63,028 nucleotides of DNA from Burkholderiales bacterium (GTDB taxonomy: Bacteria; Pseudomonadota; Gammaproteobacteria; Burkholderiales; Burkholderiaceae_E), in NCBI GenBank assembly GCA_947487165.1, contig CANKWX010000014.1, forward strand, positions 1 to 63,028. Reading direction: 5' to 3'. Positions 1 through 63,028 of this stretch are shown piece after piece; positions within the stretch are counted from its first letter, which is position 1; every line of letters starts with the position of its first letter. The position numbers were made by a program, and so were the translations under genes. The notes under the pieces are model-generated. The model saw only the letters and a program-made list of their open reading frames with translations. It had not been told where the DNA came from and made no database searches.

Positions 1-510
1 CTGCATGGCGGCATCATCCATCTGGCCTTCAACATGTGGGCGCTCTGGGATACCGGACGACTCGCCGAGCGCTTTTACGGCAACTTCCAACTGCTGCTGA
101 TCTTTTTCGTCTCGGGTCTGTCGGGCTCGATGGCCAGCCTGTTTTTTGCGGCCAGCCATTCGGTTTCGGTGGGCGCTTCGTGGGCGAGCTTCGGGGTGGT
201 CGGCAGTCTGCTGGCCGCGGTTTTCACCAAGGCCCACAAGCTGCCCACAGGGCTGGTGACCTCGATGCGCTCATCGATGCTCATGTTCGTGGCTTACTCG
301 CTCTTCATGGGATTTGTCGCGAGCTTCATCGACAACTCGGCGCATATCGGGGGCCTTGCCGGCGGTTTTGCAATGGGCATGATCCTCGCCGAAAAATTCG
401 ACGGTGATGAATATCGCCACCAGGCGCTGTGGCGCATTGCGGCAGCCATCATGGGCGCTGCCTTCATTTTTGCCGCAGCCTGGTCAATGCTGCCGCGGCC
501 TGCCGCCTGA
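1..510 (+). CDS. Rhomboid-family intramembrane serine protease, C-terminal part (5' end outside window)
   Basis: The frame is open from base 1 and lacks a start, so only the C-terminal ~169 residues are present. Rhomboids cleave transmembrane substrates inside the membrane with a Ser-His dyad. Visible motifs are HLAFNMWALW (oxyanion His and Asn), the serine motif SVGASWASFG, and NSAHIGGLAGG with the catalytic His. The usual GxSG serine motif reads GASW here: Ser is kept but the following Gly is Trp. Several hydrophobic helices follow. It lies 45 bases upstream of tolQ on the same strand, where many Proteobacteria carry ybgC. The family is clear; activity is uncertain because of the Trp. Confidence 0.88.
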   Translation: MHGGIIHLAFNMWALWDTGRLAERFYGNFQLLLIFFVSGLSGSMASLFFAASHSVSVGASWASFGVVGSLLAAVFTKAHKLPTGLVTSMRSSMLMFVAYSLFMGFVASFIDNSAHIGGLAGGFAMGMILAEKFDGDEYRHQALWRIAAAIMGAAFIFAAAWSMLPRPAA

Positions 511-555
511 TCCAGCACCCCAGACACGACATCTCTTACTGCAGACCGCCCCACC

Positions 556-1227
556 ATGAACCACGACATGTCGATTCTTTCGCTGGTCGCCAACGCCAGT
601 CTGCTGGTGCAGGCGGTCATGGCGGGCCTGCTGACCATCTCGATCGCCTCCTGGACGGTGATCTTTCGCAAGTACTTTCAGATCCGCGCGGCTCGTTCCG
701 CCACCGACCGCTTCGAGGCCGAATTCTGGCGTGGCGGCGACCTCAATGCGCTCTATGCCAAAGCCGCCGAACAAACCGGCGACCATGGACCGCTCGCTCG
801 CATCTTCGAGGCCGGCATGCGTGAATTCCTCAAAAATCGCCAGCAAAAACCGGTCGACACTGGTGCGATGCTCGAAGGTGCACGACGCGCCATGCGCGCG
901 GCCTACCAGCGCGAAATGGACGCACTCGAATCGAATCTGGCGTTTCTGGCATCGGTCGGCTCGGTCAGCCCCTACATCGGCCTGTTCGGTACGGTCTGGG
1001 GCATCATGAATTCGTTTCGCGGACTGGCCAACGTCAAGCAGGCAACGCTTGCTGCAGTGGCCCCCGGCATCGCCGAAGCGCTGGTCGCCACCGCAATCGG
1101 TCTTTTTGCCGCGATCCCGGCGGTAGTGGCCTACAACCGCTTTGCCTATGACATCGAGCGGATGTCGAATCGCTTCGATACCTTCGTAGAAGAATTCTCG
1201 AACATCCTTCAGCGCCAGGCGCGCTGA
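556..1227 (+). CDS. tolQ: Tol-Pal system proton-channel subunit TolQ
   Basis: 223-residue inner-membrane protein of the MotA/TolQ/ExbB family. With TolR it forms the proton channel that energises TolA during cell-envelope constriction. Three membrane segments are visible (roughly residues 10-34, 129-155 and 173-195), with a cytoplasmic loop between the first two. Family signatures are GLFGTVWGIM in segment two and EALVATAIGLFAAIPAVV in segment three. It is first in the run tolQ-tolR-tolA, which identifies it as TolQ rather than ExbB. An ATG four codons in is an alternative start. Confidence 0.96.
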   Translation: MNHDMSILSLVANASLLVQAVMAGLLTISIASWTVIFRKYFQIRAARSATDRFEAEFWRGGDLNALYAKAAEQTGDHGPLARIFEAGMREFLKNRQQKPVDTGAMLEGARRAMRAAYQREMDALESNLAFLASVGSVSPYIGLFGTVWGIMNSFRGLANVKQATLAAVAPGIAEALVATAIGLFAAIPAVVAYNRFAYDIERMSNRFDTFVEEFSNILQRQAR

Positions 1228-1247
1228 ATCAGCGCCGGGGTCACACG

Positions 1248-1685
1248 ATGTCCACCGTCTCCTCCATGCGTCGCAGCGGCAAACGCCGTCTGGTTGCCGA
1301 CATCAACGTCGTTCCCTACATCGACGTGATGATGGTGCTCCTGGTGATCTTCATGGTCACCGCACCGCTTGCGCCGCCCGGCCAGATCGAACTGCCGGCG
1401 GCCGGACAGAGTTCGGCGCCGCCCGATGCGCTGGTCGAGATCCGCCTTGCGCCCGGTGGCGAGATCCGGCTGATCACCCGCAATATGCCCAAACAGTTCG
1501 ACCGGCCGATCGGCCGGCGCGATATCGCACCGACCTTGCGCAGTCTGGGCGAACCCTCGACCCTGGCCGTGCTGATCGCAGCCGACACCAAGGTGCCCTA
1601 TGGCGAGGTGGTCGAGGTGATGAACGATGTCAAGGCGGCCGGAACCGGTCGGGTGGGGCTGATGGTCAAGGGTCAGGGCAAGTGA
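1248..1685 (+). CDS. tolR: Tol-Pal system protein TolR
   Basis: 145-residue ExbD/TolR family protein with one N-terminal membrane helix and a periplasmic domain. The helix reads VPYIDVMMVLLVIFMV; its Asp (residue 26) is the conserved proton-carrying acid of the TolQ-TolR channel. It starts 20 bases after tolQ, and its stop overlaps the GTG start of tolA, implying translational coupling. The order and the membrane Asp make the call firm. Confidence 0.95.
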   Translation: MSTVSSMRRSGKRRLVADINVVPYIDVMMVLLVIFMVTAPLAPPGQIELPAAGQSSAPPDALVEIRLAPGGEIRLITRNMPKQFDRPIGRRDIAPTLRSLGEPSTLAVLIAADTKVPYGEVVEVMNDVKAAGTGRVGLMVKGQGK

Positions 1686-2662
1686 ACCCCACACTGACCG
1701 CCGGCGGGCGAGCCAGGCCGCCTGCGGGCGGGCGGGGCCTGGTCCGTGCGATCGCCTTTGCTCTGGCTGTTCATCTGCTGCTCTTTGCCATGCTTTTTGT
1801 CGGACTGAAATGGCAGAACCGCCGCGACGAGCCGGTACAGGCCGAGCTGTGGGTGCCGCCCTCGTCGGCCGGGCCCAAACCGGTGGCGCCGCCTCCCGCT
1901 CCTGAGCCCGAGCCAAAGCCCGAGCCAAAGCCTGAACCGGAACCCGAGCCGACACCCGAGCCACCAGTGGCCGCGCCAAAGCCTGCGCCCGCCCCTGTAC
2001 CTGCGCCCACCAAGCCTGCCGAGATCAACACCGAACAGGTCAAGCGCAAGGAGGCCGAGCGCAAGGAGGCTGCACGCAAAGAAGCCGAACGAAAGGAACT
2101 CGCGCGAAAGGAAACTGAACGCAAGGAAGCCGACCGGAAAGAAGCCGCCCGCAAGGAGGCGGCTGAAACGGCTCGGGCAAAGAAACGCCAGGAAGAGCAG
2201 GCCCGACGCGAGGCCGATGAAAAGCGTGCCGAAGAGCGCCGGCGCCAGGAAGAACAGGCGCGGCGCGACGCGCAGGCCAGCGAGGCGCGCCGAGCCGAAG
2301 ACATCCGTCGACTGCAAAGCCAGGCTGGCAATGCAGGGATACCGAGCGACGCTGCGGCAAAAGGCGCAGCAGGCGGACAGCTCGATGCCGGCTATGCCGG
2401 CCGAGTGGCCACCGCGATTCGCGGCAACACCACCTTCCAGGCGTCGCGCGACCTCGAAGGCAATCCGCGCGCGATCTTTCTGGTGCAATTGCGCCCCGAT
2501 TGCACCCTCATCTCGGTGAAACTGCGCAAGTCGAGCGGCCTGCCCGCCTGGGATCAGGCCGCCGAACGCGGCATCGAACGCACCGATCCTTTCCCCAGAC
2601 CAAGCGGCAGCGCCTGCCAGCCCGAGATCGAAATCACCCGCGGGCCTCGCGATGAACGCTGA
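1682..2662 (+). CDS. tolA: Tol-Pal system protein TolA
   Basis: 326 residues in the three-part TolA layout. An N-terminal membrane helix (about 20-42) is followed by a Pro/Glu/Lys-rich stretch. A long Lys-Glu-Ala/Arg coiled coil (about 120-220) is built from repeats such as KEAERKEAARKEAERKEL. A globular C-terminal domain carries RVATAIRGNTTF. TolA spans the periplasm and couples the TolQR motor to TolB and Pal. The start is GTG inside the tolR stop. The coiled-coil DNA is repetitive (15-base units), so its length may vary among relatives. Confidence 0.93.
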   Translation: MNPTLTAGGRARPPAGGRGLVRAIAFALAVHLLLFAMLFVGLKWQNRRDEPVQAELWVPPSSAGPKPVAPPPAPEPEPKPEPKPEPEPEPTPEPPVAAPKPAPAPVPAPTKPAEINTEQVKRKEAERKEAARKEAERKELARKETERKEADRKEAARKEAAETARAKKRQEEQARREADEKRAEERRRQEEQARRDAQASEARRAEDIRRLQSQAGNAGIPSDAAAKGAAGGQLDAGYAGRVATAIRGNTTFQASRDLEGNPRAIFLVQLRPDCTLISVKLRKSSGLPAWDQAAERGIERTDPFPRPSGSACQPEIEITRGPRDER

Positions 2663-2678
2663 TAGGCGATCGCCTGAA

Positions 2679-2698
2679 CGGCCTGCGACGGCCTGCGA
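2679..2698 (+). repeat. Two tandem copies of a 10-bp unit before tolB
   Basis: The unit CGGCCTGCGA occurs twice back to back between tolA and tolB, just upstream of a perfect -10 hexamer. No function is known; it could be slippage or a small operator. Confidence 0.6.
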
Positions 2699-2710
2699 TC
2701 GTGCGCCCGA

Positions 2711-2716
2711 TATAAT
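2711..2716 (+). promoter_or_regulatory. Perfect -10 box (TATAAT) just before tolB
   Basis: TATAAT lies nine bases before the tolB ATG, so a sigma-70 transcript would begin about two or three bases before the start codon. No good -35 hexamer is present 16-18 bases upstream and no Shine-Dalgarno precedes the ATG. This suggests an internal operon promoter giving a nearly leaderless tolB mRNA, alongside read-through from tolA. Confidence 0.45.
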
Positions 2717-2725
2717 CCAAGCCTC

Positions 2726-4006
2726 ATGAAAGCCCTCATCACCGCACTCTCGACGCTTCCGATCCTGATTCTGATGCTGCTGGGCGTTCCGTGCGCCGCG
2801 CAGATGCGCATCGATGTCTCCGGAGTCGGCGCCACCCAGTTGCCGATCTCGATTGCCGATTTCGCCACCGACAGTCGCGTGGCGCAGGAAATCGCGGGCG
2901 TGATCCGCAGCGACCTCGGCAGCAGCGGCGCCTTCCGGGTGATCGACCCGCAAAAGATGGTCAGCGAATCGGCGCCACCCGATTACCAGAGCCTGCGCAA
3001 CAGCGGCGCAGAAGCCTTCGTCGGCGGCTCCCTGACCAAACTGAGCGACGGCCGCTACGACGTCCGTTATCGGCTCTACGACGTCGCCAAGCAGTCGACC
3101 CTGATCGGTGAATCGCTGATCACCCCCGAGGCCGACCTGCGCCTTGCCGGCCATCGCATTGCCGATGCGATCTATCAGAAGCTCACCGGCGAGCGAGGCG
3201 TCTTTTCCACCCGCATCGCCTTCATCACGCGTCAGGCCGGACGATTTCGGCTCAACATTGCCGACTGGGACGGCGAGAACGTCCAGTCGCCGCTCAACTC
3301 GCCCGAGCCGATCATCTCGCCGTCGTGGTCACCCGATGGCACCCGACTGGCCTATGTTTCGTTCGAGGCCAAAAAGCCGGTGGTCTATGTCCACACCCTG
3401 GCCACTGGCCAGCGCGTGCCGGTTGCCAACTTCAAAGGCAGCAACAGTGCGCCGGCATGGTCTCCTGACGGCCGATCGCTGGCCGTGGCCCTCACGCTCG
3501 ACGGCATGTCGCAGATCTACCTCATCAGCGCCGCCGAAGCCGGCACGCCGCGGCGCCTGACCAGCTCGAGTGCCATCGACACCGAGCCGGCCTTCTCGGC
3601 CGATGGCAAGTTCATCTATTTCACCTCCGATCGCGGCGGCTCCCCGCAAATCTACCGCATGCCGGTCAGCGGCGGCGAAGCGACCCGACAGACCTTCGGC
3701 GCCCCCTACAACGTCAGCCCCCGAATCAGCCCCGATGGCCGTCAGCTCGCCTTCATCACGCGGCGAGAAGGCCGCTATTTCGTTGCCCTCAAGGACCTGG
3801 CCGGTGGCAACGAAACCGTGCTGACCGATGGCGGACAGGAAGAGTCGCCAAGCTTTGCGCCCAATGGCCGCTGGATCATGTACGCCACGCGTTCGGGCGG
3901 CCGCGAAAACCTGATGGCGGTTTCGGTCGATGGCCGCATCAAGCAGCGATTGAGTTCGAACCGCGGCGATATCCGAGAGCCGGCATGGGGCCCATTCGCC
4001 AAGTGA
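2726..4006 (+). CDS. tolB: Tol-Pal system translocation protein TolB
   Basis: 426-residue periplasmic protein with a signal peptide ending near residue 24 (VPCAAQ), an N-terminal alpha/beta domain to about residue 150, and a C-terminal six-bladed beta-propeller. Propeller repeats are seen as SWSPDGTRLAY, AWSPDGRSLAV, AFSADGKFIYF, RISPDGRQLAF and SFAPNGRWIMY. TolB binds Pal and TolA. It sits between tolA and pal as in most Proteobacteria. The start is the ATG nine bases after the TATAAT box. Confidence 0.97.
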   Translation: MKALITALSTLPILILMLLGVPCAAQMRIDVSGVGATQLPISIADFATDSRVAQEIAGVIRSDLGSSGAFRVIDPQKMVSESAPPDYQSLRNSGAEAFVGGSLTKLSDGRYDVRYRLYDVAKQSTLIGESLITPEADLRLAGHRIADAIYQKLTGERGVFSTRIAFITRQAGRFRLNIADWDGENVQSPLNSPEPIISPSWSPDGTRLAYVSFEAKKPVVYVHTLATGQRVPVANFKGSNSAPAWSPDGRSLAVALTLDGMSQIYLISAAEAGTPRRLTSSSAIDTEPAFSADGKFIYFTSDRGGSPQIYRMPVSGGEATRQTFGAPYNVSPRISPDGRQLAFITRREGRYFVALKDLAGGNETVLTDGGQEESPSFAPNGRWIMYATRSGGRENLMAVSVDGRIKQRLSSNRGDIREPAWGPFAK

Positions 4007-4051
4007 TTCACACTGTGCTGGCCAGGTGCCGGCGCTCAACGGAGCATTAAC

Positions 4052-4633
4052 ATGAACAAACGTTTGATTTATCGGATCGCTGCGGCAGTAGCTGCATTAT
4101 CGATCGCAGCCTGCAGTTCATCGGTCAAACTCGATGATCCGGCGCCCGTCGAAGACCGCTCCAACATGCCTGCCGACGGCAGTGCCGCCGCGGGCGCAGG
4201 CGCAGGCGCGGGGAGTGCAGCGACCAATCCTGCCGGCGGTTCGCGTCCGGTGACGCCGGTCACGATCGACACCAAGGACCCGCTGCAGGACCCGAACAGT
4301 CCACTGTCCAAGCGCAGCATCTATTTTGACTTCGACAGCTTTGCCATCAAGGATGAGTACCGCTCGACCCTCGAGGCCCATGCGAAATACCTGACCGGCA
4401 ACCGTGCCAAAAAAGCCGTGATCCAGGGTAATACCGACGAGCGCGGCAGCCGCGAGTACAACCTCGCGCTCGGCCAGAAGCGGGCCGAGGCGGTTCGCCG
4501 TGCGCTGGTCGCCCTGGGTGTGTCCGAATCCCAGCTCGAAGCCGTCAGCCTGGGCGAGGAAAAGGCCCGCAGCGGCGCCAATGACGACGCGGCGCTCGCC
4601 GAGAACCGTCGCGCCGATCTGGTCTATCAGTGA
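4052..4633 (+). CDS. pal: Peptidoglycan-associated lipoprotein Pal
   Basis: 193 residues. The lipoprotein signal peptide ends ALSIAAC with lipidated Cys at residue 21, followed by an Ala/Gly-rich linker. The OmpA-like domain carries IYFDFDSF and NTDERGSREYNLALG, the peptidoglycan-binding signature. Pal is anchored in the outer membrane and tethers it to the cell wall. The stop codon overlaps the GTG start of cpoB. Confidence 0.96.
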   Translation: MNKRLIYRIAAAVAALSIAACSSSVKLDDPAPVEDRSNMPADGSAAAGAGAGAGSAATNPAGGSRPVTPVTIDTKDPLQDPNSPLSKRSIYFDFDSFAIKDEYRSTLEAHAKYLTGNRAKKAVIQGNTDERGSREYNLALGQKRAEAVRRALVALGVSESQLEAVSLGEEKARSGANDDAALAENRRADLVYQ

Positions 4634-5472
4634 TCGCCATGCCGACAGCGCTGGTGATGCGGCCATCGGCTGGCGATGCCCGCCGGCTTGCCAGTGCCAT
4701 CGGGCTGGCGGCGGCCCTGCTTGTGGCGATGGTTCAGCCGGCGCAGGCGCAGCTCTTTTCCGACGATGAGGCGCGACGCGCGATTCTCGATCTGCGCGGC
4801 AAGCTCGATCTGATGCAGCGCGACCTCACCCGCCGACTCGACGATATGCAAACTCGGCTCGAGCGAATGGAGCAAGGCAGCCGCGGCCAGCTCGACCTGC
4901 AGAACCAGATCGCATCGATGCGCCAGGAAATCGCCGCCCTTCGTGGCGCCCTAGAAGTGCAAGCCAATGATCTCGCACAGGCCGACAAGCGCCAGCGCGA
5001 TGCAGGCCAGGATCTGGACACCCGTCTGAAGCGCTTGGAGCCCACCGCACTGAGCCTCGACGGCAAGCAGATCATGGTCGACCCCGCCGAGCGACGCGCT
5101 TATGAAGCGGCGCTCGCGCAGCTGCGCAATGGCGACTTCAAAGGCGCGCAGGCGGCCTTCCAGCAGTTCCAGAGCGCTTATCCGCAAAGCGCCTATTCTG
5201 CCGCGGTGCAGTACTGGATCGGCAGCAGCCAATACGCCCAAAAAGACAACAAGGCTGCCATCGCAAGCCTGCAGGCCTTCGTGCAGCGCTATCCCGAGCA
5301 TCCCCGCACACCCGATGCACTGCTGACACTCGGCAATGCCCTGACCGACAGCGGCGATCGCAAAGCGGCGGGTGACACCTTCCGGCTCATCGTGCAGAAG
5401 TTTCCCGACAGCACCGCTGCTCCGACTGCCCGCGACCGCCTGGCTGCGCTGAGTGCACCGCCCAAACGCTGA
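4630..5472 (+). CDS. cpoB: Tol-Pal coordinator CpoB (YbgF family)
   Basis: 280-residue periplasmic protein with a signal peptide (cleavage near VQPAQAQ, about residue 37), a coiled coil (about 45-125), and C-terminal TPR repeats typical of YbgF/CpoB. CpoB links Tol energy to peptidoglycan synthesis at division. The GTG start overlaps the pal stop; an in-frame ATG three codons later is an alternative. Its position directly after pal is diagnostic. Confidence 0.92.
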   Translation: MIAMPTALVMRPSAGDARRLASAIGLAAALLVAMVQPAQAQLFSDDEARRAILDLRGKLDLMQRDLTRRLDDMQTRLERMEQGSRGQLDLQNQIASMRQEIAALRGALEVQANDLAQADKRQRDAGQDLDTRLKRLEPTALSLDGKQIMVDPAERRAYEAALAQLRNGDFKGAQAAFQQFQSAYPQSAYSAAVQYWIGSSQYAQKDNKAAIASLQAFVQRYPEHPRTPDALLTLGNALTDSGDRKAAGDTFRLIVQKFPDSTAAPTARDRLAALSAPPKR

Positions 5473-5491
5473 GCAACCGTTACTGCCCGCG

Positions 5492-6607
5492 ATGACCGAG
5501 ATCAATACCGCACTGCTCGCCCAAACCGTCGTCTGGTGGACGTTTGCCATCAGCGTTGTGGCGGGCCTTGCGATGAGCCGCAGTGATTTCTGCACGATGG
5601 GCGCGCTCTCCGACATCTTCAGCATGGGCGACTGGACCCGCATGCGGATGTGGTTCGCCGCGATCGGCGTTGCCATCATCGGCACCCAGCTGATGGCAGC
5701 CGGCGGCCTGATCGATCCCGGCAAATCGATCTACACCGCGCCCCGTCTGATGTGGCTGTCGCATCTGGTGGGTGGACTGCTGTTTGGCTTCGGCATGGTG
5801 CTGGCCTCGGGCTGCGGCGCCAAAACCGTGCTGCGCGCGGGCACCGGCAATCTGAAGTCGCTGGTGGTGTTCATCGTGATGGGCCTGGTTGCCTACATGA
5901 CGCTCAAGGGTCTGATCGGCGTGGTGCGAGTCGCTACCGTCGACCGCGTGGCCATTGAGCTGAGCACCGGCCAGGACCTCCCCAGACTGCTCGCCGGCAC
6001 CGATGCCGGTCTGCGCCAAATGATGCATCTGACGCTGGGACTGGGGCTCGGCGGGCTGCTTGTCATGGTCTGCCTTGCCTCGAAGGAGGCGCGAAGCCCG
6101 CGCAATCTGCTCGGCGTGCTGACAGTGGGCGCTGCGATTGTGGCGGTCTGGTACCTGTCGGGTCAGGTCGGCTTTGTCGCCGAAGATCCGCAAACGCTTG
6201 AAGAGCGTTTCGTTGCCACCAGCAGCGGCAAGATGGAGTCGCTCAGTTTCGTCGCACCCTTTGCCTATGGCCTGGAGTTGCTGATGTTCTGGAGCGATCG
6301 CAGCAAGTCGGTGAGTCTGGGCATCGCCAGCGTCCTTGGCTTGCTGGCCGGATCAACCGCACATGCCCTGCTGACACGCAGCTTCCGATGGGAGGGCTTT
6401 CGGGGCGCCGAAGACACGGCCAATCATCTGGTGGGCGGCGCACTGATGGGCGCAGGCGGCATTACCGCACTGGGATGCACCGTGGGCCAGGGCATCAGCG
6501 GAATGTCGACTCTGGCCCTCGGATCGATGATCTCGCTGTCGGCCATTCTTGCGGGCGGCATGGCCGGTCTGCGTTATCAGTCATGGCGAATCGAGCGAAT
6601 GTCGTGA
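5492..6607 (+). CDS. YeeE/YedE-family sulfur (thiosulfate) transporter
   Basis: 371-residue multi-spanning membrane protein. Family signatures are SDFCTMGALSD, LASGCGAKTVLRAG and ALGCTVGQGISG; the conserved cysteines in these are thought to relay thiosulfate across the membrane in YeeE (TsuA). The start is the ATG 19 bases after cpoB; a longer open frame back into cpoB is not used. No tusA-like partner is adjacent. Family assignment is firm; the exact sulfur substrate is inferred. Confidence 0.88.
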   Translation: MTEINTALLAQTVVWWTFAISVVAGLAMSRSDFCTMGALSDIFSMGDWTRMRMWFAAIGVAIIGTQLMAAGGLIDPGKSIYTAPRLMWLSHLVGGLLFGFGMVLASGCGAKTVLRAGTGNLKSLVVFIVMGLVAYMTLKGLIGVVRVATVDRVAIELSTGQDLPRLLAGTDAGLRQMMHLTLGLGLGGLLVMVCLASKEARSPRNLLGVLTVGAAIVAVWYLSGQVGFVAEDPQTLEERFVATSSGKMESLSFVAPFAYGLELLMFWSDRSKSVSLGIASVLGLLAGSTAHALLTRSFRWEGFRGAEDTANHLVGGALMGAGGITALGCTVGQGISGMSTLALGSMISLSAILAGGMAGLRYQSWRIERMS

Positions 6608-6614
6608 CAGTCGT

Positions 6615-6643
6615 TTGACCACAGCCTCGCCAAAAACTATACT
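6615..6643 (+). promoter_or_regulatory. Sigma-70 promoter of tRNA-Lys
   Basis: TTGACC (6615-6620) and TATACT (6638-6643) are separated by exactly 17 bases, followed by a G-rich discriminator (TTGAGGG). The tRNA begins 35 bases after the -10. This is the clearest promoter in the window; the G-rich discriminator is typical of stringently controlled stable-RNA promoters. Confidence 0.8.
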
Positions 6644-6678
6644 TGAGGGCTTTTCCGAATAACTAAAACAGTTTCTCC

Positions 6679-6754
6679 GGGTCGTTAGCTCAGCTGGTAG
6701 AGCAGCGGACTTTTAATCCGTTGGTCGCAGGTTCGAATCCCGCACGGCCTACCA
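6679..6754 (+). tRNA. tRNA-Lys (anticodon TTT)
   Basis: 76 bases including an encoded CCA end. The acceptor stem GGGTCGT pairs with ACGGCCT (two G-U pairs); the D arm is GCTC..GAGC; the anticodon stem GCGGA/TCCGT encloses loop CTTTTAA with anticodon TTT at 6712-6714; the T arm is CGCAGGTTCGAATCCCGC. All four arms form. Confidence 0.97.
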
Positions 6755-6761
6755 AACCTAC

Positions 6762-6798
6762 AAAGACCCGGCCTCGCAAGACGCCGGGTCTTTTTCTT
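6762..6798 (+). terminator. Intrinsic terminator of tRNA-Lys
   Basis: A perfect 11-bp inverted repeat (AAAGACCCGGC at 6762-6772 with GCCGGGTCTTT at 6783-6793), a 10-base loop, and a T-rich tail. It begins seven bases after the tRNA CCA and ends about 22 bases before the next start codon. Confidence 0.85.
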
Positions 6799-6819
6799 TT
6801 TCCTCATGGAGACACCGAG

Positions 6820-7806
6820 ATGATCCCTGATCACAGTCCACGCAGTCGCCGCACCTTCATCAAGACCGCATCAGCCGCCACCGCAGCGCTGGCCCTGCCG
6901 GCACGGGCGCAGTCCGACTTCCCGCGCGGGCCTGTCAAGGTCATCGTCGGACTGCCGCCGGGAGGTGCCGCCGACATCATCGCCCGCACCATCGGCACGC
7001 AAATGGAAAAGACCCTCAAGCAGCCGGTCATCATCGAAAACAAGCCTGGCGGGCAATTCGTGATCTCGGTGCAGGCGCTGCTCAATGCCCCGGCCGATGG
7101 CCAGACCCTTCTCTACATCTACAACGGCTACGCCTCGGTCAACGCCACGCTCAAGCTCTTCGATCTCGAAAAGCAGACCATTCCGGTGGCGCAGGTTGCC
7201 TCCACGCCGATCGTCCTGCTGGTGCGCAATGACTCGCAGCACAAGAGCGCCAGAGAGCTGTTCGCCTGGGCGCGTGCCAATCCCGGCAAGCTGAACTTCG
7301 GCACCCTGGGTGCGGGCGGCGTCGAGCATCTGAAATGGCGGCAGATGGAAACCGCAGCCGGCTTCAAGGGCAATCCGGTCGCCTACAAGGGCGGACCCGA
7401 CTCGATGCAGGCGCTGCTCGGCGGCGAGATCGACTGCGTGCTCACCGCTGGCCTGTTCGCCAAGATGTACGCACCCAAAGGGCAGGTTCGCGTACTGGCT
7501 GTTCTTGAGCCTTCACGCTGGCAGGACTTCCCCGATGTGCCCACGCTTTCCGAGGCAGGCGTCAACGTACCGCCGTTGGCCTATTGGGGCGGCTATGTGG
7601 TCAAGGCCGGCACGCCACCCGAGATCGTGCAGCGCCTGTTTCGCGAAATCACCGAAGCCGCAGTGACCCCGCCGGTCCTGGAGCGGCTTGCTGCCACCGG
7701 CGGCATGCCTCTGGTCAGCAAGTCACCCGACGAATTCCGCAAGCTGCTGAGTTCGGACATCAACTGGATGACCGAGGCCTCAAAAGGTCTCAATCTTGGA
7801 GCTTGA
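6820..7806 (+). CDS. Tripartite tricarboxylate (Bug/TctC) family substrate-binding protein
   Basis: 328 residues. The N-terminus has a twin-arginine signal (SRRTFIK, then a hydrophobic stretch ending PARAQS), so it is likely exported folded to the periplasm. The mature start PVKVIVGLPPGGAADIIAR is the hallmark of Bug receptors, which bind small carboxylates or amides. No TctA/TctB membrane partners are nearby. The open frame extends back into the tRNA, but the ATG at 6820 after a purine-rich stretch is the sensible start. The amidohydrolase follows after three bases, suggesting one transcript. Confidence 0.9.
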   Translation: MIPDHSPRSRRTFIKTASAATAALALPARAQSDFPRGPVKVIVGLPPGGAADIIARTIGTQMEKTLKQPVIIENKPGGQFVISVQALLNAPADGQTLLYIYNGYASVNATLKLFDLEKQTIPVAQVASTPIVLLVRNDSQHKSARELFAWARANPGKLNFGTLGAGGVEHLKWRQMETAAGFKGNPVAYKGGPDSMQALLGGEIDCVLTAGLFAKMYAPKGQVRVLAVLEPSRWQDFPDVPTLSEAGVNVPPLAYWGGYVVKAGTPPEIVQRLFREITEAAVTPPVLERLAATGGMPLVSKSPDEFRKLLSSDINWMTEASKGLNLGA

Positions 7807-7809
7807 ACG

Positions 7810-9675
7810 ATGAAAGCGTCGCTGCTCAAGTGGTCACTTGGCAGGTCTTTCAGCATGGCTGTCGTTATGGCTGCGGGCCTGCCCGCCATCCTGCCGCAAG
7901 CCGCGATGGCAGCGCCGCCGCAAACCGCCGAGGCGATCTACCTCGGCGGCCCGATCGTCACCGTCAACGAGCTCCAGCCGCAGGCCGAGGCGATCGCGAT
8001 ACGCAGCGGGCGAATCATCGCGGTCGGCTATCGCGACGAGGTGATGAAGCTCAAGGGTGCAAATACCCGGGTTGTCGACCTTGGCGGCAAGGCGCTGCTG
8101 CCGGGTTTCATCGATCCGCACGGCCATGTCTACAGCACGGGCATCCAGGCGATTTCTGCCAACCTGCTGCCGGCGCCTGACGGCGAGGTCAACACGATCG
8201 CCGCGCTGCAATCGGCGCTGAAATCATGGAGCCAGCAGAACGCCCAATTGATCGCCAAATACCGATGGTTTGTGGGTTTCGGCTATGACGATGCACAGCT
8301 TGCCGAGCGTCGTCATCCCACGCGCGAAGACCTCGACAAGGTCTCCACCGACCTGCCGGTGGTCATCGTTCATCAGTCCGGCCATCTGGGTGTGATGAAC
8401 AGCAAGGCACTCGAACTGGTCGGCATTACCGCCGCCACCAAAGACCCTCAAGGCGGATTGATCCGCCGCAAGGCAGGCAGCCAGGAGCCCAATGGTGTGC
8501 TCGAAGAGGCCGCGTTCTTCGGACCGCTGCTGTCGCTGATCAGCAAACTGAGCCCCGACGCCAATCGTGCCATCTTCAAAGCCGGCGCAGACCTTTACAA
8601 GCGCTATGGCTACACCACCGGCCAGGAAGGCCGAGCAACACCGGGCTCGGTGATGACGATGGCCGCACTCGCCAAGGCAGGCGGGCTCGATATCGACGTG
8701 GTGGCCTATCCCGACATGGCGGCCGACCCCGAGATCATCCGGGCGCCGCTTCTTTCCCGGCAATACACCGGACACTTTCGCATCGGCGGCGCGAAACTGA
8801 CGCTCGACGGCTCACCGCAGGGCAAGACCGCCTGGCTGACCAAGCCCTATTTCAAGGTGCCTGAAGGCCAGCCGGCCGACTATCGCGGCTATGCCCAGTT
8901 CAAGGACGACCAGGTCAATGGCTATGTCGACACGGCGTTCAAGAATGGCTGGCAGCTTCTTGTGCATGTCAACGGCGATGCGGCCATCGACCAGTTCATC
9001 GCAGCGGTCAGGCTCGCCGAAAAGAAATACGGGATGGCCGACCGGCGCACGGTCGCCATCCACGGCCAGACCACACGCCTGGATCAGGTCGAGACCTTCA
9101 AGGAACTCGGCATCATTCCGTCCTTCTTCGCAATGCACACCTTTTACTGGGGCGACTGGCATCGCGACTCGGTATTGGGTCCGGAACGTGCTGCCAACAT
9201 TTCGCCGACCGGCTGGGCGCTCGAGCGGGGCATGATCTTCACCTCGCATCACGATGCTCCGGTTGCGATGCCCGATCCGATGCGCGTCATCTCGTCGACC
9301 GTCAATCGCGTCACACGCACCGGCAAGGTCCTTGGCCCCGAGCAACGCGTCAGCCCGCTGACCGCCATCAAATCGCATACCCTGTGGTCGGCCTATCAGC
9401 ACTTTGAAGAGAAAACGAAGGGCTCTCTCGAAGTCGGCAAACTCGCGGATTTCGTGGTGCTCGATCGCAATCCGCTCGTCGGCGACCCCCTGACGATTGC
9501 CGACATCAAAGTGATGGAAACCATCAAGGAAGGCAAGACGGTTTATCGGCGGGAAACCGCAGCAAAGAAGGCCACCAGCACCCAAAGCTGTGCTGATTCC
9601 GGCGCCTGTTTTCTGGTCGCCAGCCGAGCGCTCGGGATGGCCGGAGTGGTTCATTCCCACGACAGCCACAAATGA
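7810..9675 (+). CDS. Exported YtcJ-like metal-dependent amidohydrolase
   Basis: 621 residues with a signal peptide (to about residue 35, AAMAAPP). The amidohydrolase metal motif GFIDPHGH lies near residue 100, further histidines occur in LLVHVNGDAA, TVAIHGQTT and FTSHHDAP, and the C-terminus has KLADFVVLDRNPL, typical of the YtcJ/imidazolonepropionase-like group. These enzymes hydrolyse C-N bonds of amides or cyclic imides; the substrate here is unknown. It is placed between a Bug receptor and a thioesterase with touching ends, so it probably acts on the compound bound by the receptor. A Cys-containing tail follows the conserved end. A paralogue lies at 15405-17348. Confidence 0.88.
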   Translation: MKASLLKWSLGRSFSMAVVMAAGLPAILPQAAMAAPPQTAEAIYLGGPIVTVNELQPQAEAIAIRSGRIIAVGYRDEVMKLKGANTRVVDLGGKALLPGFIDPHGHVYSTGIQAISANLLPAPDGEVNTIAALQSALKSWSQQNAQLIAKYRWFVGFGYDDAQLAERRHPTREDLDKVSTDLPVVIVHQSGHLGVMNSKALELVGITAATKDPQGGLIRRKAGSQEPNGVLEEAAFFGPLLSLISKLSPDANRAIFKAGADLYKRYGYTTGQEGRATPGSVMTMAALAKAGGLDIDVVAYPDMAADPEIIRAPLLSRQYTGHFRIGGAKLTLDGSPQGKTAWLTKPYFKVPEGQPADYRGYAQFKDDQVNGYVDTAFKNGWQLLVHVNGDAAIDQFIAAVRLAEKKYGMADRRTVAIHGQTTRLDQVETFKELGIIPSFFAMHTFYWGDWHRDSVLGPERAANISPTGWALERGMIFTSHHDAPVAMPDPMRVISSTVNRVTRTGKVLGPEQRVSPLTAIKSHTLWSAYQHFEEKTKGSLEVGKLADFVVLDRNPLVGDPLTIADIKVMETIKEGKTVYRRETAAKKATSTQSCADSGACFLVASRALGMAGVVHSHDSHK

Positions 9676-10094
9676 GTGACGCCAGGCCGATGAGCTCGCA
9701 TCCCTTTGCAGACCTGATCGGCCTTTCCGTCGGCGAACAGCAGGAAGGCCACAGCCGATGCTCGCTCACCGTCGAAGACAAGCACCTGAACCCGCACCGG
9801 GTGGTGCATGGCGCAGTGATCTATGCTCTGGCCGACACCGGCATGGGGATGGCCCTCTACCCGTCGCTGTCCGACGGCGAGATCTGCGCCACCATCGAGA
9901 TCAAGATCAACTACTTCAAGCCAGTCACGACCGGGCCGCTTCACTGCACCAGTGAGGTCCTGAATCGGGGTCGAACCGTGGCCAATCTCGAATCGCGGGT
10001 CTATGTGGGCGACACACTGGTCGCCCAGGCCAATGGCAACTACGCGATCTTCAAACCGCGTGCCACAGGAACGGGCAGCAGGCAGCAGGCCTGA
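9672..10094 (+). CDS. PaaI-type hotdog-fold acyl-CoA thioesterase
   Basis: 140 residues. The PaaI-family core is visible: HRVVHGAVIYALADTGMG (active-site helix), then EIKINYFKPVTTGPL and AQANGNYAIF. Such enzymes hydrolyse acyl- or phenylacetyl-type CoA esters in the cytoplasm. The start overlaps the amidohydrolase stop (ATGA), indicating co-translation in a three-gene unit with the receptor and the amidohydrolase. The substrate cannot be read from sequence. Confidence 0.88.
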   Translation: MSDARPMSSHPFADLIGLSVGEQQEGHSRCSLTVEDKHLNPHRVVHGAVIYALADTGMGMALYPSLSDGEICATIEIKINYFKPVTTGPLHCTSEVLNRGRTVANLESRVYVGDTLVAQANGNYAIFKPRATGTGSRQQA

Positions 10095-10100
10095 CACAGC

Positions 10101-10241
10101 TCAGCTCAACAGCCGCAGCCACAGCGCCGGCCCGACCAGGGCCACCCAGGCGCCCCCCAGCAGCAGGGTAAGCACGAACTCCTGACGAAACACGACTTCG
10201 TCGCGCCACGCGCTGCGGATGCCTTGCGCCGAAAACTGCAT
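10101..10241 (-). pseudogene. Truncated diacylglycerol kinase (dgkA) remnant
   Basis: The 46-codon minus-strand frame contains QGIRSAWRDEVVFRQEF, which matches the N-terminal signature of prokaryotic diacylglycerol kinase (G-[LI]-R-[SA]-AW-x-[DN]-E-x-x-FRQE in E. coli DgkA). The frame continues upstream of the ATG without a stop for about 20 codons. It then stops in the first membrane helix, before the catalytic ELLNSAIE helix. No remainder is found on this strand, because the end abuts the thioesterase gene. It is therefore a decayed fragment, not an active kinase. Confidence 0.7.
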
Positions 10242-10558
10242 GGCCCAAACGACCCTGACGATGCTGAATGCCGATGCTGATTTCGCAACGGGTCTCCCTC
10301 GATGATGAAGTAGATCAGCTCAGTCGCCTGCATCACGGATAGCAAGCTGAGCACATGCACCGCCCACACGGACAGGGCCAAGGCTCCGACTCAAGCGCGG
10401 CCTGTCCGGCCGCTGCGCCGACAGGGCTGAGCTTTCAGACTGTGCCTTGGCGCAGACCGACCTCGCGGCTGATTTTTTCACGATGCCGCCCTGCCTCGCC
10501 TGAACCTCGAACTGAACCGGCTCTCCATTCAATCAACCCCTCAAATCGGGAGTGCACG
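10242..10558. other. Non-coding gap between the dgkA remnant and the PEP-CTERM gene
   Basis: No convincing gene. The minus-strand frame carries the upstream continuation of the dgkA remnant and, in another frame, a short hydrophobic stretch with TELIYFIIEG, whose E-x7-E spacing vaguely recalls the DgkA active-site helix; this is too weak to call. A Shine-Dalgarno-like CGGGAG lies just before 10559. Confidence 0.5.
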
Positions 10559-11317
10559 ATGAGCTTGAAAGCAACTGTATTGGGTGCCTCGATCGCGGCA
10601 ATGTGCCTGACCACCGCACCGGCCGACGCAGGCGTCGTCTCCTTCAGCAGCATTGCTGGCACCTGGAGCAACGCCAGCCCGTCTTCGAGCATTGATGTCA
10701 ATTCGGGCACAGGATCTCTTGCCCAGGTTCGATGGGGCGGGACGTCATTCGCCAACGACAGCGGCTACGACTTTCTTGCCGCCCCAGGCACCACCAGTGT
10801 CACCGTCCCACCGTCACCTTCCTCAATTTTCGATCTCGGAACCTTCACGCACGTGAACAATCCGATTAGCGGCGACTCGATCGACTCGATCAGACTGACC
10901 GTCAATACGAATGTCGCGATCGACAGCATCAGCCAGGGCAATCTGCAATTCGTCTTCAACTTCTTTCACGACGAGACGCCTAATGGCGCGAACCCCTGCC
11001 AATACGGTGGCAACAACTACCAGGGTGTCAATATCAACGGTTGTGCCGACCGGGTCACGACCGCCTACAACACCCTGTCGCAGACATTCACGGTCGGCTC
11101 CGACATCTACACCATCGATGTGCTCGGCTTTAAACTCGGAAGCAATCCGGCGGTCAATGAATTTTTCACCAAAGAAGATTTCATCAACGACGCCACCCTG
11201 CAGGCCCAGGTCAAGCTGCGCAGTGAGGTCAATGTGCCCGAGCCGGCCACGCTCGGTCTGATTGGTCTGAGCCTGATATTCATCGGCGGGCGCGGACTGA
11301 GTCGACGCAAGCCCTGA
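10559..11317 (+). CDS. PEP-CTERM sorting-domain protein with choice-of-anchor K-like domain
   Basis: 252 residues: a signal peptide (to about residue 24, PADAG), a Ser/Asn-rich secreted domain with GTFTHVNNPISG (as in choice-of-anchor K proteins), and a C-terminal VPEPATLGLIGL, hydrophobic stretch and SRRKP tail. This tripartite tail is recognised by exosortase, which links it to exopolysaccharide-producing Gram-negatives. No exosortase is in the window. The start is the ATG after GGGAG; the open frame upstream lacks a coding feel. Its role is unknown, probably an extracellular or biofilm protein. Confidence 0.85.
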   Translation: MSLKATVLGASIAAMCLTTAPADAGVVSFSSIAGTWSNASPSSSIDVNSGTGSLAQVRWGGTSFANDSGYDFLAAPGTTSVTVPPSPSSIFDLGTFTHVNNPISGDSIDSIRLTVNTNVAIDSISQGNLQFVFNFFHDETPNGANPCQYGGNNYQGVNINGCADRVTTAYNTLSQTFTVGSDIYTIDVLGFKLGSNPAVNEFFTKEDFINDATLQAQVKLRSEVNVPEPATLGLIGLSLIFIGGRGLSRRKP

Positions 11318-11330
11318 ACCGACAAGCCGC

Positions 11331-11966
11331 CTAGCGAATCCCGATGATCTTGTGCATCTGCACCGACAGACGCCATTGGGGATTCGCCTGGCAGTAGGCC
11401 AGTGCGGCTTCGGTATTGCGCAGGCGATCCGGGCCGTCCATCGGTTGCAGCAGACGATGCTCGAATGACAGATGCTCGACCGCTTCCGGCATCAGACCCG
11501 GCTGCGGATACACCAGCTTCAGTTCATGGCCCTGCGTCTGCACGATGGCGGCGCCCGCCTTCGGGCTCATGCAGATCCAGTCGATTCCGGCGGGCGCCTT
11601 CAGCGTCCCGTTGGTTTCGACCGCAATCATGAAACCCGCCGCATGCAGGGCATCGACCAGGGCCTCATCGACCTGCAGCAGCGGCTCACCGCCGGTCAGC
11701 ACCACGAATCGATGCGCGATCGAGGCCACCGGCCACTGCACGGCAATCTGCGCGGCAAGCGATTCGGCATCAGGGTATTTGCCGCCGAGCGTGCCGTCGG
11801 TGCCCACGAAGTCGGTATCGCAGAACTGGCAGACCGCGCTCGGCCGGTCGGTCTCGCGCCCGGTCCAGAGGTTGCAGCCGGCAAAGCGGCAGAAGACCGC
11901 AGGTCGACCGGCGTGAAGCCCTTCGCCCTGCAGGGTGTAAAAAATTTCTTTCACCGAATAGGTCAC
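11331..11966 (-). CDS. queE: 7-carboxy-7-deazaguanine synthase QueE
   Basis: 211-residue radical-SAM enzyme converting 6-carboxytetrahydropterin to 7-carboxy-7-deazaguanine. It has the Burkholderia-type cluster motif: Cys31, Cys46 and Cys49 (CX14CX2C, ending CQFCDTDF) rather than CX3CX2C. The N-terminus FYTLQGEGLHAGRPAVF is typical of QueE. It starts three bases after the queD-like stop and is last in the minus-strand operon queC-queD-queE. Confidence 0.95.
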   Translation of the reverse strand: MTYSVKEIFYTLQGEGLHAGRPAVFCRFAGCNLWTGRETDRPSAVCQFCDTDFVGTDGTLGGKYPDAESLAAQIAVQWPVASIAHRFVVLTGGEPLLQVDEALVDALHAAGFMIAVETNGTLKAPAGIDWICMSPKAGAAIVQTQGHELKLVYPQPGLMPEAVEHLSFEHRLLQPMDGPDRLRNTEAALAYCQANPQWRLSVQMHKIIGIR

Positions 11967-11969
11967 AAC

Positions 11970-13079
11970 TCACACCGGCAATGCCGGCCCCTCAAGGTCT
12001 TGAGCAATGATCGAGCCGCAGCCTTCGGTCTCGAAGAGATCAACCCGCACCAGTTCGGGCAGAACAGCACGGGTGGTGCGATAGATCCAGTCGGCGATGC
12101 TCGCGGTATCGGTATCGGCAAGACCTTCCAGTTCATGCAGCGGCCGATGGTCGATTGCCCTGAACACCGGATCGAAAAGCGTCTTGACGTCACCGAAGTC
12201 GATCGTCCATCCCATCAAAGTATCGACAGGTGCACTCAGGTGCAGCCGCAGCGTAAAGGTGTGGCCATGAATGCCTCGCTCGGGCGAGCCTTGCGGTGCT
12301 CGTTTGATCTGCACGGCACTGTCGAGCGTGAAGTCCTTCCAGATGCGATAGCGTTGGCCGTCGAAATTGGCACCGCACGAACCGGTCTCGAACACCGTCA
12401 CCCAGGACAGCTCGGGCAGCACCGCACGCAGTCGGGTCCACAGCCATGACGAGATCAGCTCACTGGTCGGATTGCCAAGACCCTCGATGTCATTGAGGCA
12501 GCGATAGTCGAGCTCGCGCTGCAGCGGCGCCCAGATCGCATCAAGCTGGTCATAGTCGATACTGATGGCGCGCGCGCCGAGGTCCTGGTTGGCATGCACG
12601 ATGACTTCGAAGCCGTGACCATGCATGCGACCGCACTTGTGTCCCGGCGCCACGTTGGGCAACTGGTGCGCCGCCTGAAACCGGTAGCGGCGCCAGACAT
12701 GGGCATGGCCGGCAGGATCAAGATCGACCCCCTGGTTCGAGGTGCTTTGCACCGCGATGCGGCCGATCTGCGGCATAGCCAGCCGGGCCCTGATCCAGCG
12801 CGCAATGTTCTCGTCGGTCGGCTGATCGATCACGGTATTCAGATGCACGTAATTGAGCGGCTCGAGCGCTTCGCTCATCCGTTGCCGCAAGGCCGGCACC
12901 TCGCCGCCCGGATAAGGCGCCCAACCTGCGGCCAGCTGAGCAAACGCCGAAGCCTTGAAACTGTGGCCATGCAGAGCGCGGCAGCGGTGACCGTCGGGCA
13001 GCAGGTCGACCTGGCGTGCCGACTCGAAGCCACCGGTCGCCACCGTCATCAGGAGCGGCGGCGCAGGGGTCGCGATCAT
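11970..13079 (-). CDS. queD: Triple-domain 6-carboxytetrahydropterin synthase (QueD-like fusion)
   Basis: 369 residues, about three times a normal QueD. Three PTPS-like domains can be aligned: D1 (~1-122), D2 (~127-240), D3 (~244-360). D2 has the full zinc/Cys set: His138, Cys149, His153, His155 (CGRMHGH), and Glu231, but Tyr192 replaces the catalytic His (LDY). D3 keeps Asp310-His311 and Glu350 but lacks the first zinc His (Ser254) and the Cys (Glu267). D1 keeps Cys33 and HGH but has Arg22 for His, Asn76-Tyr77 for Asp-His, and Gln111 for Glu. Its position between queC and queE makes the QueD role likely. The ATG overlaps the queC stop; the longer open frame runs back into queC. Confidence 0.88.
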
Positions 13080-13783
13080 GTCGGGTTGGCCTGCGCTCGA
13101 AACGCGGCAAAGCCGTGGGCGCGCAGCTCGCAGGCCGGGCAGTGGCCGCAACCGTAGCCCCAGGCGTGGCGCACCGAACGGTCACCGAGATAGCAGGTGT
13201 GGGTCTGCTCGACGATCAGATCCACCAGCGCCTTGCCGCCCAGCGACTCGGCCAGGCGCCAGGTCGCGGCCTTGTCGATCCACATCAGCGGCGTCTCGAT
13301 CACCATCGGACTGGCCAGCCCCAGACTCAGGGCCACCTGGAGCGCCTTGAGCGTGTTGTCGCGGCAATCGGGATAGCCCGAGAAGTCGGTCTCGCACATG
13401 CCACCCACCAGAACCTCCAGCCCGCGCCGGTAGGCGAGCGTGGCGGCAAAGGTCAGAAAGAGCAGGTTGCGGCCTGGCACAAAGGTATTGGGCAGGCCGT
13501 TCTTTTCGAATTCGATCGCCTTGTCCTGGGTGAGCGCGGTATCGCTGATCTGCCCGAGCAAAGACAGATCGAGTAAATGATCATCGCCGAGCTTGCCGCG
13601 CCACCGCCCAAACTGCGCGCGAAACTCATCGAGCACCTTCAGTCGGCAATCAAGTTCGACCGCATGGCGCTGACCATAAGCGAACGCGACGGTCTCGACA
13701 TGCTGATAGCGCTCAAGCGCCCAGGCCAGGCAGGTGGTCGAGTCCTGGCCGCCGGAAAACAGAACAAGCGCACGTGAGTTCAC
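13076..13783 (-). CDS. queC: 7-cyano-7-deazaguanine synthase QueC
   Basis: 235-residue ATP-dependent enzyme making preQ0 from 7-carboxy-7-deazaguanine. The PP-loop [16 protein letters not shown] is near the N-terminus, and a C-terminal four-Cys zinc site is formed by THTCYLG and [12 protein letters not shown]. It is the first gene of the minus-strand queuosine cluster and overlaps the next gene by ATGA. No queF is visible here. Confidence 0.96.
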
Positions 13784-13879
13784 AGCATCAACCGTATGGA
13801 GCGTGTCCGATCGGTCGTCGGACTGCTCAAATCGAACCCGCAGACGACCGCAGACAGAATCGGGAAAATCGGGGTCAGA

Positions 13880-14497
13880 TCAGGGTTTCGGACGCAAGAG
13901 CGCCAGCGCCGATTCGCACATCCGAAGAAGGTCAGGCTTCACACCGCCGGCATTGGCCGCCGCGATCACACTTTCGAGTACCAGACTTGCCACTTCGACC
14001 CGGCCCCGGGATTGCACCAGCGCCACCCGAAGATGCTCGATGACCTTGTCCTTGGCATCGATTTCACGCACCAGCGGGTCCCAGTGGCTGACCCGGTAAT
14101 GCTCCATCAGGCCCTGGACGATCGCCTGGCTCGATGCCAGGGTGGCAAAATTGAAGTCCTTCTCGCTGAAATCGCGCAGACCTTCGATGGTCTTGAAGCT
14201 CTCGCTGGTGACGCGTTCGAAGCCCATGCTCCAGTCGGCGTATTGGCGCGCCTCGATCGCACGGCGACCGAGCAGTTGCACCGAGGTGTGGCGCGGATCC
14301 TTTTCGATCACCGCCACCAGATCATCAACCACCCGGTCGTCACCTTCGACGACCTGAAGGAAGGTGCCATTGGCAAAAAGCAGCATGCCGGTGATGTCTC
14401 TGGCCATGTTGTTGCGGCGACACTGCATGAGCAGTGAGAGCAAGTCCTCTGAGGACATTGGCGCTGCCGCCTGGCTGATATACGAAATCTGGATCAT
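13880..14497 (-). CDS. BLUF-domain blue-light sensor protein
   Basis: 205 residues. The N-terminal ~95 form a BLUF domain: Tyr6 (ISYIS), Asn30 (RRNNMARDITG), Gln48 (FLQVVEG), then RH at 69-70 and Trp89/Met91 (DWSMGF). These are the flavin-binding and photocycle residues. The C-terminal ~110 residues are mostly helical with no recognised output domain, so signalling probably acts by protein-protein contact. The start is fixed by an AGGAGGTG Shine-Dalgarno six bases upstream; the longer frame is rejected. A TACAAT -10 candidate is at 14531-14536. Divergent from the SOUL gene. Confidence 0.92.
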   Translation of the reverse strand: MIQISYISQAAAPMSSEDLLSLLMQCRRNNMARDITGMLLFANGTFLQVVEGDDRVVDDLVAVIEKDPRHTSVQLLGRRAIEARQYADWSMGFERVTSESFKTIEGLRDFSEKDFNFATLASSQAIVQGLMEHYRVSHWDPLVREIDAKDKVIEHLRVALVQSRGRVEVASLVLESVIAAANAGGVKPDLLRMCESALALLRPKP

Positions 14498-14708
14498 CGA
14501 GGCACCTCCTGCCGATACGCTGCTTTGACTATTGTAGTGGGTGATTGCTGCACCTGCGTTCAAACGGCGGCGTGACCGATAAAAGAGCCGGACGATCTCA
14601 GCAAAGGCCAGGCCGGCGGGGCGTACAGACCGCGCCGTCATGAAAACCCTCCGCCGCGAGGGGCCTGCCGTCCTTGCGTAAGCTGCCATCTCTGCAAGGA
14701 AACCACTC

Positions 14709-15368
14709 ATGCAAGCTTGTCAGCGCAGACTACTCACCTTTCTATATGCCTTCCTTCCCGCACTGCTGCTCTCAGCCCTGCCAGTCATGAGCCACGCCGT
14801 TGAAGAGCCGGGATACCAGGTCATCCGGAAAATCGACCCGATCGAGCTGCGCCGCTATGCCCCGTATGTGGTGGCCGAGGTGGTGCTGAACACCTCCCCT
14901 GAGAACGCAGGCAACCAGGCTTTCCCGATCCTGGCGGGCTATATCTTCGGCAAGAACAAGGGGGAGCGGAAACTGGCCATGACCGCGCCGGTCATCCAAA
15001 CGAACGCGCCGGTCATCCAGACTGCCGCCCCGGTTCGCCTCGAGATGACCGCCCCGGTGACGCAATCGGCGGTGGCAGGCGGTACGCTGGTGCAGTTCGT
15101 GCTGCCGAAAGACATCACGCTTGCGACGGCCCCCGAGCCAATTGATGAACGCGTGCGCCTGCGCGAAGTGCCCGCCACCACCTGGGCGGTCATTCGTTAT
15201 TCGGGAAGCTGGTCGCAGGCCAATTACGAGGAGCATCTGACGCAGCTCAGAGCCCTTCTGGGCGCCGCCGGCATTGCGACGCAGGGAGAGCCAGTGCTGG
15301 CTCGCTACGACCCTCCCTTCATGCCGTCATTTTTGCGGCGCAACGAGATCTGGCTGGAAGTCCGGTAA
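14709..15368 (+). CDS. SOUL family heme-binding protein, exported
   Basis: 219 residues: a signal peptide (to about residue 30, MSHAVEE), then a SOUL/HBP domain with YQVIRKIDPIELRRY, KLAMTAPVI and FVLPKD. SOUL proteins bind heme or other tetrapyrroles with low specificity. An internal seven-residue unit (APVIQT + one residue) is duplicated at about residues 93-106. Divergently arranged with the BLUF gene, so the two may share regulation; its function in the periplasm is not established. Confidence 0.88.
   Translation: MQACQRRLLTFLYAFLPALLLSALPVMSHAVEEPGYQVIRKIDPIELRRYAPYVVAEVVLNTSPENAGNQAFPILAGYIFGKNKGERKLAMTAPVIQTNAPVIQTAAPVRLEMTAPVTQSAVAGGTLVQFVLPKDITLATAPEPIDERVRLREVPATTWAVIRYSGSWSQANYEEHLTQLRALLGAAGIATQGEPVLARYDPPFMPSFLRRNEIWLEVR
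14985..15026 (+). repeat. 21-bp in-frame duplication inside the SOUL gene
   Basis: Two adjacent near-identical 21-base units (each starting GCGCCGGTCATCCA) encode APVIQTN and APVIQTA. The reading frame is preserved. It lengthens the loop after the conserved MTAPV motif. Confidence 0.75.
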
Positions 15369-15375
15369 AAGACAT

Positions 15376-15392
15376 CGGTCGGGCACCGACCG
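15376..15392. terminator. Hairpin between convergent SOUL and amidohydrolase genes
   Basis: A perfect 7-bp stem CGGTCGG/CCGACCG with a 3-base loop lies between the two convergent stop codons. There is no T-tract on either side, so it is at best a weak or Rho-assisted terminator. Confidence 0.35.
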
Positions 15393-15404
15393 GATCAGCC
15401 CGCC

Positions 15405-17348
15405 TTATTCGGAAGCGCGCAACAGACGCGCCAACACCTGTTTCTGCTCGGCCGTCAGTGGGCGCTCGGGCACCCCTGCGTGGTCATGGACATGATGCCG
15501 GTCGATTTGATCGGCCGGGACGACCGACGTGGCCGCTGCCCTGGCATCCGGCTTTCGGTTGTAGACCAGCACGCCTTCCTTGAGGGTCTGGACAACCTGA
15601 ATGTCCTTGATGGCCATCGGGTCGACCTTGACCGGGTTTCGATCGAGCACCACCAGATCGGCCAGCTTGCCGACCTCGAGCGTGCCCTTGGTTTTTTCTT
15701 CCTTGTACTGGTAGGCACCATTGATCGTCAGGCTGCGCATCGCGTCGTAGGCCGAGACACGCTCTTGAGGCGCAAACGGTTTGCCGGAGCGGGTTGTTCG
15801 GTTGACAACGTTCCAGGCGGCATACAACAAACTCGGACTCACTCCTGCCGGCCAGTCGGTGTTAACTGTCCAGTTCACCCCCTGGCGCTGAACCGAGCCG
15901 GCGGCACCGACCCAGTCAATCCGATCGGGGACCAGGCTCGCAATGTAGTCACCCATCGGAAAGAGGCCACCTGCGGTAAAGCTGGGCGTGCCGTTGACCG
16001 CCTTGATGCGGGCGATCTGGTCTGGCCGCAAAAACTGGGCGTGCTGGAAGACAGGACGTCCATCACTCATGCCCTGACGGCGAATAACGTCCTCCAGCGC
16101 CAACAGAAACTGTTCATTGGCTTCGTCACCGATGGCATGCGCAGCGATCTGTCGGTTGCTTTTCCAGTACTTGTCCAGAAAGGCGACGAGTTGCTCCTGC
16201 GGATCGACCCTCAGGCCACGATAGTCAGCGGTGGTCACCCCCGGCGGGTTGGTGGTGAAGGGCCGCGACATGAACATGGTGTCGATGCTGCCGTCGAGCC
16301 AGAACTTGATGCCGGCCAGGCGCACGCGATTGATGTAGCGCTTGTCGAGATCGGGTCGGGCGGCAAGCATCGCGCTGCCGGTGTCGGTATTCGGCGCGTT
16401 GCGACCCTTCTGAATCTGGTAGGCCGCATCAATGATCCGATCAGCCGAGGATGCCTTGGCGAACATCACCAGATCGATTGGCAGTAACTGCTCGTCGACA
16501 ATCGTCTGCGCGATCGGAATGTCATCGCCACTCAGGCCGAGCCCCATCTCGCTCGCGGTGGTGATGCCGTGCTGTGTCCACAGCGCAACCGCCCGGCCGA
16601 CGCCCTTGCGCGTCTGCGCCACAGTCAATGGCGCGCGCGTCGCCAGCACGCCCATCCAGGCCGACTCGGCAGCATGGCCGCTGAGCTCACGAGAGCCGGG
16701 TTGACGCGAAAAAAAACCGCCCTCGGGATCGGGTGTGTCAGCGCTGAATTTCATCTCTCGGATCAGCGCAGTGTTCATCACACCGTGGTGGCCGGACCCG
16801 TCAGACACGCCGATCGGGCGGGTCGCGCTGACGGTATCGAGTTCGGCGGCAGTCGGATGGCGCTTTTCTGCCAACTGCTCTGCGCGATAGCCCATCCCCA
16901 CGATCCGGTCGCCCTCGGGCACTTCGGCCGCATGGGCTTTGATGCGAGCGAGCAGTTCGGGGATGTCCTTGACCCCGGCGAGGTCGGCGTCAAGCATCGT
17001 GTGCGTCGCATACACCAGGTGGCCATGCGCGTCGATGAACCCTGGCATCAGGGTCGAGCCTGCAAGGTCGATACGGGTCGCAGCCGGACCGGCCGCCTGC
17101 TGGACTTGCGCCAGTGCGCCGACGGCCGCGATCCGACCGTCTTTGACCAGCAGCGCCTCGGCATAGCGCGGGGCGTCGCCAACCATCGTGAGGATGTCGC
17201 CGCCGGTGTAGTAGTAGGTGGCAGACGCAGCGGGTGTACGGACAGCATCAGAGGCCGTTGGCCTGTTCGTGGCACATCCGGTGATTGCGGCCAGACAGGA
17301 CAAGCCGATCACTGCGGCCTGGCATCGACGGGTGAGAGACGTTGTCAT
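15405..17348 (-). CDS. YtcJ-like amidohydrolase, predicted lipoprotein
   Basis: 647 residues. The lipoprotein signal ends LAAITGC, lipidated Cys25. The amidohydrolase metal motif GFIDAHGHLVY is at about residue 107, and the C-terminus has KLADLVVLDRNPVKVDP, as in the YtcJ group. It resembles the exported enzyme at 7810-9675 along its length (for example AEKRHPTAAELD versus AERRHPTREDLD), but is membrane-anchored and has a His-rich C-terminal tail (HHVHDHAG). The substrate is unknown; C-N bond hydrolysis is inferred from the family. Confidence 0.87.
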   Translation of the reverse strand: MTTSLTRRCQAAVIGLSCLAAITGCATNRPTASDAVRTPAASATYYYTGGDILTMVGDAPRYAEALLVKDGRIAAVGALAQVQQAAGPAATRIDLAGSTLMPGFIDAHGHLVYATHTMLDADLAGVKDIPELLARIKAHAAEVPEGDRIVGMGYRAEQLAEKRHPTAAELDTVSATRPIGVSDGSGHHGVMNTALIREMKFSADTPDPEGGFFSRQPGSRELSGHAAESAWMGVLATRAPLTVAQTRKGVGRAVALWTQHGITTASEMGLGLSGDDIPIAQTIVDEQLLPIDLVMFAKASSADRIIDAAYQIQKGRNAPNTDTGSAMLAARPDLDKRYINRVRLAGIKFWLDGSIDTMFMSRPFTTNPPGVTTADYRGLRVDPQEQLVAFLDKYWKSNRQIAAHAIGDEANEQFLLALEDVIRRQGMSDGRPVFQHAQFLRPDQIARIKAVNGTPSFTAGGLFPMGDYIASLVPDRIDWVGAAGSVQRQGVNWTVNTDWPAGVSPSLLYAAWNVVNRTTRSGKPFAPQERVSAYDAMRSLTINGAYQYKEEKTKGTLEVGKLADLVVLDRNPVKVDPMAIKDIQVVQTLKEGVLVYNRKPDARAAATSVVPADQIDRHHVHDHAGVPERPLTAEQKQVLARLLRASE

Positions 17349-17686
17349 CGCAGGGACTCTTGAGAGTTGTCTGAAGCGGTGATTTTATCCAGCTCAATCG
17401 CAGCGCTCATTCAACGACTGTAGCAACCAGGAATAAAAAATTATTTTCATTTCAATTTTTTTGCTGCGCGCATCACTGCTACCCATCGTATTGACTTTGC
17501 CGGCCTCCGGCAGCCGTCATGAACACGCGACGGTCATGCCAGATGAAACCGTCGGACCAGGTAGCTTGCCAAACGGTCAGGAAAAAATCAGCGCCAGCTG
17601 AAACAGCCACGGCAGCCCCCGTGCAAACTGGTGAACGATCCGCCGGCGCGTCAAACCCTTTGTCATGGCACACGCCCCTCTGGTGC
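17349..17686. other. Intergenic region with an AT-rich patch
   Basis: Holds the most AT-rich stretch I noticed in the window (about 17428-17462), which is upstream of the lipoprotein amidohydrolase on the minus strand and may be an UP-element or promoter region; no convincing -35/-10 pair was found. The right half carries the small ORF at 17577-17666. Confidence 0.5.
17577..17666 (-). CDS. Possible small membrane protein (29 codons), perhaps frameshifted
   Basis: Starts 20 bases after the stop of the ABC ATPase gene, with an AGAGGGG Shine-Dalgarno-like sequence eight bases upstream. The product begins MTKGLTRRRIVHQF and continues into a hydrophobic stretch LPWLFQLALIF before stopping. The stop follows a run of six identical bases. 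One extra T would extend the helix in frame (ALIFFLTVWQATW) to a ~62-residue protein ending at 17479. It is either a real micropeptide, a frameshifted gene or a sequencing slip. Not recognised. Confidence 0.35.
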   Translation of the reverse strand: MTKGLTRRRIVHQFARGLPWLFQLALIFS

Positions 17687-18415
17687 TTAGGGCAAGAGCC
17701 GGCCGTCGACCACCTGGATGATCTTGTCGCAGCGGGCAGCAAGGGTCGGGTTGTGCGTGACGAAAAGCACGGTGGTCGAATGCTCCACATTGAATTTGCG
17801 CAGCAGCGCAAACACCTCGTCCGCGCTGTGCGTATCGAGGTTGCCGGTCGGCTCGTCGGCCAGCAGCAGCGCCGGGTTCATCGCCAGTGCGCGGGCAATC
17901 GCCACCCGCTGTTGCTGGCCGCCACTCAGATTGGCCGCACCATTGTGCTGGCGATCCCGCAGGCCAACGCTGTCGATCAGCATGGCAGCGCGCTCGCGCA
18001 TCGCCGCATCGGCAAAGCCTGCTGCACCCAGCATCGGCATCATCACATTCTCCAGCGCGCTGAAAGCCGTGATCAGATGGTGATACTGAAAGACAAAGCC
18101 GATCGAATGGCCGCGCAATCGTGTCAGTGAGCGGTCATCAAGCTCGCCGGTCTGCTCGCCGCAAACGGTCACGGTTCCACTGCTCGGGCGATCGAGCAGG
18201 CCGATGATATTGAGCAGCGTGCTCTTGCCGGAACCTGACGGGCCCATCACCGCACAGAACTCGCCCTGCGCAAGATCCAGGTCGATGCCGTGCAGCACCT
18301 CGGTTTCGATCGGGGTTCCGGCGTTGTAGGCTTTGCGCACAGCGCGCAAGGTCACGACCGCCGGGCGGGCCGGTGCCGCAACCGACTCAGGATGCGGATC
18401 ACGCGGGTCAGCCAC
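17687..18415 (-). CDS. ABC transporter ATP-binding protein, LolD/MacB type
   Basis: 242 residues from the GTG that overlaps the permease stop by eight bases (a GTG 33 bases earlier is possible). Walker [18 protein letters not shown]-loop FVFQYHHL, signature [15 protein letters not shown], Walker [13 protein letters not shown] and the H-loop VTHN are all present. The LDRPSSG and DEPTGNLD forms are typical of the LolD/MacB class, which powers export or extraction from the inner membrane rather than import. Last gene of the adaptor-permease-ATPase operon. Confidence 0.92.
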
Positions 18416-19664
18416 GGATGGCCACCACCGGATCAAGGCGAGCGGCACGCAGGGCAGGCGCCACCGCCGCGAGCAGGCCGGTCAGCGTGGCCACCAGCAG
18501 GGCCAGCGCAAAGAGTGTCGGATCGAACACCAGCGGAAACATCACTGTGCCGTCGGCATTGCGCGCATAACGCTGCCATAAGGCCAATGCGGCGGCACCC
18601 ACCAGCGACCCGGCCACCGCACCACCCAGGGCGAGCAGGCCGCCCTGCAACAGGAACACCCTCAGGATCTGCCCCTGCGAGATGCCCATGGCCCGCAAAA
18701 TGCCGATCTCACGCGACTTCTGCACCACGACGACGACCAGGACGCTCGCAATGCCGAAGGCCACCGAGAGCGCGACGAAAAACCGGATCGCGCGATTGGC
18801 GGTGGTCTGAGCACTGATCGCAGCAAAAAACTGCGCGCTCGTGCGGATCCAGCTGTCGGCCACGACACCGGTGGTCGTGGTGATTCGCTGTGCGACGCGT
18901 TCGGCCGAATAGACGTCCTGCACGGTGACATCGAGACTGGTGACACCGCCGGGCAGTCCGAGCAGGCCCTGGGCGGTGTGCAGCGCCATGAACACGCTGC
19001 GCGAATTCACGCCCTTGTTGCCGAGGTCGAAGATGCCACTGACCGTCAGCGGATTCGAGATGCCCGTCACGGTACTCAAGCGCAGCTTGTCGCCAGCATC
19101 CAGCCCCAGATCGCTGGCCAGTTCGATGCCGATCAGAATGTCGCTGCCGCTCAGACGTGTGCTGCCGCGAACCATCTTGTCGCGCAGATCGACGATCCGG
19201 AAATACTGCTCGGGCTCGATGCCGCTGAGCGATACCGAACGGCTCACATTGCCGCGCAGCACCAGTGCCGAGCCGCCTGCCATCGGCGAGACCACCAGCA
19301 CTTCCGGCATCTCGCGGATCTGCACTGCAATCGCCTGCCACTGGTCGATCGACTTCAGTCGCTGCAGGGGCGGCTGCACGATCGCCCCCTCGATGACGCT
19401 CGTCGCCTCTGGGCGGGAGGCATTGTCCGATGCACCGCGCAGGGGTCGGGTCACCTCTCTGGGTGGAAGCAGCTGGATGTGCGATTGCGCCGACAGCACG
19501 CGCAAGATGAAGTTGGTCTGCAAACCGGCCAGCAGCGCTGACATGAATACGATCACCCCCACGCCGATCGCCACACCCAGGATGATGAAGATGGTCTGCA
19601 GCCGACCCTCGCGCAAAAAGCGCAACGCAACGATCCATTCGAAAGGTGCCCAGCGGCTGAACAT
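18408..19664 (-). CDS. ABC transporter permease, FtsX/MacB/LolC type
   Basis: 418 residues from the ATG after the adaptor gene (the open frame extends further back but lacks a good start). One N-terminal membrane helix ([18 protein letters not shown]), a large periplasmic domain, and three C-terminal helices including [13 protein letters not shown], the MacB/FtsX coupling motif. The C-terminus [11 protein letters not shown] is typical of the family. With the adaptor upstream it likely forms a MacAB-like mechanotransmission pump; a lipoprotein-release role is an alternative. Confidence 0.9.
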
Positions 19665-19677
19665 ATGCGATCGCCCG

Positions 19678-20958
19678 TCAGCGCGAGGAGGCAGAAGGGG
19701 CAGAGGGCGCAGCTCCCGCCGGCGCTGCCGCAGTGCGGGCATGCACCCGTTGCCCGGGCGACACCATTACCGCGACCGGCACCACCCGATCGCCCTCCTG
19801 CAGTCCGTCGAGCACTTCGGCCCAGCCGGCGCTGCGCAGGCCAAGGCGCACCGGACGATGCACGGCCACGCCCTGCTCGATTCGAAGCACCGAGCCGGTC
19901 TGCGCATCCGGGCTCTGCATGTCAACGAGCGCACTCACCGGCACAACCAGCGCCATTGCGCGCCGGGCCACTTCGATGTCGATCGATACCGTCATGTCCT
20001 GGGCCAGGACCGAAGGGGGCGCCGGCACATCGAGCTTGACCTCGACCGCGCCGGTCTGCGCATTCACACCCGGGTTGATGTAAGCCAACACCGCTTCGAA
20101 ACGCTGCGCGGGATAGGCATCGGCCGAGGCGAGCGCTTTCTGCCCGGTGGAAAGCAAGCGCAGATTTTTCTCGTCGATCTGCGCGACCAGCTGGGTACGG
20201 CCAGCCGGCGACAGGGTCATCAGCAGCTTGCCGGCCTGCACCACATCGCCCGCCTCAACATTTCGCCCGATCAGCGTGCCGGCGACTGGCGCACGAATGA
20301 CGGTGTAGCCGATGCGCGCGCGCGCCACGTCGGCTGCAGCCCGCGCCTGCGCAACGGCAGCCACGACCAGCGCCCGATCGCTGCCGCCCGGTCGCAAGGT
20401 ATCGCGCTGCATCTGCGCCGAGCGCCATTGCGCATCGGCCATCTCAACACCCTTGCGGGCCTCATCAAGTGCCGCATCGCCGATGAAGCCTTTCGCCGCC
20501 AGCTCCTGCTGACGACGCAACATCGACTGCAAATTGACCAGGCTGGCCTGCCCCTGTCGCACCGACTGCTCGGCCATCGGCAGGAGCACTTCGACCAGCT
20601 GCCGCTGTCGGGCTTCGGCCTGCACCACCGCGACCTCGGCCTGACGCAGCAGCGCGCGCTGCTCGGAGGCGTCGAGTTCGATGAGCACATCGTCGGCCTG
20701 CACCATCTGGCCCTCGGCGACCGGCACCCTGAGCACCGCACCGGTGATCTGTGCGGCAACATCCACACGGTGCGGGGTCTGGACACGACCGCTTGCCACC
20801 ACGGTCTTCACGAAATCACGACGCTCGATCGATTCGGCATTGACCTCGACACCGCTCCACCAGCGCCAGCCAAACACCGCCGCCGTCAGCAGCACCACCA
20901 CCAGTGCCGCGGCGAACTTCCAGCGTGATCGACTCGGCAGCGGCACAGCCTCGGTCAT
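19678..20958 (-). CDS. Periplasmic adaptor (HlyD/MacA-like) subunit
   Basis: 426 residues: one N-terminal membrane helix (about 15-33), a barrel-sandwich part (GRVQTPHRVDVAAQITGAV), a long coiled-coil hairpin (about 110-215), a second lipoyl half (IRAPVAGTLIGRNVEAGDVV), and beta-barrel domains. Such adaptors link an inner-membrane transporter to an outer-membrane channel. The ATG at 20958 fits the domain start; the ~70 codons of open frame upstream look non-coding. First gene of the operon; no outer-membrane channel gene is adjacent. Confidence 0.9.
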   Translation of the reverse strand: MTEAVPLPSRSRWKFAAALVVVLLTAAVFGWRWWSGVEVNAESIERRDFVKTVVASGRVQTPHRVDVAAQITGAVLRVPVAEGQMVQADDVLIELDASEQRALLRQAEVAVVQAEARQRQLVEVLLPMAEQSVRQGQASLVNLQSMLRRQQELAAKGFIGDAALDEARKGVEMADAQWRSAQMQRDTLRPGGSDRALVVAAVAQARAAADVARARIGYTVIRAPVAGTLIGRNVEAGDVVQAGKLLMTLSPAGRTQLVAQIDEKNLRLLSTGQKALASADAYPAQRFEAVLAYINPGVNAQTGAVEVKLDVPAPPSVLAQDMTVSIDIEVARRAMALVVPVSALVDMQSPDAQTGSVLRIEQGVAVHRPVRLGLRSAGWAEVLDGLQEGDRVVPVAVMVSPGQRVHARTAAAPAGAAPSAPSASSR

Positions 20959-21191
20959 TGAAGATCCCGGATTGACGGGTAAGCGGCGATCGGCAGGGCA
21001 CCCTTGTCCTGAGGATGACGCAGGGTTCGCGGCGTTCTTCTGATCAAGGTCAAGCAAGCGGCGATTCGAGGCCGACGCTCGCATCGCGTCGTCCTCCCTC
21101 GGCCTGCCGGCGCACATGGGCCATAATTCGGCAATACGCCCGCTCTGATTGAATGCCGTCACCCTCGACGCACGGGCACGGAGACCACACC

Positions 21192-22376
21192 ATGCCCAGA
21201 ATCCAGGCTTCCTCGGCGCTGTCCCGACTGCGCGTCCTTGACCTTTCTCGCGTGCGCGCCGGCCCGGTCTGCGCGCGACACTTTGCCGATTTCGGCGCTG
21301 ACGTCATCAAGGTTGAAACTGCGGGCGATGAGGATCTCGGTGGGGCACGCCACGGATCCGACTTCCAGAACCTGCATCGCAACAAGCGCTCGATCGCCAT
21401 CGACCTGAAGTCGCCGGCCGGAAAAAAAGTTTTTCTGAGCCTGGTCAAGACTGCGGACGTGGTGATCGAGAACTACCGGCCCGATGTGAAAGACCGACTC
21501 GGCATCGACTATGCCTCGCTGAAAGCGATCAACCCGCGCATCATCCTCGCCAGCATTTCAGGCTTCGGCCAGGACGGCCCCTATCGCGACCGCCCGGGAT
21601 TCGACCAGATTGCCCAGGGCCTGTGCGGCATCATGTCGGTCACCGGATTTGCCGGACAGGGCCCGATGCGTGCTGGCGCTGCGGTCGCCGACGTCACTGC
21701 CGGACTGCAGGCGGCGCTTGGCATCATGACTGCCATCGTCGAGCGCGAGACCACCGGCGAAGGCCAGTGGGTGCAGAGCAACCTGCTGCAGGCGGGGCTC
21801 ACGCTCCTCGATTTTCAGGCCGCCCGCTACACCATGGACGGCCAGGTGCCGCCGCAGGTGGGCAACGACCATCCGACCAGCATGCCCACCTCGGCCTATC
21901 GCACCGCCGACGGCTTCATCAACGTGGCCGCAGCCGGCTCCGCCATCTGGAAGCGGCTGTGCGATGCGATCGGCCGCCCCGATCTGATGAGTGATCCGCG
22001 CTTTGCAAGCGCCGAAGGCCGCGCCTTGAACCGCACAGCGCTGGCCGACGAGATCAACGCGGTGCTTGCCACCCGCCCGAGTCTTGAGTGGGTCGAATCA
22101 CTCAACGCCGCCGGCGTGCCCTGCGGCCCGATTCATGCCATGGACGAGGTGTTTGCCGATGCTCAGGTCAAGCACCTCAACGCGGCGGTCGCGATCGAGC
22201 ATCCGACGCTTGGCACGCTGACTATCCTCAACCAGGCGATCAAGTTGTCGCGCACACCGGGCGCGGTCGTGACCGCTACGCCCGAGCGCGGCGAACACAG
22301 CGACGAAATTCTCGGCGAGATCGGTCTGTCGGCCACCGAAGTCGCCGAACTGCGCGAATCCGGGGTGATCCGCTAA
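21192..22376 (+). CDS. Family III CoA-transferase (CaiB/BaiF), first copy
   Basis: 394 residues. N-terminal LRVLDLSRVRAGPVCARHF and ADVIKVE, central catalytic-Asp region GAAVADVTAG, and SGFGQDGPYRDRPGFD are typical. These enzymes move CoA between a thioester and a free acid through an aspartyl intermediate. Followed by an enoyl-CoA hydratase and a Bug receptor, suggesting organic-acid activation and breakdown. The ATG at 21192 is preferred; the frame runs 39 bases further back. The end carries an unusual repeat of the stop codon (see 22374-22412). Confidence 0.92.
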   Translation: MPRIQASSALSRLRVLDLSRVRAGPVCARHFADFGADVIKVETAGDEDLGGARHGSDFQNLHRNKRSIAIDLKSPAGKKVFLSLVKTADVVIENYRPDVKDRLGIDYASLKAINPRIILASISGFGQDGPYRDRPGFDQIAQGLCGIMSVTGFAGQGPMRAGAAVADVTAGLQAALGIMTAIVERETTGEGQWVQSNLLQAGLTLLDFQAARYTMDGQVPPQVGNDHPTSMPTSAYRTADGFINVAAAGSAIWKRLCDAIGRPDLMSDPRFASAEGRALNRTALADEINAVLATRPSLEWVESLNAAGVPCGPIHAMDEVFADAQVKHLNAAVAIEHPTLGTLTILNQAIKLSRTPGAVVTATPERGEHSDEILGEIGLSATEVAELRESGVIR

Positions 22377-22412
22377 TTCGCCAACTAAGTCGCCAACTAA
22401 GTCACTAACTGA
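22374..22412 (+). repeat. 12-bp tandem repeat carrying four in-frame stop codons
   Basis: Directly at the CoA-transferase stop the unit GTCGCCAACTAA is repeated with small changes. In the gene's own frame, stops occur at 22374 (TAA), 22386 (TAA), 22398 (TAA) and 22410 (TGA), exactly 12 bases apart. The codons between read TTC-GCC-AAC, GTC-GCC-AAC and GTC-ACT-AAC. Confidence 0.85.
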
Positions 22413-22496
22413 GTCACCAAGCTTGGATCATTCACGCTGACTCATTCATTTTTCGTTCCACGCTCACAGATCAACCCTTCTTCATTCAGGACTGTC

Positions 22497-23279
22497 ATGC
22501 CCGAAATCATCAGCCGACGCGACGGTGCGGTCGCCACCCTGCTCTTTTCCAACCCGGCCAAGCTCAATGCGATGAGCCGTGACATGTGGGCCCAACTCGC
22601 CCAGGGCATCCAGGCTGCCGATGCCGATCCGTCGGTGAAGGTGATCGTGCTGCGCGGCGAGGGCGAGCGCTCCTTTGTCTCGGGCGCCGACATCTCGCAA
22701 TTCGGCGAGATGCGCAGTCGTTCCGACACCCAGGCCGAGTACGAACAGGCGGTCGCGGCCGGCTACAACGCGCCGACCGTCTGCAGCAAGCCGGTGGTCG
22801 CCGCGATTCGCGGCATCTGTATCGGCGGGGGGCTCGGGCTGGCCGCCGCCTGCGATGTGCGCATCTGCTCTGACGACACGGTCTTTCGCATGCCGGCCGG
22901 CCGCATGGGCCTGGGCTACAGCCCCTCGGGGGTGCGCCGGTTTGTTGGCATGATCGGCGCAGCCAATACCGCCGATCTCTTTTTGTCGGCGCGCAAGTTT
23001 GGCGCAGCCGAAGCGCAGCGGATCGGCTTCGTGTCGCAAGTCCACACCACCGCGACCTTCGAGGCGGCCGTCGCCGACTATGTTGCGATGGTTGCCGATA
23101 ACGCTCCGCTCACGCTTGCCGCGGCCAAGTTCTCGATCCTCGAAGCACTGAAGGATCCGGTCGATCGGGAGTCAGAGCGCGCGCTGCAGATGGTCAAGGC
23201 CTGCTTCGACAGCGAGGACTACCGCGAGGGCCGAACCGCCTTCATGGAAAAACGCGTGCCGCAGTTCAAGGGCCGCTGA
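22497..23279 (+). CDS. Enoyl-CoA hydratase/isomerase family protein
   Basis: 260-residue crotonase-fold protein. Oxyanion and CoA-binding motifs are visible: SGADISQFGEM, then AIRGICIGGGLGLAAACD (the GGG loop), RMGLGYSP and SARKFGAAEAQRIGFV. Hydratases of this family add water to trans-2-enoyl-CoA in beta-oxidation. At the position of the second catalytic Glu the sequence reads PAGRMGLGYSPSG, so the classic hydratase pair of glutamates is not obvious and another crotonase reaction (isomerase or hydrolase) is possible. Lies between the CoA-transferase and a Bug receptor. Confidence 0.88.
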   Translation: MPEIISRRDGAVATLLFSNPAKLNAMSRDMWAQLAQGIQAADADPSVKVIVLRGEGERSFVSGADISQFGEMRSRSDTQAEYEQAVAAGYNAPTVCSKPVVAAIRGICIGGGLGLAAACDVRICSDDTVFRMPAGRMGLGYSPSGVRRFVGMIGAANTADLFLSARKFGAAEAQRIGFVSQVHTTATFEAAVADYVAMVADNAPLTLAAAKFSILEALKDPVDRESERALQMVKACFDSEDYREGRTAFMEKRVPQFKGR

Positions 23280-23310
23280 GCACACAACACCACACACGGA
23301 GCGAGACACC

Positions 23311-24300
23311 ATGACGGCATCGAATCGTCGGCGCACTCTCCTGCAGGCCATCGCAAGCCTCGGCCTGGGGACCACCGCACTGAACAGCCACGCGCAATCG
23401 GCAGGCTGGCCTGCCAAGACCGTCCGAATCGTGGTCGGCTATCCGCCAGGCGGATCGGGCGACTTCATCACACGGGTCGCAGCCGACGAAATCGGCAAGG
23501 AACTCGGTGTCACGATCGTCGTCGAAAACCGGCCGGGTGCAGGCGGCACGATCGCCAACGAAGCCGTCTCCAAGGCGCCGCATGACGGCTATACCGTGCT
23601 GTGTGCCGGCCCGATGGCGCTCACCAGTGCGCTCTATCGCAAGCTCGGCTATGACGGTAACCGCGACTTCATCCCGGTCACGCAATTAGCCACCGGTCCG
23701 ATGATCATCTGCGTCAACAACGATCTGCCGGTCAAAAACCTGCGCGAGCTTATCGCCTATGCCAAGGCCAATCCCGACAAACTCGCCAGCGCCGCTTCGG
23801 GCAACGGGTCGACGCCGCATCTGGCGTCTGCCCAGTTCGAGGCGATTGCCGGCGTGCAGATGCTCACCGTCCAATTCAAGGGCGGCGCGAATGCTGCCAC
23901 CTCGACGATTGCCGGCGACACCCAGGTCATGTTCGCCACGCCGCCAACCGTCATGAGCTTCATCAAGGCCGGCCGGATGCGCGCCCTGGCGCTCACCACT
24001 GCCGCCAGTTCGCCGGCGATCCCGGGCATTCCGGGCGCCGCCGAAGCCGGGCTGTCGGGCTTTGACTCGAGCTTCTCCTTCGGGCTCTATCTGCCAACCG
24101 GCACGCCGCCGGCGGTGGTCAAGGCGCTGCACGAAGCCACCGTCAAGGGCATGTCACGACCCGGCGTGCGCGAACGGGTCGCCAGCCAGGGCATGGACGT
24201 CGCGACCGATGCCTCACCCGAGGCCTATGCCGCAGCGCTCAAGGCGGGCGCCTCGGGTCTGGAGCGGGCCGTGCGTGATTCGGGTGCAAAACTGGAGTAA
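23311..24300 (+). CDS. Tripartite tricarboxylate (Bug/TctC) family substrate-binding protein
   Basis: 329 residues. N-terminal RRRTLLQ and a hydrophobic stretch ending SHAQS look like a Tat-type signal. The mature part starts KTVRIVVGYPPGGSGDFITR, the Bug signature, with GPYNV-like domain features such as GAGGTIANEAVSKAPHDGYT. It likely binds the acid handled by the upstream CoA-transferase and hydratase. Second such receptor in the window without membrane components. Confidence 0.92.
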   Translation: MTASNRRRTLLQAIASLGLGTTALNSHAQSAGWPAKTVRIVVGYPPGGSGDFITRVAADEIGKELGVTIVVENRPGAGGTIANEAVSKAPHDGYTVLCAGPMALTSALYRKLGYDGNRDFIPVTQLATGPMIICVNNDLPVKNLRELIAYAKANPDKLASAASGNGSTPHLASAQFEAIAGVQMLTVQFKGGANAATSTIAGDTQVMFATPPTVMSFIKAGRMRALALTTAASSPAIPGIPGAAEAGLSGFDSSFSFGLYLPTGTPPAVVKALHEATVKGMSRPGVRERVASQGMDVATDASPEAYAAALKAGASGLERAVRDSGAKLE

Positions 24301-24323
24301 GCCGCTCGCTCGCGACGAAACGG

Positions 24324-26441
24324 TCAGAACGATGCGCTCAGGGTAAGCCGCACGGTGCGCGACTCCACCGGATGAAAATGCCGATCGGCAACGCCCGCGA
24401 GCGGTTCGCCCGTCAGGCGAGAGGTGTAGAAGTAGTCGATGTCGCTTGCCTGGCGATTGAAAAGATTGAACACGTCAAGGCTCAGGCGCAGCGCTGGCAT
24501 GAGCCTGACGCCGATCCGCAAGTTCGCGAGCGTGGTCGACCCCGATTGTTGCGAACCGTCTTCATTGAGCGGGCGCGGGCCGAAGTAACGAACACGAAAC
24601 TGGCCGAACCATGGGCCGAAGTCGGTGAGGGTCACCCCCAGCGCAGCGACTTTCCCGATCGACCCCGGAATACTGTCGCCCGCGGGATCGTATTGGGTGT
24701 ATCGGGCTTGAGAGATCGCCAGATCGGCATCGATCAGCAACCAGCGTCGAGCAGCATAGTGATTGCTCCATTCGACACCCTGACGCCGACTGGTCCGGCT
24801 CGGCGCGGTGTCGCCGGCATCGCCCTGAAAAACCAGTTCCGATTCGACGCTCAGTTGCCACAACGCGAGCGAGGACTGCAGACCTGGCACGATCTCGGTT
24901 CGTACCCCCAGCTCCGAGCCCTTGGTACGAGCTGCCACCGGGACCGAATCGATCGGCGTGCCTTCCCGAGGTGCAATGCTTGCGACGGCGCCGCGTGCAT
25001 CATTGGTATGAAAACCCCATCCATAGTTCACAAAGTATTCGGTCTTCGCCCAGGGCCCGAACACCAGCGACAGCTTGGGGCTGGTCAAGTTCGCCTGGGC
25101 CTTGCCGCTGTTGCCAGGAATCGAACTGTTCACATTGAAGTCGAAGTGGTCGGTGCGCAGACCCGCCACACTGCTGAACCAGTCAGTCCACTGGACAAGG
25201 TTCTCTGCATAGAGCGACACACTGGTCTGGCGAAGATCGCTTTCCTGGAGGGTCGCCTGTCGCGCGCCTGCAACCGAGGTATAGAGGCCGACTGGTCTGA
25301 GCCAGTCAGTGCGAGTCTGCACGCCGATCGTCATCAGGCTGTCGATGCCTGCCAGATAGAGCGGAACCGCGCGGCTCAGATTGGCGCCAACGGTACTGCG
25401 TCGCTCCGATTGCTGGAACTGATCGCCATTGACCGGGTCCTGCAGGAAATAGGTAAAGTTGGAGGCCAGATCGAATCGCGACTGCACCGCAAAGACATTG
25501 GCCTGCGTCAGCCCATCGGCATCCTTGCGCCTTAGCGCATACGACAGGCTGTAGCGTTCGGTGCGACCGCCATCCGTGTTGTCGATGGCGCCATATCGGG
25601 ACACAAGGCCGCTGTCGATGGCCCTTTGCGGAATCTGATCGGTCGCATTCCAGCGCGCCGAGTAGGCCATCAGGGTGAGCGACTGGCGATTGTCAGGATC
25701 GCCATCGCTGTAGCGCAGAACGCCGCTGAAGCGCCGCAGATCCTCGGGCGTCTCCCAGGGTCCGTTGTTGCGATTGGCTTCGAAGGCATAGAGCAGTTTT
25801 CCGCTGCCGAGATCGGCAGATCGGGCCAGCAGCAGCCGCTGGTATGCATTTTGCCCGACGGTCACCGTCGCGATGGCCTGCGGCAGCGCATCGATGAGAC
25901 GAAAGCGTGCCGACCCGACCGATGAAAAGTCGCCTTCCTCGGCGTAATAGGGCCCCTTGCGATAGTCGATACGATCGATGAGCTCGGGAATCAGCCAGTT
26001 CAGGTCTGTGTAGCCCTGACCGTGAGCATGGGAGGGCATATTGATCGGCATCCCGTCGACGAAGGTCGCAAAGTCGGTGCCGTGATCAAGGTTGAACCCC
26101 CGCAGGAAATACTGATTGGCTTTGCCACCGCCACTGTGCTGGGTCACGACCAGACCCGGAACGAATTCGAGCACCTCGGCAGGACGCAGCAGGGGGTTGT
26201 TCCGGATCATGGTGGCGTTGACCGTGCCGGCGCTGGCGGCGTCGGTCGTACCGATCCGCGTGTCGTAGTTGCCATGGACCACGACCGGATCGAGGCTGGA
26301 CGACGGCTCACCGGCGGTCTGCAAGGCCTGAGCGCGCAATGTCGACGATGCGCAGGCCAGCGCCAGCAGGGCGCCGATGATGCGCAGTCGACGCGCGCCG
26401 CCTGGCACAGCACCGATTGCGAGGCTGACCGATCGAGTCAT
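24324..26441 (-). CDS. TonB-dependent outer-membrane receptor
   Basis: 705 residues: a signal peptide, then a plug domain (residues ~55-165) with EVLEFVPGLVVTQHSGGGKANQYFLRG split over two blocks, and a C-terminal 22-strand barrel ending VRLTLSASF with terminal Phe. Such receptors import siderophores, cobalamin, sugars or other large solutes, driven by TonB. No TonB or iron-specific genes adjoin it; the neighbour on the opposite strand is a Bug receptor (convergent). The ligand is not predictable. Confidence 0.93.
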   Translation of the reverse strand: MTRSVSLAIGAVPGGARRLRIIGALLALACASSTLRAQALQTAGEPSSSLDPVVVHGNYDTRIGTTDAASAGTVNATMIRNNPLLRPAEVLEFVPGLVVTQHSGGGKANQYFLRGFNLDHGTDFATFVDGMPINMPSHAHGQGYTDLNWLIPELIDRIDYRKGPYYAEEGDFSSVGSARFRLIDALPQAIATVTVGQNAYQRLLLARSADLGSGKLLYAFEANRNNGPWETPEDLRRFSGVLRYSDGDPDNRQSLTLMAYSARWNATDQIPQRAIDSGLVSRYGAIDNTDGGRTERYSLSYALRRKDADGLTQANVFAVQSRFDLASNFTYFLQDPVNGDQFQQSERRSTVGANLSRAVPLYLAGIDSLMTIGVQTRTDWLRPVGLYTSVAGARQATLQESDLRQTSVSLYAENLVQWTDWFSSVAGLRTDHFDFNVNSSIPGNSGKAQANLTSPKLSLVFGPWAKTEYFVNYGWGFHTNDARGAVASIAPREGTPIDSVPVAARTKGSELGVRTEIVPGLQSSLALWQLSVESELVFQGDAGDTAPSRTSRRQGVEWSNHYAARRWLLIDADLAISQARYTQYDPAGDSIPGSIGKVAALGVTLTDFGPWFGQFRVRYFGPRPLNEDGSQQSGSTTLANLRIGVRLMPALRLSLDVFNLFNRQASDIDYFYTSRLTGEPLAGVADRHFHPVESRTVRLTLSASF

Positions 26442-26522
26442 GGCAAAAAAGAAATCCAGGATGAGCGGTTAGACTTTGAGTGGACAGCGGCCCATGGACG
26501 ACTGTGCGGACCGACTTCACCG

Positions 26523-27086
26523 ATGGTCATCATGACAAAGCCAGCCTTTTCCCCCGACACTGTAATCGACTTCTGGTTCGATGAGATCACGCCCAAGCAG
26601 TGGTGGGCGCGCTCAGACGAGTTCGATCAGCTCATCACGACGCGCTTTGGCGCATTGCACACAGCCGCGTCGCGGTGCGAGCTCTTCGAATGGCGCAGCA
26701 CGGCCACCGGCAGACTGGCCGAAGTCATCGTGCTTGATCAGTTCTCGCGAAACCTGTTTCGTGACCGGGCCGGCGCCTTTGCGAGCGACGGCCTCGCCCT
26801 GGCGCTTGCTCAGACCGCGCTTGCCATCGGTGCCGACCGCGAACTCGAGATCGAACAGCGCGCCTTCCTCTACATGCCCTACATGCACAGCGAGTCGGCG
26901 GTGATTCATGAAATTGCCCAGGCGCTCTTTGCCTCGCTCGGCGTCGAAGACAAACTGAACTTCGAGTTGCGGCACAAGGCGATCATCGATCGTTTCGGTC
27001 GTTATCCTCACCGTAATGCGATCCTCGGGCGTCTGAGCAGGCCCGAAGAAATCGCCTTCCTTCAGACCCCCGGCTCGTCCTTCTGA
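26523..27086 (+). CDS. DUF924 family protein
   Basis: 187 residues. The start VIDFWFDEITPKQWWA and the motifs VLDQFSRNLFRD, FLYMPYMHSE and DRFGRYPHRN are the conserved blocks of DUF924, a helical soluble family of unknown function. An ATG three codons later (26532) is an alternative start. Lies divergent from the TonB receptor and nine bases before a CoA-transferase gene, so the two may be co-transcribed. Confidence 0.9.
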   Translation: MVIMTKPAFSPDTVIDFWFDEITPKQWWARSDEFDQLITTRFGALHTAASRCELFEWRSTATGRLAEVIVLDQFSRNLFRDRAGAFASDGLALALAQTALAIGADRELEIEQRAFLYMPYMHSESAVIHEIAQALFASLGVEDKLNFELRHKAIIDRFGRYPHRNAILGRLSRPEEIAFLQTPGSSF

Positions 27087-27095
27087 GCGTTCCGA

Positions 27096-28343
27096 ATGAC
27101 CCCCACCATGACCCAAGCTTCTGACGCCACCGCTTCGCCTGAGCGACTGCTCGAAGGCATCGTCGTATGCGACTTCACACGCGTGCTCTCGGGCCCCTAT
27201 TGCACGCGGCTTCTGGCCGACCTGGGCGCCGACGTGATCAAGATCGAACGCCCGGGCGAAGGCGATGAAGTGCGCTATATCGCGCCGCAGATGAGCCCGA
27301 CCGCCAACGATCAGAGCGCCTACTTCGCACGGATCAATGCCGGCAAGCGAAGCATCGCCATCGACTTCACCAATCCGCAGGCCCGCGAAGTGGTGCTCGA
27401 CCTGGTGCGCAAGGCCGATGTGGTGGTCGAAAACTTCTCGCCGGGTGTGATGGCCAAATACCGATTCGATGAGCCCAGCCTGCGCGCCATCAAACCCGAC
27501 CTGGTCTATTGCTCGATCTCGGGCTTCGGTCAGACCGGCCCGCTGCGCGGTCTGCAAGCCTATGCGCATCTGATCAATGCCTTCTCCGGCATGATGGACC
27601 TTGATCGCAGCGGTTTTCTTGCGCCCAAGGCCTCCAACCTGCAGGCGGCCGATGTGCTGGCAGGCGCCCATGCCTTCGGGGCGATCTGTGCGGCGCTGAT
27701 CCGTCAGATCCGTCGCGGCCAGGGCGCCTATCTCGATGTCTCGATGCTCGAGTGCCTGATCTGCGCCGACGACGTCAATTTCCCGGCGCTGCTCAACGAC
27801 ACGCCGATCGAGCGCAAACCCCGTGTCGGCATGGTGGTGCAGGAGATCGGGGGCCGCCATGTCGCAATGCAGGTCGGTGGCGCAGCCAATATGTGGGCAC
27901 GGATGGTCGAAGCCATGAAGCGCCCCGACCTGATCAATGATCAGCGCTTTGCAACCACCGCCGCACGTCGTGCCAACTGGGGTGAACTGGTCACCCTGAT
28001 TGCCGATTGGCTGGGCACCATGACAAGCGCCGACCAGGCCCTCGACACCCTGGGCGCCTCGCGCGTGCCGGCGGTGCCGATGATGCTGGCCGAAGAGATC
28101 GTGGCGCACCCGCATCTGGCGCACCGTAAGGCCTTCCCGGTGCTCTCGCATCCGCAGCGCCCGCAGGGTGTGCGGGTCACCGCGGCGCCCTTTCAACTCG
28201 ACGGCGAAGCGGTCGTGCCGCAGGCCACCGCGCCCTGGCGGATCGGCGAGCATACCCGCGAGGTGCTGGGCAGTGTGCTTGGCTACGATGCGGCGCGCAT
28301 CGAGGCGCTTGCGTCGGGCGGTGTGGTCAAGTCAGCCGATTGA
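27096..28343 (+). CDS. Family III CoA-transferase (CaiB/BaiF), second copy
   Basis: 415 residues with GIVVCDFTRVLSGPYCTRLL, ADVIKIERPGEGDEVR, SISGFGQTGPLRG and the catalytic-Asp region NLQAADVLAGAHAFG. Compared with the other two copies it is more diverged at the centre. The substrate is unknown. It precedes a DUF2889 gene; the ATG four codons in is a possible start. Confidence 0.92.
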   Translation: MTPTMTQASDATASPERLLEGIVVCDFTRVLSGPYCTRLLADLGADVIKIERPGEGDEVRYIAPQMSPTANDQSAYFARINAGKRSIAIDFTNPQAREVVLDLVRKADVVVENFSPGVMAKYRFDEPSLRAIKPDLVYCSISGFGQTGPLRGLQAYAHLINAFSGMMDLDRSGFLAPKASNLQAADVLAGAHAFGAICAALIRQIRRGQGAYLDVSMLECLICADDVNFPALLNDTPIERKPRVGMVVQEIGGRHVAMQVGGAANMWARMVEAMKRPDLINDQRFATTAARRANWGELVTLIADWLGTMTSADQALDTLGASRVPAVPMMLAEEIVAHPHLAHRKAFPVLSHPQRPQGVRVTAAPFQLDGEAVVPQATAPWRIGEHTREVLGSVLGYDAARIEALASGGVVKSAD

Positions 28344-28438
28344 ATCACTGAGCTGAGCGCGGGCCAGCATCACCCGGCGAGCGGCACGGTTCGGCGACAA
28401 TAGGCGCTTGTCCTATCAACGATTCACGGATTGTCGCC

Positions 28439-29014
28439 ATGAGCCTTTCAACCCCTGTCGAGCGCTCGCCGCTCCATACCCGCACCATCGTGTGCCACGG
28501 CTTCAAGCGCGCCGATGGGCACTTCGATATCGAAGCCAGCATCATCGACATCAAGGCTTACCAATACACCGAACCCTTTCGCGGTGTGCGCGAGCCGGGC
28601 AGCCATGTGCACGAGATGTGGGTGCGCCTCACGGTTGGCGCAGACATGGTCGTCAAGGGCATCGAAGTCTCGATGCCGGCCACGCCCTACCCTGCCTGTC
28701 AGAGCGCCAAACCCAACTTCCAGGGCCTGATCGGTGTGACGGTGGGCAGCGGCTGGCGGCGCGCGGTCCAGGAATGTGTGGGCAATGTTCGCGGCTGCAC
28801 GCATGTGCGCGAGCTGCTGTTTCCGATGGCCACCGTCGCCTTTCAGACCATCGGCGGCTGGCCGGTGGCCGGCGAGGAGCCTGAGGTCGCGCCGCTCACG
28901 CGGACTGAGAAGCCGCGCGTGATCGACGGTTGCATCGCCTGGGCGTCGGATGGCGAGGTGGTCGCCAAGCTTCATCCGGAGTTTGCGGTGAGGCGGGAGA
29001 ACGGGGCGGTTTAA
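28439..29014 (+). CDS. DUF2889 domain protein
   Basis: 191 residues. Opening RTIVCHGFKRADGHFDIEAS, then HEMWVRLTV, GCTHVRELLFPM and DGCIAWASDGEVV match DUF2889 proteins, which frequently neighbour aromatic or acyl-CoA catabolic genes. The function is unknown; conserved Cys and His (GCTHVRE, DGC) could bind metal. A GACAAT-type -10 candidate lies near 28394 upstream. Confidence 0.85.
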   Translation: MSLSTPVERSPLHTRTIVCHGFKRADGHFDIEASIIDIKAYQYTEPFRGVREPGSHVHEMWVRLTVGADMVVKGIEVSMPATPYPACQSAKPNFQGLIGVTVGSGWRRAVQECVGNVRGCTHVRELLFPMATVAFQTIGGWPVAGEEPEVAPLTRTEKPRVIDGCIAWASDGEVVAKLHPEFAVRRENGAV

Positions 29015-29055
29015 GGAGTGGACTCAAAGAAAAACGGTTGGATCCACCGATCGGC

Positions 29056-29922
29056 TCATCGATCGAGAAGAAGGAACAAAGCCTGACTCTGATCGGTTCG
29101 CACGAGTGCCAGCGTCAGGCGTGAGGCCGAGACGCTTTCGGGCAATGCAATCCCGGAGTAAGCCGCACCCGGAGCCTGATTGATGACGGCGCAGCCAGCC
29201 GGAAACGTCATAGTGACGTTGTACGCGTTGGCCCCGCTGACAACCGTGAAGGCTCCGTCGGCAAAGCAGTTGGGGAGCACTTGCGCGTTGGTGAAAGAGC
29301 CACTATTGATGCTGAAAAACACTGCGGGTGTATCGCTTCTATTCGCTGTCCAGTTACCCTGAATCGTGGTGAGTGAGGGAACAGTGGTGTAGAGGGTCGC
29401 GTCATATTTCGGCAGGGAGATGCGGGCGATTTCTGATGTCCCGCTGTAGGCGCTGCCGTCCATCGAGCTAGCCGCCACAAACCCGCCTTTCAAAGGAAGG
29501 TCGGCCTTGCCTGGGGTAGCACCCTGCTGGAGGTCCGGATCGCGCGGATTCTGAAAATACGTCGAGCTGGCGGTACTGAACTCGTACTTTTTCGTTTGAG
29601 AGTTGTAACTCGAACCCATCGTTCCTGTGAACATGCCTTTGATCGTCGATGCCCCGGAATCGGTGACTCGGTTCGTCGAAGAGATTAGCCAAAACCGCTG
29701 GTCTTTGAGGATCAGGCCGCCGAGAACGTTCGCTGAAGTAGCGTCGCCAATTGCGCCGAGCCAATAGCCATCGGGCGTCGCCGTGTTCATAGTCGGCGAG
29801 TCGGAATTCGTCGAACTCGACGACCCACCACCACTGCCGCAAGCCGCCAGCATCAATGCGGCAGCAATGGCCGTCACCGGCACCAATGTGGATCGTTTCA
29901 AAAGCTTCGTCATCGAGAACAT
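29056..29922 (-). CDS. Hypothetical lipoprotein
   Basis: 288 residues. The signal peptide ends ALMLAAC followed by a GSGGGSSSST linker, a clear lipoprotein. The rest is Ser/Thr/Asn-rich with no recognised domain; it resembles beta-rich extracellular proteins of this group. The ATG at 29922 has AGGA about nine bases upstream; longer frames lack this. At its end CGATCGATGAGC is followed by CGATCGGTGGAT, a degenerate 12-base duplication spanning the stop (second copy TGG). Confidence 0.7.
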   Translation of the reverse strand: MFSMTKLLKRSTLVPVTAIAAALMLAACGSGGGSSSSTNSDSPTMNTATPDGYWLGAIGDATSANVLGGLILKDQRFWLISSTNRVTDSGASTIKGMFTGTMGSSYNSQTKKYEFSTASSTYFQNPRDPDLQQGATPGKADLPLKGGFVAASSMDGSAYSGTSEIARISLPKYDATLYTTVPSLTTIQGNWTANRSDTPAVFFSINSGSFTNAQVLPNCFADGAFTVVSGANAYNVTMTFPAGCAVINQAPGAAYSGIALPESVSASRLTLALVRTDQSQALFLLLDR

Positions 29923-30008
29923 GATGGATAGTCCTGAGGTTGCATGATCCGAACCGGCCAATAGGGTATCGGACTTGCCTGACATGATCAAAAAAAATAT
30001 TTTTCGCA

Positions 30009-30030
30009 GTCGCCGTGCATCAGGGGCGAC
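30009..30030 (-). terminator. Candidate terminator downstream of the helicase gene
   Basis: On the minus strand GTCGCC pairs with GGCGAC (6 bp, 10-base loop), followed about 12 bases later by a run of eight T. The T-run is further than in a standard intrinsic terminator, so it is uncertain. Confidence 0.35.
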
Positions 30031-30094
30031 CCTTTTTGCATATCGACCGTCTGCCCGGTACGCCAGCAGGCTCACTGAGCGGCTCAATCAGGCC

Positions 30095-33000
30095 CTAAAT
30101 CGCCGGCTCGAAGAGCCCGAGCAGGTCTTCCTGACTCAGTCCTTCGGCACCCAACGCGCCCGACAGCACTGATTGTGCCAGTTCCGCTTTACGGGACTGC
30201 AAGACGAGGATGCGCTCCTCGATCGTGCCGGCGGCGATCAGCTTGTAGACAAACACCGGCCGCACCTGCCCGATGCGGTGGGCGCGGTCGGTGGCCTGCG
30301 CCTCGACCGCCGGATTCCACCACGGATCGTAGTGGATGACGGTGTCGGCCGCAGTCAGGTTCAGGCCGACCCCACCCGCTTTGAGCGAGAGCAGAAAGAT
30401 GCGCGCATCGCCCGCCTGAAAGGCCTCGACCGCGCCACGGCGATCATCGGTATCGCCATCGAGGCGCGTGCGGTCGACCTTGGCCAGCGCCGGATCAGCA
30501 TCGAGCGCCACTTCGATGCGATCGAGCATGGAGGTGAACTGCGAAAAAACCAGCACCTTGCGGCCTTCATCGACCAGCGTGCGCAACAGCGTGAGCAGTT
30601 CGTCGCGCTTGGCCGAGCCGCTCACCTTGCGCGCCGCCGGCAGCGCGAGCAAAGAGGGGTCGCAGCAGGCCTGGCGCAATTTGAGCAGCGCATCGAGCAC
30701 CACCACCCGGCTGCGCTCCAGACCGGCACCGGCCAGCGCCATGCGGACTCGCTCGTCCATCGCCACACGCACCGATTCATAAAGGTCGCGTTGCTCGCGA
30801 CCGAGTTCGACGCGATGGATGATGTCGGTGCGCGCCGGCAACTCGGTGAGAACGGCCGCCTTGGTCCGGCGCAATAGAAACGGCCGGATGCGCTGGGCGA
30901 GCGAGTGCAGGCGGTCGGCGGCCTCAGGCCCGTCGCCACGACGCTCGATCGGGCCGCGAAAACGCAGCCGGAAGGCCTCCTCGCGACCAAGCAAACCCGG
31001 CACCACGAACTGCATCACCGACCACAGTTCACCCAGATGGTTCTCGAGCGGCGTGCCGGTCAGTGCGATCCGGTGCGATGCCCGCAGCGCCCTGATCGCA
31101 CCCGCCGCACGGGTGCGCGGATTTTTGACCAGATGCGCTTCATCGGCAATGACCACATGCCAGCGCTGCGCCTCGAGCACATCGCGATCGCGCGGCAACA
31201 GCGCATAGCTGGTGAGGACCAGATCATGGTCAGCGATCTGCTCGAATCGCTGTGACCGGTCGCCGCCGGTGAGCGCGAGCACGCGCAACTCGGGGGCATG
31301 TCGACGCGCTTCATCCTGCCAGTTGAAAATCAGCGAGGTGGGCGCCACCACCAGCGACGGCCGGGTCAACCGGCCTGCGGCCCGCTCGCACTCGAGATGC
31401 GCCAGTACCTGCACCGTCTTGCCAAGCCCCATGTCGTCGGCCAGAACGCCGCCGGTACCACTGGCCGCGATGAACTGCAGCCAGGCCAGGCCCTGCTGCT
31501 GATACGGCCGCAAGGTCGCCTTGAAAGAGGGCGGCGGCTCGACCGCAGGCAGGCCCTCGAAGGACTCGGACAATGCGCGCAGCGACGACAGCGATTCGGG
31601 CAGCGCCACCCCAGGCGACAAGGCGGCAAGGGCGGCGGCCGCGGCGGCATCGAGTCGCATCGAGGCCCTGAAGCCGGCCAGATCGCCATCGTGGCCGCTG
31701 CTCTGCGGCCCGAATTCGGCCCAGTCGGTGACCACGCGAACCAGCGGCTCGATGCGGGCAGCATCGATTCGCAGCACTTCACGCTCGCCGACCCGCAGCC
31801 ACAGCACGCCATCCGGACAGCGCGAGCGCGACCAAGCCTCATAGCCACCGTGAGCAATGACCTGCGCGAGCACCGGAGCCAGGTCGATGCGACTGCCTGC
31901 CACCTGGATGCCCGATTGCAGCTCGAACCAGCCGTTGACCGGCGCGGGGCTCGACGCCGGCTGATCGTCGTCATCGGCATGATCGGCGTCATCGGCATGG
32001 GCGGTCTCGGCCGTTGCGGGCGCCGCATTGTTGGCCCCGGCAATCACAGGCGACTGACCCGATCGCGCAGCCGTGGCAGTCGCTGACCCGGTACGCCGAT
32101 CGCCCGCCTCGGCCGGAACCGGCGTCAGTTCGAGCGATACCGCATCGGCCTCGACCAGAGTGAGCGGCACGACCGACTCATCCACCAGCAACCAGCCCTC
32201 GCGCTCGAGCCGGGGGGCGAGTTCAAATTTGATCCGTGCTGCAGCCACGCTGGTGCACGGCAAGGTGGCTATCGTGAGCCAGCCGCTGCCGCCCTTGGAT
32301 TTCGCGCGGACGGCATCGGTCGCCGGCTCGGTGGCAAAGCGCAGTCCATCCTCATCGGCCGCCAGCCGTCTGAGGCTGTCACCGAGCGACTCGCGCAGCG
32401 CCCGCTCAGCGGGCGGGTCGCAAATGAGCAGCAGCGGGCCGATATCGTCGCGGATGCCAAGGCTGGTCGAGCGCAGCGGCTCAATGCGCCGCCCCTCGTA
32501 TTCGACCGCAATGGATACCGCCATCAGGCCCGCCGACGGGGCAGCCTTGCCTGGCGAGGCGCCAGCGGCGAGGTTCTGAGCACCGACCGGAATACCAAAC
32601 TGAGCACCACGCCTCGCACTGGCCGCCGACACGGAAAACAGACCCAGTACCGGACGGGGCGATCCGATACGTTCGCGCACGGCATGGCCGCTCAGCTCCG
32701 GAATCGCCGCCTGAATCTCGGGTCGCGCGCGCCGCTGAGCATGCAATGTGAGTGCCACATCGTCGGCTGCCTCGGGCGGCACGAGCGGCGCGGCGCGCAG
32801 CCAGGCCATCAGCGGCGGCGCGGGCGGCGCCTCGATCGGGCCGATCAGCAATGCCTCGCGATCGATCCAGCAGGGCTCGGCGGTATAGACCGCTTCGCCG
32901 CGGGGCTCGACCTGCAGGGCGAGACGCATCGACGGCTCAGCCGAGGTCTCAATCGACGATGCGCCGACTCGCCCACCGCCCGGCGCCAACCCGTCCTGCG

Positions 33001-33829
33001 GCAATGACTGCCAGGCCATCGATGCCGGGCGTAACGCTGCGGGCGCCAGTTGCAGGCTGTCGCCGGGCGTGGGCGGTCGGTCGAGATAGAGGCGCGATGA
33101 TCCGGCCAGCAGCAGCAGCACATCGCGGGCATGCGTCATGTCGAGCAAAAAGCCGCCGATCACCGGCGTGGCACGCGCGGTCAGCGCCGCAACCCGCAGG
33201 TCGATGTCGTCCCAGTATGCAGGCGGCGACTGGACATGGCCGACCATCGACCGATAGGGTTGGGGGTCGTGCAGACTGCCATCGGGATCCTGCCGGACCT
33301 TGAAGACATGCAGGGAGGGCCGGCGCGCGTCGCTGCGCAGGACATAGCACAGCGCACTTCGGGCGACCTGCGCCCCCGGCTGCCAGCGCAGCAGGCGCAA
33401 CTCGCGCACCCATTGCAGCACCTGATGACGCTCGAGGGCCGCGATCTGAGGCGCAGGCTCCCGGCTGGGCTGCGCGCCCTCGCGATCGCCGCCGACACCG
33501 TCCTGCAGATCGCGCAGCCAGGCCATCAGCAGCGCTGCACCATGCTTGCAATCGAAGGCGACCGGGCAGCTGCATTCATTGGACACCCGGATGACCGCGC
33601 CATTGGGCGCCAGCCGCACGGTCGTCTTGTAAGTCTCCCTGGCACTGCCCTCGACCTCGCCTTCGAGCCGACCGGGCGCCGACTCGCGCACCGACAGCAC
33701 CCGGCCAGCCGCAAACACCTTCTCACCCTTGAGCGCAGTCTCGCGATCGAGGCCAAGCGGCGTGCGGGCAAAGCGGTTGCGAAAAAGGTCGAGCAGCATC
33801 AGATCGGGGGGTGCGATGCGAACAGGCAA
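30095..33829 (-). CDS. SNF2-family helicase with SWIM zinc finger
   Basis: 1244 residues. An N-terminal SWIM finger (Cys86, Cys88, Cys94, His96: ECSCPVAFDCKH) and a ~650-residue middle of no recognised family are followed by a SNF2 motor from about residue 773. Motor motifs: DDMGLGKT (798-805), DEAH (896-899), LTGTPLEN, LLSLKAGGVGLNL, and QATDRAHRIGQ. Bacterial SWIM-SNF2 proteins resemble RapA-like translocases acting on DNA-bound complexes. The start is TTG at 33829; an ATG ten codons in (33799) is plausible. Divergent from the third CoA-transferase. Confidence 0.9.
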   Translation of the reverse strand: MPVRIAPPDLMLLDLFRNRFARTPLGLDRETALKGEKVFAAGRVLSVRESAPGRLEGEVEGSARETYKTTVRLAPNGAVIRVSNECSCPVAFDCKHGAALLMAWLRDLQDGVGGDREGAQPSREPAPQIAALERHQVLQWVRELRLLRWQPGAQVARSALCYVLRSDARRPSLHVFKVRQDPDGSLHDPQPYRSMVGHVQSPPAYWDDIDLRVAALTARATPVIGGFLLDMTHARDVLLLLAGSSRLYLDRPPTPGDSLQLAPAALRPASMAWQSLPQDGLAPGGGRVGASSIETSAEPSMRLALQVEPRGEAVYTAEPCWIDREALLIGPIEAPPAPPLMAWLRAAPLVPPEAADDVALTLHAQRRARPEIQAAIPELSGHAVRERIGSPRPVLGLFSVSAASARRGAQFGIPVGAQNLAAGASPGKAAPSAGLMAVSIAVEYEGRRIEPLRSTSLGIRDDIGPLLLICDPPAERALRESLGDSLRRLAADEDGLRFATEPATDAVRAKSKGGSGWLTIATLPCTSVAAARIKFELAPRLEREGWLLVDESVVPLTLVEADAVSLELTPVPAEAGDRRTGSATATAARSGQSPVIAGANNAAPATAETAHADDADHADDDDQPASSPAPVNGWFELQSGIQVAGSRIDLAPVLAQVIAHGGYEAWSRSRCPDGVLWLRVGEREVLRIDAARIEPLVRVVTDWAEFGPQSSGHDGDLAGFRASMRLDAAAAAALAALSPGVALPESLSSLRALSESFEGLPAVEPPPSFKATLRPYQQQGLAWLQFIAASGTGGVLADDMGLGKTVQVLAHLECERAAGRLTRPSLVVAPTSLIFNWQDEARRHAPELRVLALTGGDRSQRFEQIADHDLVLTSYALLPRDRDVLEAQRWHVVIADEAHLVKNPRTRAAGAIRALRASHRIALTGTPLENHLGELWSVMQFVVPGLLGREEAFRLRFRGPIERRGDGPEAADRLHSLAQRIRPFLLRRTKAAVLTELPARTDIIHRVELGREQRDLYESVRVAMDERVRMALAGAGLERSRVVVLDALLKLRQACCDPSLLALPAARKVSGSAKRDELLTLLRTLVDEGRKVLVFSQFTSMLDRIEVALDADPALAKVDRTRLDGDTDDRRGAVEAFQAGDARIFLLSLKAGGVGLNLTAADTVIHYDPWWNPAVEAQATDRAHRIGQVRPVFVYKLIAAGTIEERILVLQSRKAELAQSVLSGALGAEGLSQEDLLGLFEPAI

Positions 33830-33897
33830 CCGAAGAGTGTAGCGCTACCTGATGTCGCCCGATGGACGAGATCATGGCGTCCGGGCGACACTGTCGA

Positions 33898-35214
33898 ATG
33901 ATGAAGCCCGACACCCCACCCGTACCCGGGTCTGCACAAGGCGGACCTGCCGCAATTGCACCGGCGATTCCTGCATCGGCCTTGTCAGGCCTGAAGGTCA
34001 TTGAACTCGGGCAGCTGATTGCCGGGCCGTTTGCCGCCAAGACGCTCGCCGACTTCGGCGCCGACGTGATCAAGATCGAGCCGCCGGGCGCCGGCGATCC
34101 GCTGCGGGTCTGGCGCATGCTCAAGGACGGCACCTCGGTCTGGTGGCAGGTGCAGTCTCGCAACAAGCGCAGCCTCGCCCTCGACCTGCGCATGCCCGAG
34201 GCGCAAGACATCGTCAGGCAACTGGCAAGTGATGCCGATGTGCTGATCGAAAACTTCCGGCCCGGGGCAATGGAGTCCTGGGGGCTGGGGCCTGACATCC
34301 TGCGTGCCCTCAATCCGCGGCTGATCATGCTGCGCATCAGCGGCTACGGCCAGACCGGACCCTATCGCGACAAGCCGGGATTCGGCGTGGTGGCCGAAGC
34401 CATGGGCGGGCTGCGCCATCTCACCGGCGAACCCGGCCAGGTGCCGGTGCGGGTTGGTGTGAGCATCGGCGATACCCTGGCCGCGCTGCACGGGGTCATC
34501 GGCATCCTGATTGCGCTGGCGAACCGGCAGCGCACCGGTCAGGGCCAGGTGATCGACGTCGCGCTCTTCGAGGCGGTCTTCAACTGCATGGAAAGCCTGC
34601 TGCCCGAATACAGTGCTTTCGGCGCGGTGCGCGGGCCGGCCGGCAGCGCCATGCCGGGCATCGCGCCCACCAATGCCTACCCCTGCCTGGGCGACGGCAA
34701 CACCCCGGCCTTCGTGCTGGTGGCCGGCAACGGCGACAGCATCTTTCGACGGCTGATGATCGCGATCGGCCGACCCGACCTGGCGGGCGACCCAGGCCTG
34801 GCCGACAACGCCGGACGCGTCGCGCGCGTGGCCGAACTCGATGCCGCGATTGCGCAGTTCACCCGAAGCCGAAGCGTCGATGAGGTGCTGGCGGTGCTGG
34901 ACGCCGCCTCGGTGCCGGCCGGACGGGTCTACAGCGTGGCCGATATCGCCGCCGATCCGCACTATCGCGCCCGCGGCGCGATCGAACAGATCGTCATGGA
35001 CGACGGCAGCCCGCTTGAGGTACCCGGCTTCATCCCCAAGCTGTCGGACACGCCCGGCAGCCACCGGCGCAACGCACCCGCCATCGGCCAGGACACCCGC
35101 CCGATCCTGCGCGAGGTCGGCCTGAGCGAAGACCAGATCGACGAACTCGCCCGACGCGGCGTGATCGCCACACCCTCCCTGCCACCCGGGCCAAGCGCCC
35201 CCGACAAATCATGA
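33898..35214 (+). CDS. Family III CoA-transferase (CaiB/BaiF), third copy
   Basis: 438 residues, ATG at 33898 or the adjacent one at 33901. Motifs KVIELGQLIAGPFAAKTL, ADVIKIEPPGAGDP, RISGYGQTGPYRDKPGFG and the catalytic-Asp region VGVSIGDTLAALHG are intact. The stop overlaps the VOC gene (ATGA), and the VOC gene overlaps the acyl-CoA synthetase, so the three form a tight operon for activation of some organic acid. Confidence 0.92.
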   Translation: MMKPDTPPVPGSAQGGPAAIAPAIPASALSGLKVIELGQLIAGPFAAKTLADFGADVIKIEPPGAGDPLRVWRMLKDGTSVWWQVQSRNKRSLALDLRMPEAQDIVRQLASDADVLIENFRPGAMESWGLGPDILRALNPRLIMLRISGYGQTGPYRDKPGFGVVAEAMGGLRHLTGEPGQVPVRVGVSIGDTLAALHGVIGILIALANRQRTGQGQVIDVALFEAVFNCMESLLPEYSAFGAVRGPAGSAMPGIAPTNAYPCLGDGNTPAFVLVAGNGDSIFRRLMIAIGRPDLAGDPGLADNAGRVARVAELDAAIAQFTRSRSVDEVLAVLDAASVPAGRVYSVADIAADPHYRARGAIEQIVMDDGSPLEVPGFIPKLSDTPGSHRRNAPAIGQDTRPILREVGLSEDQIDELARRGVIATPSLPPGPSAPDKS

Positions 35215-35600
35215 TCGACCATCTCGACCATCTGGTGCTGACCACCATCGACGAAGCCGCCTGCATCCATTTCTACACCAATGTGATGGGCATGCGACAC
35301 GATCGCTTCGAGGCCGCCGACGGCATCGTTCGCCAGGCTTTTCATTTCGGCAACCAGAAGATCAATCTGCATATCCGAGGCCGAGAGTTCTCGCCAAGAG
35401 CGCATCTGCCGGTGCCGGGTGCGCTCGACTTGTGCTTCATCGCCTCGGTGCCGCTGGCGCAGGTGATTGCCAATCTGGCCGCGCATGCCTGGCCGATCAT
35501 CGAAGGCCCGGTGATGCGCACCGGTGCCACCGGCATGATCCGCTCGGTCTATCTGCGTGACCCCGACCTCAACCTGATCGAGATCTCGGAGCCGGCATGA
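35211..35600 (+). CDS. VOC (glyoxalase/dioxygenase) superfamily protein
   Basis: 129 residues, one VOC module pair. LDHLVLTTIDEAACIHFYTNVMG opens it; the metal-ligand candidates His5 (DHL), a Lys/Asn-rich INLHIRG, and the C-terminal DPDLNLIEI with Glu are typical. Members include glyoxalase I, epimerases and dioxygenases; which reaction is done here is not readable. Translationally coupled on both sides. Confidence 0.88.
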   Translation: MIDHLDHLVLTTIDEAACIHFYTNVMGMRHDRFEAADGIVRQAFHFGNQKINLHIRGREFSPRAHLPVPGALDLCFIASVPLAQVIANLAAHAWPIIEGPVMRTGATGMIRSVYLRDPDLNLIEISEPA

Positions 35601-37171
35601 GCGTGACACCCGAACTGAATGAAGGCTGCACGATGGGCGATCTGCTCATCCGCGCGATTCAGCGCGGCGGCGATCGTACGGTCTTCGTGCTCGACGATGA
35701 GCAGATCAGCTATCGCGAGTTTGGCCACCGGCTGAGCCGCTTCATCCAGGCGCTCAAAGCCCGCGGGCTCAAAGCGGGCGATGCGGTGGCTGCGGTCTCG
35801 TCGAACCGCCCGGAGGCCTTCATGGTCACCGCCGCTGCGTTCCTGATGGGCATGCGCGTGACCTGGATGCATCCGCTCGCCTCCGAGGACGACCATGCCT
35901 ATCTGCTCGAGGATTCGGGCGTCCAGACCCTCTTTGTCGATCCGATCGCCTTTGCCGCGCGCGGCGCTGCCCTGAAAGCACGCGTGCCCGGCCTGCAGCA
36001 GGTTTTTGGTCTGGGCCCCGGGACCGACGACGAGGACATCCTCGCCACAAGCCAGGCCTTCACACCGCAAGCGCTGGTCTCCCATGCGCAAGCTGACGAT
36101 CTGTGCGTCCTGATCTACACCGGCGGCACGACCGGCCGCCCCAAGGGCGTGATGCACACCCATCGCGTGCAGGTCACGATGGTGATGACCGAGCTCGCTG
36201 AATGGGACTGGCCGAAAGATGTGCGCTTCCTGGCGATGACACCGATTACGCATGCCGCCGGCGCAATGATCGTGGCGGTGATGATGCGATCGGGCCTGTT
36301 CGTCATGAGCAAATCCTTCGATGCGCAGCGCTTTTTCGATATCGTCGAGGAGCACCGCATCACGACCACATTCCTGGTGCCGACCATGATCTATGTGCTG
36401 CTCGATCATCCGGCGATCGCAAGCGCCGACCTCTCGAGCCTGCAAACCATCATCTATGGCGCCTCGCCGATGTCGCCATCGCGCCTTGTCGAGGGCATCA
36501 AGCGCTTCGGGCCGGTCTTCATGCAGCTCTATGGCCAATCAGAGGCACCCAATTGCGTGACGGTGCTGCGTCGCATCGACCACGACCCCGAACACCATCC
36601 GCAACGACTGGCCTCCTGCGGCGCGCCGATCGGCAACCTGCAGGTGAAACTGCTCGATGACGACGGCAATGAGGTGGCCGATGGCGAGGTTGGTGAAATC
36701 TGCTGTCGCGGCCCGCTGGTGATGGCCGGCTACTGGAACAAGCCGCAGGAGACGGCCAAAGCGCTTCGCCACGGCTGGCTCTATACCGGCGACCTCGCGC
36801 GTCGCGATGCCGACGGGTTTTTCTATATCGTCGATCGCAGCAAGGACATGATCATCACCGGCGGATTCAACGTCTTTCCGCGCGAAATCGAGGATGTGCT
36901 CACGCGGCATCCGGCGGTTGCGGCCGCCGCCGTCATCGGCGTGCCCGACGACAAATGGGGCGAGGCGGTCAAGGCGGTCGTCGTGCTCAAGGCAGGTGCC
37001 AGCGTCGCGGCCGAAGCACTGATCGCAATGGTCCGCGATGCCAAAGGCGCGGTGCATGCGCCGAAGTCGGTCGATTTCGCCGACAGCCTTCCGGTGACCG
37101 GTCTGGGCAAACCCGACAAGAAAGCGCTGCGGGCAAACTACTGGGGCGCGACCACCCGGGCGGTGAACTGA
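35597..37171 (+). CDS. AMP-binding acyl-CoA synthetase
   Basis: 524-residue ANL-superfamily adenylating enzyme. P-loop YTGGTTGRPKG, the A5-type LYGQSE, YTGDLARRD and KDMIITGGFNVFPREIED are all present, and the C-terminal TGLGKPDKKALR has the catalytic Lys. It converts a carboxylic acid to its CoA thioester via an acyl-adenylate. As the last gene of the CaiB-VOC-synthetase operon it provides a second route to CoA activation. Which acid is used is unknown. Confidence 0.93.
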   Translation: MSVTPELNEGCTMGDLLIRAIQRGGDRTVFVLDDEQISYREFGHRLSRFIQALKARGLKAGDAVAAVSSNRPEAFMVTAAAFLMGMRVTWMHPLASEDDHAYLLEDSGVQTLFVDPIAFAARGAALKARVPGLQQVFGLGPGTDDEDILATSQAFTPQALVSHAQADDLCVLIYTGGTTGRPKGVMHTHRVQVTMVMTELAEWDWPKDVRFLAMTPITHAAGAMIVAVMMRSGLFVMSKSFDAQRFFDIVEEHRITTTFLVPTMIYVLLDHPAIASADLSSLQTIIYGASPMSPSRLVEGIKRFGPVFMQLYGQSEAPNCVTVLRRIDHDPEHHPQRLASCGAPIGNLQVKLLDDDGNEVADGEVGEICCRGPLVMAGYWNKPQETAKALRHGWLYTGDLARRDADGFFYIVDRSKDMIITGGFNVFPREIEDVLTRHPAVAAAAVIGVPDDKWGEAVKAVVVLKAGASVAAEALIAMVRDAKGAVHAPKSVDFADSLPVTGLGKPDKKALRANYWGATTRAVN

Positions 37172-37174
37172 GGG

Positions 37175-37222
37175 CTCAGCTTCGTTCTCAGTGGCGTCCT
37201 CAGCTGCGTCCTCAGCGGCGTC
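37175..37222. repeat. Four tandem copies of a 12-bp unit between convergent genes
   Basis: Units CTCAGCTTCGTT, CTCAGTGGCGTC, CTCAGCTGCGTC and CTCAGCGGCGTC are contiguous. Read on the minus strand in the MFS gene's frame they give TGA at 37212, 37200, 37188 and 37176, that is, the true stop plus three more in-frame stops 12 bases apart. Same layout as 22374-22412 but a different sequence. Confidence 0.88.
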
Positions 37223-38390
37223 TGTAACTCTCTGGCGCGTAGCGCCCGAAAGCCAGCGCATTCACTGAGATCGCCACCGCGCAGAAAATCAGCGCGGCGT
37301 CGGCACCCTGCAGGTCGCACAGCAAGCCAAGGCCGATCGGGCCCACCACATAGCCGGCATCCGACAGCGCCCGATAGATGCTCATGGCGGTGGCGTTCAT
37401 CCCGGGTGGCGCATTGTCGGCGGCATAGGCAGAAGGCGCCGCCCCGGTGACTGCCGAGGCGATCCCCCAGACCACGCAGGCCACCAGGAAACTCGGATAG
37501 GCGGTGGCATACCAGAAGCCGAAGAAAGACACGCCTGTGAGAACACCGGCATAGACGATCAGCGGCTTGCGCCCGAAGCGGTCGGCCACCATGCCGGCCG
37601 GATAGGTCGCCGCAAGACCGAAGAGGCTGCCGAGTGCAAAACCGCTGCCGATCTGCCCGGCGCTCAGCCCCATGCCGCCCGAGGCCACCAGCGGCACAAC
37701 ATTGAAAAGGCCGCCGGTGCGCACCGTGGCATGGGTGAATCCCATCAGGCAGACCAGCATGAAGCCGGTCTTGCCGAACATCACCGACATCTGCTCCTTC
37801 AGGGGCAAGGCAATCGGTCGCAGTGCCGTACCGTCGCGATGCGCGGCGAAATCACGCGTCTCAGGCACCGCAAACCAGGCAATCACGCCGACCAGCGCGG
37901 CCGCCGCGGCATTGGCCAGAAAGGGCATCGCCAGACCATAGTGTTCGGCCAGCAGACCGCCCGGATAGGGCCCTACGCCGACCGCAAACAGGAAGCACCC
38001 CTGATAGATCGCCATCATGCGACCGCGCCGCTCGGGCGTGCTGATATCGGCCAACACGACCACCCCGACGGTCAGCACGATGCCGCCGCCCAGACCGGCG
38101 ATGAAGCGAGCCAGCATGAACTCGGTGAAGGTGCCGCTGTAGCCCGACCAGAAATTGCCGAGCACACCCACCACACCGCCCAAGGCCAGCGCCGGGCGCC
38201 GCCCGACCCGATCGGCCATCTGCCCGGCCGGCACTGCCGACAGAAAACGCGCGGCACCGAACACCGCGATCGTGGCCCCGATCGCCGAAATCGAGACATC
38301 GAAAGACTTGGCGTAAAGCGGCAGCACCGGCACCACCGCACCAAACCCGAACTGATTGAAGAAAATGATCGCGCACATCCAAAAGAGCAC
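37212..38390 (-). CDS. Major facilitator superfamily transporter
   Basis: 392 residues from a GTG four bases after an AAGAAGG sequence; the open frame runs on into the dehydrogenase gene. Twelve membrane helices are visible. MFS motif A appears as GQMADRVGRRPAL and again in the second half as GMVADRFGRKPLI. Likely exports or imports a small organic solute of the neighbouring catabolic genes. Follows the iron alcohol dehydrogenase and M81 peptidase in the same direction. An ATG at 38378 is an alternative start. Confidence 0.85.
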   Translation of the reverse strand: MLFWMCAIIFFNQFGFGAVVPVLPLYAKSFDVSISAIGATIAVFGAARFLSAVPAGQMADRVGRRPALALGGVVGVLGNFWSGYSGTFTEFMLARFIAGLGGGIVLTVGVVVLADISTPERRGRMMAIYQGCFLFAVGVGPYPGGLLAEHYGLAMPFLANAAAAALVGVIAWFAVPETRDFAAHRDGTALRPIALPLKEQMSVMFGKTGFMLVCLMGFTHATVRTGGLFNVVPLVASGGMGLSAGQIGSGFALGSLFGLAATYPAGMVADRFGRKPLIVYAGVLTGVSFFGFWYATAYPSFLVACVVWGIASAVTGAAPSAYAADNAPPGMNATAMSIYRALSDAGYVVGPIGLGLLCDLQGADAALIFCAVAISVNALAFGRYAPESYRRR

Positions 38391-38416
38391 GCGACCTTCT
38401 TTCGGACGCTGCCCGC

Positions 38417-39583
38417 TCAGAACGCCGCCTCGAGCAGACCGATGACATCCTGCGGTGAGGTGATCGGCCGCGGATTGCTGCGCACCCACATGTTTTCCAT
38501 CGCACCGCGTGCAATCGCCTCGAACTGATCGCGGGTAACGCCCTGATCGCGCAGGCGGGTCGGCATGCCAAGCGAGGCGATCAGCGCTGCGACCGCACCG
38601 GCGGCATCGCCGTCGGCCGCCCCCATCGCCTGCGCGATGCGCGCCTGCTGAGCGCCGGTGTGTGACCGGTTAAAGCGCATCACATGCGGCAGCATGATGC
38701 AGGAGGTGTAGCCGTGGCTGATGCCGGTGACTGCGCCCAGACTGTGGCCGATGCCGTGACTTGCGCCATAAGGCACACGCATGATCCCGAAGCCCGCCAT
38801 CCAGGCGGCTTGCAGGCACTGCAGCCTGGCATCGAGATCATCGGGCTGCGCGCTCAGTACTGGCAGCGCTGCGCCAAAGAGATGCAGCGCCTGCAGCGAG
38901 GTGGCATCGATCAGCGGCGAAGGCGTCACCGAGCACAGGCCTTCGACCGCATGGTCGATGCCGCGCACTGCGGTGGACAGCCACAACCACGAAGGGGTAT
39001 GCAGCGTGATCGCCGGATCGAGCATCACACTGGCCGCACCGATGAACCTGGCCGAATAGGCATCCTTCACCTTTCTGACCGGATCGGTGCACCCACCCAG
39101 GTCCGAGAACTCGGCAGCACCCAGGGTCGTACTCACCACGATCTGGCGGCACGGCGGGGCCTTGACCGCAGGGACATGGCGCGATCCGTCGGGATTGACC
39201 TTCAGGCGCCAGTCGTCCAGCCCCTCGACCGTGCGCACATCATGAGCGAGCGCGATCAGCATGACCTTGACGGTGTCGATCGCGGTGCCTCCCCCCACGG
39301 TGACCACCAGGTCAGGCGATACCGCACGGGCGGCGTCTGCAGCGGCGATCACGCTGGCGCGCGGTGTGTGCTCGACGCACTCGTCGAAGGTGCCGACATG
39401 GCGCGCGCCAAGCGCGGCCGCAATGCCTGCAACCGCATCGGTCGTGCGGTTGAGCGTTCGCGAGGTGACGATGAATACCCGCTTCGCACCGCGGCGATCG
39501 GCGTCTTCGACCACCGCCTGCGCGGCCGGTTTGCCCCAGATGACCCGATCCTGGGCCAGAAACTCATGACTGCCAGCCTGCAT
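38417..39583 (-). CDS. Iron-containing alcohol dehydrogenase / maleylacetate reductase-type enzyme
   Basis: 388 residues. NAD-binding part with VTVGGGTAIDTVKV; metal-binding His residues in RGIDHAVEG and GASHGIGHSLG and Asp in MLDPAIT. The family includes maleylacetate reductases that close chlorinated-aromatic and resorcinol pathways, and lactaldehyde-type dehydrogenases. The sequence STTLGAAEFS resembles maleylacetate reductases somewhat more than classical alcohol dehydrogenases, but this is a judgement by eye. Followed by the MFS gene 27 bases on. Confidence 0.85.
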   Translation of the reverse strand: MQAGSHEFLAQDRVIWGKPAAQAVVEDADRRGAKRVFIVTSRTLNRTTDAVAGIAAALGARHVGTFDECVEHTPRASVIAAADAARAVSPDLVVTVGGGTAIDTVKVMLIALAHDVRTVEGLDDWRLKVNPDGSRHVPAVKAPPCRQIVVSTTLGAAEFSDLGGCTDPVRKVKDAYSARFIGAASVMLDPAITLHTPSWLWLSTAVRGIDHAVEGLCSVTPSPLIDATSLQALHLFGAALPVLSAQPDDLDARLQCLQAAWMAGFGIMRVPYGASHGIGHSLGAVTGISHGYTSCIMLPHVMRFNRSHTGAQQARIAQAMGAADGDAAGAVAALIASLGMPTRLRDQGVTRDQFEAIARGAMENMWVRSNPRPITSPQDVIGLLEAAF

Positions 39584-39606
39584 GCGGGCCTCCCTTGTCG
39601 GCTATG

Positions 39607-41139
39607 TCAGATCTGATCGAGCGGAAAGACCGGCCGCCTGACCCGCTCGAATTTCAGCAGCGAATAGTCGGACGTCGTGACCCCCGGGCTCGCACATTCG
39701 ACGACTTCGCTCGCCAGACTGCCCAGACCGGCGCGCCAGTGCACCCGACTCTTGATGACCACGAAACGCTTGCGAAGCGGGTCGATGCCTACCGAATGGA
39801 AACACTCCAGATCGAAAGGCTCCTGATAGAGCGACATCAGCACCACTTCAACGCCGCCGGTCTCGATCACCACAGTCGGCCCGTTGCTGGCCAGCCCGCC
39901 CGCACCCATCGGGCCGCGCAGGCGATAGCTGCCATCGGTGATGCGACGCACCCGCCCGGTGATCGTGAGTGGCGTGGCGGGCGCTCCGATCGAGGGCATC
40001 GCCGCCCTGCCGCCGACCGACAGGGTCACTTCGGCGCCCACACCGGCCGCGATGGCCTCACGCACGCTCTGAGGGTCATGGATCGCATAAAAGACCACAT
40101 CCTGCAGGCCTTGCCGAAGGACCTCGGCCAGCACCGCTGTGGTGTCCATCGTGCCGCCCGAGGCGACGTTATCGCAGTGATCGAGCATCACGATCGGGCC
40201 GGGCCGCGGGCCTGCAGGCGCATCGGCGATTGCCTTGTCGCGAGCCACCCCGAGCGTCTTTGCACGCGCCACAGAATCGGCCAGCGGATCGCTGCGATAA
40301 ACGAAAGCCTCACGCGCGGCCCAGGCCTGCTCAAGCAGCGCATCGCGCATCGACTCGGCCTTTTCAGGTGACGCATCGGTGCAGACCACCACCGACAAAC
40401 CGGCCTCTCGAATGTCGGCATGCGGAAAGCCCACAAAGACCGAGCAGGCCAGCGCACGGCCGCTGGTCTCATTGTCGAGGCAGGCCGCCTGCAACGCGCG
40501 GTTGGGCTCGGCATGGGTGCCCTGACGCATCACATGGGGCAGCATCGGGCGATTGGCCCAGCGCATCACCGGCTTGACCTCTCCCCGGATTGCGCGCACC
40601 AGCACTGTGGCTGCGCGCAGGCCTGCGGCATGGACGTCGATATGCGGATAGGTGTGATAGCCGGCAATCACGGTGGCGTGCCGCACGATGTCGTCATAGA
40701 TGTTGGCATGCATGTCGAGGGCGACGCCGATCGGCGTCGTCGCATCGATCGCGCGGATGCGCCGCAGCAGTTCGCCCTCACCGTCTTCATGCGAGCGGGT
40801 GACCATCGCGCCATGCAGATCGAGCAGGATGCCGTCCCAGCCGCCCTGGCGAACCGCGGCGAGAATGGGTGCCACGATCTGCTCATAGGCGTCATCTTCA
40901 ACCGGCCCGCTGGGGTTGGCATCGCCCGCGACCGCAACCTGCAACTCGGCACCCACGGCCTGTGCATGCTCGATGAAACCGGCCAGGGCGCTGCCGGTGC
41001 CGCGATGCGCCGCAATGGCCGCATCGCCCACCAGCATCGCGGTGCGATAGCCGAAGAATCGCTCGATGGGCGTGGGCACTGGCGAAAAGGTATTGGTCTC
41101 GTGCTTGAACATTGCAGCAAGCAGGCGCAAGGGACGCAT
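39607..41139 (-). CDS. M81 family metallopeptidase (MlrC-like)
   Basis: 510 residues. N-terminal FKHETNTFSPVPT and the metal-binding stretch LDLHGAMVT, ALDMHANIY and GYHTYPHID are diagnostic for M81 (MlrC, microcystinase C). Despite the name, many homologues occur with carboxylate transport genes and may act on amino-acid derivatives or small amides. First gene of the M81-dehydrogenase-MFS run; divergent from glutathione peroxidase. The natural substrate is not known. Confidence 0.88.
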   Translation of the reverse strand: MRPLRLLAAMFKHETNTFSPVPTPIERFFGYRTAMLVGDAAIAAHRGTGSALAGFIEHAQAVGAELQVAVAGDANPSGPVEDDAYEQIVAPILAAVRQGGWDGILLDLHGAMVTRSHEDGEGELLRRIRAIDATTPIGVALDMHANIYDDIVRHATVIAGYHTYPHIDVHAAGLRAATVLVRAIRGEVKPVMRWANRPMLPHVMRQGTHAEPNRALQAACLDNETSGRALACSVFVGFPHADIREAGLSVVVCTDASPEKAESMRDALLEQAWAAREAFVYRSDPLADSVARAKTLGVARDKAIADAPAGPRPGPIVMLDHCDNVASGGTMDTTAVLAEVLRQGLQDVVFYAIHDPQSVREAIAAGVGAEVTLSVGGRAAMPSIGAPATPLTITGRVRRITDGSYRLRGPMGAGGLASNGPTVVIETGGVEVVLMSLYQEPFDLECFHSVGIDPLRKRFVVIKSRVHWRAGLGSLASEVVECASPGVTTSDYSLLKFERVRRPVFPLDQI

Positions 41140-41264
41140 GAAACGCTTCTCCAGAAGGGAACTGATCGCTCCAGTCTAGCCGATCGATAGGTCGAAGCAG
41201 CAGCGTGGATTACCATTCGAGGGCTAGCCCCCGCTCGAACACGCCTTACCTCCAGGAGCCACCA

Positions 41265-41759
41265 ATGACCACCAACGCCCAAAGTGCATGGGACTTCGAC
41301 GCCCTGACCCTCGACGGTGCGCCCGCACCGCTGTCCGCCTACAAAGGCAAAGTCGCCCTGATTGTGAACACCGCCAGCCAGTGCGGCCTGACCCCGCAGT
41401 ACAAGGGCCTGCAGGAACTCTATGAGCAATACAAGGACCGCGGATTCGTGGTGCTGGGCTTTCCGAGCAACCAGTTCGGTGCGCAGGAACCCGGCACCAA
41501 CAAGGAAATCGCGACCTTCTGCGAAACCAGCTTCGGTGTGACCTTCCCGATGTTCGCCAAGATCGACGTCAATGGCGACTCGGCGCACCCGCTCTACAAA
41601 TGGCTGAAGGCCGAAAAGCCGGGCTTGCTCGGACTCGAGTCGATCAAATGGAATTTTTCGAAATTCCTGATCGGCCGTGACGGCCAGATCGTCGAGCGCT
41701 ATGCCCCGACCACGACGCCCGAGTCGGTCGCCGCAGACATCGAAAAACTGCTTGGTTAA
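41265..41759 (+). CDS. Glutathione peroxidase-family thiol peroxidase
   Basis: 164 residues. Peroxidatic Cys40 in NTASQCGLTPQY, catalytic Gln in FPSNQFGAQEPG, and the Trp-Asn pair in IKWNFSKF form the Gpx tetrad. Bacterial members usually use thioredoxin. The start at 41265 has AGGAG upstream; the 20 preceding codons of open frame are not coding. A second Cys in ATFCETSFG could be the resolving cysteine. Confidence 0.95.
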   Translation: MTTNAQSAWDFDALTLDGAPAPLSAYKGKVALIVNTASQCGLTPQYKGLQELYEQYKDRGFVVLGFPSNQFGAQEPGTNKEIATFCETSFGVTFPMFAKIDVNGDSAHPLYKWLKAEKPGLLGLESIKWNFSKFLIGRDGQIVERYAPTTTPESVAADIEKLLG

Positions 41760-41807
41760 AAGACGCTGATCCGCCGGTCTCGAGTTTCCCCGCATCGCAC
41801 AGTTGCC

Positions 41808-42935
41808 ATGAATGCGCCGATCGAATTCTGTCGGATCGATTCCGGCAACGGCGCAACCGTGCTGACACTGCTGGGCCGCTGGCAGATCGCTCAGGCCGAC
41901 CAGATCGCGATTGCGATGAGCATGCTTGGCAAGACGCTGGGCGAGGTCCGGACCATCGACGGCAAGGGGCTCGGTGCGATGGATACCGCCGGCGCGCTGG
42001 TCCTGCTGTCGCGGCTGCGCACCGCGGGCATCGACCCGGGAACGATTTCGCTGGCCAACTTCGATCCCAGTCACACCCGCATCGTCGAGGTGGTGAGGTC
42101 CCGCTTGCCGAGCGCGGGCCCGATCCAGGCCGGCAAGGCCTATGGTCTGGCCAACCGGACCGGGCAGATCGCCAGCAAGCTGGGCATGACTTTGCTCGGC
42201 CATGTCGACTTCCTGGGTCGAGTTGTTTTTGAGCTCACCCGTGCACTGCGTCAGCCCGGTCTGCTGCGCCCGCGCGAGTTCATGGCGCAACTCGGACAGA
42301 CCGGCGTCACCGCCATCCCGGTCGTCGCGCTGGTCACCTTTCTGATCGGCGTGGTGTTTGCCTATCTGCTGGGTCTGCAGGCAGAGCAGTACGGCGCCAA
42401 TGTCTTCGTCGTTGATGGCACCGCACTGGGGATGACACGCGAATTCGCGCCGATCATCGTGGCAGTGATTGTCGCCGGCCGGTCAGGCGCAGCGTTCACT
42501 GCACAACTCGGCACCATGAAGCTCACCGAAGAGATCGACGCGATCCGCACGCTCGGGCTGTCAGCCGATCAGGTGCTGGTGCTGCCCCGCATTGCTGCGT
42601 TGATGGTCACCCTGCCGCTGCTGGTCTTTATTGGTGATGTGGCGGGACTGCTCGGCGCGATGGTCATCGGACAGACGATGCTCGACATCACGCCCCATAC
42701 TTTCCTGGACCGGCTGCACACCGCGCTGGATCCCAAGCATGTGGTGATCGGGCTGTGCAAGGCCCCTTTCTTTGCACTGTTGATCGGGATCATCGGCTGC
42801 CGGATGGGCATCAGCGTTGAGCGCGATACCCGATCGATCGGCATCAACACCACCTCGACCGTGGTGCAGAGCATCGTCTCGGTGATCATTCTTGATGCGA
42901 TCTTCGCGGTCATTTTCCAGAAGCTCGGATGGTGA
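41808..42935 (+). CDS. STAS-MlaE fusion: lipid ABC transporter permease
   Basis: 375 residues. The N-terminal ~110 form a STAS-like domain (as in separate MlaB) with GKGLGAMDTAGALVLL, and the C-terminal ~260 the MlaE/YrbE permease with GVTAIPVVALVTFLIG and FAPIIVAVIVAGRSGAA. In E. coli MlaB and MlaE are separate; here they are one protein. The permease moves phospholipids between the inner membrane and the MCE protein. The stop overlaps the MlaF start. Confidence 0.93.
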   Translation: MNAPIEFCRIDSGNGATVLTLLGRWQIAQADQIAIAMSMLGKTLGEVRTIDGKGLGAMDTAGALVLLSRLRTAGIDPGTISLANFDPSHTRIVEVVRSRLPSAGPIQAGKAYGLANRTGQIASKLGMTLLGHVDFLGRVVFELTRALRQPGLLRPREFMAQLGQTGVTAIPVVALVTFLIGVVFAYLLGLQAEQYGANVFVVDGTALGMTREFAPIIVAVIVAGRSGAAFTAQLGTMKLTEEIDAIRTLGLSADQVLVLPRIAALMVTLPLLVFIGDVAGLLGAMVIGQTMLDITPHTFLDRLHTALDPKHVVIGLCKAPFFALLIGIIGCRMGISVERDTRSIGINTTSTVVQSIVSVIILDAIFAVIFQKLGW

Positions 42936-43768
42936 GTCCCGACGCATCGGTCACCGGTCCTGCGGCCACGCCAGCGCCCGAACTGGTGATCGATGTCCGC
43001 GGCATCGTGACCCGCTTCGGCAAGCAGGTCGTGCACGACGGACTGGACCTGCAGATTCGCCGCGGCGATCTGGTCGCACTGATCGGCGGCAGCGGTACCG
43101 GCAAGTCGGTGCTGCTGCGCGAGATCATCGGTCTTCATCGCCCCGACTCGGGCAGCGTGAATCTGCTGGGGACCGATGTCTGGACTGCCTCGCCCGACAT
43201 GCTCGCCGCAGTTCGACGCCGTTTCGGCATGATGTTCCAGGAAGGCGCGCTGTTTTCTTCGCTCACTGTTGCGGCCAACGTCGCCACGCCGCTTCGGGAG
43301 CATTTTTCGCTGCCCGAGGACCTGCTCGACGAACTGGTTCGACTTCGACTCACACTGGCCGGCCTGCCGCCCGATGCAGCAGGCAAGATGCCCAGCCAGC
43401 TGTCGGGCGGCATGGTCAAGCGCGCCGCGATTGCGCGCGCGATTGCCCTCGAACCCGAAGTGCTGTTTCTGGATGAGCCGACCTCCGGACTCGATCCGAT
43501 CACAGCCCGCGCCTTCGATGCCTTGCTGACGTTTCTGAATCGCGACCTTGGCATCACGGTTTTGCTGGTGACGCATGATCTCGACTCGCTGGTGGGAATC
43601 GCCAGGCGCATCGTCGTGCTGGGCCGGGGGCGAGTGATTGCCGACGGCAATCTCGCCGAGATCACCGCAGTCGATGACCCATGGATACAATCCTATTTCT
43701 CCTCCCGGGCCAGCCTGCCGGCCCCCCATCCGACCAAAACAGAAAACAGCCCGCACGATGGAGCCTGA
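42929..43768 (+). CDS. MlaF-like ABC ATPase
   Basis: 279 residues. Walker A IGGSGTGKSVLLREIIG, Q-loop MMFQEGALFSSL, signature QLSGGMVKRAAIARA, Walker B LFLDEPTSGLDPI. The MFQEGALF and GMVKR forms are those of MlaF/Ttg2A. It powers phospholipid transfer with the STAS-MlaE permease, to which it is translationally coupled (ATG within the mlaE stop). Confidence 0.94.
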   Translation: MVSPDASVTGPAATPAPELVIDVRGIVTRFGKQVVHDGLDLQIRRGDLVALIGGSGTGKSVLLREIIGLHRPDSGSVNLLGTDVWTASPDMLAAVRRRFGMMFQEGALFSSLTVAANVATPLREHFSLPEDLLDELVRLRLTLAGLPPDAAGKMPSQLSGGMVKRAAIARAIALEPEVLFLDEPTSGLDPITARAFDALLTFLNRDLGITVLLVTHDLDSLVGIARRIVVLGRGRVIADGNLAEITAVDDPWIQSYFSSRASLPAPHPTKTENSPHDGA

Positions 43769-44762
43769 AGCCCGGTACACGATGATCGGTTCGGTCCTGC
43801 TGGCGATTGTTGTCGCGGCGGTGGCGGGCTTCGTATGGCTGTCGAGCTCGGGACGGGCGTCAGACTTTCGCTTCTACACGATCTATTTCGAGCGACAGTC
43901 GCTTGAGGGGTTGCAAGTTGGCGGCGATGTCAACATGCGCGGTGTGAAAGTCGGTCGAATCGAAGACTTCACCATTTCGCGCGACAACATCAACAGGGTG
44001 AAGGTCACCATTCGGGTCGCCCGCGCAACGCCGGTGAGTGAAAACACCACTGCCGTTGTCGCCCGCAGCATCGTGACCGGCCTTGCCCGCATCAACCTCG
44101 ATACGCCTGGTACACCCGGCCCGGAGCTGTTGTCGGTTGCAGCCGGTGAGCGATACCCGGTGATCACCGAAGGCACCTCCAACCTCGACCAGATCGCCGA
44201 CTCGGTCAGCAAACTGGCCTCACAGGCCGATATCGCACTTGAGAACCTGAACTCGGTGATGGGCGACAAGAACCAGAAATCGCTCGCTCAGGCGCTGACC
44301 GCGATCCGCGACCTGAGTATCGGGCTGAACCGCAGACTCGCGACGGTCGACGATATGGCCGCGAGCTTTCAGGCAAGTTCGACCTCCTTTCAGAACCTCA
44401 GCCGTGACTTGTCGGGCGCGAGCGACAAAGTGGCCAATGCGGTCGTACCGGTCAGCGATGAAGCCAATCAGAGTCTTCGTGAGGCCAGCGAAACCCTCAG
44501 GCAACTCAGGCAGAGCTCCGTCAATCTTGAGCGCGACGTGGCCAAGTCGCTGGCCGTTCTCAATCAGAGCGTGGCGGGCCTGTCCAGTCGCACCGATGAC
44601 GCCGTCGATGTGGGTCTGAACGAACTGCGTGCCACCACCGCAGACCTGCGCAGCAGTCTGGCCATCGTCAGCCGAACGCTCGATCGCCTGCAGGATCCCA
44701 AGGCGATTCTGATCGGCCCCAGCAGCAGCCAGCTTGGACCGGGCGAAGAGGCGCGACGATGA
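43758..44762 (+). CDS. MCE-domain lipid-transport protein (MlaD-like)
   Basis: 334 residues: one N-terminal membrane helix (about 10-30), one MCE domain (YTIYFERQSLEGLQVGGDVNMRGVKVG read in parts), and a long helical coiled-coil tail. MCE proteins form hexameric rings that ferry phospholipids. The ATG 40 codons into the open frame is preferred (start EPEARYTMIG). It overlaps the ATPase stop region and the lipoprotein gene (ATGA) in one operon. Confidence 0.92.
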   Translation: MEPEARYTMIGSVLLAIVVAAVAGFVWLSSSGRASDFRFYTIYFERQSLEGLQVGGDVNMRGVKVGRIEDFTISRDNINRVKVTIRVARATPVSENTTAVVARSIVTGLARINLDTPGTPGPELLSVAAGERYPVITEGTSNLDQIADSVSKLASQADIALENLNSVMGDKNQKSLAQALTAIRDLSIGLNRRLATVDDMAASFQASSTSFQNLSRDLSGASDKVANAVVPVSDEANQSLREASETLRQLRQSSVNLERDVAKSLAVLNQSVAGLSSRTDDAVDVGLNELRATTADLRSSLAIVSRTLDRLQDPKAILIGPSSSQLGPGEEARR

Positions 44763-45469
44763 GTGCTGTCGCCCTTTCTTTTTATTACGACAAGCGCGGG
44801 GCAATCAGCAAAGCCATGCACGCACTGATGCTTGTCTTTCTGAGCGGCCTGGTTGCAGGCTGCGGCGGGCTGTCGATTACCAATGCCAGTCCGAAGGTCG
44901 ACTATTTCATCCTTCAGGACCTGGCATTGCCGGCGCCACCGACCGCCGCCGCGCCGCCGCGCAGCAGCCGCGTTCTGTTGATTGCGGGCAGCTCGTCGCA
45001 GGCGCTTTTCGACAGCGAGCGCGTGGTCTTCACGAAGGACGGCATCAGCCGGTCCTACTATCAGTTTGCCAACTGGAGCGAACGGCCGGGACAAAGCCTC
45101 GCCATGCTCGCCGAAACACGGCTTTCGCGGGTCGGCTACTTCAGTGCGGTGACGCAATCGACCTCGGGCGTGAAGGCCGACCTGCTCCTCACCCTGAGAC
45201 TCAATGAGCTGACCCATGACGATTCGGTCTCGCCAGGCGTGATGCGGCTGGAGGTGATTGCAGATCTGCTCGACTGGCGAACCCGCGAACTGATCGCACG
45301 GCGAGTATTCGTCGGGGCAGTTGCGGTCACCAGCCGCGACTCGGTCGGCGGCGCGCAGGCTGCAAATCGTGCCGTCACCAGGATGCTCGACGATCTGTCG
45401 CCCTGGGTCGAGAGCAATGCTGCAACGCTCAAACCGGCCGGGATTGAGACGGGATTGAAACGGGATTGA
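44759..45469 (+). CDS. ABC-type transport auxiliary lipoprotein (PqiC/YmbA type)
   Basis: 236 residues from the coupled ATG; an internal ATG (44816) gives a more typical lipoprotein signal ending GLVAGC. The body has the PqiC/ABC-aux fold (KVDYFILQDL, VLLIAGSSSQALFDSERVVF). It is an outer-membrane lipoprotein partner of MCE systems; the gene order STAS-MlaE, MlaF, MlaD, PqiC-like recalls Pqi-type operons. The 3' end is an 11-base repeat containing the stop. Confidence 0.88.
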   Translation: MSAVALSFYYDKRGAISKAMHALMLVFLSGLVAGCGGLSITNASPKVDYFILQDLALPAPPTAAAPPRSSRVLLIAGSSSQALFDSERVVFTKDGISRSYYQFANWSERPGQSLAMLAETRLSRVGYFSAVTQSTSGVKADLLLTLRLNELTHDDSVSPGVMRLEVIADLLDWRTRELIARRVFVGAVAVTSRDSVGGAQAANRAVTRMLDDLSPWVESNAATLKPAGIETGLKRD

Positions 45470-45471
45470 GA
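45439..45471 (+). repeat. Three tandem copies of an 11-bp unit at the end of the PqiC-like gene
   Basis: Units CGGGATTGAGA, CGGGATTGAAA and CGGGATTGAGA. Each carries TGA and, because the period is 11, the three TGAs fall in all three frames; the last (45467) is the real stop. The final residues of the protein are encoded by the first two copies. Confidence 0.8.
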
Positions 45472-45474
45472 ACC

Positions 45475-45762
45475 TCAGAGGTTTGAGCGGTCGAGCTCGG
45501 GGATGAGTCGCCCACGGCGCCGATAGGCCGGCGCGTCGAAGGCCGCATAAGGGTGCTTGCACGGCGCGACACCGCGATCACCGATGCGATGCGAGAGCGC
45601 CTTATCGACTGCCGGTTCAAGACTGAAAAACAGGGCATCGAGGAATGCGTTGAAGGCGTTCGACAGCGGCCGGCAAGCGGCTGAAGCCGGTGTGCGAATG
45701 GGTCTGCGAACGGGTGTACGAATCGGTCTGCGATTGAAAGTAGAAAAGATGATGCTGCTCAT
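45475..45762 (-). CDS. Small hypothetical protein, possible remnant
   Basis: 95 codons starting ATG at 45762, overlapping by ATGA the stop of the ABC-F-like remnant. The N-terminus is hydrophobic-start MSSIIFSTFN, followed by a duplicated RRPIRTP(V/A) unit encoded by the 12-base repeat at 45689-45736, and a basic C-terminus. No family recognised. It could be a genuine small gene once coupled to the decayed ABC gene, or chance. Confidence 0.3.
   Translation of the reverse strand: MSSIIFSTFNRRPIRTPVRRPIRTPASAACRPLSNAFNAFLDALFFSLEPAVDKALSHRIGDRGVAPCKHPYAAFDAPAYRRRGRLIPELDRSNL
45689..45736. repeat. Four tandem copies of a 12-bp unit
   Basis: Units GGTGTGCGAATG, GGTCTGCGAACG, GGTGTACGAATC and GGTCTGCGATTG are contiguous. 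On the plus strand they would read GVRMGLRT-like; on the minus strand they encode the RRPIRTP repeats of the small ORF. The unit length is the same as in the two stop-codon repeats but it is not at a recognised gene end. Confidence 0.75.
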
Positions 45763-45910
45763 GTCAGGCTCGTCGATGAAGGCAATTCGATCAGCTTGAC
45801 GCAACCCTGGCTCACAGACTGAGCCACGAAGAAATTGTCATGCGATGCCACCATGACCCTGGATCAGGGAATCAGCGATCCGATGGCATTCGAGGAAAGC
45901 GACGCACGCT
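45759..45910 (-). pseudogene. C-terminal remnant of an ABC-F-type ATPase
   Basis: One minus-strand frame reads VMVASHDNFFVAQ and ends VKLIELPS, the switch (H-loop) and tail of ABC-F ATPases (typically LLVVSHDxxFL...IEL). Directly upstream, one base out of frame, lies VAFLECHRIADSLIQG, which fits the preceding S-x-x-x-LE helix. Together they look like the last ~45 codons of an ABC-F gene split by a one-base frameshift at about 45858; no Walker or signature motifs remain. Confidence 0.5.
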
Positions 45911-45925
45911 AAGTCGTCGCGCCAT

Positions 45926-45951
45926 GTGATCAGCTTGCGTGATCAGCCTGC
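45926..45951. repeat. Two tandem 13-bp copies spanning the WYL regulator stop
   Basis: GTGATCAGCTTGC followed by GTGATCAGCCTGC. The second copy holds the stop codon of the minus-strand WYL gene; the first repeats it 13 bases downstream, out of frame. Confidence 0.75.
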
Positions 45952-46926
45952 GTCATCGCCAAGATAAGACAAGCGTGCGGCATCAAGCTCGCTGATGACC
46001 TGCTGGCGCAAAGACTCGGGCGACAGCACCTCGACCGCCGCACCGTGCTTCAAGATATCCATGAGCAGCTCACGCGGATCGTTGTAGGGCAGCTTGAGCA
46101 CCCATCGGCCTGAGGGATCGAATGCGCCGATCTGCTGCGGATGCCATGTCTCGGCGCCAACCCATCTGGCGCGATCGGGTGAAAAGCGCAGCGTCGCCCA
46201 GGTCACGTCACGGCCGGAAAAAATGCCATAACCGCTGTCCATCACTTCAGCCAGCGCGCCTCGACTCACCTCTTTGGCCGCCTCGTCGCAAATGGCCGCC
46301 TCTGAGATCGCATCAACGGCAAAGCTGCGGATATCGCGCCGAAGATGACACCAGGCCAGCAGATACCAGTTCTCGCGATAAAAGATCAGCTGCTGAGGCG
46401 AGACGGTTCGTTCGGTGGTAGTGCCGGTCTGGCGCGAAAAGTGCGCAATCGACAGTCGGCGGCGGCGCAGGGTGGCTGAGGCGACCGTCTCGAAGTGACG
46501 GACCGACAGCGTGCGTCTCGCCGCACTGACCAGCCTGAATCGTCGCTCGACCTCCTCGGCGCTGTGATCGGCGCTTCCCAGCAGGGCACGCAAGCGCGCC
46601 TGCAGGGGGCGCACCTGGGCTTCGAGCAGACCAGGCTGCAGATCGGCCAGCAACTGCTGCATGGTGAGCAGGGCGTGAACCTCGGATGCGTTGAACCACA
46701 GGCCCGGCAGGGCGAAGGTCGGGCCTGTGGCCGGCTCGGTGTAACGGTAGCCGCCGTCGAATCGATCCCATTCGATTGGCGCATTGAGCCGATCGCGCAT
46801 GTATTCAAGGTCGCGTTTGAAGGTTGCCCGTGAGACGCCGAGCGAAGACAGAAAGCGCTCGATCGGGACAGCATGCCCCGACTGCAGCAACTGGTCGATC
46901 TGATAAAAGCGTTCGGTGCGGTCCAT
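45943..46926 (-). CDS. WYL-domain transcriptional regulator
   Basis: 327 residues: an N-terminal winged helix (RTERFYQIDQLLQSG and LGVSRATFKRDLEYMR, about residues 1-50) and a WYL domain (PQQLIFYRENWYLLAW, RSFAVDAISEA) with a C-terminal extension. WYL regulators sense nucleotides or DNA damage and often repress nearby genes; several control defence or repair loci. The adjacent Rad50/Mre11-like pair (45 bases away, upstream on the same strand) is the obvious target candidate. Confidence 0.9.
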   Translation of the reverse strand: MDRTERFYQIDQLLQSGHAVPIERFLSSLGVSRATFKRDLEYMRDRLNAPIEWDRFDGGYRYTEPATGPTFALPGLWFNASEVHALLTMQQLLADLQPGLLEAQVRPLQARLRALLGSADHSAEEVERRFRLVSAARRTLSVRHFETVASATLRRRRLSIAHFSRQTGTTTERTVSPQQLIFYRENWYLLAWCHLRRDIRSFAVDAISEAAICDEAAKEVSRGALAEVMDSGYGIFSGRDVTWATLRFSPDRARWVGAETWHPQQIGAFDPSGRWVLKLPYNDPRELLMDILKHGAAVEVLSPESLRQQVISELDAARLSYLGDDAG

Positions 46927-46970
46927 GACAGCGTGGTCACTCAGGGTGGCGATATCGGGGCAGCGGCAGG

Positions 46971-49900
46971 TCAGGCAAGCGGCGGCCCATGCGCGAGCTC
47001 GTGAATCGAGAAAGCGCCACCGGGCAGCGCAGTGCGCGCCAGCGTGAGCAGATGCGGATGATGGGTGAAATAGACCACCTGGTTGCGCTGCGCGAGCTCA
47101 GCTAGACCTTGAAGGGCGAGCGCTGCGCGCTCGTCATCGAAAGTCATGAGGACATCATCGAGCAGCAAAGGAATGGGGGGCGCGGCATCGAGGCGCACCT
47201 CGATCGCGGCCAGGCGCAAAGAAAGGTAAAGCGCATCGGCCGTCCCTTCGCTCAGTCGGGCAACAGGAAGGCGCAGGCCATCGTCGCGCTCGGCAATTAG
47301 GATCTGGGTGTCATCGGACCACTCGGGCAAAAGTTTTGCCCAACGGCCGGCTGTCATGCGACTGAACCAGCGCGATGCAGCAGCAAGCATCGGACCCTGC
47401 GAACGGGTCTGGTAAGACTGGACCGAGCGCTCGAGGAGTTCACGGGCCAGACGCAATCGGGCCCAGTCGGTGGCAAGCCGAGCCACACCGGCTAGCTGCT
47501 CGCGGCTCGCCTCGGCAGCGAGCGCTGCTCGGGCATCGCCGTTGACCGCGTCGAATGCCGAACGCGCCTGCGTGCGGGCAGCGATGGCCGCATCACGCGC
47601 CGATTCGTCCTGGGTGATGAACTGCTCAAGCATGTCCTGCTCGGTCTGGAGCGCGACCGGATCGACACAGGCCAGTTGCTCAACCAGCGACGAATAGGCA
47701 GGACCCGCGGTGCTGCGAATCAGATCTTCAAGTGAGGCCGCCTCGCGACGCAGCGCCCTGCGACGCTCATTGCGGGAGACAGCTCGCAGCAGCGAGGCAT
47801 CATCGGACACCCCCGCGAGCGCCTGCAATCGGGTAATGCTGGCCTGCAGGCGCTCGCTTTGTGCCACGGTCAGTGCGATCGAGTGTTCGAGGGACTGTGC
47901 CTCGGTCTGTAACCGAAGCCTGTTGTCATGAGCCCGCTGGCTCGACTCGAGCGATGCCCGACAGGCAGCCACGAATGAGGACTCTGCGCCCGGCAAGGGC
48001 GCGGGTTCGCCGAGCTGGCGCGCCAGAGCGCGGGTATCGACGCGAAAGGCCTCGATCTGTTGCGCCGCAAGCTGCCATTGACGATCAGCAGCCTCGAAAG
48101 CCAACCATGCATCACGAAGGTCGTCGAGGGCATCGAGTCGAGCTGCCAGCTCGTGGCTCGACGCCGAGATCCCGAGCCGAAGCTCACCGGCCAGGCTCTC
48201 CCATGAGGAACGAAGCGAATCCGCCTCGCGATCGAGCGCTGCCAGCGCGTCCCGGTGGCCCTGCGCATCGCGCAGGGCGTGTTCGAAGGCATCGGCAAGC
48301 CGCCTTCGATCAGCGCAGGCCTGCTGCAACGAGGCCATCAGGGTGCGGGCATGCCTCAGGCATGCCGACAGGCTCGGCAGCCCTGACCCGCGCTGATTGA
48401 TGCCGGCATACGCCCATTGCAACAGTTGCAGATGATGGTCGCGCTGCAGCAGCAGCGATCGGTGCTCGGTGGCCAGTGCCTCTCGCGCGGCGAGGGCCTC
48501 GAGCAGGCGCTGGTGATGAGCCGCCCAGCCGGACCAGGCCTGCGGCGCCATGACCGGTAGGCCGCGAGCCGCGAGCCGCGCAGACCATTCCTGCGCTGCC
48601 TGCAAGGCTTTCTGTTCGAGCCGATCGCCTTCGACCTCACAGGCCGAAACATCCTGCTGCGCTTGGGCAATGCGCTGTTGCAGGGAATCGATTTCGGCCA
48701 GGCGCGCCGCATCATGAAAGCGGGCATCGGCAAGTCGGTCGGTCTGGGCAATCGATGCACCCAGCAGCGCGACGCGAAGCGCCCGACTGCCATCGGGCGA
48801 GTCGGTCTGGAGCATCTGAAGATGGGCGTCACGTTCGCCGCGCGCGGCCTCGAGTGCGCTGCGGATGATGACTCCCTGCTGCTGAGACAAACCGCGATGC
48901 TCGCGCTGCAGACGGACCAGGGCCTCGCGGTGGGCGGCATAGCGGGTCTGCCATTGCGCCTGTTCGTGGGCGATGGTGCTCGCAAGGATTTGCGCCTCGT
49001 CGAGCAGCCCACCAGGCAGCGCGAGTCGGGCGAGAACCTCGACCGACGGCCCACCAAGCGCCTCGGCCTGACGATCCAGTTGCGTGTCGAGCGCGGCCAC
49101 CTGCGACGCCAGCCGGCTTGCCTGTTGCTCGATGTCGCCGATAGCGGTCGCCGCATCATGCGCAGACACAAAGGCGGTGATGTCACCCGGATCGGGGGCA
49201 GCCTCAAGCGCTCTGCGCGCCTGGATCACCCTGTGTTCGGCTCGTTCGCTCGCCACAGACAGTTCGGTGCGTCGGGTCTCGAGGTCGCGACGCACGCCTA
49301 GCGAGTGCCGCGCTTGCGCCATGGCAGCGCGCGACGGCACCAGCGTGTCGATGCCGGGAACCGCCGCGGCCTGCGCGGTGGGCGTGTCGGAGGTGGGCAG
49401 CCTCGACGCGTCGCGGGACTGCATCAGGGAGGCGCCGTCAATGGCAGCCAGCGCACGCTGCAACACACGATGCGCCGCACTCGCATCGCTTTGCAAACCG
49501 AGCGCGGAGGCGCAGGCCGTCTGAAAACCCTCAAGTCGACCGGCGAGCTGAGCCACTGACTGTGCCGCATCGAGAAAGGCGGTGGCGGCCGGCAAGGCCG
49601 CAAGCGCCTCGCGACAACGACTCAGGCGATCTCGCTCGCCCAGCAGCGTCAAGCCGCTCTGCTCAAGCGACTGCATCCACAGGGCAAGTTGCGACTGAGC
49701 CTCATCGGGTAACTCGGGCACATCGGCCAGCTCAGTCAGTTCACGACCCAAGGCCGCGCTGCGGGCCACCTGTGGCCCGAGGCTGAGCAGTCGCTGAACC
49801 TGACCGAGGCGCTCTCGCCGAGTTCGCCATTGCGTCTCGATCTGGACAAGGTCGGCTTGCGCCTGATCGAGCGAATCGCGCAGGGTCTGCCACTGCCGTG

Positions 49901-50528
49901 GTGGCACGGCCGCATCACGGGCCGCCTGCTGGCTTGCGTCGAATTCGATCAATGCGGCATTGAGCGAGGGCAGCTTGCCTCGAGGCACAAAGAGCGCGTC
50001 GGCCTGGGATTGCAGGGCCGCCGAGACTGCCCGCAGGCGGGAAATGCCGCTGGCGGCCTCGAAGAGCGTGGCACCAAGCTCACTGCCGGAATCGAGCAGC
50101 GATCGTCCACCCAGTCGCAACTGCGCGCTGCCAAGCGAATGCATCCAGTCGAAGCGCCGGGCATCAATGCCGCCAAGCAGGGCATCGATGCTTGCCTGAT
50201 CGACGAGTCGCTCAGGATGCTCACGACCGGTGGCCGGATCGAATTCGCAAAGCGTCTGGCGCGCACCCTTGCGTCGCATCACCGCACGCCTGCCGGCGTC
50301 ATCGGTCAGCACCGCTCCCACCCGCAGGGCGGAATAATCGCGCCCGAAATGATCGTCGGTTCGTGTTGGAAACCCGAACAGCAAGGCGTTGATCGCCCGC
50401 ATGGCCGTGCTCTTGCCGCGCTCGTTCGGGCCATAGACGAGCTGCAATCCGGATGCCTGCCGGTCGAGATCGATGATCGCGCCGTTGAACGGACCATAGG
50501 CCTTGAGGTGAAGCGACGCGATCCTCAT
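46971..50528 (-). CDS. Rad50/YhaN-like AAA ATPase
   Basis: 1185 residues. ABC/SMC-type ATPase split by a very long coiled coil: Walker A YGPNERGKSTAMR (~residue 35), signature RLSEGTADALYLSLRL, Walker B PLLLDDVLMTFDDERA, and the switch FTHHPHLLTL near the end. The coiled-coil region has no CxxC zinc hook, as in YhaN and unlike SbcC/Rad50. It partners the metallophosphoesterase upstream, to which it is coupled (overlap 50525-50528). Likely role: processing of DNA ends; the exact substrate is unknown. Confidence 0.88.
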   Translation of the reverse strand: MRIASLHLKAYGPFNGAIIDLDRQASGLQLVYGPNERGKSTAMRAINALLFGFPTRTDDHFGRDYSALRVGAVLTDDAGRRAVMRRKGARQTLCEFDPATGREHPERLVDQASIDALLGGIDARRFDWMHSLGSAQLRLGGRSLLDSGSELGATLFEAASGISRLRAVSAALQSQADALFVPRGKLPSLNAALIEFDASQQAARDAAVPPRQWQTLRDSLDQAQADLVQIETQWRTRRERLGQVQRLLSLGPQVARSAALGRELTELADVPELPDEAQSQLALWMQSLEQSGLTLLGERDRLSRCREALAALPAATAFLDAAQSVAQLAGRLEGFQTACASALGLQSDASAAHRVLQRALAAIDGASLMQSRDASRLPTSDTPTAQAAAVPGIDTLVPSRAAMAQARHSLGVRRDLETRRTELSVASERAEHRVIQARRALEAAPDPGDITAFVSAHDAATAIGDIEQQASRLASQVAALDTQLDRQAEALGGPSVEVLARLALPGGLLDEAQILASTIAHEQAQWQTRYAAHREALVRLQREHRGLSQQQGVIIRSALEAARGERDAHLQMLQTDSPDGSRALRVALLGASIAQTDRLADARFHDAARLAEIDSLQQRIAQAQQDVSACEVEGDRLEQKALQAAQEWSARLAARGLPVMAPQAWSGWAAHHQRLLEALAAREALATEHRSLLLQRDHHLQLLQWAYAGINQRGSGLPSLSACLRHARTLMASLQQACADRRRLADAFEHALRDAQGHRDALAALDREADSLRSSWESLAGELRLGISASSHELAARLDALDDLRDAWLAFEAADRQWQLAAQQIEAFRVDTRALARQLGEPAPLPGAESSFVAACRASLESSQRAHDNRLRLQTEAQSLEHSIALTVAQSERLQASITRLQALAGVSDDASLLRAVSRNERRRALRREAASLEDLIRSTAGPAYSSLVEQLACVDPVALQTEQDMLEQFITQDESARDAAIAARTQARSAFDAVNGDARAALAAEASREQLAGVARLATDWARLRLARELLERSVQSYQTRSQGPMLAAASRWFSRMTAGRWAKLLPEWSDDTQILIAERDDGLRLPVARLSEGTADALYLSLRLAAIEVRLDAAPPIPLLLDDVLMTFDDERAALALQGLAELAQRNQVVYFTHHPHLLTLARTALPGGAFSIHELAHGPPLA

Positions 50529-51796
50529 GGCGCGTCGTCGCCGAGTCGATCGAGCAGCATGGCTTCGGCCTCCCGAATCAGCGCTGCAAGCGTGTCGGCG
50601 TCGTCGAAACCGATCGATTGCGGGCCAATCCGAAGACTCGAAGGCAATCGAACCAGGACATCATTGAGCGCATCCTGGGCAAAGTTCTTGAGACCCTGCG
50701 TCTCGACCTGAAGTGTCTGACTCAGACGCAGACAAGCCAGCAGAGGATCGTCGTCCGACATACCGATCGGCGACCCGAGCAATGATCTGGTCGGCGCCCG
50801 ACTGCGCACCCTGATTTTTTCGACCCAGGCCAAGCCGCCCGAGGCGGCATCGGCCAGTTGGCGCAAATCGGCACCGACATCATCGACGCGGCCGGCGAGC
50901 GGCTCATGCAAAGGCCCGCTGCCGACGATCTGCAGACGCCACGCCGAGAGTCGCCCCGCTGCCGCATCATGGGTCTCGCGCATCAGCGTCTGCGCGGATC
51001 GGCGCCATTGAGCCATTTCGCGAAAGCCGTCGATGGGAAGATCGATGACAGCCCATCGCACCACATCGAGCGCAACCGATTCGGATTGAAGATCGCCGCC
51101 CTCGACGCTGACCAGTTCGCAGCCCTTGGCGCCGGTTTCGCCCGCATGCCTGCCCTGCGGATTGCCGCAGTAGATGATCCGCGGATATTCGGCCTGCAAG
51201 ACCTCACGTGTGTGGACATGCCCGAGCGCCCAGTAGTCATAGCCACGCGAGCGCAGGATGTCGAGCGAGGTGGGCGCGTAGGGATCGTGTGCCGCATAGC
51301 CTGCCAGGCTGGTGTGCAGAACGCCGATGTTGAAATAGCCGGGGACGGGGTCGGGATAGGTGGCGGCCAGGTCGTGTGGCGTGGCCCGCTCGGAAAAGCT
51401 TCGGCCATGCAGTGCAACGCGAAGGTCATCGCGCCGGATGGTCTGTGGCCCGTCGGCAGCAAAGACATGGACATTGTCGGGAAGCGTCAGCGCGCGGGTC
51501 ACCTCGCTGGCGGCATCATGGTTGCCCCGTTTGAGATAGACACTGATGCCGGCGCGCTCAAGCACCCGCATCTGGGAGTTGAAGAACAGGCCGGTGTTCA
51601 TGTCGCGCCAGTCGCCGTCGAAGACGTCACCGGCAATGACAACAAAATCGACACGTCGGCTGACGGCCAGGTCGACCAGATTGACCAGCGCCTGACGGGT
51701 TGCACCGCGCAGCGCAGCAAGCGGTGCACCAGGGTAGCGCTCGAGCCCGTCGAGCGGACTGTCGATATGCAGATCGGAACAGTGGATGAATTTCAC
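50525..51796 (-). CDS. Mre11/SbcD/YhaO-like DNA exonuclease
   Basis: 423 residues from a GTG at 51796. The metallophosphoesterase motifs are complete: CSDLHIDSPL, VVIAGDVFDGD, YLKRGNHDAA, GVLHTSL and ALGHVHTRE. The open frame upstream of the GTG looks non-coding. It forms the nuclease subunit with the Rad50-like ATPase, as in YhaO-YhaN of Bacillus. Confidence 0.9.
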   Translation of the reverse strand: MKFIHCSDLHIDSPLDGLERYPGAPLAALRGATRQALVNLVDLAVSRRVDFVVIAGDVFDGDWRDMNTGLFFNSQMRVLERAGISVYLKRGNHDAASEVTRALTLPDNVHVFAADGPQTIRRDDLRVALHGRSFSERATPHDLAATYPDPVPGYFNIGVLHTSLAGYAAHDPYAPTSLDILRSRGYDYWALGHVHTREVLQAEYPRIIYCGNPQGRHAGETGAKGCELVSVEGGDLQSESVALDVVRWAVIDLPIDGFREMAQWRRSAQTLMRETHDAAAGRLSAWRLQIVGSGPLHEPLAGRVDDVGADLRQLADAASGGLAWVEKIRVRSRAPTRSLLGSPIGMSDDDPLLACLRLSQTLQVETQGLKNFAQDALNDVLVRLPSSLRIGPQSIGFDDADTLAALIREAEAMLLDRLGDDAP

Positions 51797-51837
51797 GCGT
51801 CGCCAAACCCCGGGGATCCGATGATGATGCCATGGCA

Positions 51838-51858
51838 GTGGCTCATAGGCTGAGCCAC
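51838..51858. other. 8-bp inverted repeat between the nuclease and lipoprotein genes
   Basis: GTGGCTCA/TGAGCCAC with a five-base loop lies in the ~200-base gap between divergent genes. No T-tract, so it is not a standard terminator; it may be an operator. Confidence 0.35.
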
Positions 51859-51996
51859 TTGGATCTGCCGTGCGTCGCGAGCCCCGACCATGATCGTGCT
51901 CAGGGGCTGGACCCGCCGGCAGGCTAAACTCTGGCGCGTCGTCCAAGCGACGCCGACCTTCGAACAACCTGCGTCGTACAAATAAGGTGAAGCACC

Positions 51997-52383
51997 ATGG
52001 TCCGAAAACTGATTCTTCTGGCATTCGCTCTTGCTCTGACCGCCTGCATTTCGCTCTCGGACATCATGGGCACCAGGCCGCCGGCCATGGTGTCCAACGG
52101 TGTGCTGGTCGGCCCCGGCGGCATGACGCTCTACACCTTCGAGCGTGATGTCGCGGGCACCGGCAAGAGCGCTTGCCTCGGTCCTTGCGCGACCAGCTGG
52201 CCGCCGCTCATGACCACTCCTGATGCCAAGCCGGTCGGCGACTGGACGATCCTGACTCGCGATGACTCGACCCGCCAATGGGTCTACAAAGGACGGCCGC
52301 TCTACTACTGGTCAAAGGACGCCAAACCGGGCGATCGCACTGGCGACGGCTTCAATAATCTCTGGAAACTCGCGCGACCCTGA
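51997..52383 (+). CDS. COG4315-type secreted-repeat lipoprotein
   Basis: 128 residues. Lipoprotein signal ending LALTAC, then two short repeats typical of COG4315: GGMTLYTFERDV and CLGPCATSWPPL, followed by DSTRQWVYKGRPLYYWSKD and NLWKL. Function unknown; related proteins bind or respond to the cell surface. The ATG is the first after the AAGGTG sequence. Confidence 0.88.
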   Translation: MVRKLILLAFALALTACISLSDIMGTRPPAMVSNGVLVGPGGMTLYTFERDVAGTGKSACLGPCATSWPPLMTTPDAKPVGDWTILTRDDSTRQWVYKGRPLYYWSKDAKPGDRTGDGFNNLWKLARP

Positions 52384-52390
52384 TCGATCG

Positions 52391-53317
52391 GTGAAGACAG
52401 CCTACATCTCCCATCCCAGTTCGATGCGCCACGAGATGGGTGCAGGCCACCCCGAGTGCCCGCAGCGCGTGTCGGTCATCGCTGATCGACTGCTGATGCG
52501 GGGTTTGCTCGATCTCATGGAAAGCTTCGAGGCGCCGTCGGTCACCATCGAGCAGCTCGTTCGCGCCCATGACCGCGCCTATGTCGAGCAACTGATCGCC
52601 CTGTCCCCCGAGACAGGCTATCGGCAGCTCGACCCCGACACTGCGATGAATCCGCAGACGATCGATGCCGCGATGCATGCGGCCGGCGCTGCGGTGCTGG
52701 CCTGCGAACTGGTCGGACGAGGCGGATTCAGGCGTGCCTTTTGCAATGTCCGCCCGCCCGGTCACCATGCCGAGCGCGGCAGCGCAATGGGCTTTTGCTT
52801 TTTCAACAATGTGGCAGTCGGCATCCGCCATGCCCTCGACGAGCTCGGCATGCAACGTGTTGCCCTGATCGATTTCGATGTTCATCACGGCAACGGCAGT
52901 GAACACATCCTGGCCGGCGACCAGCGCGTTCTGATGGTCTCGACCTTTCAGTCGCAGCTGTATCCGTACAGCGGCGAGCAGGCACTCGGCCCGAACATCC
53001 TCAATGTGCCGCTCGCGCCCTACTCTGGCGGGCAGGCGCTGCGCGACGCAGTGGCCGACGCCTGGTTGCCGGCGCTGCGTGACTTCAAGCCCCAGATGCT
53101 GTTCATTTCGGCAGGCTTTGATGCCCACCGCGATGACGACATCAGCCAGCTCGGCTGGGTCGATGCCGATTACGCCTGGGTCACCCGTCAGCTCGCCGAC
53201 CTGTCCGATGAGCTGTGTGAAGGACGCATCGTCTCGATGCTCGAGGGCGGCTACAACCTGCCGGCGCTCGGGCGTTGCGTGGAAGCACATGTGCGAGGGC
53301 TGCTCGACCTCGACTGA
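52391..53317 (+). CDS. Histone-deacetylase-family (class II type) deacetylase
   Basis: 308 residues from a GTG eight bases after the lipoprotein stop. RPPGHHAERGSAMGFCFFNN, IDFDVHHGNG and ISAGFDAHRDD carry the active-site His pair and zinc ligands. Bacterial members include acetylpolyamine amidohydrolase and acetoin-utilisation proteins. The natural substrate here is not predictable. Confidence 0.9.
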   Translation: MKTAYISHPSSMRHEMGAGHPECPQRVSVIADRLLMRGLLDLMESFEAPSVTIEQLVRAHDRAYVEQLIALSPETGYRQLDPDTAMNPQTIDAAMHAAGAAVLACELVGRGGFRRAFCNVRPPGHHAERGSAMGFCFFNNVAVGIRHALDELGMQRVALIDFDVHHGNGSEHILAGDQRVLMVSTFQSQLYPYSGEQALGPNILNVPLAPYSGGQALRDAVADAWLPALRDFKPQMLFISAGFDAHRDDDISQLGWVDADYAWVTRQLADLSDELCEGRIVSMLEGGYNLPALGRCVEAHVRGLLDLD

Positions 53318-53327
53318 ACACTGATGC

Positions 53328-53401
53328 TGGAGCGGGTGACGGGAATCGAACCCGTGCCTGAGGCTTGGGAAGCCGCCGTTCTACCATTGAACTACACCCG
53401 C
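53328..53401 (-). tRNA. tRNA-Gly (anticodon CCC)
   Basis: 74 bases with encoded CCA. Acceptor GCGGGTG pairs with CACCCGC, D arm GTTC..GAAC, anticodon loop TTCCCAA (anticodon CCC, plus-strand 53367-53369), T arm ACGGGTTCGATTCCCGT. The anticodon stem GCGGC/GCCTC has one C-T mismatch (pair 28-42). It is convergent with the deacetylase gene and upstream of folE on the same strand. Confidence 0.95.
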
Positions 53402-53444
53402 GACCGCCGGCAGAGTCTAACAAAAGACCTCTGCCGCCAGCGAT

Positions 53445-54164
53445 TCAACCCAGTTTGATCAGTTGCAGAAACTCCCGGCGCAGCTCGGGGTTCTTGAGAA
53501 AATCGCCGCGCATGATGCTGTTGGTCATGTGTGGCTCGGCGTCCTTGACACCGCGCCACTGCATGCAGAAGTGATCGGCCTCGAGCACCAGCGCGAGCCC
53601 TGCGGGCTTGAGCCGGGCTTCGAGCAGATCGGCCAGCTGCATGACCGCCTCTTCCTGGATCTGCGGGCGGCTCATGATCCAGTCGGCAATGCGGGCGTAC
53701 TTTGACAGGCCGATCAGCTGGGAACCTTCGGAGGGCATCACGCCGACCCACAGGCGCCCGAGAATCGGCACCATATGGTGCGAGCAGGCGCTGCGCACCG
53801 TCATCGGCCCGATGATCATCAGTTCACTGAGGAGCTCGGCATTGGGAAACTCGGTGATCCGGGGCATCTGGTGATAGCGACCCTTGAAGACCTCCCCGAG
53901 GTACATGCGAGCCACTCGATTCGCGGTGCCACGACTGTTGTGATCGCCGTCGGTATCGATGATAAGGCTGCTGAGCACGGCCTCGATTCGTTCGGTCACC
54001 TCGGCCTCGAGCGCGACCCGCTCGGCATCGCCATGGATGAAGTCGGCGATATTGTCATTGGCGTGAAAACGCTTTCCGGCCTGCAGCAAACGCTCCCTGA
54101 TGCGCTGGGAGACCGGTTTTTCGGGCATGAGACCGTCGGGCGCTGCCGATACAATGGGATTCAA
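53445..54164 (-). CDS. folE: GTP cyclohydrolase I
   Basis: 239 residues. Zinc Cys and His in RSACSHHMVPILGR and the second Cys in FCMQWRG, plus GLSKYARIADW and the substrate-binding QLADLLEARL, are typical of FolE. The product, dihydroneopterin triphosphate, feeds folate and, through QueD, queuosine synthesis. TTG start with AAGGAG upstream; an ATG 12 codons in is an alternative. Confidence 0.93.
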   Translation of the reverse strand: MNPIVSAAPDGLMPEKPVSQRIRERLLQAGKRFHANDNIADFIHGDAERVALEAEVTERIEAVLSSLIIDTDGDHNSRGTANRVARMYLGEVFKGRYHQMPRITEFPNAELLSELMIIGPMTVRSACSHHMVPILGRLWVGVMPSEGSQLIGLSKYARIADWIMSRPQIQEEAVMQLADLLEARLKPAGLALVLEADHFCMQWRGVKDAEPHMTNSIMRGDFLKNPELRREFLQLIKLG

Positions 54165-54283
54165 ACTGAGGTCTCCTTAGTAGGCCGTATTTGTACGCCG
54201 TATCTGCAACGACTGATCGGCTTGGCACCTGTCGCAATGGCGCGTCGGAATGGCGCTCCAGACAAAAGCGTTCTTAAATTGTA

Positions 54284-54297
54284 CCCGGCCGGCCGGG
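54284..54297. promoter_or_regulatory. 14-bp palindrome in the folE/thiS divergent region
   Basis: CCCGGCCGGCCGGG is perfectly symmetric and abuts a TACAAT -10 box for folE on the minus strand (rc 54278-54283). It could be an operator for folE; no -35 at normal distance accompanies the box. Confidence 0.4.
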
Positions 54298-54361
54298 GAC
54301 AAACCGCTTCGTCCCTCAGACCCAGGAGCCGCTCAAGCGCAACGCTGGTTAGAATCCAGCC

Positions 54362-54562
54362 ATGCAAGTCATCGTCAATGGCAAACCGCTCGCAGTCTTG
54401 GCAGGCACCAGCGTGGCCGATCTGCTTACCCAGTTGAGCCTGGCAGGCAAGCGGGTCGCGGTGGAGCGCAACGGCGACATCGTGCCGAAGTCGCTGCATG
54501 CCACAAGCTGTCTGAGCGAAGGCGACAAGCTCGAAATCGTCGTGGCTGTCGGCGGGGGCTGA
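54362..54562 (+). CDS. thiS: Sulfur carrier protein ThiS
   Basis: 66-residue ubiquitin-fold protein ending VVAVGGG; the C-terminal Gly becomes the thiocarboxylate that donates sulfur to thiazole synthesis. Start MQVIVNGKPLAVL is typical. A TAGAAT box six bases before the ATG would give a leaderless transcript; a small hairpin (GCTGG/CCAGC) surrounds the box. The thiazole synthase gene is not next, as a lipoprotein gene intervenes. Confidence 0.9.
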   Translation: MQVIVNGKPLAVLAGTSVADLLTQLSLAGKRVAVERNGDIVPKSLHATSCLSEGDKLEIVVAVGGG

Positions 54563-54661
54563 TCGACAGCGGGCAGTCGGCAGCAGATCGCAGCCAGCGG
54601 TGCTGCCGACGCAGGGGCGTTTGCAGCAATCGTCATCTCAATTTTTTCGGAGTGCTCAAAC

Positions 54662-55126
54662 ATGAATCTGTCGAAGATGTTCCTGGCCGGCCTGGTCGTG
54701 CTCCTGTCGGCCTGCGTCGGGCTGGGGCTGAAAACGCCGATCAATGTCGATGTGGTCGGTCTGGAGCCGATGCGCAGCGACGCCATGGAAGCCCGCTTCC
54801 TGGTGAAACTGCGAGTGCAGAATCCCAATGACCAGCCGCTCAGTTTCGATGGCGTTTATGTCGAGCTCGACGTTCGCGGCAGTCGGGTGGCAAGCGGCGT
54901 GAGCAACTACAGCGGTGATGTGCCCCGATTCGGCGAGACCATCGTGGAGATTCCGGTCACGGTGCCATTCACCGCCTTAGTCAGACAAGCCATGAGCCTG
55001 TCAGGCGGCATGCCAGCGACGCTTGATTACGAGGTCAAGGGACGCTTGTCAGGCCCGCTCTTCGGTGGCGCCTCATTCAGTCGCAAGGGCGAGCTGGCCA
55101 TGCCGGGCACGGCATCGACTCGCTGA
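54662..55126 (+). CDS. LEA14/NDR1-like (WHy-type) lipoprotein
   Basis: 154 residues, signal ending LVVLLSAC. The body, with FLVKLRVQNPNDQPLSFDG and VYVELDVRGSRVASG, is the LEA_2/WHy fold seen in bacterial desiccation-related lipoproteins; the NPN motif is characteristic. It interrupts thiS-thiG and may be transcribed with them by position. Function unknown. Confidence 0.82.
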   Translation: MNLSKMFLAGLVVLLSACVGLGLKTPINVDVVGLEPMRSDAMEARFLVKLRVQNPNDQPLSFDGVYVELDVRGSRVASGVSNYSGDVPRFGETIVEIPVTVPFTALVRQAMSLSGGMPATLDYEVKGRLSGPLFGGASFSRKGELAMPGTASTR

Positions 55127-55169
55127 TCAGCGACTAGAATGACCAACGATCCTTTTAGGCCGCACTGAC

Positions 55170-55997
55170 GTGACCGCACCCGTACCCGCTCCTGATACTC
55201 CTGCCGATGCCGGCGATCCGCTGTTGATCGGAACCCGCCGGTTTTCGTCGCGGCTGCTGCTGGGCACCGGGAAATACCGGGATTTCGAGCAGACCCGACT
55301 GGCCATCGATGCCAGCGGCGCCGAGATCATCACGGTCGCTATCCGCCGAACCAACATCGGCCAGAACGCCAACGAGCCCAGCCTGCTCGAGACCGTGCCG
55401 GCCTCACGTTTCACTTTGCTGCCCAACACCGCAGGCTGCTACAGCGCAGACGATGCGGTGCGCACGCTGCGGCTGGCGCGCGAGCTCCTCGATGATCACA
55501 CCCTGGTCAAGCTCGAGGTGCTGGGCGATCCGCACAATCTCTATCCGAACATGCCCGAGACCCTCAAAGCCGCCGAGACGCTGGTGCGCGAAGGCTTCGA
55601 GGTCATGGTCTATTGCAGCGACGACCCGATCCAGTCGCGGGTACTCGAGTCGATCGGTTGCGTGGCAATCATGCCGCTGGCCTCGCTGATCGGGTCGGGC
55701 ATGGGCATCCTCAACCCCTGGAACCTGCAGCTGATCCTCGAGAAGGCGACGGTGCCGGTGATCGTCGATGCCGGCGTTGGCACCGCCTCGGACGCAGCGA
55801 TTGCCATGGAGCTCGGTTGTGCCGGCGTACTGATGAATACCGCGGTGGCGGCCGCCCGCGATCCGATCCTGATGGCCAGTGCGATGCGCAAGGCGGTCGA
55901 AGCCGGTCGCGAGGCATTTCTTGCCGGGCGCATGCCGCGCAAGCTTTACAGCGCCAGCCCGTCATCGCCCACCGGCGGCATCATCGGGTCGACCTGA
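55170..55997 (+). CDS. thiG: Thiazole synthase ThiG
   Basis: 275 residues; GTG start. [15 protein letters not shown], the Schiff-base Lys in LVKLEVLGD, and the phosphate-binding [19 protein letters not shown] are ThiG signatures. It makes the thiazole phosphate from deoxyxylulose phosphate, dehydroglycine and ThiS thiocarboxylate. A TAGAAT -10 candidate at 55135-55140 may serve it. trmB follows, a common neighbour in this group. Confidence 0.95.
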
Positions 55998-56035
55998 GCC
56001 TCCCCAGCGTGCGACGCGAGGCAAGCCGCGAACTG

Positions 56036-56773
56036 ATGAGCCTATCGAACGAACAGCCGGCACCAACCGGCGAGTCGGTCCAGGACAAGCCCATTCATGG
56101 CCACATCCGCAGCTTCGTGATGCGGCGCGGGCATCTCTCGGATGCCCAGCGTGATGCTCATGAACGGCTGCTGCCGCAATACGGTGTGCCACCGGGCGAG
56201 GGCCCGATCGATTTCGACGCGCTGTTCGGGCGACAAGCGCCGGTGGTGCTTGAAATCGGCTTTGGCATGGGGCACACCACGGCCGCGATTGCTGCAGCGC
56301 GCCCCGAGACCGACTTTCTGGGCATTGAGGTCTATACGCCAGGTGTGGGCAGCCTGCTGCGCCACCTTGAGGACGACGCGCTGACGAATGTGCGCATCAT
56401 CCAGCTCGATGCCGTGGACGTTCTGAAGCAGCGAATTGCGCAAGCCTCATTGGCCGGGGTGCACATCTACTTTCCGGACCCCTGGCCCAAGCTGCGGCAC
56501 CACAAGCGCCGACTGATCCAGCAAGCATTCATCGCTCATCTGGCAACGCGCATTGCCCCTGGCGGCTACCTGCACTGTGCGACCGACTGGGAGCCCTATG
56601 CGCAGCAGATGCTTCATGTCCTGTCGGCCGAGCCGCTGCTGGTCAATCAGGCCGATGGCTTTGCGCCTCGCCCCGAGTGGCGCCCGCTCACCAAGTTCGA
56701 GCAGCGCGGCATGCGCCTGGGTCATGGTGTGTTCGATCTGATGTTTGGGCGCCGAACCGGGTTTGAGCGCTGA
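56036..56773 (+). CDS. trmB: tRNA (guanine-N7-)-methyltransferase TrmB
   Basis: 245 residues. S-adenosylmethionine motif [14 protein letters not shown], substrate motif [16 protein letters not shown], and the C-terminal [14 protein letters not shown]. It methylates G46 of tRNAs. The ATG at 56036 fits the family start; the open frame extends back 141 codons through thiG in another frame. Confidence 0.95.
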
Positions 56774-56878
56774 TCCGACTGGCCCGCTTCGCGGCATCAG
56801 GGTGTCACAGGCTTCATTTAGGATCTTCCATGTGCCTGCGGCACGCCTGATCCGAAACCTACTCATTACATCAAAATC

Positions 56879-58027
56879 ATGCGTAAAGCTCTCCCCCTCA
56901 TTGCCGGCGTGCTGATCGCTGCCCCGGTCCAGGCCCAATCGACGCTCACGGTCTATGGCCTGCTTGATCAGGCCGTCGAATGGTCCGATGGCACCCGGAA
57001 TGCTGCGAACAATCAGCGCGGCTTAGCCGGCTGGCAACTCGTCAACGGTGTTTCAAACGCCTCGCGTCTGGGCTTTCGGGGTTCGGAAGACCTCGGCGGC
57101 GGCCTGAAGGCGATCTTTGCGATCGAGACCCGGTTTAACGTTGACAACGGCGATAGCAGTGGCGGCCGCGGCATACCGCCCAACCCATCCGACAAGAAAA
57201 GCGTCAACGACAATCTGAAGTTCTGGAATGCCCAGTCATGGGTGGGCCTCGACAGCGGCATGGGACGCCTGACCGCGGGTCGCCAGTATGTCCCGCTGTA
57301 TAACGCGCTCAACAATATCGACGCGACCACCTACCGCTACTACAACAACCAGTCGCAATTCTTCAACAACCGTCTCGATAACGCCGTGCTCTACCAGAGC
57401 CCGAAGTTCGCCGGCCTGGTCGTTGAAGCGATGTATGCCTTTGGCGAAAACCTCGCGCCGTCGGTCAACACCGACACCAATGCCTATCCGCAGGACCAGG
57501 GCAACAGCTACGGCCTGGGTGCCCGCTGGGAGCAGGGCGACTTCCTGCTCGGCGGCGCCTACATGAACTATGGCGTCGACAGGTCCAGCTACGCCCTGTT
57601 CTCGAGCCGGGTCGAGTGGGGTGCCGGTGCCGCATGGCGCTTCAGCAAGACCGGGCAAATCGGTGTCACCTACCTGGTATCCAGCCTGGGTACCGGTGTG
57701 ACCAGTTCGGATAACAACATCAAGAATGGCGTGGTTGCCGATACCTCGGCCAACACTGATTTCATCTTCGTGAGCGGTCGTATCGGCCTGGGTCCGGGCG
57801 TGCTCTTCGCCAACTATGCCTACAAGGATCCGAACAACTTCAAGAACCTCAAAGCGCAGAACCTGTTCGGCATCACCTACGACTATCCGCTGTCCAAGCG
57901 CACCGATATCTATCTGGCCTTCGGCCAGGACGGCAACGTGAAGTACGCCGGCTCAGGTACCTCGGTGAGCCCCTACTCTTATGGCACTGGAAATCGCGCT
58001 GCACTGGGTCTGCGCCATCTGTTCTGA
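56879..58027 (+). CDS. Outer-membrane general porin (Porin_4 type)
   Basis: 382 residues: signal peptide ending VQAQS, STLTVYGLLDQAVEW start, and terminal Phe. Internal markers are SRLGFRGSEDLGGGLKA and GLDSGMGRLTAGRQY, as in trimeric 16-strand porins of Burkholderia/Bordetella. A hairpin (GTGCC/GGCAC) lies in the leader. It is followed by the bidirectional terminator at 58073. Confidence 0.95.
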   Translation: MRKALPLIAGVLIAAPVQAQSTLTVYGLLDQAVEWSDGTRNAANNQRGLAGWQLVNGVSNASRLGFRGSEDLGGGLKAIFAIETRFNVDNGDSSGGRGIPPNPSDKKSVNDNLKFWNAQSWVGLDSGMGRLTAGRQYVPLYNALNNIDATTYRYYNNQSQFFNNRLDNAVLYQSPKFAGLVVEAMYAFGENLAPSVNTDTNAYPQDQGNSYGLGARWEQGDFLLGGAYMNYGVDRSSYALFSSRVEWGAGAAWRFSKTGQIGVTYLVSSLGTGVTSSDNNIKNGVVADTSANTDFIFVSGRIGLGPGVLFANYAYKDPNNFKNLKAQNLFGITYDYPLSKRTDIYLAFGQDGNVKYAGSGTSVSPYSYGTGNRAALGLRHLF

Positions 58028-58072
58028 GTCAACGCCGACCCCAGGCTCGCGAAGCACGATCGCGCAGCAATG

Positions 58073-58100
58073 AAAAAGGCCCGGAAATCCGGGCCTTTTT
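58073..58100. terminator. Intrinsic terminator between porin and acyl-CoA dehydrogenase
   Basis: A perfect 12-bp stem AAAAAGGCCCGG / CCGGGCCTTTTT with a four-base loop. A- and T-runs flank it, so it can end transcription in both directions for the convergent genes. Confidence 0.9.
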
Positions 58101-58121
58101 CACACTGATCGACCAGCCGGC

Positions 58122-59258
58122 TCAGTGATCGAGCGCAGAAAATCGCGCCAGATGCGAATCGACATCGCCGAACTGCTGCGCAATCATGGTCAGGCGCCGG
58201 AAGGTATGCGAGACCTTCATTTCTTCGGTCATGCCCATGCCGCCGTGCAACTGGATCGATTCCTGCGAGACCTGCCGGCAGGCGTCTGCAATCTTGATCT
58301 TGGCAGCTGAAATGATTCGCGCGCGCTCGAGTGGATCGTTGGTGGTATCGACCTTCGAGGCGGCCAGATAACTCATCGAACGGGCCTGCTCGGTGCTCAC
58401 GAACATCTCGACCATGCGATGCTGCAGCGCCTGGAAGGAGCCGATCGGGGCACCGAACTGCTTGCGGGTCTTGAGGTATTCAAGCGTCGTGTCGTTGGCA
58501 AACTGCATGGCACCCACTGCCTCGGAGCACAACAGTGCGGTCGCGAAATCGAAGGCTTCTTCAATGACCGGCAGGGCCGCGCCCTCAGTGCCCACCAGGG
58601 CATCGGCACCGACCTTCACGCCATCGAGCCGAACATCGGCACCACGCTGATTGTCGAGGGTGCGATAGCCGGTCATCGAGACGCCCTTGGCACTGGGCGA
58701 TACCACGAACAGGGAAATACCCTGGGCGTCGCCGGGCTTGCCTGAGGTGCGCGCCGACACGACCAGCAGGTCGGCCAGCGTGGCACCAACGACCACTCGC
58801 TTCAAGCCATTGAGAACCCAGCCATCGGCCGCGCGGGTCGCGGTGAGCGCCACCTGCGAAACCCGATAGCGGGCACTGTCTTCAAGATGGGCAAAGGCCA
58901 GCTTGCGCGAGCCGTCGACCACCCCCGCAACGATCTCGGTCTTCTGTGCAGTGCTGCCGGCACGATCAATGAGGCGCGCGGCCAGCACCGTGGCCAGTAC
59001 CGGCTCGACGACCAGCGACTGCCCGATCGACTGCATGGCACTCATCATGTCGATTGCACCACCGCCGAAGCCACCGGCTTCTTCTGAGAACGGAATCGAG
59101 AGCACGCCCATGTCGGCGAGCTGCTTCCAGACCGCAGTGCTTGCGCCAGCTTCCGAGCGGATGATCTGCTTGCGCTGTTCAAAATCGTAATGATCGGACA
59201 GGAATCGTCCGACCGATTCGGCCATGAGCCGCTGTTCTTCGCTGAGTTCGAAATTCAT
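58122..59258 (-). CDS. Acyl-CoA dehydrogenase, PimD-like small subunit
   Basis: 378 residues. Opening NFELSEEQRLMAESVGRFL, then the C-terminal LHGGMGMTEE with the region of the catalytic base and RSMSYLAASK. Together with the adjacent larger paralogue it resembles the heteromeric pimeloyl-CoA dehydrogenase PimC/PimD. Flavin enzymes of this type desaturate acyl-CoA. Only two bases separate the genes, so they are co-translated or nearly so. Substrate unknown. Confidence 0.88.
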   Translation of the reverse strand: MNFELSEEQRLMAESVGRFLSDHYDFEQRKQIIRSEAGASTAVWKQLADMGVLSIPFSEEAGGFGGGAIDMMSAMQSIGQSLVVEPVLATVLAARLIDRAGSTAQKTEIVAGVVDGSRKLAFAHLEDSARYRVSQVALTATRAADGWVLNGLKRVVVGATLADLLVVSARTSGKPGDAQGISLFVVSPSAKGVSMTGYRTLDNQRGADVRLDGVKVGADALVGTEGAALPVIEEAFDFATALLCSEAVGAMQFANDTTLEYLKTRKQFGAPIGSFQALQHRMVEMFVSTEQARSMSYLAASKVDTTNDPLERARIISAAKIKIADACRQVSQESIQLHGGMGMTEEMKVSHTFRRLTMIAQQFGDVDSHLARFSALDH

Positions 59259-59260
59259 GA

Positions 59261-60451
59261 TCAGAGGCCCAGGGTTGCCTTGGCGATAATGTTGCGCTGA
59301 ATCTCGTTGGATCCGGCGTAGATGCTGGTCTTGCGATAGTTGGCATAGCGCGCCGCAAGGCCGCCCATGACCGCATCGAACTCGCCTGCCAGCGACTCGC
59401 CAACCGCCTTGAAGGGCACTGCCATCGGGCCGGCCGCCTGCATCATCAGTTCGGTGAGGGCCTGCTGGATTTCGGTGCCGCGAATCTTGAGCATCGAGAC
59501 TTCAGCGCCCGGCGGACGGCCGCCGCGCATGGCATCGAGAAATCGCAGGTTGGTGATCTCGAGCGCCATCAATTCAACCTCGACTCGGGTGAGCTTGTCG
59601 CGAAAGCGCGGGTCATCCATCATCGATCGGCCATCAGCATCGAGCTGCTTCGCGGCGAATGCCTTGAGCCGGGCAAGCTCGCGCTTGGAAGCACCGATGC
59701 GGCCGGTGTTCAGGCGCTCATGGCCAAGCAGATATTTGGCCACCGTCCAGCCCTTGCCTTCTTCATGGACCAGGTTTTCAACCGGCACCTCGACATTGTC
59801 GAAGAACACCTCGTTCACCTCGTGGCCACCGTCCATCAGGACCAACGGGCGCACGGTGATGCCGGGGGTTTTCATGTCGATCAGCAAAAAGCTGATGCCT
59901 TCCTGGCGGATCTTGGTATCGAAGTTGGTGCGCACCAGACAGAAGATCCAGTCACCGTACTGGCCAAGCGAGGTCCAGATTTTCTGGCCGTTGACGATGT
60001 ATTTGTCACCCTTACGGTCGGCGCGGGTCTTGAGCGAAGCGAGGTCGGAGCCCGAGCCGGGTTCGGAGTAACCCTGGACCCAGAAGACGTCGCCGTTGTA
60101 GATGCCGGGCAGATGACGCTTTTTCTGCTCGTCGGATCCGAACTTGAGCAGAACCTGCGCGCACATCACGACGCCGAAGGCGACGATCTGTGGCGTGCCG
60201 GCCAGCCCGCACTCTTCTTCGAAGATGTAGCGCTGGGTCGCATTCCAGTCGGGACCGCCCCATTCTTTGGGCCAGGCCGGTGCGACCCAACCCTGCTTGG
60301 CGAGGATCTTGTGCCAGCGCAGCAGATCTTCCTTGCCGAGGTGACCGCCATCGGCGTTCTTGCGGCGAAGGTCTTCCGGCAGATTGGCTTTCAGCCAGCC
60401 GCGAACCTGATCGCGAAAGGCCAGTTCTTCGGGGGAATAATTGAGGTCCAT
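59261..60451 (-). CDS. Acyl-CoA dehydrogenase, PimC-like large subunit
   Basis: 396 residues. DLNYSPEELAFRDQVRGWL, the flavin-binding VQGYSEPGSGSDLASL, NGQKIWTSLGQYGDW, and the C-terminal SIYAGSNEIQRNIIAK are typical of the PimC group. It is first in a two-gene unit with the small subunit. A promoter, a small leader ORF and overlapping hairpins precede it (60461-60736), so its translation may be regulated. Confidence 0.9.
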   Translation of the reverse strand: MDLNYSPEELAFRDQVRGWLKANLPEDLRRKNADGGHLGKEDLLRWHKILAKQGWVAPAWPKEWGGPDWNATQRYIFEEECGLAGTPQIVAFGVVMCAQVLLKFGSDEQKKRHLPGIYNGDVFWVQGYSEPGSGSDLASLKTRADRKGDKYIVNGQKIWTSLGQYGDWIFCLVRTNFDTKIRQEGISFLLIDMKTPGITVRPLVLMDGGHEVNEVFFDNVEVPVENLVHEEGKGWTVAKYLLGHERLNTGRIGASKRELARLKAFAAKQLDADGRSMMDDPRFRDKLTRVEVELMALEITNLRFLDAMRGGRPPGAEVSMLKIRGTEIQQALTELMMQAAGPMAVPFKAVGESLAGEFDAVMGGLAARYANYRKTSIYAGSNEIQRNIIAKATLGL

Positions 60452-60460
60452 GGGTCTCGT

Positions 60461-60530
60461 CCGCTTCTTTCGTGAAGCGGCGAGGATACCTCGCCCGCCG
60501 TGACGCGGGCAACGCGGGCCGGGCCCCGCG
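60461..60530 (-). promoter_or_regulatory. Cluster of three hairpins in the leader of the acyl-CoA dehydrogenase gene
   Basis: Reading toward the gene on the minus strand: CGCGGG/CCCGCG (60513-60530), GGCGAGG/CCTCGCC with a three-base loop (60479-60495), and CCGCTTC/GAAGCGG (60461-60480). The second and third share two bases and so compete. The last lies ten bases before the ATG and overlaps purine-rich sequence that may serve as the ribosome-binding site. No U-tract follows, so it is not a classical attenuator. Confidence 0.55.
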
Positions 60531-60542
60531 AGACCTTCGGAC

Positions 60543-60629
60543 TTAGAAGATCCAGGCCGAAATCAAGTCGGCCACGGCCTGAGCCGCGGTCAGGATGTCG
60601 TCGTCAAGGACCAGAAGAAGACTTTCCAT
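60543..60629 (-). CDS. 28-residue leucine-rich small ORF in the leader
   Basis: Starts MESLLLVLDDD and ends SAWIF, 92 bases before the acyl-CoA dehydrogenase start. Four of residues 4-8 are Leu (three read with CTT, an uncommon Leu codon in such GC-rich DNA). It lies between a promoter and a hairpin cluster. No homologue is recalled. It may be a regulatory leader peptide, a genuine micropeptide or chance. Confidence 0.4.
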   Translation of the reverse strand: MESLLLVLDDDILTAAQAVADLISAWIF

Positions 60630-60650
60630 GATTCACACCCGCCAGTGAGA

Positions 60651-60676
60651 CGGGTCGCCGCAAACTGAGCGACCCG
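60651..60676 (-). promoter_or_regulatory. Hairpin in the 5' leader
   Basis: Eight-bp perfect stem CGGGTCGC/GCGACCCG with a 10-base loop, 22 bases upstream of the small ORF start. It could protect the transcript or set its translation. Confidence 0.45.
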
Positions 60677-60707
60677 GAACGAGAAGGATTCTTGTTTGCA
60701 ATGCAGC

Positions 60708-60736
60708 ATTTTACACCGCGATAACATTTTCGTCAC
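60708..60736 (-). promoter_or_regulatory. Promoter of the acyl-CoA dehydrogenase leader
   Basis: On the minus strand GTGACG (rc 60731-60736) and TAAAAT (rc 60708-60713) are 17 bases apart: four of six and five of six matches to the sigma-70 consensus. It follows the end of recQ and leads into the small ORF and hairpins, with a leader of about 250 bases before the dehydrogenase. Confidence 0.55.
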
Positions 60737-60836
60737 ATTAAGATGGACAGTCGGCAGGTACCAGGGGCGTAACGGCGGCGCTCGGTGAGCGCCGAAACCA
60801 CCTCGATCGACATTGACCAGTCGTCTTCCGACGGCT

Positions 60837-62672
60837 TCAGCCGCCCTCGAGCGCAGCCAGCAAGGCTTTTCCGTAACGCTCGAGCTTGGTCGCGCCGACG
60901 CCCGGAATTTGACGCAATGCATCAAGGTCGATGGGTGCATGGCGAGCGATCTCGGCGAGATGCGCATCATGAAAGATCACATAGGGCGGCACGCCCTGCG
61001 CGCGGGCGGTGTCGAGCCGCCAGACTCTCAGTTGGGCGAAACGGGCGGCAGCCGGCGCATCCAGGCCGATCGCCGAGGCAGTGGCCGCCGCGTTCGACCC
61101 TGCGGTGCGGGGCCTTGCCTTTTTGGCACGAGGTGATCGCTCGAAATTCGCCCTGGCAAGCATCACCGGCTCCTCGCCGCGCAAAACCGGCCGCGAAGCG
61201 TCAGTGAGTTCGAGGACGCCGAAGCGATCGTGCGCGACATCGATCAGGCCACGGGCAACCATTTGGCGCAGGAGGGTCTGCCAGGCGCTTGAATCGAGGT
61301 CGCCACCGATGCCAAAGGTGGTCAGTCGGTCGTGGCCCCGCTCGAGTACCCGGTCGCTTCGCTCACCGCGCAGCACATCGATGACATAGTGGCCGCCATA
61401 GGCGATGCCGCCGGCCTGGCGGATCCGATAGATGCACGACAGCAGCCGGCGGGCCGGGTCGCTCGCATCCCAGCGCTCAGGCGGGTACAGACAGTTGTCG
61501 CAGTTGCCGCAGGCGCGGCTGTATTCACCGAAATAGCGCAGCAGTCGCACTCGCCGGCAATCGTCGGCCTCGGCGAGCGCGACCATCGCGTCGAGCTTCT
61601 GTCGCGACGCACGCTTGTGCTCATCGTCGGCCGGTGACTCGTCGATCAGCCGGCGGTTGTTGACCACGTCCTGCAGACCGTAGGCCAGCCAGGCCCGCGC
61701 CGGCAACCCGTCGCGCCCTGCCCGACCGGTCTCCTGGTAGTAACCCTCGACGCTCTTGGGCATATCGAGGTGGGCCACGAAACGGACATCCGGCTTGTCA
61801 ATGCCCATGCCAAAGGCGAGCGTGGCGACCATGACGACGCCGTCTTCGCGCAGAAACCGCGACTGGTTGCGGGCCCGATCGGCAGTGCCCATACCGGCGT
61901 GATAAGGCAGCGCATCGAAACCCTGCTCGAGGAGCCAGGCGGCGGTGTCGTCGACCCGCTTGCGGGTGGCGCAGTAGACGATGCCGGCCTCGCCGGCGAA
62001 TTCGGAGAGGAAGGCGAGCAGCTGACGGCGCGGCTCGTCCTTCACGACGATGCTGTAGCGGATGTTCGGACGGTCGAAACTGGAGACGAACTCGCGCGCA
62101 TCCTGCAGTGCCAGCCGCTCGCGGATTTCAGCGCGGGTCTGGGCATCGGCGGTGGCGGTCAGCGCGATACGCGGGATGTCGGCAAAGCGATCGTGCAGCA
62201 CCGACAGGCCGAGATACTCCGGGCGGAAATCATGGCCCCACTGCGAGACACAATGCGCCTCGTCGATTGCAAAGAGCGCAATCCGGCTGGCCGAAAGCAG
62301 CTCGAGGCATCGATCGGTGAGCAGGCGCTCGGGGGCCACATAGAGCAGGTCGATCTCGCCTGCCCGCATGGCGCGCTCGACCCGGCGCGTCTCATCGAGA
62401 CTGAGTGTGGAGTTGAGGTATTCGGCGCGCACGCCGTTTTCGCGCAGCGCATCGACCTGATCCTGCATGAGGGCGATCAGCGGCGAGACCACCACGCCCA
62501 TGCCGGGTCGCACCAGCGAGGGCACCTGATAGCACAGCGACTTGCCGGCGCCGGTGGGCATCAGCACCAGTGCATCACGACCGGCAATCAGGTGGTCGAC
62601 GATGTCCTGCTGCGGATCGCGAAAGGAGGGGTAGCCGAAGACTCGCTGCAGCACATCGAGCGCAGCACTCAT
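60837..62672 (-). CDS. recQ: ATP-dependent DNA helicase RecQ
   Basis: 611 residues from the ATG overlapping the glycosyltransferase stop. Walker [20 protein letters not shown] motif [16 protein letters not shown], motif [15 protein letters not shown] zinc Cys ([14 protein letters not shown] and CGNCDNC), a winged-helix part, and a C-terminal HRDC domain ([12 protein letters not shown]). It unwinds forked DNA in recombination. The long upstream frame is not used. Confidence 0.95.
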
Positions 62673-63028
62673 AGCCGGAACCGTCGCTTCAGGCCGTCCT
62701 TGATTTTCGCCAGGGCGAGGCCGAGCGAGGCCTGCGGCTCGGGCACTGAGCCGTCGCCGGCGGGCAGTGGCTGACCCCGGCGAAGGTAGTGGCGATCGAA
62801 GCTGCGCTGGCTGAGTGACCATTTCTGGAGGAATTGTCGCCTGCCGTCGTTCTTGACCACCTTGCCTGTCGACTTGCACTGAAAGTGATAGACCAGCGCA
62901 TCACCGACACCGATGAAATGCCGGCAGCCGGCCTGCCAGAGCTTCATCGAAAAGTCGTTGTCGCTGCTCATGCCCGGCGAAAACTCGCTGCTGTAGCCGC
63001 CGACCTGAAACCAGACATCGCGATGGAC
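62669..63028 (-). CDS. Glycosyltransferase family 2, C-terminal part (5' end outside window)
   Basis: The frame is open to the window edge; ~119 residues are present. [17 protein letters not shown] is the GT-A acceptor-site region of family 2 transferases, followed by [17 protein letters not shown] and a basic tail. Such enzymes add sugars to lipids or polysaccharides. Its stop overlaps the recQ ATG, so recQ is translated from the same transcript. Confidence 0.75.

Follow-up and report, generated by a model that had tools for sequence, protein, structure and literature searches.

A three-domain QueD protein with a putative composite active site at one domain junction

Introduction

In canonical QueD (PTPS-I), represented by the E. 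coli (4ntk) and P. aeruginosa (2oba) proteins, each chain contains one domain. The title of a 1995 paper by Burgisser names an "intersubunit catalytic triad". PTPS sites lie between monomers, "every three adjacent monomers" in the words of the excerpt available from PMC7546909, and the initial annotation of the locus described here, made from the DNA alone, agrees with that excerpt in placing active sites at subunit interfaces.

A later step of the queuosine pathway offers a parallel. Bimodular QueF (V. cholerae type) is built of tandem T-folds with its catalytic elements split between the domains and an interdomain active site, and single-domain homologues exist (PMC5372742, in the sections available). 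Herpesviruses have a monomeric dUTPase, the single-chain counterpart of an enzyme that is homotrimeric elsewhere; this monomeric form is reported to stem from gene duplication and to have a single active site (PMC8961515, in part).

Here we describe a queD gene whose product carries three PTPS domains in one chain. It lies in the window, by which we mean the whole 63,028-nucleotide stretch of DNA analysed. The residue pattern makes it quite probable that the protein is a covalent pseudo-trimer with one catalytic interdomain site per chain, at the junction of domains 2 and 3.

The gene, its operon and the predicted fold

The gene occupies 11970..13079 on the minus strand, with its ATG at 13079, and encodes 369 amino acids plus a stop. 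Pfam PTPS (PF01242) matches three stretches of the protein (E 6.3e-51, 171.9 bits for the whole) and is the sole Pfam family over its cut-off there. Domain 1 (D1, residues 9-120, 12720..13055), domain 2 (D2, residues 125-239, 12363..12707) and domain 3 (D3, residues 244-359, 12003..12350), all on the minus strand, each exceed the cut-off of 22.4 bits alone, with 29.1, 83.8 and 68.5 bits respectively, bearing out the three PTPS-like modules first noticed in this open reading frame. An AlphaFold2 single-chain model, computed from an input alignment of 80 sequences, is confident (pLDDT 94.2, pTM 0.91) and consists of three T-folds, that of D1 being degenerate.

The gene is the middle member of a tight operon in the order queC-queD-queE, all on the minus strand of the window. 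queC (13076..13783), which passes the NCBI equivalog cut-off of TIGR00364, overlaps the start of queD by four bases; queE (11331..11966), of the TIGR04508 type and likewise over its NCBI equivalog cut-off, starts three bases past the queD stop. The stretch 13880-15368, upstream of queC, holds a gene for a BLUF blue-light sensor, which shares the strand of queC and is divergent from a gene for a SOUL heme-binding protein. FolE, the GTP cyclohydrolase I of the pathway's first step, is encoded at 53445-54164, some 40 kb from the que operon, and two more FolE matches occur elsewhere in the genome.

A proposed division of the active site between domains 2 and 3

D2 contains His138, Cys149, His153 and His155 (12615..12668, minus strand, spaced His138...Cys149-x3-His153-Gly-His155), which by homology are the zinc ligands and the catalytic Cys, and Glu231 (12387..12389, minus strand), which we take to be the substrate-anchoring Glu by homology. 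The Asp-His pair of the catalytic relay occurs once in the protein, as Asp310-His311 of D3 (12147..12152, minus strand); the corresponding positions read Asp191-Tyr192 in D2 and Asn76-Tyr77 in D1. D3 in turn carries Val256 in place of the first zinc His and Glu267 in place of the Cys, while retaining HGH and the Glu (E350). In D1, Arg22 replaces the first zinc His and Ser112 the Glu. The initial annotation was therefore right in assigning the full zinc His set, Cys and Glu to D2, the Asp-His pair to D3 alone, and the loss of the first His, the Asp-His and the Glu to D1.

Conservation was followed in two alignments, one (A1) of the 26 genomes of the order that carry the three-domain form and one (A2) of 80 rows, comprising the window protein and 79 of the 80 named contigs that were the best 80 of 544 relatives (L079, which contains an X, was left out). 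Together their 106 rows give 103 distinct ones, the window protein included. The composite set of three zinc His, Cys149 and Glu231 from D2 with Asp310-His311 from D3 is complete in 103/103 rows, among relatives reaching down to 34% identity, and so is not a chance pattern. The first zinc His and the Cys of D3 are present in none of the 103. A set completed by D2's own Asp-His is found in 24/103 rows and one completed by the Asp-His of D1 in 20/103, so the decay of this pair in D2 and D1 is incomplete. Loci from the class-level sample, scored separately, fit the D2/D3 pattern in 17 of 17 cases, some of them possibly from the same species as the named contigs.

Could D2 work alone, with other residues in the role of the Asp-His and with D1 and D3 as scaffold only? 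The 24 rows in which D2 keeps its own pair lend this some colour, but the pair is not intact in the remaining 79/103, and a mere scaffold would not need the invariant Asp-His, Trp291, Asp294 and Lys299 of D3; we regard this reading as highly improbable.

A second pair of motifs, absent from the initial annotation, divides in the same way. In PDB alignments, single-domain QueD has GWxxDFxxxK before the Asp-His and LNDIxGLxNPTSE after it. The first survives in D3 as Trp291..Asp294..Lys299 (12183..12209, minus strand; 103/103 rows) and has lost its Trp and Lys in D2, where the equivalents, located by ungapped offset from Asp175, are present in 1/103 and 2/103 rows. The second survives in D2 as Pro204-Thr-Ser-Glu207 (12459..12470, minus strand; 103/103 rows) and is gone from the equivalent positions of D3. 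Because this second motif pair splits likewise, D2 preserves one face of the ancestral subunit and D3 the face opposite, which fits a junction where the zinc face of D2 would meet the Asp-His face of D3. Conservation and motif split together support the composite D2/D3 site proposed at the outset.

The residue pattern alone is compatible with D2 and D3 meeting in cis or in trans. PTPS sites are inter-subunit (PMC7546909, available excerpt), and a domain-swapped or open assembly could pair D2 of one chain with D3 of another, the enzyme still being an obligate oligomer. The single-chain model speaks against this, since its pTM of 0.91 implies that the domains of a single chain hold fixed positions relative to one another, and in a comparison with the PDB its two-domain stretches look like tandem T-folds whose packing is intrachain. 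A site between chains is accordingly judged unlikely.

A proposed composite enzyme

On the preferred reading, with the composite site inside one chain, the gene would encode QueD, the 6-carboxytetrahydropterin synthase with which the cell makes queuosine. Its three T-fold domains would stand in for the subunits that usually make up a ring of three, and since they replace those subunits a single chain would amount to a covalent pseudo-trimer, two of which probably stack into a pseudo-hexamer. Among the three interdomain pockets only one would be catalytic. D2 is predicted to bind zinc through His138, 153 and 155 and to supply Cys149 and Glu231, and D3 to reach over the D2/D3 junction with Asp310-His311, plus Trp291, Asp294 and Lys299. 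Between them, D2 and D3 would complete the Cys/Asp/His relay, to which two subunits contribute in ordinary PTPS enzymes, and D1 would close the ring without taking part in catalysis. There may also be a third contributor to the site, because in the excerpt of PMC7546909 three monomers surround every PTPS site.

Such a protein would be a natural dissection of an obligate-oligomer enzyme, in which evolution has separated the residues owed by each subunit face; because the residues are split by face, the two halves of the PTPS/QueD site become readable from sequence alone. It also opens to experiment the question why a cell should exchange three sites per trimer for a single one.

Domain 1

Of the three domains D1 shows the lowest conservation, with a mean majority fraction of 0.615; D2 stands at 0.740 and D3 at 0.673. 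Its first zinc His is present in 0/103 rows, and the Cys33 that it keeps in the window protein has a Cys counterpart in 9/103. With first His and Glu both missing D1 has no PTPS site, and it looks non-catalytic. The initial annotation considered the sites other than D2/D3 to have decayed. This holds for the first His, Asp-His and Glu of D1 but describes the domain only in part, since its His37-Gly38-His39 (12963..12971, minus strand) is invariant in 103/103 rows despite the incomplete catalytic set. Phe18 is equally invariant, and Glu19, Ala21, Asp89, Ser112 and Gly117 are conserved in 100 to 102 of 103 rows.

These residues may be structural or may line a second pocket that serves some other task. 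An invariant HGH is not expected of a purely structural D1, and this counts against the preferred reading given above. Tentatively, three once-equal pockets could have met different fates, the D2/D3 pocket catalysing and the D1 pocket, where HGH is invariant and Asp89, Ser112 and Gly117 nearly so, being kept for another job, for example as a site for a ligand or metal, without catalysis of its own, through which the one active site is tuned or QueE docked.

Evidence that the protein is the QueD of the cell

Is the three-domain protein the cell's QueD, or has it left QueD chemistry to make another pterin product, or merely to bind one? The whole protein scores 139.1 bits against the cut-off of 89.25 of the NCBI equivalog TIGR03367 (QueD), and it does so because the scores of three domains sum; D1, D2 and D3 alone reach 28.0, 67.2 and 53.7 bits, all short of the cut-off. 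That no single domain attains it leaves room for a different chemistry, as does the existence of other PTPS subfamilies with other products (PMC5041015, in its accessible part). Several observations argue the other way. D2 has the CxxxHGH motif together with all three zinc His, and CxxxHGH is described as the QueD-type motif in the same part of that source. To this are added the catalytic set complete in every row and the genomic setting, with queC and/or queE on the same strand at 107/123 loci (59 with both, 44 with queE only, 4 with queC only and 16 with neither; some loci are short, and the count leaves out L031-L034, L115 and L116). Moreover, in 24 of the 26 genomes carrying the three-domain form every PTPS gene over the Pfam cut-off is of that form, seven PTPS-like rows below the cut-off elsewhere in the 26 not being counted as genes and one of the 24 (G126) being only 78% complete. 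A departure from QueD chemistry is thus considered very unlikely. Another of the 24, G102, has a second three-domain copy (L137:648-2912) with, by eye, an insertion near the end of D1.

The genome of the window (98.26% complete, 3.56% contamination) also contains FolE, Tgt and QueF, the last on C3. A separate single-domain QueD carrying the activity had been named as one finding that would undo the proposal. The genome's one other PTPS gene over the Pfam cut-off, of 134 aa (L002:1489-1893), falls short of the QueD cut-off (41.5 against 89.25) and by eye has neither the Cys nor the third zinc His nor the Asp-His; it was rejected as a second QueD. This divergent gene, with HGA for HGH by eye, adjoins a RibD_C reductase, a dehydrogenase and a glycosyltransferase, a neighbourhood that suggests another pterin pathway. 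In G015 the three-domain form coexists with an intact-looking single-domain QueD-type gene (L135:1036-1458; CRHLHGH, WDH and FETP motifs); this weighs against the proposal, and it makes the genome a candidate for comparing both forms of QueD in one cell.

Origin and distribution

The survey of genomes suggested by the initial annotation located the three-domain form in 26 of 200 genomes of the order, the window's own included, and in 19 of 369 of the class, its own genome and G015 being common to both samples. Named contigs with this form, among the best 80 of 544 relatives, are mostly from Betaproteobacteria and Gammaproteobacteria. The same 80 include single bins labelled Nitrospinaceae, Magnetococcales and Planctomycetota, which may be binning errors. 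Phage and plasmid records match in 6 and 189 cases, and in no record does a single place cover 80% of the query.

In a tree of 66 rows, built from 19 of the 26 rows of A1 and nine single-domain proteins, D1, D2 and D3 form one clade each (bootstrap 100, 96 and 100), and a long branch leads to the D1 group; the tree rests on a small number of columns, many of its forks are open, and its root is only drawn. The three-domain arrangement would thus have arisen once, either before these lineages parted or with subsequent spread by transfer. A recent duplication or an assembly artefact was rejected as its source because each domain forms a single clade and the form recurs across the order genomes, the class genomes and the 80 named contigs. 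In genome G070 a lone D1-like open frame (119 aa, L136:1072-1428) is the sole PTPS match up to an E of 1, and the 4.5 kb examined there contain no queC or queE; the frame looks like a remnant.

Comparison with known systems

The principle is known, since bimodular QueF and the herpesvirus monomeric dUTPase precede it. The three-domain QueD itself appears to be undescribed in the open-licence literature searched: no description was found there, including the available portions of PMC5041015, PMC7546909, PMC2229834, PMC5372742, PMC11130926 and PMC13329287.

Where canonical QueD has one domain per chain, the window protein has three non-equivalent ones and, to judge from its residues, one composite site. 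The dUTPase fold is unrelated to the T-fold. The herpesvirus enzyme is also set apart by a chain about twofold longer, with reordered motifs (PMC8961515, in part). Urate oxidase resembles the window protein in having tandem T-folds, but it has two domains. One PDB title among the tandem T-fold matches says cofactor-free; urate oxidase is a cofactor-free enzyme of different chemistry. Bimodular QueF shares with the window protein its tandem T-folds in one chain, its place in the queuosine pathway, a split of catalytic elements, read here from sequence, an interdomain active site, which is proposed for the window protein, and the existence of single-domain homologues. The QueF domain (PF14489) gives no match in the window protein at E up to 1 in Pfam. 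Bimodular QueF differs in having two domains, a different reaction and no central tunnel, whereas the three domains of the window protein may close a ring.
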